Positions 1 through 36,232 of a stretch of 36,232 nt of DNA are shown here, one piece after another. Positions within the stretch are counted from its first letter, which is position 1, and every line of letters starts with the position of its first letter. A program made the translations under genes and the position numbers. Source of the DNA: an uncultured Thiogranum sp. (GTDB lineage Bacteria > Pseudomonadota > Gammaproteobacteria > DSM-19610); NCBI GenBank assembly GCA_913053655.1, contig CAJXFW010000008.1, positions 1-36,232 of the forward strand, read 5' to 3'. The notes below the pieces were generated by a model. That model was given only the letters and a program-made list of their open reading frames with translations, had not been told where the DNA came from and made no database searches.

Positions 1-644
1 AGGAAATGAGCGACAGTCTTATCAGCGTATACGCCGAAGTGCCCGAGCTGGTCAGCCACCTGCACCTGCCGGTGCAAAGCGGGTCGGACCGCGTGTTGGC
101 GGCCATGAAGCGCAATCACACCACACTGGAATACAAGTCCAGAATACGCAGATTGCGCGAAGTGCGTCCGGATATCAGTCTGTCCTCTGATTTTATTATC
201 GGATTCCCGGGTGAAACCGGGGATGACTTCGAATCTACCATGCAGCTGATTGAAGAGCTTGGCTTCGACAACTCGTTCAGTTTTATCTACAGCCAGCGGC
301 CAGGCACCCTCGCCGCCGGTATGCCGGACGATGTGCCTCTGGATGTAAAGAAACGGCGCCTGGCACGACTGCAAGCGCGTATCCAGGAAATGGCCGCTCG
401 AATCAGTGCAGACATGGTGGGTACCGAACAGCGTATACTGGTCGAAGGGCCGTCGAAAAAAGATCCCGCACAGATGGCCGGACGTACGGAGAATAATCGT
501 ATGGTTAATTTTGACGCCGGTCCGGAATTGATCGGGTGTTTTGTCAAGGTGCGGATCAGTGCAGCACTGCCCAATTCACTGCGTGGCGAGTTCATCGCTG
601 AAGACGATACCGGCACTGCCACTAAGGCCGCTAACTGGGGCTGA
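1..644 (+). CDS. miaB: tRNA-2-methylthio-N6-dimethylallyladenosine synthase MiaB, C-terminal part (5' truncated by window edge)
   Basis: Translation contains [23 protein letters not shown] and [18 protein letters not shown], characteristic of radical SAM methylthiotransferases, with a C-terminal TRAM-like region; reading frame is open at base 1; followed by phoH-ybeY-corC-lnt as in gammaproteobacteria. Confidence 0.93.
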
Positions 645-665
645 TCCCCGCTACGAACTCATATC

Positions 666-1644
<979 letters not shown>

Positions 1645-1652
<8 letters not shown>

Positions 1653-2124
1653 GGAGAAAGGTCTGCCGGGCCTGGACGTTCAGTACACCGTCGATGGTGA
1701 CAGTTTGCCGACGCAGCATGAGTTCGAGTGCTGGGTACGGTCGGCGCTGGAACCCATGAATAACGCCGTAGAACTTGCGATCAGGATTGTTGATGAACAG
1801 GAAGGTCGGCAGTTGAATAGCCGGTATCGTGGTATCGACAAGGCGACCAACGTGCTGTCGTTTCCGCTGGAAGCGCCACCCGGTGTCGACTCGGGCTATC
1901 TGGGCGACCTGGTTATTTGTGCCCCGGTCGTACAACGCGAGGCTCAACAGCAGCACAAACCGGAAAAACACCACTGGGCGCATATGGTGGTGCACGGCGT
2001 GTTGCACCTGCGCGGCTATGACCACCAGCTTGATGCGCAGGCAGAAGAAATGGAAATACTGGAAAAGCAGATACTGGCAGGGTTGGGTATTCAGGATCCC
2101 TATAAAACGGATGTGGCAGTATGA
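1645..2124 (+). CDS. ybeY: Endoribonuclease YbeY
   Basis: HMVVHGVLHLRGYDH metal-binding motif (HxxxHxxxxxH); GTG start at 1645 overlapping the end of phoH (the ORF-track start at 1558 lies inside phoH). Confidence 0.92.
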
Positions 2125-2133
2125 AGGAAAAAC

Positions 2134-3009
2134 ATGAAACAAGATCGATCTAGCAACAGCGTCGGCCGGCTGTCGTGGCTGGACCGGCTTAGCCAAACCT
2201 TGTTGGGAAAGCCAAAAAACCGCGAACAACTGATTCACATACTGCGTGAAGCACAGCACCGCGGACTGTTCGATGCAGATGCGCAGGGTATGATCGAAGG
2301 GGTATTGCAGGTCGCAGAGATACAGGCCCGCGATATTATGATCCCGCGCTCGCAAATGGTCGTGGTGAGTCGGGAAGACAGCCCTGAAGAGCTGGTCCCG
2401 GTCGCTATCCAGTCGGGACATTCCAGGTTCCCGGTGGTCGGTGACAGTCGTGACGAGGTTGTCGGCGTACTGCTGGCAAAAGATTTGCTGCGCTATTCGT
2501 CAAAGAATGAACAGGAAAAGTTCTCTGTCCGGGAAATATTGCGCCCGGCTGTGTTCGTACCGGAGAGCAAGCGTCTGAATGTCCTGCTCAAGGAATTCCG
2601 CGCCAGCCGCAACCACCTGGCGATCGTGGTCGACGAATACGGGGGTGTTGCCGGCATGGTGACCATCGAGGATGTCCTCGAGCAGATTGTGGGTGAAATC
2701 GAGGACGAGCACGATATTGATGAAGATACCTATATCCGTAAATTCAGTGATATCAATTTTACCGTCAAGGCACTGACCTCGATCGAGGATTTCAATGAGT
2801 ACTTCGAAACCGATTTTAGCGATGATGAATTTGACACCATCGGTGGATTGGTCACGGACAAATTCGGACGTCTGCCAAAGCGTGGTGAAACCATTCTTAT
2901 CGAGAACATGAGTTTCCAGGTGGTCAATGCAGGTAACCGGCGTATTCATCTGTTGAAAGTCACGCTGTTGCTGAATCCGAACGCGATCCAGCCACCTGCC
3001 AACGCCTGA
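2134..3009 (+). CDS. corC: CBS domain-containing CorC/HlyC family transporter-associated protein
   Basis: RDIMIPRSQMVVV, AIVVDEYGGVAGMVTIEDVLEQIVGEIEDEHD (tandem CBS plus CorC_HlyC C-terminal domain). Confidence 0.92.
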   Translation: MKQDRSSNSVGRLSWLDRLSQTLLGKPKNREQLIHILREAQHRGLFDADAQGMIEGVLQVAEIQARDIMIPRSQMVVVSREDSPEELVPVAIQSGHSRFPVVGDSRDEVVGVLLAKDLLRYSSKNEQEKFSVREILRPAVFVPESKRLNVLLKEFRASRNHLAIVVDEYGGVAGMVTIEDVLEQIVGEIEDEHDIDEDTYIRKFSDINFTVKALTSIEDFNEYFETDFSDDEFDTIGGLVTDKFGRLPKRGETILIENMSFQVVNAGNRRIHLLKVTLLLNPNAIQPPANA

Positions 3010-3013
3010 GTAT

Positions 3014-4501
3014 ATGCTGACTTCTGTGGGCAAGGTCTGGAAAGGGCTGATTGCACTGTCGGCCGGCGCTGTTTACCCGCTCGGTTTTGCGCCTTTCTCC
3101 TGGTATCTCCTGCCCGTTCTGGCGCTGGTCGTTCTGGCGGCGCTGCTGTTTACTTCCAGGTCCCGGGATGCCTTTCTGTATGGCTGGTTGTTCGGCGTTG
3201 GCCAGTTTGGCGTCGGCGTGTCCTGGGTTTATGTCAGTATCTATTTGTATGGGCACGCCGGGCTGCTGTTGTCTATTGCGGTGATGCTGCTGTTCGTTAT
3301 GTTCCTTGCGCTGTTTCCTGCGCTTATGGCCTGGGCGTTGGCCAGAGTCCGAATCGTATCCGGGAGCTGGTTTTACCTGGCGGCATTTCCCTCGGCGTGG
3401 GCGCTTTCCGAGTGGGTACGATCCTGGATATTCACCGGTTTCCCCTGGCTCAACCTTGGCTACAGCCAGGTTGAAAGTCCCTTGCTGGGTTTTGCCTCGA
3501 TTGTCGGTGTATACGGTGTAGGCTGGCTGGCTGCGCTGAGTGCCGGGTTATTGACCTGGTTGTTCAGCGGCGGGAAGGCTGCACGTTTTTTTGCCCCTGC
3601 GGGTTTGCTGCTGCTCTGGACCGGTGGATTTGCCCTGGGCAACTATCACTGGACCGAAGCGACCGGAAACAGGCTCGTTGCAACCCTGATACAGGGCAAT
3701 ATACCGCAGGAGCTGAAATGGAAACCGGCACAGCAACAGGCCACCCTGGAGCGCTATGCCCGACTTAGCCGGGAGCACCTCGACAGCGATATCATTGTAT
3801 GGCCGGAGACAGCGATCCCGGCATTCTACGATCAGGTTGAAGTCGAATTTATCGATCCCCTGCGGGAAGAATTTGAACAGCACGGTGTTTCGCTGGTAAC
3901 CGGGGTGCCGGTGCTGGATCGCAGTCACTGGAATTATTACAACAGCGTCATCAGCCTTGACCAGCCCGGCCGGTTTTACTACAAAGTTCACCTGGTGCCT
4001 TTTGGTGAATACCTGCCACTGCGTGACTGGCTGGCGGGAATACTGAATTTTTTGCCGGTCCCCCAGGCGGATTTCACTGCTGGAGAGCCGCAACAACCGT
4101 TGCTGGAAGCGGCCGGCTATCCGATTGGAACTTCAATCTGTTATGAAATTGCGTTTGGTGAACAACTCATCAACGCATTACCGGAAGCCGCCTTCCTGGT
4201 TAACGTCAGTAACGACGCCTGGTTCGGCGATTCCCTCGCCCCCCATCAACAACTGGAAATGGCGCGTATGCGGGCGCGCGAAACCGAACGCTATGTATTG
4301 CGTGCGACCAATACCGGAATTTCTGCAATCATCAATGCCGACGGTGGCTGGGTGGTACGTAGTCGGCAGTTTGAAACACAGGCCATAACCGGCAAGGTGC
4401 AGCCCAGAACGGGTGCGACACCCTATGTGCGTTGGGGGAACTGGCCGGTTGTGCTGCTGAGCCTGGGTTTGTTGTTGCTGGCGTGGCGTCTTGCTACCTG
4501 A
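3014..4501 (+). CDS. lnt: Apolipoprotein N-acyltransferase
   Basis: Multi-TM N-terminal region followed by a nitrilase-like domain (VWPETAIPAF, YYKVHLVPFGEYLP, TSICYEIAFG). Confidence 0.93.
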   Translation: MLTSVGKVWKGLIALSAGAVYPLGFAPFSWYLLPVLALVVLAALLFTSRSRDAFLYGWLFGVGQFGVGVSWVYVSIYLYGHAGLLLSIAVMLLFVMFLALFPALMAWALARVRIVSGSWFYLAAFPSAWALSEWVRSWIFTGFPWLNLGYSQVESPLLGFASIVGVYGVGWLAALSAGLLTWLFSGGKAARFFAPAGLLLLWTGGFALGNYHWTEATGNRLVATLIQGNIPQELKWKPAQQQATLERYARLSREHLDSDIIVWPETAIPAFYDQVEVEFIDPLREEFEQHGVSLVTGVPVLDRSHWNYYNSVISLDQPGRFYYKVHLVPFGEYLPLRDWLAGILNFLPVPQADFTAGEPQQPLLEAAGYPIGTSICYEIAFGEQLINALPEAAFLVNVSNDAWFGDSLAPHQQLEMARMRARETERYVLRATNTGISAIINADGGWVVRSRQFETQAITGKVQPRTGATPYVRWGNWPVVLLSLGLLLLAWRLAT

Positions 4502-4518
4502 TTAAGACTTCCGGCTAA

Positions 4519-5253
4519 TCAAGCCAAAGCTTTATACGCCCCATTTGAACACGGCGAAAAATTAGCCGGCCACGGTGACGACAGCTTACAGAGTACCCGG
4601 TACTGAATGGGGGCATCTGAATTAACGCGTTCAACAGAAACCTTCACATCCTGCTCACCTACCGATTTAAGCAATTGGGCAAATTCGCTGGAGTAGTATT
4701 GTGGCGCGTAACCGACAAGAGAGATTGGGTCACCAGTGCGTACCAGTAAGGCCATGGAATCGAATTTATTTTGAAGGTCACGCATCAAATATAAATTCTC
4801 ACCGGGTTTTAACTGGCGTGCACGATCCTGATTATCGGCGTGCATATGCCGAAGTCCCCGACTGAAGAAATACACTTCATAGTTTTTATTCGCATCCGGC
4901 TCCGGGCAAGGAAACAACTCCAGAGAGTCCGTAGCCCGTAATCCCCCCGTCCGGGACAACTCATCCATAACATCGTGGTTTTGTTCATTTAATCCAAGCC
5001 ATTCTAAATACTCCCCATACTCAGGGCGAGATTTCGGTAATACACGATTTGCGAAAAGCGGGAACAACTCATCCGATTGGTAAGCGACATGTAAATCCTG
5101 CATGCGGCCAAACGGTTGAAATTTCTTGCCGGCATCCTCTGCACCCCGGGTATAGACGAATTTGTACAGGCTATCGTCGCGCGTAAGGCGGCCAACCGGC
5201 GCCCAGCTTCGGCTATCGGGGTTCTGCCATGCGATATATAACGCTTTGGTCAT
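4519..5253 (-). CDS. HIRAN domain-containing protein
   Basis: C-terminal LKPGENLYLMRDLQNKFDSMALLVRTGDPISLVGYAPQYYSSEFAQLL matches the HIRAN pattern (N-x-x-D-x-x-A-x-x-V ... VGY.P); ATGA overlap with the upstream kinase gene. Confidence 0.72.
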   Translation of the reverse strand: MTKALYIAWQNPDSRSWAPVGRLTRDDSLYKFVYTRGAEDAGKKFQPFGRMQDLHVAYQSDELFPLFANRVLPKSRPEYGEYLEWLGLNEQNHDVMDELSRTGGLRATDSLELFPCPEPDANKNYEVYFFSRGLRHMHADNQDRARQLKPGENLYLMRDLQNKFDSMALLVRTGDPISLVGYAPQYYSSEFAQLLKSVGEQDVKVSVERVNSDAPIQYRVLCKLSSPWPANFSPCSNGAYKALA

Positions 5254-6173
5254 TTCAATATTTCCAGATTGCCCAGCCTTTCAGCGTTAAGTTCGAGCAT
5301 TTTCAGGGCAAATAATCCTGCCGGTTCAGTAATTTCAGATTCCGGGATGTTATCGAAAATCTCCTCGAAATCTTTACCAGAACAAAGGCTTAATTTGTCG
5401 CTCCAATAACGTGCTGCAGAAGGACAGTGCTTCGCCGCATTTTCGAAAGCGCCTATCGTAGTATAAGGCTTTTGGCTGGTAGTGCCAGGGTACAGGGCTG
5501 ATTCAGCTCTGCGTATATACGACTGTACAGAATAACCTTCGTCTCTGGTGCCGAGCCGCTCCAGCCGCCGTTCATCAGTCTCGTTCCGTCCCAGACTGGA
5601 AGCATGATCAAATGTTGGCGCCAAAAACAGGTGCGTATCCGGTGTAACAATCAATCCCCAATTCTCATGATGCCTGTCCTGATTGCTTACAAGTGCATCA
5701 AGGAGCAAATAGCCAGTAAAGACATGAAACGCTTTTTTCATCTCTCCAGTCTCCGGAGGCTGATGACCAAGAGGTAACGCGATCGGAAATCTGGTCAAAA
5801 CCACATGCACCCTTCCCAAAGTGTGCTGCCGGGTCCGATAACGTTTTGTCTTTTCATACCCTGGCTCAACACTTGCGAGCAGCTCATTTCCCAGAATTAA
5901 TCTCGACCCTTTCGGTACAAATGTTGGACTGACTACACCCTTCCAGTTGCCGGCATTTGCGGAGGCAAAGTCATACTCAGCATGCGGAAGCCCCAGTAAG
6001 CGGCAAATCTCACAACAAACCTTTTCCGCCCAGTTTTCACCAGTACCGGGGCGCCCCCTCTTGAACATGACTTGCTTATCATTTTCATCCCGGTACCAAA
6101 ACTTGGATTTGGTGCCCAGCTGCTCCAGCTGGCTCGATACGCCTTCCGGAACTTCGATGATGGGATAAGTCAT
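5250..6173 (-). CDS. HipA-like Ser/Thr kinase-fold protein
   Basis: VMFKRG (ATP-binding Lys region), DALVSNQDRHHENWG (HipA-type catalytic D..N..DRH..N loop), APTFDHASSLG. Likely start is ATG at 6173 (MTYPIIEVPEG); the longer ORF N-terminus overlaps the hsdR fragment out of frame. Confidence 0.75.
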   Translation of the reverse strand: MTYPIIEVPEGVSSQLEQLGTKSKFWYRDENDKQVMFKRGRPGTGENWAEKVCCEICRLLGLPHAEYDFASANAGNWKGVVSPTFVPKGSRLILGNELLASVEPGYEKTKRYRTRQHTLGRVHVVLTRFPIALPLGHQPPETGEMKKAFHVFTGYLLLDALVSNQDRHHENWGLIVTPDTHLFLAPTFDHASSLGRNETDERRLERLGTRDEGYSVQSYIRRAESALYPGTTSQKPYTTIGAFENAAKHCPSAARYWSDKLSLCSGKDFEEIFDNIPESEITEPAGLFALKMLELNAERLGNLEILK

Positions 6174-6189
6174 AGCCTGAAGTAATCGC

Positions 6190-6711
6190 TCAATGGACAA
6201 CCGTGTTGGACAGTACAGACTCAAGAATACCCAGCACTCTGGGGGCGCGCTTCGGAAATACGCCCACAATACCTTCATGGTGAAAATCCGAAAATGGCGG
6301 ATTAAACAGCGCCTCCGGGTCCATAATGCCATTCTGTGCCAGATGGTCAATGATCTGGTCAACGAAACGAATCTGGTCAGCATTCAGTCCGTTTTCAGCC
6401 AGAAAATCCGCAAAAGCCTCTTTGGCGGCCTTTCGGTCCAGGCCGATGATTTGTCTTACCAGCGTTCCCAGCGGTTGATCAGTACGGTAGATATCTCTGA
6501 AAGTGCCCTTCTTCCCCGGGCCGCCATCACTGAATAACAGCGATTCGAGTGCCCGGAGATCGGCGACGGTGATCGGCTGATTGGTCTTCAGATGTTGAAT
6601 CGAAGGGTGATCCTCGTGCTCACGTGTTAAATTGCACCCAAAATTAACCCGCGTGTAACCCTGATCTGCTGAAGAACCAGCGGGGGATAAAAGGAGTGAT
6701 AGACGTGGCAT
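6190..6711 (-). pseudogene. Type I restriction endonuclease R subunit (HsdR) C-terminal remnant
   Basis: From about 6624 down: HPSIQHLKTNQPITVADLRALESLLFSDG...LGTLVRQIIGLDRKAAKEAFADFL...LNADQIRFVDQIIDHLAQNGIMDPEALFNPPFSDFHHEGIVGVF, typical of the HsdR (EcoEI_R-type) C-terminal domain; no helicase or nuclease part upstream. Confidence 0.78.
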
Positions 6712-6761
6712 TATTGAGTGTAATCAGGCAGCACTCCCTGATCTCTGCGACGCACTCACGC

Positions 6762-6767
6762 TATAAT
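6762..6767 (+). promoter_or_regulatory. Possible sigma70 -10 box (TATAAT) upstream of the aldolase/dehydrogenase gene
   Basis: Perfect TATAAT 32 bp before the ATG at 6800; no convincing -35 element seen. Confidence 0.4.
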
Positions 6768-6799
6768 GCCCGCCTCTCTCCACCGTAACCGGGGTCATT

Positions 6800-8782
6800 A
6801 TGGACAACCGATGGCGCGATGCAGACGCCGCTGACTTTGCAGATGACCTGCTGCAACTGCGCGTCTACACTTCGCGGCTGCTGGGCCAGGACCCGGACCT
6901 GGTGCTCCACGGCGGCGGCAATACTTCGGTTAAAATCAACCAGCGTAACTTCTTCAGCGAAACCGAGTCCCTGCTGTATGTGAAAGGCAGCGGCTGGGAT
7001 CTGGCCACCATCGAGGCCGCGGGTTTCCCGGCGGTGAAAATGGACGTGCTGCTGAAAATGGCGCAGCTCGAACATTTAAATGACACGGATATGGTGCGCC
7101 TGCAGCGCACCGCCATGATAGACCCCGCTGCCCCCAATCCTTCGGTCGAGGCTATTCTTCATGCCCTGATTCCCTTTACTTTTGTGGACCATACGCACGC
7201 TGACGCCGTGGTCACCCTGAGCAATACCCCCGATGGTGAACAGATTCTGCGCGAGCTCTACGGTGAGCGCATGCTCATCTTTCCCTACGTCATGCCCGGC
7301 TTTACTCTCGCCAGGGATATTTACCAGCGCACCCGGGATATCGACTGGCAACAGTGCGACGGCATCATCCTGTTACATCACGGCGTTTTTACCTTTGCCG
7401 ATGACGCCAGACAGAGTTATGAACGCATGATCGAGATCGTGGCAAAAGCCGAGGCCTGTATTAAGGACAAGGGCGCCATGTTCGAGTCGGATGCGGCAAT
7501 TGAGGTTCCGGACAGTGAGCCGGATATCCTCGCTCTGGCCGCCATCCGTCGCAGCGTATCCCGTATTCGCGAACGGGCCAGTCTCTGCCGACTCGCGCAG
7601 GACCCGCTGTCGCTGTCCTTTTCCCGGCAAAAGAATCTGGCTCATATTGCCGGCCAGGGTCCTCTCACGCCCGACCACGTCATTCGCACCAAACGTATTC
7701 CGGCCCTGCTGAACGAAGATCCCGTGGCAGCCATCGAGGGCTTTGCCCGGGCATACGGATACTATTTCGAGAAAAATAATACAGCGGGTCTGACCTGCCT
7801 CAACCCCGCGCCCTGCTGGGCGGTGTGGCCGGGAACCGGTACGTTGAAATTCAGCAGTACGGCCAGAGAGCTTGGCATCATTGATGACATAAACCGGCAC
7901 ACCATGAAAAGCATCCTGCTGGCGGAACAACTGGGCGGCTGGTGTGCATTGCCGGAGAAGGATATTTTCGAGCTGGAATACTGGGAGCTGGAACAGGCGA
8001 AGCTGAAAAAGGACAAACAGGCCGCCGGTCTGCAAGGCAAAATTGCGCTGGTCACCGGTGCGGCCAGCGGCATCGGCAAGGCCTGTGTGGAGGCACTGCT
8101 GGCACAGGGTGCGGTGGTTGCAGCACTGGATATCGACCCGGCGATCGAAACCCTGTTTGCACAGGAGGCGGTGGTCGGTAGGGTATGTGACGTTACCGAT
8201 AGTGCGCAGATTCAATCTGCACTGCGTGCCCTGGTCACACACTTTGGCGGTCTGGACATACTGGTTAGCAATGCCGGCACATTCCCCCTCAGTGCCCGCA
8301 TCGAGGAACTTGATGAAGACAGCTGGGACAGCAGTATTTCCATCAACCTTACCAGCCACCAGCGCATGCTCAGCGCCTGTATTCCTTTCCTGAAACTGGG
8401 TGTCGATCCTGCGGTGGTTTTTATTGCCTCGAAAAACGTACCGGCACCCGGTCCCGGCGCATCGAGTTATTCGGTCGCCAAAGCCGGTATGACCCAGCTT
8501 GCGCGTGTCGCCGCGCTGGAGCTGGCCGGTGACGGGATCCGGGTCAACACACTGCACCCGGACGCCGTTTTCGATACCGCCATCTGGACTGATGAAGTGC
8601 TCGAAAAACGTGCCCGTCACTACGGTCTCAGTGTGCAGGAATACAAAACCAAAAACCTGCTGAAAACAGAAGTACGTTCAGGGGATGTCGCCGGGCTGGT
8701 GTGCGCGCTGGCCGGCTCGTTGTTTGCCAGAACCACCGGTGCCCAGATCCCGGTTGACGGGGGCAATGACAGGGTGATTTAG
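6800..8782 (+). CDS. Bifunctional rhamnulose-1-phosphate aldolase-like / short-chain dehydrogenase
   Basis: N-terminal class II aldolase/adducin-like region (VLHGGGNTSVK, FVDHTHADAV, LLHHGVFTF) fused to a C-terminal SDR (ALVTGAASGIGKAC, LVSNAGTFP, YSVAKAGMTQLAR). Confidence 0.9.
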   Translation: MDNRWRDADAADFADDLLQLRVYTSRLLGQDPDLVLHGGGNTSVKINQRNFFSETESLLYVKGSGWDLATIEAAGFPAVKMDVLLKMAQLEHLNDTDMVRLQRTAMIDPAAPNPSVEAILHALIPFTFVDHTHADAVVTLSNTPDGEQILRELYGERMLIFPYVMPGFTLARDIYQRTRDIDWQQCDGIILLHHGVFTFADDARQSYERMIEIVAKAEACIKDKGAMFESDAAIEVPDSEPDILALAAIRRSVSRIRERASLCRLAQDPLSLSFSRQKNLAHIAGQGPLTPDHVIRTKRIPALLNEDPVAAIEGFARAYGYYFEKNNTAGLTCLNPAPCWAVWPGTGTLKFSSTARELGIIDDINRHTMKSILLAEQLGGWCALPEKDIFELEYWELEQAKLKKDKQAAGLQGKIALVTGAASGIGKACVEALLAQGAVVAALDIDPAIETLFAQEAVVGRVCDVTDSAQIQSALRALVTHFGGLDILVSNAGTFPLSARIEELDEDSWDSSISINLTSHQRMLSACIPFLKLGVDPAVVFIASKNVPAPGPGASSYSVAKAGMTQLARVAALELAGDGIRVNTLHPDAVFDTAIWTDEVLEKRARHYGLSVQEYKTKNLLKTEVRSGDVAGLVCALAGSLFARTTGAQIPVDGGNDRVI

Positions 8783-8836
8783 GTTGGAAATCCGTGCTAG
8801 GCTCGGCGCTGTTTAAGTACCGAAAAATATAATACG

Positions 8837-8900
8837 AGGAGCAGGCTTGCCCGCGAACCGGCGGAGGCCCCAGGCACCGTTCGCGGGCAAGCCCGCTCCT
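8837..8900. repeat. REP-type palindromic element
   Basis: Inverted repeat aggagcaggcttgcccgcgaac (8837-8858) / gttcgcgggcaagcccgctcct (8879-8900), 21/22 complementary, 20-nt loop; core resembles the GGAGCGGGCTTGCCCGCGA REP family known from Pseudomonas-type genomes. Confidence 0.85.
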
Positions 8901-8942
8901 ACGCGCTAACCCCGGATTGGGGCAATACAGGATAGTGTCAAC

Positions 8943-9382
8943 ATGAACTCCGAAACTTGAGTTATTACCCTGTCTTTGTTCGCTTGCGGAGGGGGTGGTG
9001 GAAACGGCGGTGGAGGTGTAGCGACACTCTCGCCGGCCGGTACCGGTACAGTCACCCTGCTGGTTACCGATGCACCCAACGATGATTTTGATGCCGTAAT
9101 CTCACTGTTATCAAGGCTGAGCTGCTGTCCGACAGTGGCAGCGTCACGCTGTTCAGTGGAGAAAAGACGTTTGATCTGTTGCAACTGGCCAACGTAACGG
9201 AAATATTTTCGGTTACACACATTGCTCCCGGAACCTATAACAGGATTCGCCTGACCCTGACCAAAGTGGAACTGGTCAAGAAGAATGTCTTCGGCGATTC
9301 CGATATCACCGGTTGCCTGAAGGCGGAGACCATCATTTACGAAGCTGAAGGGGCTACTATTCCTGTACAGCCACTGCCCTGA
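8943..9382 (+). pseudogene. Decayed DUF4382-like lipoprotein gene
   Basis: TLSLFACGGGGG lipobox-like start and GTVTLLVTDAPNDDFDAV, then the frame shifts by one base to TVIKAELLSDSGSVTLFSGEKTFDLLQLANVTEIFSVTHIAPGTYNRIRLTLTKVELVK; TGA also interrupts the frame just before the lipobox (MNSET*). Confidence 0.68.
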
Positions 9383-9438
9383 TCAGGGTTTCCGTGCCGG
9401 ATGCCGATTGCTGCCCTTCCCGGGCGGTCGGCACCCGG

Positions 9439-10284
9439 TTACGGTGCTTCTTGTTTCCCGGTGTTTGCAAGAAATTCCAGTAGAAACTCCCGGTTTTTGC
9501 GGCTGTTGAATGTGGCGGTGTGCGGCCCGTTCGTTGTGAGAAAGGTTTTCGGTGGGCGTGCTGCCTGCATCAGTTCCTGGCCGAAGGCATAGGGTATGAC
9601 CGGGTCGTCCTTACTGTGAATCAGTAACAGCGGCACAGGCGAAATATCCCCAATATAGTCGACAGGGTCGTAGCCACGTATGACGCTCCAGGATACGGGG
9701 TACTGCAGCAGCCAGGTTAACCAGCTTTGTCCGGTGGCATAGCGAGCTATTGCGCTGTAGCGAGTGAATGCAGCATCGCTTATGATGGCGCTCAGGTTTT
9801 GTTTTGCCTGTGGATCGGTGGCTGCAAAATAGATGGCCATGCTTGCGCCCAGGCTCTGGCCCAGCAGGTAGACCGGTTTTTTAAGGTCGGCATTTCTGTT
9901 CAGGACAAACTGAAACCCGGTGCCTATATCCTGTAGCGCACCTGGCAGCGTGGCTTTGCCCTGCGAACTGCCAAAACCCCGGTAGTCAAGCAGGAAGACC
10001 TGGTAGCCGTAATCCGGCAGCCAGGCAACGTTATGGATGTGTGTGCTGATGTTTTCGGCGTTGCCGTGCAGGAAATAGACCGTACCGCGCAGCGGTGTCT
10101 TTGCCTTCAGCCACCAGCCGTGGATGGTGACGTTGTCCGTGGATTCGAGGTAGATATCCTCATAGTCGAGATTCAGCCTGTCCGGTGTTTGTACCATGGT
10201 CTTCTGTGGAAAGAAGAAAATCCCCGAGCAACCAGTGAGACCGTGCAGCATGAGAAAGGCGACTATGGCAGGCAGTATGCGCAT
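9439..10284 (-). CDS. Alpha/beta hydrolase
   Basis: YFLHGNAENISTH, LLDYRGFGSSQG, LLGQSLGASMA (nucleophile elbow), LIHSKDDPVIPY, NGPHTATF; N-terminal lipoprotein-like LTGCSG. Confidence 0.88.
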   Translation of the reverse strand: MRILPAIVAFLMLHGLTGCSGIFFFPQKTMVQTPDRLNLDYEDIYLESTDNVTIHGWWLKAKTPLRGTVYFLHGNAENISTHIHNVAWLPDYGYQVFLLDYRGFGSSQGKATLPGALQDIGTGFQFVLNRNADLKKPVYLLGQSLGASMAIYFAATDPQAKQNLSAIISDAAFTRYSAIARYATGQSWLTWLLQYPVSWSVIRGYDPVDYIGDISPVPLLLIHSKDDPVIPYAFGQELMQAARPPKTFLTTNGPHTATFNSRKNREFLLEFLANTGKQEAP

Positions 10285-10287
10285 GTT

Positions 10288-12180
10288 CTAGAAGAAGTGA
10301 TTATAGCTGAGGCCGACTTCATTGAAATCCCTGTCGTCATGCCATTCGCGTTTGAATTTGAGGCGCAACGCGTTATCGCGCGATAACACCAGGTTCTGGA
10401 TAAAGGAGAATTTCAGGCGGTATTCACCACCGGCGAACCGTTCAGCGTGGAACTCCGCACGGCCGGTGCCGATCTTGCCGTGGTAAAGACTACCTATTGC
10501 CGCGCCCAGCGCAGGCTCGATCCAGGTGCCAAACGTGGAGTTGGCTTCCAGGCGCCCGGTCAGTAGGGTGTAGACAGCTCCGTCGTCGAGCAGTGGCCAG
10601 GAATAACCGCCACCGCCGGAAATATGCGCGACCGGTCTGTCCTGATCATCCGAGTAGACGCGTTCAAGTCCACCGCGTATGCGCCAGGATATCGGTTTAA
10701 AGAAACGGCTGCGAGGGGTCAGGGAAAAGATGTCTGCGAAGTCAGCTTGTTGAACAACGACAGTGCCGGAAGAATTTTTACGGCGTAAAACAATGTTGGC
10801 AATATTGATCTGTGCGCCACGCAGATAACCCGACTCGTTGTCTTCCAGGCTGTGGTAGGACATCCTGAATCCCAGTTCGGTCCAGGCCTTGCCGCGTCTT
10901 TCCAGGGCGCCGAATGTCACGCGTTTGGAATGATGTCCACTTTCAGGCCTGACGGGTGCAGTGATTTCCTGTGCTTCCCCGGGTGGGTAACGATTTAGCA
11001 TGGCCAGTAAGCGGTAGCTTTTCTTCGCAACCAGTGGGTCACGCACCTTGCGGTTCTGGCGCAGACGCAGCAGCTTGTAGGTAGTCTCCAGTAATAGCTT
11101 TTGCCGTGCGGCAGGGATGGACTGAAAGTCCGGGTTATGTTCATCGATGGGCTGGTCGAGCAGTTTCTCCAGCCGTGCGTAATCATCCTCGGGCAGTTCC
11201 TCTATCATCTGTTTTACGATAGTTTGCTGTGACGGGCGGAAAAAGGCTCCCTCCACAAAGCCGGTACGTTCCACTGCGCGTACAGTATCTACCGGTATGG
11301 CGGTAAGCACGAATTCATCGGTCAGCTCGACGCCGGGTCTGGCGACCTCGAGCAGTTCCAGTAACCGGTAGGAACAGTTTTCGGTGAAGAAATAATAGTC
11401 GAAATTGATCTCTTTCAGTTCCCACAGGTGGGTCACCATAGTCTCGACTTCGGCGGGTTGCAGGTTCAGTTTATACTCCCAGATGTCGCGCTTCTCGATC
11501 TGGTTGTATTCCTGGATTTTTTTAAAATAGGGTGTCACGATAAACTGCCCCGGGTAGCCGCCCGTCAGTCCTTTCCAGGCGTAGGACATGGAATTGTCGC
11601 CGTCGGTAATATTTGCCCCGAAATTCACCGCATAGGAGAGCCAGTCGGACCAGTTTTCGTCATCGGCGGGGTCCAGGCGCAGCAGGGTGTGACCGAACAT
11701 GGATGACGGACTGTTGAGCTGGTAGGTGGGAAACACCATGGTAACGCTCTCGGCGTGGATCAGCCTCCGCCACTTGGCGTAGTCGCTGCAATTGACGGCA
11801 GGCAGTCGCCCGGTATCGATTTTCAGGTGTTTTGCGAGCCAGTTAAAGCGTGCTGGAAAGCGGCACAGCGCGTGCTCGTTACCGGTGGTCTGTGTGGTGA
11901 AAAAGGCTGCCAGGGTTGCGTTGAGCTCGTGCTGCGGGCTGGTCTTGCCATCAGGCGCATAGAAGAAGTGTGCATCATCGACCGAGCTTGTAAAACCTTT
12001 CTGCACAAGGCCCGAGGCCCGGTAGTGTCCCAGGTTCATCCATTCCTGATTGCGCCACAGCACTTTATCAGCTGCACGCTCTTGCAGCTCTTCTATATAG
12101 GATGTTTGATTTGTGTCAGCTGTTACTGTTGTAGAGAATGTCCAGATTAGCAACGGCAGGATAGTTGAGGGCGGGCGCAT
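10288..12180 (-). CDS. DUF4105 / Lnb N-terminal periplasmic-domain-like protein
   Basis: Signal peptide; SSMFGHTLLRLD, YFFTENCSYRLLELLEVARPG typical of this family; C-terminal beta-rich region ending in F. Confidence 0.78.
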   Translation of the reverse strand: MRPPSTILPLLIWTFSTTVTADTNQTSYIEELQERAADKVLWRNQEWMNLGHYRASGLVQKGFTSSVDDAHFFYAPDGKTSPQHELNATLAAFFTTQTTGNEHALCRFPARFNWLAKHLKIDTGRLPAVNCSDYAKWRRLIHAESVTMVFPTYQLNSPSSMFGHTLLRLDPADDENWSDWLSYAVNFGANITDGDNSMSYAWKGLTGGYPGQFIVTPYFKKIQEYNQIEKRDIWEYKLNLQPAEVETMVTHLWELKEINFDYYFFTENCSYRLLELLEVARPGVELTDEFVLTAIPVDTVRAVERTGFVEGAFFRPSQQTIVKQMIEELPEDDYARLEKLLDQPIDEHNPDFQSIPAARQKLLLETTYKLLRLRQNRKVRDPLVAKKSYRLLAMLNRYPPGEAQEITAPVRPESGHHSKRVTFGALERRGKAWTELGFRMSYHSLEDNESGYLRGAQINIANIVLRRKNSSGTVVVQQADFADIFSLTPRSRFFKPISWRIRGGLERVYSDDQDRPVAHISGGGGYSWPLLDDGAVYTLLTGRLEANSTFGTWIEPALGAAIGSLYHGKIGTGRAEFHAERFAGGEYRLKFSFIQNLVLSRDNALRLKFKREWHDDRDFNEVGLSYNHFF

Positions 12181-12187
12181 ATCGGTA

Positions 12188-12222
12188 TAAAAAATGCCCT
12201 GTATCCGGGGATGATACAGGGC
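12188..12222 (-). terminator. Rho-independent terminator for the DUF3015-like gene
   Basis: Perfect 10-bp stem gccctgtatc (12196-12205)/gatacagggc (12213-12222), 7-nt loop; on the minus strand the stem is followed by ATTTTTTAT. Confidence 0.8.
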
Positions 12223-12250
12223 ACCTTTGTGACGTTTTAAATGGACAGAA

Positions 12251-12733
12251 CTAGACTGCGTACTTTGCCAGACGCGGATCGCTTTTCATAACTGTGTTTA
12301 CTGCAGTCAGAGCCTGTTCCGCCGTCACATCTTCATTGGGGAAAATGGTGGTGAAGTTTTCATGCATCACCTGGGAAAAAGTTGTACGGTCTTGCTGCTC
12401 AACACCGATCATTACGGCTACGGCATTCAGTGCGTCTCCATGTCCACGGGCCACATCCTCGGAAAATTCATCCATAATTTCTGCTGCGCTGGCCATGGAA
12501 TCACCGCCATAGGTCAGTGTTCCGCCTGTCGAACAGCCGTTGGTGCCACTGGTCATGCCAAACGTTTTGTTGCCGGATGTACCGTTGGTGGTACTGGCCA
12601 GGAAATGAGGGCCGCCTCCAGTCTGGCCTTCAAACAGCATGTTGCCCCAGCCGCAATCCGGTCCACCGGGGGCCTCAGCAAAAGCAGCTGACGATGCGAT
12701 CAGTAGAACAGTTCCTGCAAAAATTCTCTTCAT
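12251..12733 (-). CDS. DUF3015 family secreted protein
   Basis: Signal peptide MKRIFAGTVLLIASSAAFA; GPDCGWGNMLF..., TSGTNGCSTGGTLTYG pattern of the DUF3015 family. Confidence 0.78.
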   Translation of the reverse strand: MKRIFAGTVLLIASSAAFAEAPGGPDCGWGNMLFEGQTGGGPHFLASTTNGTSGNKTFGMTSGTNGCSTGGTLTYGGDSMASAAEIMDEFSEDVARGHGDALNAVAVMIGVEQQDRTTFSQVMHENFTTIFPNEDVTAEQALTAVNTVMKSDPRLAKYAV

Positions 12734-12914
12734 CCGTAAATCTCCTCGAGGTTAAAATAACGGTGGCCACTCATGAATAGCCAACTTTGATGGTATAACG
12801 ATCATCAACAGTGGGCAACTGGAGAAATATGCATGCGCCGGGAATAACGCTGGCTGACATTTGTCTTACTGTGGCAGAATCAGACGTAGTCTGAGCAGGC
12901 GCATGGGGCAGAGT

Positions 12915-13769
12915 ATGAGTGACAGTGATCGCGATGTGTCGTCTTCTACATCAGCATCGGGTTCCGGTACGACCCGACTTGTAATCAATGGGCAACGCCT
13001 GCCCGGAAGAATCTTTGTCTTTTGCCTGGTGATCGAACTCTCCTTTGTCCTGCTTGATGCGGTCGTGAATTATGGAGAGCTTACCAGGCTTGGTCCGATT
13101 CGGCGTTTGTTCAATATTACTCGCGAAGATGGCCTGGCTACCTGGTTCATGGTTGCCCAGACTTTTGTGGCGGCTCTTGTCCTGTGGTTAATCTTTCTGG
13201 TTTATCGCAGTCGCTGTTACGGGAGAGGGAAGGTCATTGCGTGGGGGTTTCTGGCAGGGTTCTTTACCTATATGTCAGCGGATGACGGGGCAAAAATCCA
13301 CGAGCGAATGGGTTCGGTATTTTCGGAGCTGCATTCGTCTGCTGGATCAGTTCCTTCCGGTGACCTGCCCGGGCGGTTGCAGGCGATATTTCCCAGCTAT
13401 GACTGGCAGCTGGTCGCGCTGCCTCTGCTGGCTGGTGCCGGTCTGTTCATGCTGATCTTCCTGCTGCACGAGTTAGGTGACCGGAAAGGGCGGGTGCTGC
13501 TGTTGCTTGCAGTGGGTTTTATGACTATTGCGGTCGGACTCGATTTTATCGAAGGACTGGACGATTCCCATGCCTGGAATATACAGGTCGGGATAAGAGA
13601 AGCTTTTGATCTCAGCAAATATACCGTCCGGCATTTCGCCAAATCGCTGGAAGAATTCCTGGAGATGGTGGCTATTTCGCTGTTGCTGGTGTTGTTTGTC
13701 CGCCATTTGATACGGGTAGTTGAGTCGTATCTGGTCGTTGATTTCCGCGGCCGGAAGGCGCCGGAATGA
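12915..13769 (+). CDS. Multi-pass membrane protein of unknown function
   Basis: Several hydrophobic segments; TYMSADDGAKIHERMGS motif; probable ATG at 12915. Confidence 0.65.
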   Translation: MSDSDRDVSSSTSASGSGTTRLVINGQRLPGRIFVFCLVIELSFVLLDAVVNYGELTRLGPIRRLFNITREDGLATWFMVAQTFVAALVLWLIFLVYRSRCYGRGKVIAWGFLAGFFTYMSADDGAKIHERMGSVFSELHSSAGSVPSGDLPGRLQAIFPSYDWQLVALPLLAGAGLFMLIFLLHELGDRKGRVLLLLAVGFMTIAVGLDFIEGLDDSHAWNIQVGIREAFDLSKYTVRHFAKSLEEFLEMVAISLLLVLFVRHLIRVVESYLVVDFRGRKAPE

Positions 13770-13782
13770 AACCTGTCTACAT

Positions 13783-14310
13783 TTATCCCGACTTTCCGGT
13801 TTCCACCGGCCAGCGTCGAAAGGTCCCGTTACCGCATTTCGGGCAGTCGGGAATGCGCACCGTATGGTGAAAGTGCAGCGACTCATTGCACGATGAACAA
13901 TACAACGTGCCGGGACCGGTGACTTCGCCGCTGTGATAGGGCGGGTCCTTGTCGAGTTCTTCTTGCAGCTCCAGCCACTCGATTGCTGTTCGATCGGCGA
14001 CCAGGCTGAAAAGCTCCAGCAGGCGATCCTCGATTCGGTCGATATCAAAGCGCAGCCAGTCGCCCAGTTCGTGGCTGGTTTCAGCCAGGTGTTGACCGGC
14101 ATCCTGAACGTCCCGTTTCAGGTAGTAGGCGACTTTTTCGGCCTCATCGTGGGTCAGTTCTTCAAGCTCTACCGCGGTCTCCCGGGCCTTATCGACACTG
14201 TGTCGAATGCTGGGCAGGGCTTTTGACCCGGCTTCTTCCAGCGCAAGGCGAATGCGCTCCATCATCTGGTTGTAGGCCTGCACGAGTTTGTCAGTAGCGG
14301 GGCTGGTCAT
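13783..14310 (-). CDS. ybeL: Zinc ribbon-containing protein (DUF1451 / YbeL-like)
   Basis: C-terminal CSSCNESLHFHHTVRIPDCPKCGNGTFRR zinc ribbon with helical N-terminus; adjacent to leuS as ybeL is in E. coli; likely ATG at 14310. Confidence 0.8.
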   Translation of the reverse strand: MTSPATDKLVQAYNQMMERIRLALEEAGSKALPSIRHSVDKARETAVELEELTHDEAEKVAYYLKRDVQDAGQHLAETSHELGDWLRFDIDRIEDRLLELFSLVADRTAIEWLELQEELDKDPPYHSGEVTGPGTLYCSSCNESLHFHHTVRIPDCPKCGNGTFRRWPVETGKSG

Positions 14311-14414
14311 GGCATTCTCCCGAATTTGTGGTGTGCTACCCGTAAGTTTAGATGCTTTAGGTGCCTCTGTGTATTGTTCGTCCGGCACGCGGTACGGTAT
14401 TCTTCGCGCTTTGA

Positions 14415-16892
<2,478 letters not shown>

Positions 16893-16908
16893 ACACGAAA
16901 GGACAGCT

Positions 16909-17532
16909 ATGACATTTAAGAAAGGTCTGATTAACCCGTCATGCCGGCGAAGGCCGGCATCCAATGCATTGAATCTCCTGGATTCCGGCCTTCGCCGGAA
17001 TGACGAAAGACGAATTAATCAGGACTTCCTTAACAGGTGCTGTAACACTTTCGCCATGCTGCTGTTGTTGACGAGTTTATCCGCCTGTGGTTTTAAACTA
17101 CGCGGCGATGTCGAATTGCCGCAGATTTTGCAGGAGACTTACATTGAATCGAAAAATCCGTTTACCGGCATGGCGCGCGCATTGCGTACTGAGCTGGAAG
17201 GCGCCGGCGCCAGGATAGTTGAAAGCAGCAAACAGGCCACAGCCGTGCTGAGAATCGTCAACGAAAAATCGGTGAATCGCATACTTTCGGTGGGTAGTAC
17301 CGGTAAGGCCAGTGAATACGAATTGTTCGATTCAGTTACCTTCGAACTCACTGACCATAAAGGCAAGGCACTGATAAGTCCCCAGAATCTGAGTATGATT
17401 CGTGATCTGGTTTTTGATGAAAACGAGTTGCTGGGCAAGGTCGCGGAGGCCGAGCAGCTGCATATAAAGATGCGCCGCAGTCTTGCCCGGCAGGTTTTTA
17501 CCCATATTAATGTAGAGCTCAAACGCCAATGA
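16909..17532 (+). CDS. lptE: LPS-assembly lipoprotein LptE
   Basis: LLLLTSLSACGFKLRGDVELP lipobox and LptE start; lies between leuS and holA; AAAGGA ribosome-binding site before ATG 16909; N-terminus extended by an inserted palindromic repeat. Confidence 0.87.
   Translation: MTFKKGLINPSCRRRPASNALNLLDSGLRRNDERRINQDFLNRCCNTFAMLLLLTSLSACGFKLRGDVELPQILQETYIESKNPFTGMARALRTELEGAGARIVESSKQATAVLRIVNEKSVNRILSVGSTGKASEYELFDSVTFELTDHKGKALISPQNLSMIRDLVFDENELLGKVAEAEQLHIKMRRSLARQVFTHINVELKRQ
16927..17022. repeat. Palindromic MITE/REP-like repeat inserted in the 5' coding region of lptE
   Basis: Arms gtcatgccggcgaaggccggcatcca (16938-16963) and tggattccggccttcgccggaatgac (16979-17004), 24/26 complementary, bracketed by outer inverted ctgattaa (16927-16934)/ttaatcag (17015-17022). 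Confidence 0.88.
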
Positions 17533-18557
17533 CGCAACTGCGCGCCGATCAGTTGAGCGCCCATCTCGGCTCCGAACTGGCACCGGTATATTTTATCCAC
17601 GGTGATGAGACCCTGCTGGTTGATGAATGTGCGGATGCAGTGCGTGTGGCAACGCGCGAGCAGGGATACAGTGATCGTCAGGTTTTTACCGTCGACCCCG
17701 GTTTTGACTGGCAGAGTCTGTTAGCCGCCGGCGACAGTCTGTCGCTGTTTTCCGAACGTCGTGTTCTCGAATTACGACTGCCGACCGGTAAGCCGGGCAG
17801 GGAGGGCGCAAAAGTATTATGCGAGTATGTTGAGCGGCCGCCTGAAGATACCGTGTTGCTGATTATCTCCGCAAAACTTGAACCCGCCGCCCGCAAAAGC
17901 AAATGGGTACAGGCGTTGGACCGGGCAGGGGTCAGTGTTGCGATCTGGCCGGTTGCTGTTGCCCAGCTGCCTGCCTGGATAGAGCAGCGCATGCGAGCGC
18001 ATGATATGCAGCCCGGTCGGGATGCGTTGCGGTTGATCGCCGAGCGCGTAGAGGGCAACCTGCTGGCTGCAGCCCAGGAAATAGAAAAACTCTATTTGCT
18101 GAACGGGCCGGGGCCGCTGGAGCTGGAGACGGTCACGGAGCTGGTCACCGACAGTGCCCGCTACGATATTTTTGGCCTGGTGGATGCGGCACTGGCAGGT
18201 GATGCACCGCACGTCCAGCGAATTCTGACCGGGCTGCGGGGCGAAGGCGTCGAGCCGGTGCTGGTGCTGTGGGCGCTGAGCCGCGAAATACGCATGCTCG
18301 CCGGTATTGCCCGGGAGCTGCAAGGTGGTGTGACGCTGGCCCGGGCGCTGGCATCGCGGCGCGTGTGGGATAAACGCAAACCCCTGATCGGCAGTGCTTT
18401 AAAGCGTATTCGCGGGCGTCAGTGGTGGACCCTGCTGCAGCGTTGTGCCGGCCTTGACCGGGTCATTAAGGGGCGTGCACCGGGCAGTGCCTGGGATGAG
18501 CTGTTACAATTGACGCTACGGCTTGCCGGTGTGGCGCCGTTACGAAATTCCGCCTGA
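17529..18557 (+). CDS. holA: DNA polymerase III subunit delta
   Basis: PVYFIHGDETLLVDE start, SLFSERRVLELRLPTGKPG; ATGA overlap with lptE; conserved context. Confidence 0.94.
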   Translation: MTQLRADQLSAHLGSELAPVYFIHGDETLLVDECADAVRVATREQGYSDRQVFTVDPGFDWQSLLAAGDSLSLFSERRVLELRLPTGKPGREGAKVLCEYVERPPEDTVLLIISAKLEPAARKSKWVQALDRAGVSVAIWPVAVAQLPAWIEQRMRAHDMQPGRDALRLIAERVEGNLLAAAQEIEKLYLLNGPGPLELETVTELVTDSARYDIFGLVDAALAGDAPHVQRILTGLRGEGVEPVLVLWALSREIRMLAGIARELQGGVTLARALASRRVWDKRKPLIGSALKRIRGRQWWTLLQRCAGLDRVIKGRAPGSAWDELLQLTLRLAGVAPLRNSA

Positions 18558-18571
18558 AACGAAGATATTTT

Positions 18572-18655
18572 TCTCGCAGAGGCGCAAAGACGCCAAGTAA
18601 GAAATTTAGTATGCTTTACCAACAATTAAGTTAGCAACTTTGCGTCTTGGCGAGA
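18572..18655. repeat. Imperfect inverted repeat between holA and proA
   Basis: tctcgcagaggcgcaaag (18572-18589) vs ctttgcgtcttggcgaga (18638-18655), 15/18 complementary; sequence style of dispersed CGCAAAGACGCCAAG repeats. Confidence 0.65.
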
Positions 18656-18689
18656 GTTATTCTTTCTGTATGGACACGAGTTAAGTGTG

Positions 18690-19973
18690 ATGAGCAAAAC
18701 AGCAGAATCCTTAAATTTTGACGTCCCCCGCTACATGCTGGAGCTGGGGCAGCGTGCGCGCACCGCTGCGCGGCTCGTTGGACGCGCAGAAAGCGGGGCA
18801 AAGAATGCAGCACTGCACGCGATCGCTGACGCCATACAGGCTGACAAGGCACACCTGGAAGCTGAAAACCGCAAAGATCTGGAAGCCGGAAAACAGCATG
18901 GCCTGGACGCCGCATTGCTCGACCGTCTCGAATTGACTGACGCGCGCATTGTCGGCATGGCCGAAGGTCTGCGTCAAATAGCAGCACTGGCCGATCCGGT
19001 GGGTTCCATCAGCGATATGGACTACCGACCCTCGGGTATCCAGGTCGGGCGTATGCGCGTACCACTGGGTGTCATTGGCATTATCTACGAATCGCGTCCC
19101 AACGTAACGGCAGATGCAGCGGCATTGTGCCTCAAGTCCGGTAATGCCTGTATCCTGCGTGGCGGATCGGAAGCTTTGCATTCCAATCAGGCGGTAGCAC
19201 GCTGCATAGAACGGGGCCTTGAACAGGCTGGTCTGCCGGCGACTGCCGTGCAGGTAGTTGCAACCACGGACCGGTCGGCTGTCGGTGAGTTGCTGCGACT
19301 GGAAGGATACGTCGACGTTATTGTACCAAGAGGTGGCAAGGGTCTGATCGAGCGCGTAACCGCAGAATCCCGCATCCCGGTTATCAAACACCTGCACGGT
19401 GTCTGCCATACCTATATTGATGACCAGGCTGATATCGACAAGGCAATAAAGGTTGCATTTAACGCCAAAACCCAGCGCTATGGGACCTGCAATACCATGG
19501 AAACCCTGCTGGTCGCCGCGGGTATTGCCGAGCGTGTCCTGCCGATACTCGGCAGGATGTACCAGGACGAAGGCGTGGAATTGCGCGGTTGTGAACGTAC
19601 GCAAAAAATTCTTGAGGGTATCAAGGCCGCACAGGATGCCGACTGGGACGAGGAATACCTGGCACCGATTCTGTCGCTGCGTATTGTCGATGACCTGGAC
19701 GCCGCCATGGACCATATCGATAAACATGGATCACAGCATACCGATGTAATCGTAACCGAGAACATCACGCGCGCACGTCGCTTCCTGCGCGAAGTGGATT
19801 CCAGTTCGGTTATGGTCAATGCCTCGTCCCGCTTTGCCGACGGTTTCGAGTACGGTCTCGGTGCCGAAATCGGTATCAGTACCGACAAGCTGCACGCGCG
19901 CGGCCCGGTTGGCCTGGAAGGCCTGACATCGTTGAAGTTCATCGTGCTCGGCGACGGGCATATCAGGCAGTAA
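18690..19973 (+). CDS. proA: Glutamate-5-semialdehyde dehydrogenase (gamma-glutamyl phosphate reductase)
   Basis: [86 protein letters not shown]. Confidence 0.96.
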
Positions 19974-19986
19974 TTTTTAAAAACAC

Positions 19987-20616
19987 ATGATCTGCATCTT
20001 CGGCGGCACCTTCGATCCCGTCCATTTCGGTCACCTTCGACCTGCTCTGGATGTACAACAGGCGTTGGGGATTGCCTGCGTTCACCTGTTACCCTGCCGT
20101 GTTCCGCCACACCGCGCAGCGCCTCTGGTTACAGCGGAACAACGGCTGGAACTGTTGCAGCTGGCGGTGGCAGATGAACCGGCGCTGGAAATTGATGAAC
20201 GCGAGCTGCATCGCGACGGGCCATCCTATATGGTGGATACGCTCGAATCATTACGTACAGCGCACGGCGACGAACCCGTGTGTCTGGCGTTGGGTATGGA
20301 TGCCCTGCGTGGTCTGGAACGCTGGCATCGCTGGCAGGATATTCCTGCCTTGTGTCACCTGGTGGTGATGCATCGTCCCGGTAGTCCGTGGCCGCAACAG
20401 GGCACATTAGCGGACCGGTTGAGCAGTGCATGTGTGACTGATGCCAGTGCGCTGGAAAAACAACCGGCCGGCTGCGTTATCGGGTTTCCGGTAACGCAGA
20501 TGGCTGTTTCATCAACACAGATCCGGGATCTGCTGGCAGCGGGGCAAAGCCCGCGTTATCTGTTGCCGGACGCAGTACTGAACCGGATTCGACAAGAGAA
20601 GTGGTATGCAAACTGA
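19987..20616 (+). CDS. nadD: Nicotinate-nucleotide adenylyltransferase
   Basis: [53 protein letters not shown]. Confidence 0.95.
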
Positions 20617-20959
20617 AGCATTGAAGCAAGTCGCGCAAAAAGCGCTGGATGATCTTAAAGGCATCGACATTGTTGCATTGGACGTGCGCGATATGACCTC
20701 GGTAACCGATTTCATGATTCTCGCCAGCGGCACCTCGGCCCGTCACGTCAAGTCACTGGCTGACGCCGTGGCGCTGGCGTGCAAGAAAGCAGGTGTTCCA
20801 CCAATGGGTGTCGAAGGTGAGCGCGAGGGTGAGTGGGTGCTTGTCGATCTCGGTGATGTGGTGGTACACGTCATGCAACCGCGTATTCGTGAATTCTATG
20901 CGCTGGAGAAACTCTGGACGGTCACTGAAGAGAGCCGCAGGATAAGCGAGCAGGGATGA
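20606..20959 (+). CDS. rsfS: Ribosome silencing factor
   Basis: [59 protein letters not shown]. Confidence 0.95.
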
Positions 20960-20978
20960 CGACTGATTTTCCCGGTCA

Positions 20979-21449
20979 ATGGATATAAACCTGATTGCCG
21001 TCGGGACCCGTATGCCTGCCTGGACAAATGAGGGTTACCAGGAATATGCGCGTCGTCTGCCGCGCGAATGTTGCCTGAAGCTTGTTGAAATTCCGCTGGG
21101 TCAGAGAACCCGATCCACACCCGTAGAGCGCGCAGTCAATGAAGAAGGTAAACGTATGCTGGCCGCGATTACGCCCCGGCAGCGCGTGATTGCCATGGAC
21201 GTAGCGGGCCGCTGCTGGTCGACTGAGCAACTGGCGGAGCAGCTGGTCAACTGGTTGCAGGCCGGCAGCGATGTCAGTTTGCTGGTAGGCGGACCCGACG
21301 GCTTGTCAGACAGCTGTATGGAGCGTGTCGAGCAGCGTTGGTCACTGTCCGCCCTGACGTTGCCGCATCCGCTGGTGCGCGTCTTGCTGGCCGAGCAGTT
21401 GTACCGCGCCTGGACGGTGATTAACCATCATCCCTACCACCGGTCCTGA
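20979..21449 (+). CDS. rlmH: 23S rRNA (pseudouridine1915-N3)-methyltransferase RlmH
   Basis: [13 protein letters not shown] start, [41 protein letters not shown]. Confidence 0.95.
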
Positions 21450-21451
21450 CT

Positions 21452-22036
21452 ATGAGCGTACAGCTGATTCTGGCTTCCGCTTCGCCCCGCCGTCAGGCAT
21501 TGTTAGAGCAGGTGGGCATCGCTTTTCGGCAGCAGGTCGCAGAAATCGACGAAACTCCGCTGCATAATGAAACTGCGGAAGACTACGTGATGCGTCTGGC
21601 GCTGGAAAAAGCCCGCGCGGTTCGGCACCATTCAGATGCTGGCGGGTTACCGGTACTGGGCGCCGATACGACGGTTGTGGTCGATGGCAGGCCGTTGGGC
21701 AAACCGGACAGCCTGGCACATGCGCGGGAGATGTTGCAGCTGTTGTCAGGCCGTGAGCACCAGGTAATGACCGCAGTTGCTCTGGTGAGAGACCGGGAAG
21801 CCGTGCGGCTCAATACGAGTCGTGTGTGGTTTCGTCCACTGGGCGAAAACGAGATCGACGCCTACTGGCGCACAGGCGAACCACAGGACAAAGCCGGGGC
21901 CTACGCAATCCAGGGCCTGGGCGCGATATTTATAGAGCGGCTGGAAGGCAGTTACACGGGGGTGATGGGACTGCCTTTGCACGAAACAGACCAGCTGTTA
22001 CAGGAATTCGGTATTCAACTATTGGAACAGCACTAA
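21452..22036 (+). CDS. maf: Maf-family nucleoside triphosphate pyrophosphatase
   Basis: [71 protein letters not shown]. Confidence 0.94.
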
Positions 22037-23508
22037 TGACCTTTGAACTGCTGGCTAACGTGACACCGCAGGAGACCCGTGTCGCGGTCGTCGAGAATGG
22101 TATGTTGCAGGAAGTTTTTGTCGAGCGGGCACGCCGCCGTGGCCTGGTAGGCAATATCTACAAAGGTGTGGTGAGCCGTGTTTTGCCCGGCATGCAAGCG
22201 GCGTTTATCGATATCGGCCTGGAGAAAGCCGCTTTTCTGCATGCTTCCGACATCGCCGTAGCCGGCGACGATGAGAAAACAGAACACAACGGGAACGGCG
22301 ACAGCATCTCCCGGCTTTTGCATGAACGCCAGGAAGTTCTGGTGCAGGTCATCAAGGACCCACTGGGTACCAAGGGTGCACGCCTGACAACGCACATCAC
22401 CATCCCTTCGCGTTACCTGGTGTTCATGCCGGAAGCCGGCAACGTCGGTGTTTCCCAACGTATCGAGCAGGAAGAAGAACGCCAGCGACTGCGTGACATA
22501 GTCATCGCGGTGCGCGGAACGACAGATGGCGGCGGTGGTTTTATTTTGCGTACCGCCGCGGAAAATGCCAGTGAAGAGGCCGTTGTTGATGACCTGAAAT
22601 TTCTGCAGCGCTTGTGGTCCTCTGTTCAGGAGCGTATCACCACGGCGGGACCCGGCGATGTAGTGCATGAAGACTTGCCGCTGATGTTACGCGTTTTGCG
22701 TGATATTTCGGATACGGAAGTGGAGAAGCTGCGTATCGATTCACGCGAGACGTTTCAGCGCACCGAAAAATTTGTTCAGCAGTTCATGCCCGAACTGGCC
22801 AGTAAGCTGGAGTACTATCCCGGCGAACGGCCCATCTTTGACCTGTACAGTATTGACGATGAAATCCAGAAGGCGCTGGATCGCAAGGTGCAGCTCAAGT
22901 CGGGTGGTCACCTGGTACTTGATCAGACCGAGGCCATGACCACGATCGATGTGAATACCGGTGCCTACGTGGGTCACCGAAACCTGGAAGAGACCATCTT
23001 CAAAACCAATCTGGAAGCCGCACAGGCTATTGTTCGTCAGTTGCGACTGCGTAATCTTGGCGGCATGATCATTATCGATTTTATCGACATGCAGACAGAA
23101 GAACACAAACGACAGGTGTTGCGAGCACTCGAAAAGCACATCGAACGTGATCATGCCAACTGCCACATCAGTGAGATATCGAACCTTGGTCTGGTGCAGA
23201 TGACACGCAAGCGCACACGCGAGAGCCTTGAACATATACTGTGTGAAACCTGTCCAACGTGTGACGGACGTGCCTCGGTTAAAACCGCTGAGACCGTGTG
23301 TTACGAGATATTCCGGGAGATTCTGCGTGAAGCCCGCCAGTTTGATGTACAACAGCTTCTGGTGCTGGCGGCCCAGGAGGTCGTGGACATGCTGCTGGAT
23401 GAGGAGTCTACCAGTCTGGGAGAGCTGGAAGCCTTTATTGGCAAGCCGATCAAGTTCCAGGTCGAGGCGTTGTATAACCAGGAACAATTCGATGTCGTGC
23501 TGTTGTAA
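22036..23508 (+). CDS. rng: Ribonuclease G
   Basis: S1 domain GNIYKGVVSRVLPGMQAAFIDIGLEKAAFLHASD, TTIDVNTGAYVGHRNLEETIFKTNLEAA, GLVQMTRKRTRESL, CPTCDGR; start ATG 22036 (TAATG overlap with maf). Confidence 0.95.
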   Translation: MTFELLANVTPQETRVAVVENGMLQEVFVERARRRGLVGNIYKGVVSRVLPGMQAAFIDIGLEKAAFLHASDIAVAGDDEKTEHNGNGDSISRLLHERQEVLVQVIKDPLGTKGARLTTHITIPSRYLVFMPEAGNVGVSQRIEQEEERQRLRDIVIAVRGTTDGGGGFILRTAAENASEEAVVDDLKFLQRLWSSVQERITTAGPGDVVHEDLPLMLRVLRDISDTEVEKLRIDSRETFQRTEKFVQQFMPELASKLEYYPGERPIFDLYSIDDEIQKALDRKVQLKSGGHLVLDQTEAMTTIDVNTGAYVGHRNLEETIFKTNLEAAQAIVRQLRLRNLGGMIIIDFIDMQTEEHKRQVLRALEKHIERDHANCHISEISNLGLVQMTRKRTRESLEHILCETCPTCDGRASVKTAETVCYEIFREILREARQFDVQQLLVLAAQEVVDMLLDEESTSLGELEAFIGKPIKFQVEALYNQEQFDVVLL

Positions 23509-23562
23509 GGCCTTGTTGTCCTGTTATCTGTTTAGACGCCGGTTTCTCCGGATATAGACAAT

Positions 23563-26500
23563 ATGCTCGCACGGCGTGTCTTTGCGTTTGCATGGTGGAG
23601 CATCGCTGCCGGGGTGGTGACGCTCGCTGTCGCACTCAGTGCAGCGCGACTGTTGTTGCCCGGTATGTCCGAATACCGGGTCCAGCTCCAGTCTGTAGCA
23701 CAGCGAGTTTTGAAGCACCCTGTCAGCATTGGTTCGCTCGACGCCGCCTGGCACGGGTTGTCACCGGTGCTGAAGCTCAACCAGGTCGTTGTCAGTGACA
23801 AGCGCTTTCCCAACGGCAAGTTAAGCGTTAACGAAGTTCATGTAGCCCTGGATATTATCGAGTCGATCAGGCAACGTCAGTGGATCACTGCCGGAGTCCG
23901 TCTTATCGGTATCCGTTTGAGCCTGCAGACAGATTTACTTAATCGTAGCGCAAAACAACAGGACTTCAGCTCGCTCGCCTGGTTGTTGTTGCAGGAAAGC
24001 ATTGCGATAGAGGATTTGCAGCTCAACTGGTCAGACCCCGGCTTGTTTGAGTCCCCTGTCAAATTCACAGGGCTTTTATTGCAGCTCGTGAATCAGGGTA
24101 ATCGGCACCAGTTCAGCTTGCAGGCAGATCTCCCGGAGTCTCTGGGCAAGACGCTGAAAGTTGCCGCAGACCTGCGGGGTGCCGGCACGGCTTTGCGGAC
24201 CTGGGATGGCCACGTTTATCTGAAAACGGAAGGCCTGGAGCTTGCGGCCGTTCAGCGCCCGTTCCCCGATGCGCCCGTCGTCGCCGGCGGTTCGCTGGAT
24301 CTCGAGCTGTGGGCGGGTATTCATAAACTGCAGGCGCAATGGGGCAGTGGCTCGTTCGCGGTACACGCAGCTCGCTTCAGGAATGCCACGGCGGATGCGC
24401 AGGCGATTACCGCAGACTCTCTGTCCAGTCATTTTCACTGGCGTGCGATCGAGCAGGGCTGGAAGGTCGGCCTGAACGGGCTGGAATTGCAACGTGGGGC
24501 CGGAACTCCATGGCCTTCAACTGATGTCCAGCTGACTATCAAAACTGCTTCCGGTCTGAATATTGAGGGCGGCATGACACTTGTTGTGCTGGAAGAGCTG
24601 GACGCACTGCTTCCCCTGATGCCCTGGGTCGATGGCGACGCGCTGGCGATGGTGGATCGCCTGCAACCGCAGGGTCTGTTACGCAATGCGGGGTTCAGGT
24701 TCGGCCTGGTTGAAGGATCGGCGCCGACATTTGCGGCCAGAGCGACAATAGAAAATCTTCAGTTTGCCGCCAGCGGAGGACTGCCGGGCGTGCGCGGTTT
24801 GTCGGGCAGTATTGAAGGAAACCTTCAGTCAGGCAACCTGTATTTGCAGTCCAGCAGCGCTTCGCTGGCTATACCCAAACTGTTTCCTGCTGCACTCGAG
24901 CTTGATCACCTCGATGGCGTTGTACACTGGCAGCGCTATGCGGATATGTTTCGTATCGAGAGCAAGCGGTTGACAATGAAATCTTCTTCTCTGGGATTGA
25001 GTACACGCTGGCAGCTGGACTGGCCCTATGCGCAGTCATCGCCCTGGCTCGATATGCAACTTGCACTGGACGACCTGCAAATAGAAGACGTCCGGCGCTA
25101 TCTCCCCGAAAAGGTCATGCCGCCCAAAGCGGTGGCCTGGCTGCAAAAGGCGCTTGTGTCCGGGACCGCTACCGATGCGCGCTTGCTGTTGCAGGGCAGG
25201 CTGGATCAGATGCCGTTTGATCATCATGAAGGGCGTTTCGAAGCGCGCTTTGATTTCGAAGACACGGTGCTGGATTTTCACCCGACCTGGGGACAAATCG
25301 ACGAGCTTGGTGGAGCAGCTGTTTTTACGGGTCGCAGCATGAATATAACAGGTACAACGGGCCGCATACTGGAGTCGCCGGTGGAACGGGTTGTTGCCGT
25401 TATAAATGATTTGAAAAAACCGCTGCTGGAAATTCGCGGAACGGCCGGCGGTACGCTCGCCGGTATGCTTGAGTACACCCGCAGCAGTCCGCTGGGCGCA
25501 CGCTTTGGCCACCTGATTGACGGGATGAATTCCAGTGGTGATGCGCGTTTGCAGCTGGAACTGGACATTCCCCTGAAACCGGGCCTGGGCCTGGGCAAGG
25601 TCAGGGTTAGCGGTGATGTGGCGCTTGCCGGCAACGATCTGGTGCCAAAGAAAGCGGGTATCGGTCTCACTGATATCGAGGGAACACTCCATTTTACCGG
25701 GCAGGGCATCAGTGTTGACAAGGCTCGTGCCCGGGTGCTCGGTCAGCCCGTCCGGGTATCGGTTTATCGGGAAGGGAAAGCAGGCCGGTCAAAAACTGTG
25801 GTCGCTATCGACGGCAAGCTGAAGCTGGTCAAGCTGATGCAAAAAAAGGAGTTTGTACTGGCACCGCATATCAGTGGAGCAACCCGCTGGCGTGCGCTGC
25901 TGAATATTCAGAATCAGCCTGTGCCCGGTGTGTCGCAGGTCGAACTGGAGTTGCGTTCCGATCTGAAAGGTGTAGTAATTGATCTACCCGAGCCATTTAA
26001 AAAATCTGCCGGCGATCCACGTGACCTGCAAATCCGTTGGGTCCCCGGTCAGGAACACCAGCTTCCATTTTCAATTCGTTATGCCGATGTTGCCAAAGCG
26101 CAGCTGCTGCTGGCGGCCAACGCATGGCACCTGCGCAAGCTGCATATACGATTTAACGGGGGCGCGGCACCGCTGCCGGAAGACGACGTCATACACCTTT
26201 CCGGACATGTGCAAGAGCTGGACCTGGGGCAATGGATTTCGGTATTCAGTTCTGCGCCGGCCGGTGGGGAAAAACCTCCGCCGTTAACGGTGGACCTGTC
26301 TGTGGAAAACTTCTATCTGGCAAATGTCGGGGTGAAAAATATCCAGGCGACAAGTCATGCGCAGGACCCCTGGTACTTTAAAGTGGAGGGCGAGGGGGCC
26401 AGTGGCCAGGTGCGCTGGGTATTCGCTGATAAGGCGGTTCCAGCCCAACTCATGGCGAATCTGCAACACCTGGTTATTAACAGCCGGGAGCAGTCGGAAG

Positions 26501-27336
26501 GGGAACAAAAAACTGACACCATGCGGTCACAATCCTTGCCCGAACTGAATATTGATGTTGCAAAACTGAACTGGGGTGACCGGAATCTGGGTAGTATCAA
26601 GGTGCTTGCAAAGCATTCGCCGCAGGGTGTTGAATTTAAAACCCTGGATATGGATTCCAGCGCGATTACCTTAAAGGGAAGCGGCGCATGGCTGGAGCGT
26701 GACGGGTGGCAAAGCAGCCGTTTCCAGGCCAGGATACTGGGTGGAGATCTGGGCAAACTGGCTCTTTTGCTGAATACCGGCAGTGCCATAAAAGGCGGCG
26801 AGCTGGACGGTAACATACAGGCAAACTGGCCGGGGTCTCCGGCAGATTTCAGCCTCGCGACGATGGAGGCCGAATTTGATTTGCGTGCCAAAAACGGACG
26901 CCTGGTGAGTATTGACGAGGGTGCGGGAAAATTGCTCAGCCTGTTCAGCCTGAATACATTACAGCGCCGCCTGACGCTGGATTTCAGCGATGTGTTCAAG
27001 GAAGGTTTTAGTTTTGACAAGATGCAGGGTCACTTCGTGGTAATGGATGGCGATGCCTTTACCAACGATTTCACCATCAAGGGTTCATCCACGACTATCG
27101 ACATCGCCGGGCGCACCGGTCTGGTGGCGAGAGACTATGATCAGCTGGTTACAGTGACCCCCCAGGTCAGTTCAACATTGCCGATTGCAGGGGTGATCGC
27201 GGGTGGCCCGGCGATTGGTGCGGCGGTGTTCCTTGCTGACAAACTCGTGGGCGACAAATTCAACCGCATGACCCGAGTTCAATACCAGGTCACTGGAAGC
27301 TGGGACGACCCTGTATTCAAGAAGCTGGGACAATGA
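23563..27336 (+). CDS. yhdP: YhdP family AsmA-like phospholipid/lipid transport protein
   Basis: 1257 aa; N-terminal TM; AsmA-like repeats; C-terminal DVFKEGFSFDKMQGHFVVMDGDAFTNDFTIKGSSTTIDIAGRTGL typical of the YhdP/TIGR02099 family; between rng and nit. Confidence 0.9.
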   Translation: MLARRVFAFAWWSIAAGVVTLAVALSAARLLLPGMSEYRVQLQSVAQRVLKHPVSIGSLDAAWHGLSPVLKLNQVVVSDKRFPNGKLSVNEVHVALDIIESIRQRQWITAGVRLIGIRLSLQTDLLNRSAKQQDFSSLAWLLLQESIAIEDLQLNWSDPGLFESPVKFTGLLLQLVNQGNRHQFSLQADLPESLGKTLKVAADLRGAGTALRTWDGHVYLKTEGLELAAVQRPFPDAPVVAGGSLDLELWAGIHKLQAQWGSGSFAVHAARFRNATADAQAITADSLSSHFHWRAIEQGWKVGLNGLELQRGAGTPWPSTDVQLTIKTASGLNIEGGMTLVVLEELDALLPLMPWVDGDALAMVDRLQPQGLLRNAGFRFGLVEGSAPTFAARATIENLQFAASGGLPGVRGLSGSIEGNLQSGNLYLQSSSASLAIPKLFPAALELDHLDGVVHWQRYADMFRIESKRLTMKSSSLGLSTRWQLDWPYAQSSPWLDMQLALDDLQIEDVRRYLPEKVMPPKAVAWLQKALVSGTATDARLLLQGRLDQMPFDHHEGRFEARFDFEDTVLDFHPTWGQIDELGGAAVFTGRSMNITGTTGRILESPVERVVAVINDLKKPLLEIRGTAGGTLAGMLEYTRSSPLGARFGHLIDGMNSSGDARLQLELDIPLKPGLGLGKVRVSGDVALAGNDLVPKKAGIGLTDIEGTLHFTGQGISVDKARARVLGQPVRVSVYREGKAGRSKTVVAIDGKLKLVKLMQKKEFVLAPHISGATRWRALLNIQNQPVPGVSQVELELRSDLKGVVIDLPEPFKKSAGDPRDLQIRWVPGQEHQLPFSIRYADVAKAQLLLAANAWHLRKLHIRFNGGAAPLPEDDVIHLSGHVQELDLGQWISVFSSAPAGGEKPPPLTVDLSVENFYLANVGVKNIQATSHAQDPWYFKVEGEGASGQVRWVFADKAVPAQLMANLQHLVINSREQSEGEQKTDTMRSQSLPELNIDVAKLNWGDRNLGSIKVLAKHSPQGVEFKTLDMDSSAITLKGSGAWLERDGWQSSRFQARILGGDLGKLALLLNTGSAIKGGELDGNIQANWPGSPADFSLATMEAEFDLRAKNGRLVSIDEGAGKLLSLFSLNTLQRRLTLDFSDVFKEGFSFDKMQGHFVVMDGDAFTNDFTIKGSSTTIDIAGRTGLVARDYDQLVTVTPQVSSTLPIAGVIAGGPAIGAAVFLADKLVGDKFNRMTRVQYQVTGSWDDPVFKKLGQ

Positions 27337-27383
27337 AGCGGAGAACTGAACCGGCGTTTGTTACGCTGTGATATGCTGAATCC

Positions 27384-27722
27384 ATGAAAATATCCGGCTA
27401 TTTGTTATTGCTGATTTTCCCTCTGACGATACAGGCTGAAACCAGGCAGTGGGTATTGAGCGCCGATGAATGGGCGCGTCCCAGAGACGGACAATCTGTC
27501 GCTCGCATGGCGCCTCTGCCTGAAGTTATCTCGAGCTGGTCTTCCCGGAAGGGTCAACGGTTGCTTATTCGCTATCCGGGTGGAGAGGAAGGTTTGTTAT
27601 GGGCGTACGAGTTGCGCTCCTGGCTGGTGGCACTGGGCGTTCCGATGGAAGACCAGGAGCTGGTGGTAGGCAGCCATCAGGCTGACCGTATTGAACTGGA
27701 GTTAACGAGGCAAACAGAGTGA
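27384..27722 (+). CDS. Small secreted protein of unknown function
   Basis: Signal peptide MKISGYLLLLIFPLTIQA; intergenic between yhdP and nit; GTGA-style overlap with the next gene. Confidence 0.7.
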   Translation: MKISGYLLLLIFPLTIQAETRQWVLSADEWARPRDGQSVARMAPLPEVISSWSSRKGQRLLIRYPGGEEGLLWAYELRSWLVALGVPMEDQELVVGSHQADRIELELTRQTE

Positions 27723-28540
27723 CAACGGCAGCCTGTATACAAATGGCATCGGGCCCGAATGTGGGCGCCAACCTGCTGGAAGCGGAACGCCTGATCGGTA
27801 TGGTCGTGGACAAGGGCGCCAGGCTGGTGGTGTTGCCGGAAAATTTTGCCATTATGGGCAAAGAGGAAAGCGACAAGGTTGCAGTGCGCGAGGCGGATGG
27901 CGCCGGCCCGATTCAGGAATTCCTCTCCCAGCAGGCGGCGAAGCATGACATCTGGCTGGTGGGCGGTACCGTACCCATGATGGCTGAATCAGATAACAAG
28001 ATCCGCGCTGCCAGTCTGTTGTATGACAATCAGGGTAAGCTGGCTGCGCGTTACGATAAAATACACCTGTTCGATGTGTCGGTGGTGGATAGTGACGAAA
28101 GCTATACTGAATCGGAAACCATTGAGCAAGGCGACCGGACCGTCGTCGTGGATACCCCGTATGGCAAGCTGGGACTGGCTGTTTGCTACGATCTGCGCTT
28201 CCCGGAATTGTTCCGCACCCTGCTTGACCAGGGTATGGAAATCCTCGCCATGCCATCGGCCTTTACTGCCATAACCGGCAAGGCGCACTGGGAAATACTG
28301 ATACGCGCGCGCGCCATTGAAAACCTGTGTTATGTACTGGCGGCGGGGCAGGGCGGCTATCACGTTAACGGGCGCGAGACCTATGGCCACAGCATGATCG
28401 TTGATCCCTGGGGACAGGTTATGAATGAACTCGCCAATGGTTCGGGGCAGGTGTGTGCAGGCATGGACCTGGAGCGGTTAAATAATATCCGGCGCACGTT
28501 CCCCTGCCTGGAACACCGTAATATTGTTTGTCGGGTTTGA
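27719..28540 (+). CDS. Carbon-nitrogen hydrolase (nitrilase/omega-amidase family)
   Basis: LVVLPENFAIMG (catalytic Glu), RYDKIHLFDV (Lys), LAVCYDLRFPELFR (Cys); GTG start. Confidence 0.92.
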   Translation: MTTAACIQMASGPNVGANLLEAERLIGMVVDKGARLVVLPENFAIMGKEESDKVAVREADGAGPIQEFLSQQAAKHDIWLVGGTVPMMAESDNKIRAASLLYDNQGKLAARYDKIHLFDVSVVDSDESYTESETIEQGDRTVVVDTPYGKLGLAVCYDLRFPELFRTLLDQGMEILAMPSAFTAITGKAHWEILIRARAIENLCYVLAAGQGGYHVNGRETYGHSMIVDPWGQVMNELANGSGQVCAGMDLERLNNIRRTFPCLEHRNIVCRV

Positions 28541-28577
28541 TACCGGCAAACAGGGTTACAGCCAACTCCGGATATAT

Positions 28578-29666
28578 TTACTTTTTGAAAATCCAGACGC
28601 TGTTCAGGCCCAGTTTTTCCTTGCTTGTATCACCGTAGGCGCTGGCTTCGTCCCGGGTCTGGAACCCGTCAACCTGTACGCGCCAGACCTGCTGTCCCTT
28701 CACTAAAATCCGGTTTGTGTCTGCGCGGATGTCTTTTGCGCGTGCTTTTTCTATAAACTGATTTGCGGCAGCCTGGTCGTACAGCGATACCAGGTTTATT
28801 ACCCATGGGCCACCACTGCCGACACTTTGTGGTTGCGTTTGCGTCGGAGTTGCCGGTATTTCAGGTATTGCAGCCTGCATCGCATCCTGGCTGATCCGTG
28901 CCTCCAGCGCGGCAAATGATGTGGCCAGTGATGCTACACGGGTGTTGAGCGCCGAGAGTTCACTTGTGTGGTCGTCCGTGGGCGCAAGTCGGGCGCGCAG
29001 CATGGCGAGTGAGCTGACCTGTCGGTCGATGGCCGATTCCAGCGCACTCATACGATCTTCAAGGTTTGTGCGATTATTAAAATCGAGCAGCAGCATACTC
29101 ATGGCGGCGAGCAGCGACAAGAGTCCAATGTAGAACAGTCTGCGGCTACCTTTTCCGGTAACAGGCTCTTCTCCGGGGGGGCGTTCCAGGACGGGCTGTT
29201 TTTTTTCTGCGACCGGCTCGCGGGCAGTGTCCATCGTTTCGGCAAACTGGACCCGGGCCCGCTGTATCGCAAATCTCCGACGACGTGCGCGGGCGCTGGT
29301 ACTTGCGGATACGGGGCTTGTGCTTCCTGCCGTCAGCGTTTCCTGCTTGTCGAGGCGGTAGGGTTCGACCAGCTTCATCAATTGGGATTGAGGCTGAACG
29401 AACTCGACGCCGATACTGTTTTCTTCAACACGTGTGATGGTCGTGGATAAGGGTATAACCTTGCTTTCGTCGGCTTGTCTAAGCGATACGCGGACGTCGA
29501 CAGCATCGCCTGCGTGGAAGACCGGAGCATTGCCATGGTGCTCGTGCTGGAGTAGCATGCCGCCCTTGCTGACATCCCGCACGCGGCAACCGGTGGGCGT
29601 TGCCTGATCGTCAACTAATGCCGCTTTAAGATTTACGGCAATTCTGGTGTGGTTACGGCGCTCCAT
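28578..29666 (-). CDS. PilZ domain - TM - coiled coil - SPOR domain protein
   Basis: N-terminal RRNHTR...RDVSKGGM (PilZ RxxxR and D/NxSxxG motifs), TM LFYIGLLSLLAAMSMLLL, coiled-coil LEDRMSALESAIDRQ..., C-terminal GGPWVINLVSLYDQAAANQFIEKARAKDI...VWRVQVDGFQTRDEASAYGDTSKEKLGLNSVWIFK (SPOR). Confidence 0.82.
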   Translation of the reverse strand: MERRNHTRIAVNLKAALVDDQATPTGCRVRDVSKGGMLLQHEHHGNAPVFHAGDAVDVRVSLRQADESKVIPLSTTITRVEENSIGVEFVQPQSQLMKLVEPYRLDKQETLTAGSTSPVSASTSARARRRRFAIQRARVQFAETMDTAREPVAEKKQPVLERPPGEEPVTGKGSRRLFYIGLLSLLAAMSMLLLDFNNRTNLEDRMSALESAIDRQVSSLAMLRARLAPTDDHTSELSALNTRVASLATSFAALEARISQDAMQAAIPEIPATPTQTQPQSVGSGGPWVINLVSLYDQAAANQFIEKARAKDIRADTNRILVKGQQVWRVQVDGFQTRDEASAYGDTSKEKLGLNSVWIFKK

Positions 29667-29868
29667 GGTATTTGATTACCTGTGATTTGGCGCTGTTTAC
29701 GGGATGTGTGATTAAGATACACAACTGCCCGCTCTTCAACAAGTGGTATGGAAGCAACGGGTAAACGACATATAGCCATCATATTATTCAAGCAGTTAAT
29801 GGTTGGCGGTGTTGATTGTCGGGATCTGGCGACAAAAATTATTTTAAAATAAATATGGAAGTTGGGAT

Positions 29869-30099
29869 ATGAAGTCGTATATGCGAAGCACCATCTGGTG
29901 CCTGGTTGCTGCACTGGGTGTTATATCTTCGTCTGTGAGGGCGGCAGATATTTCAAGCAGCACATTAAAGACCGGTGCCGAAGATAGTACCAGCCCTCTG
30001 GCTGGTTTCCTCACCCTGGAACTTATCATGCTGGTTGGTGTAGTCCTGCTGGCGCTGGCCGTTGTCGCCCGAACCCGCACGGCACACACTGAAGCCTGA
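29869..30099 (+). CDS. Small membrane protein, unknown function
   Basis: 76 aa with N-terminal signal sequence and one C-terminal TM helix (FLTLELIMLVGVVLLALAVVART). Confidence 0.5.
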   Translation: MKSYMRSTIWCLVAALGVISSSVRAADISSSTLKTGAEDSTSPLAGFLTLELIMLVGVVLLALAVVARTRTAHTEA

Positions 30100-30118
30100 A
30101 ATTTCAGGGCTGTAACGG

Positions 30119-30616
30119 CTATTCGAGGTCCCTGATATAACGGAATAAAGCCCTGCTGGATTTGGGGGGTTTGTTGTGCGCCCGCTCCTTTTTTGCCTGG
30201 CGCACCAGCTGGCGCAGTTGTTGGCGGTCGGCCTGCGCATGCTGTTCCAGAAAAGTCTCTATGGCCGGGTCGCCCTCTTCGATCATGCGGTTCCGCCATG
30301 CTTCCAGATCGTGGTGTGCGCGCGCCAGTTTGCGGGTTCTGAGCTGCACCTGTTCGAAGTAATCCTGGATCGGCCCGGGATCGATGTCGCGCATCAGTTT
30401 GCCTATAAACTGTAGCTGCCGCTTGCGTCCTCCACGCACATGCAGATTCCCGGCCTCCCTCAGCGCCGCGATGAGCGAATCCGGGAGATTGAGCATTGAC
30501 CAGACCGATTCCGGAAGATCGACCAGCCGGGTGCCGAGCTGTTGTAGCGCATGAGCATCACGTTTCAGTCGGGATTTGCTCGGTGGTGCGCTCTCCGGGT
30601 CGAACTCGTCGTTCAT
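30119..30616 (-). CDS. darP: Ribosome biogenesis factor DarP/YjgA
   Basis: PPSKSRLKRDAHALQQLGTRLVDL, RQLQFIGKLMRDIDP, RQLRQLVRQAKKERAHNKPPKSSRALFRYIRDL. Confidence 0.94.
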   Translation of the reverse strand: MNDEFDPESAPPSKSRLKRDAHALQQLGTRLVDLPESVWSMLNLPDSLIAALREAGNLHVRGGRKRQLQFIGKLMRDIDPGPIQDYFEQVQLRTRKLARAHHDLEAWRNRMIEEGDPAIETFLEQHAQADRQQLRQLVRQAKKERAHNKPPKSSRALFRYIRDLE

Positions 30617-30758
30617 AAAATCTGGATCATCCGGTTTTGAATAGCTGGGCCGGGCTGTATTATGCGATATTCAGCTAGCGTGGTACCAATCAAATTCATT
30701 GGCCTTTACCGAATAATATTCCCAGAGGAATGGCCAGTGAGTAATGTTTGCCTGGCCC

Positions 30759-30998
30759 TTAATTGGAAACGAGCCGGTCAATGTAATCGATCGCCTGCTG
30801 AACGGTGGTTATGTTCTCAGCATCTTCATCCACTATCTCGCAGTCGAACTCCTCCTCCAACGCCATGATCAGTTCCACCACATCTAGCGAATCAGCGCCA
30901 AGATCGTCGGTGAAGGAACTGTCACCACGCATCTCCTTGCTCCTGACATCAAGTATCTCGGCCACAATCTTCACGACGCGAGCCTCAATCGTGTTCAT
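30759..30998 (-). CDS. Acyl carrier protein (orphan copy)
   Basis: [43 protein letters not shown]; phosphopantetheine site GADSLD; no fab genes adjacent. Confidence 0.92.
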
Positions 30999-31177
30999 CG
31001 CGTTTCCCCGCTCCCGGAGGTGCTGCGATCGGACTCAAGGTCACCCCGATGGCCGTCCAGTACGGGTTTTGCCATCTGAACATTGAGGGTCCAGCCCTTG
31101 CCCTGTGCATGGGGCATCGCAACGACGTCCGTCACGACCCCTGCATCAAGCAGTAATCTGAAGTCTCGATGCTTCAT
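30995..31177 (-). CDS. Small ORF coupled to the acyl carrier protein; weak ParC-family-like N-terminus
   Basis: ATGA overlap with the acp start; [34 protein letters not shown] resembles (from memory) small plasmid partition-associated ParC proteins; appears C-terminally truncated. Confidence 0.45.
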
Positions 31178-31302
31178 TTTTGCACTCGGATATGTCACTC
31201 TCGACGCTGCACTTTCCCATAGATTGCAGACACTGTCGAGACTGCGGGATGATCAGGGTCCGGGCCGATGCATGAAGATAACAGTGGCATTTCAAGGTAA
31301 CC

Positions 31303-31947
31303 ATGACAGCGTTCACCGACCCGCCAGGCGGGGCTAAATTCCAGACCCCGGGCTTCGTACCGATGGTCGTTGAGATATCGACGCGGGGTGACCGCACCTA
31401 CGATATTTACTCCCGCCTGCTCAAGGAGCGAGTCGTATTCCTGGTCGGTCCGGTTTCAGATGAAGTCGCCAATATCGTGGTTGCCCAGTTGCTCTATCTG
31501 GAATCGGAGAATCCGGACAAAGACATCCACCTGTACCTCAACTCACCGGGGGGTTCCGTGAGTGCCGGGCTGGCGATCTACGACACCATGCAATACATCA
31601 AACCGGATATCAGTACGATGTGCATCGGGCAGGTGGCCAGTATCAGCGCCCTGCTTCTCGCAGGTGGCAGCGACGGGAAGCGATACGGTCTCCCGCACAC
31701 GCGGATCCTGCTCCACCAGCCGCTTGGCGGCTTCGAGGGGCAGGCGACGGATATCGACATTCACGCCAGGGAGATCTTGCAGGTCCGCAAACGGATCGAG
31801 GGTATTCTGGCTAAACATACGGGCCAATCGCTGGAGCGCATCCGGACGGACACTGAAAGGGACTATTTCATGAGTGCCCGTGACGCCGCGGACTATGGCT
31901 TGATCGATGACATTCTTGAGCAGCGGGAAAATTTACCCAGGGACTAA
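31303..31947 (+). CDS. ATP-dependent Clp protease proteolytic subunit-like (ClpP paralog)
   Basis: [45 protein letters not shown] (Ser), [10 protein letters not shown] (His), [20 protein letters not shown] (Asp); no tig/clpX neighbours. Confidence 0.93.
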
Positions 31948-32020
31948 CGACACAAGGATCGTCGCTATCCTGTGACGGTGCATCGTCGTTCATGCGCTCC
32001 ATTCCCCTATCTTTCCAGGT

Positions 32021-32692
32021 TCAGGTTTCAATTTCCCGCCCCCTGAGCCACCGGACCCCATCCACGACGAAAGAATACAGGTAGGTCAGGATGAAGGCCG
32101 CCGCGATAAACAAGGTAATTGACGGGATGAGCCATGCGGCTATCAGCACGGCATTAACCGCGCCAACCGCCGTGGCTGATCTGGCCCAGCTCCGAATAAG
32201 CGCGGGCATCCTGTAGGGCACCTGCAACGAGACGGTATGCAGCAGAAACACCGGGATCAGCACACTCCCGGGCTCGAAACCCAGGGGTTGTTCCAGCAGC
32301 AGCGCAAACAGCAGGTGGCGCATGAGTTCATTGGTGGGTGAACCGCCTCCCGAGGCGGCTTCGGGGTTGAGCCGGGACGTGGCACGGAGGATAACCGAAC
32401 CCGCCGCGATGGCACTGGCGATCAGTATCATGCCGCCGAAATGTGCGCCGACCGCCAGCGCCAGGGCGACGTGAGCGACGGCATCACACACATTATCCAG
32501 GTCGGCACCAAAGCGGCTGCGGATATCCAGCTTGGCCGCCAGAACGCCATCGAGGTCATCCATGACATTATTGAAGAGGATTAACGGGATGACGTAACGG
32601 TAGCCGTCATCGAAGAACAGTAATACCAGGGGCAGCACACCGAGAATTGATGTCAGGTTGGCCAGGTTCCGGTAAAGGAAGTTTTTCTGCAC
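32021..32692 (-). CDS. CDP-alcohol phosphatidyltransferase family membrane protein
   Basis: NVMDDLDGVLAAKLDIRSRFGADLDNVCD corresponds to the DxxDGxxA...GxxxDxxxD motif; multiple TM segments. Confidence 0.82.
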   Translation of the reverse strand: MQKNFLYRNLANLTSILGVLPLVLLFFDDGYRYVIPLILFNNVMDDLDGVLAAKLDIRSRFGADLDNVCDAVAHVALALAVGAHFGGMILIASAIAAGSVILRATSRLNPEAASGGGSPTNELMRHLLFALLLEQPLGFEPGSVLIPVFLLHTVSLQVPYRMPALIRSWARSATAVGAVNAVLIAAWLIPSITLFIAAAFILTYLYSFVVDGVRWLRGREIET

Positions 32693-32769
32693 TTTTTCCT
32701 CTTTATCAGCACATCGTGGTGAAACCAGTTAACCGCCGGGCCGCGACGACGAACGCGACCAATGGGTGT

Positions 32770-33582
32770 TCAGCTTGCCTCCGGTTCAAGCACGAAAAAA
32801 TGATTCTCCAGCTTCGGGAACGGGATTCCCAGCGCCTTGGGTAGACGATTGATCCAGGGATTCCCCAGTCGCATGGCCCAATAGGCCAGCGGACCAACAA
32901 CGCCCAGCATCTGAAACGGTTTCGGCACCAGCCCCTTCCATTTTTTGATCAGTTCACAGCCGATCTGCATGAGGACGTAGGGTTCGTTTCGCTCGCTCTG
33001 CCGAATCGTCAGTCCGCAGTGTTTGAAGATCCGCCGGTAATCCTGCACGGAGCGATAGACCACCGGGTAGTCACCCGCACGCGTCTCGGTCTTGCCCCGG
33101 ACAGTGGATTCGCGGCACAGGATGATCCCACCCGGTTCGAGGTGCGTAATCAGCCTTCGCAACAGAGCGGTCACGTGTTCTTCATCAAGGTACATAAGCA
33201 AGCCACCGAGGAAGACCACGCGGTAGTACCTCTCAGGTTCGAATGACAGCACGTTACCGAGTACCGGGCGAATGTTCGGGTACGGCGCACACCGTTCCTC
33301 CAACGCCTGATAAAGCGCGCCGCTGCCCTCGACGGCAACCACACGGGAGAAGCGGTGAGCGAACGCCTCGGCCCAGTACCCGACACCACACCCCAGGTCG
33401 AGCACTGACCCGTTCGGATCAACATCGCGAAGCAGCCGCTTGACGATCCCGGATTCCGCCCGGAAACGATAGTGGCCCGCACTCGCCGGAAAACCAAAGC
33501 CGTCCATCATATACGGACCGAGTACCGAGGCTTTAACCCCTGACCAATACTGATCGACCGCCGTGTGATCGATCTCAGGCAA
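32770..33582 (-). CDS. Class I SAM-dependent methyltransferase
   Basis: GSVLDLGCGVGYWAEAFAHRFSRVVAVEGSG (motif I) and YRVVFLGGLLMYLDEEHVTALLRRLITHLEPGGIILCRES; likely TTG start overlapping the upstream nucleotidyltransferase stop (longer ORF is out-of-frame read-through). Confidence 0.82.
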   Translation of the reverse strand: MPEIDHTAVDQYWSGVKASVLGPYMMDGFGFPASAGHYRFRAESGIVKRLLRDVDPNGSVLDLGCGVGYWAEAFAHRFSRVVAVEGSGALYQALEERCAPYPNIRPVLGNVLSFEPERYYRVVFLGGLLMYLDEEHVTALLRRLITHLEPGGIILCRESTVRGKTETRAGDYPVVYRSVQDYRRIFKHCGLTIRQSERNEPYVLMQIGCELIKKWKGLVPKPFQMLGVVGPLAYWAMRLGNPWINRLPKALGIPFPKLENHFFVLEPEAS

Positions 33583-34369
33583 GGGTAGGCACCGGCTCGA
33601 TGGTGACAAGGGAACGGCCTGTGGTGGAACGGCGACTGCCAAACAACTCTTCCGCTGCGTCCAGATCTGCCAGAGTATCGATTTCGTACCACCGGTCTGC
33701 GTCGAAGAAGACCGCGTCGAATGCGAGCGAACCGTCGGCAACCATATCGGCGAAAACAGCTTCGTAATACACTCCGAGCCTGCCATCTGACACGTAGTCG
33801 CTCAACCGTTCTTCCATTGTCTGCCAGGTTTTCAGCGACAGGCTGTAGAGGTTCACCGTCTTGTAGTGGAGCGTAGCATTATGTTGCTCGCAGTCGGGGC
33901 GGAACTCTGCAACCCGGTTCCCGGAACCGAGCGCCACCGTAGTACCGTTCATCCAGGGGCGCAGCCTGGAAATCGCGATCCGGTCCGGATAGAGCAGGTC
34001 ATCCAGCATCGATGCGTCGAAAACCAGATCACTTTCCACCAGCAGGAACGGTTCCTGAATCTGCTGGCGGGCCAACCACAGGGAGTAGAGGTTATTGGTG
34101 GTTCGGTACTCGGGATTGAAAACATAATCGACCCGCATGTCGCCCGCCTTGTGGCGCAGAAATTCACGGATCTGGTCGCCCTGGTGACCAAGTACCACCA
34201 CCAGCCGCTCAATACCCTTTGCCCGCAGGGTGTGAACCAGGCGGTCGAGGATCGGGCGGCCATCGACCTCGGTGAGACACTTCGGGGCGTTCCGGGTCAG
34301 TGGTCGCAGGCGGGTTCCCGTCCCTGCGGCTAGTAAAAGTGCTGTGGTAATGCGGTTGGAATCAGTCAT
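33575..34369 (-). CDS. Sugar-phosphate-type nucleotidyltransferase (LicC/IPCT-like)
   Basis: ALLLAAGTGTRLRPLTRNAPKCLTEVDGRPILDRL signature, EYRTTNNLYSLWLA, LLVESDLVFD. Confidence 0.85.
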   Translation of the reverse strand: MTDSNRITTALLLAAGTGTRLRPLTRNAPKCLTEVDGRPILDRLVHTLRAKGIERLVVVLGHQGDQIREFLRHKAGDMRVDYVFNPEYRTTNNLYSLWLARQQIQEPFLLVESDLVFDASMLDDLLYPDRIAISRLRPWMNGTTVALGSGNRVAEFRPDCEQHNATLHYKTVNLYSLSLKTWQTMEERLSDYVSDGRLGVYYEAVFADMVADGSLAFDAVFFDADRWYEIDTLADLDAAEELFGSRRSTTGRSLVTIEPVPTLA

Positions 34370-35062
34370 AGTCGGCCCTCGCAGAGTAAGTCGTTCACTG
34401 CAATCTCTGGTTTAAAAAACGCACGCAGTTTCTGACGCCGAATACGTGTAATCCTGATCCTGGTCACTTCGTTGCTGGTCTCCTTCGCGCGCTCTCAATA
34501 AAGGTGTTCTTTTCAGGAAAAACACCCGTTGAAGGCTCAGCTCTGCTGCACAAGAGGTACGTTATAATCCACACAACTAAGCACTCCGGTTGCGCCAGTC
34601 CCTGGTTTCTGTTCACTTAGTCAATATTCTGACGGGCGATAAACCATCGTAGCCCGACCTTGAATGCGGAAACCTGTCAGCGGGAGTCATGAAGCGGACA
34701 AAACGAGCATCACGGAACCTCCAGATACTACCATACTATCAATCTCAGGAGCGGTTACGGGTTGGTGAGGACTCCAAGCCTATCGTTGTTCAGCCATGCG
34801 GTCTCAAACCGGGCCAAACTACACTTTCCGAGAACGCTGCGCCAGGGGCATCAGGTTGTCTACAATCGAAATCGAGTAGCACACGCCCCTGGGTAGAATC
34901 AATATCAACCAGTAAGCCGCTAACAACCAGGCGCTTTCCACATTGGAAAAAACGATAAAGTCAATCAGGGTAACCGAAAGGATGATCGTAACTGGTAGTT
35001 TGTCAGCAGAGAATCTAAATACAGTAATATTAGCTATGCAAATGTCACTCGGCAGGCATCGT

Positions 35063-36028
35063 TTAACAGGGTGACCGGCTGTTGCTGAGGCACAGGTCTA
35101 CCAGGTCGTCTAGGCGCGCGGTCCCGGCGCACATCACGGTGTCTGCACCACCCCAGTAAATCTTTACACCACCGTCGTCATCTGCGACTGCGCCACAGGT
35201 AAAAACGACGTTGTGTACATAGCCCGTGATCTCCCAGGGATCCTCCGGGGCCAGCACCCATTCATCCGAGACGCCGATAATCTTCGCCGGATTGGCAAGA
35301 TCGTGCAGCGCCACGCCAAGGCGGTAGACCGCCCCGTCCATGGTCTCGAATACCCCGTGGTAAATGCTGAGCCAGCCGCGCCCGGTGCGAATCGGGGTCG
35401 CACCGGGACCGATTTTCGACTCGTCCCAGTGATATTGCACCGGTTTCATCACCACCTCGGAATCGCCCCAGTGCACCAGGTCCGGCGACCACGACAGCCA
35501 CACGGACCAGGGGCTGATCTCCGAATGCGGGCGATCCAGGCGGGCGTAACGGCCGTTGAATTTTTGCGGGAAGATGACGACGTTGCGCATGTCCGCCTGC
35601 GTAATCAGTGCCACGCGCTCAATGGATCTGAAATCGTAGGTCCTGGCCAGCCCGATACGCACACCGTGGCGCGAATAGGCGCTGTAGGTAATCAGGTATT
35701 CGCCATCTATACACGATATTCTGGGGTCCTCTACCCCGAAAGCCTCATACTCGCCAAAGGCGCCATCTGTTGACGGCACCAGGAACGGCTTCGGGCCGAC
35801 GGTGAATTTGAAGCCGTCCTCACTTTCAGCGATGCCGATGATCGACCGGCCGCTGCGTAAATGGGATCGAAACAGCATGATGGTGCGACCGTCGTAACGT
35901 GTGACGCCGGCGTTATGTACGGTCTCCACTGGATAGGGGATATCTTCTTTTGTCAGAATTGGATTAGCCGGGCAGCGTTCGATCACCGGCCGAATGTTAT
36001 GCGTACTACGAGCAGCGGTCATAGTCAT
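35063..36028 (-). CDS. Glycoside hydrolase family 130-like (mannoside phosphorylase / beta-mannosidase)
   Basis: NPILTKEDIPYPVETVHNAGVTRYDGRTIMLFR, FGVEDPRISCIDGEYLITYSAYS, GPGATPIRTGRGWLSIYHGV; likely start MTMTAARS near 36028. Confidence 0.85.
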   Translation of the reverse strand: MTMTAARSTHNIRPVIERCPANPILTKEDIPYPVETVHNAGVTRYDGRTIMLFRSHLRSGRSIIGIAESEDGFKFTVGPKPFLVPSTDGAFGEYEAFGVEDPRISCIDGEYLITYSAYSRHGVRIGLARTYDFRSIERVALITQADMRNVVIFPQKFNGRYARLDRPHSEISPWSVWLSWSPDLVHWGDSEVVMKPVQYHWDESKIGPGATPIRTGRGWLSIYHGVFETMDGAVYRLGVALHDLANPAKIIGVSDEWVLAPEDPWEITGYVHNVVFTCGAVADDDGGVKIYWGGADTVMCAGTARLDDLVDLCLSNSRSPC

Positions 36029-36232
36029 CCTCCAGCCGAATAATGTCGTCTTCCCCGAAATAATCCCCCATCTGTACCTCAACCAGCACCAGCGGGATGT
36101 CCCCGGGGTTCGTCATTCTGTGTACTGCACCCTTTGGAATATCCACGGACTGTCCCGGTTTGAGCAGGATTTCCTGATCCCCCACAGTAACCAGCGCCTC
36201 ACCACTGACCACGGTCCAGTGTTCTGCACGGC
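36006..36232 (-). CDS. Cupin domain of mannose-6-phosphate isomerase / mannose-1-phosphate guanylyltransferase type II (5' truncated by window edge)
   Basis: RAEHWTVVSGEALVTVGDQEILLKPGQSVDIPKGAVHRMTNPGDIPLVLVEVQMGDYFGEDDIIRLEDDYDR; reading frame open at window end. Confidence 0.82.
   Translation of the reverse strand, partial: RAEHWTVVSGEALVTVGDQEILLKPGQSVDIPKGAVHRMTNPGDIPLVLVEVQMGDYFGEDDIIRLEDDYDRCS

Follow-up and report, generated by a model that had tools for sequence, protein, structure and literature searches.

The window (the whole stretch of DNA analysed, 36,232 nucleotides from an uncultured Thiogranum sp.) carries a hipIN (PDC-M03) pair, in which the gene for a HipA-superfamily kinase, HipI, is followed by the gene for a HIRAN-containing partner, HipN. 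We propose that this is a horizontally acquired, toxin-antitoxin-like pair acting by abortive infection, and give this reading, taken as a full mechanism, a probability of about 0.55. The observations behind it are the folds and motifs of the two proteins, the obligate pairing of their genes, their recent insertion, a restriction-modification neighbourhood in related loci and the carriage of related pairs as prophage cargo.

A kinase and HIRAN pair of a described family

Both proteins match PADLOC profiles over their full length, the kinase PDC-M03A (E 4.7e-115) and the partner PDC-M03B (E 2.3e-94), and their genes are adjacent. Judged by these matches, the pair is almost certainly of the hipIN/PDC-M03 type. 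The same gene order and architecture were described as hipIN by Gerdes, Baerentsen and Brodersen in 2021 (PMC8262856), together with the hypothesis that HIRAN recognises phage DNA ends, upon which the kinase is activated and the infection aborted; neutralisation of HipI by HipN is only putative in that work. In addition, a 2025 paper finds HIRAN-HipA gene pairs adjoining diDNase genes and mentions a predicted defence role. Our literature search returned no toxicity, DNA-binding or phage-protection result for the pair, and no paper naming the candidate system PDC-M03. A preliminary description of this DNA had noted that a known, characterised family covering the pair would count against its reading. 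Such a family exists, and a novel HipA + HIRAN system was rejected on the PADLOC and published evidence. Because the family, its architecture and the defence hypothesis are already published, the window copy adds little alone.

The two minus-strand genes sharing an ATGA overlap were both recovered as described earlier (Table 1). Against Pfam HipA_C, the kinase scores just below the curated cut-off (E 3e-6). Its AlphaFold2 model has a mean pLDDT of 94.4, and the nearest solved folds found by Foldseek are CtkA, HipA and HipT (HipT 7ab3-7ab5), which bears out the HipA-like fold assigned in the preliminary description; the two motifs named there, DALVSNQDRHHENWG and FDHASSLG, are both present. In hhalign comparisons with E. 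coli HipA, the catalytic-loop residues D166 and N171 fall on its ATDGHAKN motif, and D189 in FDHASSLG pairs with the aspartate of its YDIIS motif. K38 would be the ATP-binding lysine, a role that follows from the kinase fold. The catalytic motifs are intact in a kinase that is devoid of the HipA N-subdomain-1.

The partner is modelled with a mean pLDDT of 95.1. HIRAN is the sole family above its cut-off in this protein and the only HIRAN match in the whole genome. Foldseek matched its C-terminal half to the HLTF HIRAN domain with and without DNA (probability 1.00), as well as to 3k2y, and the N-x-x-D-x-x-A motif is retained. Together with the Pfam match, these results confirm the C-terminal HIRAN domain reported earlier, so that structure prediction backs both folds of the pair.

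In its N-terminal half, the partner is HipS-like, and this half is the proposed antitoxin part. Couple_hipA, the HipA N-terminal domain, matches 39 of 70 partner homologues (best E 1.3e-4), whereas the window partner by itself gives no match. Against E. coli HipA, the partner profile aligns in register with residues 11-65, but the similarity is weak, and a Foldseek search with the whole partner chain did not report this relation. Because the kinase itself is without N-subdomain-1, HipN seems to provide this subdomain in trans. The preliminary description had stressed the missing HipB antitoxin. Indeed, a Pfam search gave no match to HTH families in the kinase, the partner or the ORF directly upstream; the wording is nevertheless misleading, as the partner bears a HipS-like, proposed antitoxin domain. 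A toxin without antitoxin was thus rejected as worded, in view of the Couple_hipA matches of the homologues. The ORF at 6190-6711 was also considered as an antitoxin and rejected, being the C-terminal remnant of HsdR (EcoEI_R_C).

Table 1. Features of the insert and of the kinase/HIRAN pair in the window.
Feature	Position	Strand	Basis or description
Inserted segment, ~2.2 kb, three genes	4502-6737		Empty site in a congener and G+C; ends approximate
Partner gene, HipN / PDC-M03B	4519-5253	-	HipS-like + HIRAN, 244 aa, uninterrupted ORF
HIRAN domain of partner	4582-4878	-	Pfam PF08797, residues 126-224, E 2.6e-8, above cut-off
HipS-like (HipA N-subdomain-1) half of partner	4939-5253	-	Couple_hipA matches of homologues, weak alignment with HipA; boundary approximate
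ATGA stop/start overlap coupling the two genes	5250-5253	-	From ORF coordinates
Kinase gene, HipI / PDC-M03A	5250-6173	-	HipA-superfamily Ser/Thr kinase, 307 aa, uninterrupted ORF
Metal-binding motif FDHASSLG	5589-5612	-	Homologue alignment and hhalign with E. coli HipA
Catalytic loop DALVSNQDRHHENWG	5655-5699	-	Invariant in 64 aligned homologues
K38, expected ATP-binding lysine of the N-lobe	6060-6062	-	Invariant alignment column
Truncated hsdR (type I restriction subunit), only C-terminal domain left	6190-6711	-	EcoEI_R_C, E 3.4e-25

A small insert with an hsdR remnant

The G+C content of the insert is 49.7%, below the 56.8% and 58.1% of the genes on either side, and in one congener (G016) the site is empty, lnt being directly followed by the aldolase gene. 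The kinase has no close copy in the 16 congeners searched, one of which gives a weak partial match (E 1.8e-4, 30% identity), and HipN was not found in 19 other genomes of the order. The hsdR remnant likewise has no counterpart in any congener searched; a second, weak match to it lies elsewhere in its own genome (contig C166, 28% identity). By sequence comparison, then, the pair entered this genome recently by horizontal transfer, together with the hsdR stump. Transposon insertion was rejected, as direct repeats at the insert ends do not exceed chance. Near the ends (4497-4504 and 6721-6728) there is an 8-bp inverted match, CCTGATTA / TAATCAGG, which has a chance expectation of ~0.03 and is too weak to build on.

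The hsdR remnant lies directly upstream of the kinase gene and ends 16 bases before its start. No helicase or nuclease part is found before the next gene, which starts at 6800, so that instead of a complete type I system (hsdR, hsdM and hsdS) the HsdR C-terminal domain alone is left at this locus. Elsewhere in the same genome, on contig C36, a 1076-aa frame matching ResIII lies ~3 kb from a match to N6_Mtase, possibly as parts of a type I restriction system.

This setting raises the possibility that in this genome the module has lost its function and is what remains of a type I restriction island that has decayed, which we hold to be very unlikely. It would agree with an hsdR gene cut down to its C-terminal domain, its own promoter gone, and with promoter-like matches within the insert that are no more numerous than in shuffled sequence, a result for which a dedicated promoter for the pair was dropped as unsupported. 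On the other hand, both genes of the pair are uninterrupted, and the kinase and partner retain 54/55 and 45/45, respectively, of the positions conserved in at least 90% of their relatives. The pair is therefore not decayed, and with nearly all strongly conserved positions kept in both genes it is probably functional, whereas hsdR is not.

Conservation of the pair and its genomic settings

Peptide patterns of the window kinase were used to fetch 80 genomic loci, 77 of which have both genes complete; owing to this choice, the sample is not random. In all 77 complete loci a HIRAN partner lies directly downstream of the kinase, in agreement with the co-conservation anticipated in the preliminary description, and the 4-nt ATGA overlap recurs in 40 of them. 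The pairing also holds from the partner side: in 369 genomes of the class, 10 of 11 strong HipN matches (window included) have the kinase upstream. The exception (L130:1495-2235, minus strand) is a full-length HipN-like (HipS-HIRAN) protein, encoded downstream of a ubiE-like gene with the kinase absent, and because of it the HipN-like architecture may have another role outside the kinase pair. In IMG/VR viral contigs, 72 of 73 kinase loci have a HIRAN partner. On one viral contig (L220), which carries a diverged kinase relative, a profile search finds no HIRAN partner. In another locus (L062:956-1869), the kinase is frameshifted into two ORFs (956-1324 and 1324-1869) beside an intact HIRAN partner.

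Restriction-modification neighbours and phage cargo sites uphold the defence association suggested earlier for the pair. Pfam identifies N6_Mtase, Methylase_S and HsdM_N in 14, 10 and 9 cases among the upstream neighbours (n=113), and HSDR_N in 14 among the downstream ones (n=102); PADLOC also finds type I methylase and specificity genes upstream and HsdR downstream. A restriction-modification gene lies on the same strand within 1 kb in 20/77 loci and on either strand within 3 kb in 24/77, leaving none in 53/77 by this seed-based count. Per gene, the rate is 33/136 within 1 kb versus 0/188 at 6-10 kb, a comparison that favours nearby matches because the seeds were drawn from these same neighbours; the Pfam and PADLOC counts are independent of the seeds. 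Overall, about a quarter to a third of the pairs adjoin or sit within restriction-modification operons.

The place of the pair inside type I operons differs: it lies between the S and R genes, between the M and S genes, or after the R gene. In an intact counterpart of the window arrangement (L024), an HsdR ending in an EcoEI_R_C-type domain is followed by the kinase, the HIRAN protein, hsdS and hsdM. A quick tree built from 103 kinases requires 11 changes of the type I label, at least 4 of them forced by well-supported branches; these counts are rough, given long branches, weak support and type I labels assigned by hand. A more far-reaching but doubtful reading is that the pair serves type I and ISP restriction systems as their dedicated second line. 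HIRAN would read the ends made or left by the restriction enzyme, and the kinase would shut the cell down when restriction fails to clear the phage, so that enzyme and kinase would make up a single layered system that arose several times in evolution. In one further locus (L050), the pair is preceded by an HsdR N-terminal fragment (844-1635) and followed by another HsdR N-terminus (3285-4688), which looks like an insertion of the pair with a partial hsdR duplication.

A position inside hsdM/hsdS/hsdR operons that varies in this way could also point to a regulator instead of a toxin. HIRAN would then recruit the active kinase to DNA ends for phosphorylation of restriction or repair proteins (HsdR, RecBCD), for example to keep damaged DNA of the cell itself from being restricted. 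Two Methylobacter loci (L022 and L032) go in the same direction: the pair comes directly after recB-like and recD-like genes, ~185 bp away, so that a putative sensor of DNA ends adjoins genes for their processing. Most loci, however, have no restriction genes nearby, the pair is also carried as phage cargo, and the HipA relatives with known targets act on aminoacyl-tRNA synthetases (PMC8262856, Table 1). We therefore consider regulation of restriction or repair quite improbable.

As to phage carriage, with the Providencia pair as blastn query, 51 of 5,426 E. coli genomes gave matches (~66% identity), all of which fall short of 80% query coverage. Two of these records were inspected; in both, the pair sits in a P2-like prophage between replication and portal genes, with differing cargo beside it, in one case SIR2 and an ATPase. 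Only five records of a phage collection contain the kinase. It is present in four Vibrio elements assigned to Tectiliviricetes. In the two of these tectivirus-like elements that were inspected, the kinase is followed by HIRAN, with an integrase next. A few plasmids also carry the pair.

Such carriers, namely prophages, phage-like elements, a few plasmids and restriction operons, are also those expected of a plain toxin-antitoxin addiction module that stabilises restriction-modification islands and prophages, with HIRAN only positioning or autoregulating and no phage sensing. The small size of the mobile unit and its known empty site fit as well. Yet in the window the pair is accompanied by the hsdR stump only, so that nothing obvious is stabilised; moreover, the pair occupies cargo sites next to other defence-like genes, and HipN has no recognisable operator-binding HTH. 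Addiction is thus an unlikely account of the pair.

Proposed mechanism and comparison with known systems

In the abortive-infection reading that we prefer, we infer inhibition by HipN, DNA-end binding, a trigger, a target and the abortive outcome as follows. By analogy with HipBST and HipA, the HipS-like half of HipN would supply N-subdomain-1 in trans and restrain HipI. The HIRAN half is proposed to bind free DNA ends, because its fold is near that of DNA-bound HLTF and the N-x-x-D-x-x-A motif is kept. These would probably be single-stranded 3' ends; loss of HLTF's Phe142 has been argued to point to single-stranded DNA (PMC8262856). The ends could arise from phage replication, restriction or repair, and the recurrent placement in restriction operons makes ends produced by restriction a concrete candidate for the trigger. 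Their binding by HipN would release or activate HipI, which would phosphorylate an essential target, by analogy with HipA and HipT an aminoacyl-tRNA synthetase, and arrest growth before the phage can multiply. The related pairs that the survey located in E. coli P2-like prophages, being ready for use in laboratory strains, make the proposed mechanism easier to test.

Among described systems, hipIN (PMC8262856) shares with the window pair a two-gene operon with the kinase first, a kinase without N-subdomain-1, a partner with a HipS-like N-terminus and a HIRAN C-terminus, and an identical proposed function. No difference was found, PADLOC profile identity being used for the comparison in place of a clade XI placement of the window kinase. 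None was seen either with PDC-M03, a phage-defence candidate of PADLOC that is a candidate system only. The kinase fold and catalytic residues are also those of hipBA of E. coli K-12, with remote sequence similarity; unlike hipBA, the window pair is without an XRE-family HipB, no HTH match being found across the three genes of the insert, and the N-subdomain-1 of HipA sits on the partner. HipBST has a similar kinase fold and likewise divides the kinase and the HipS domain between two proteins, but it includes a separate HTH protein, HipB, whereas in the window the HipS-like part is fused to HIRAN.

HipAD (DS-6 of DefensePredictor, PMC13092281) also combines a HipA-like kinase with a non-HipB partner, and its predicted catalytic residue is required for phage defence. 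Its partner has DUF3037 and DUF1829, whereas that of the window has HIRAN and no such domains over cut-off. Finally, HipL (PMC8262856) unites the same kinase, HipS-like and HIRAN domains in one fused protein, which the window pair distributes over two genes.
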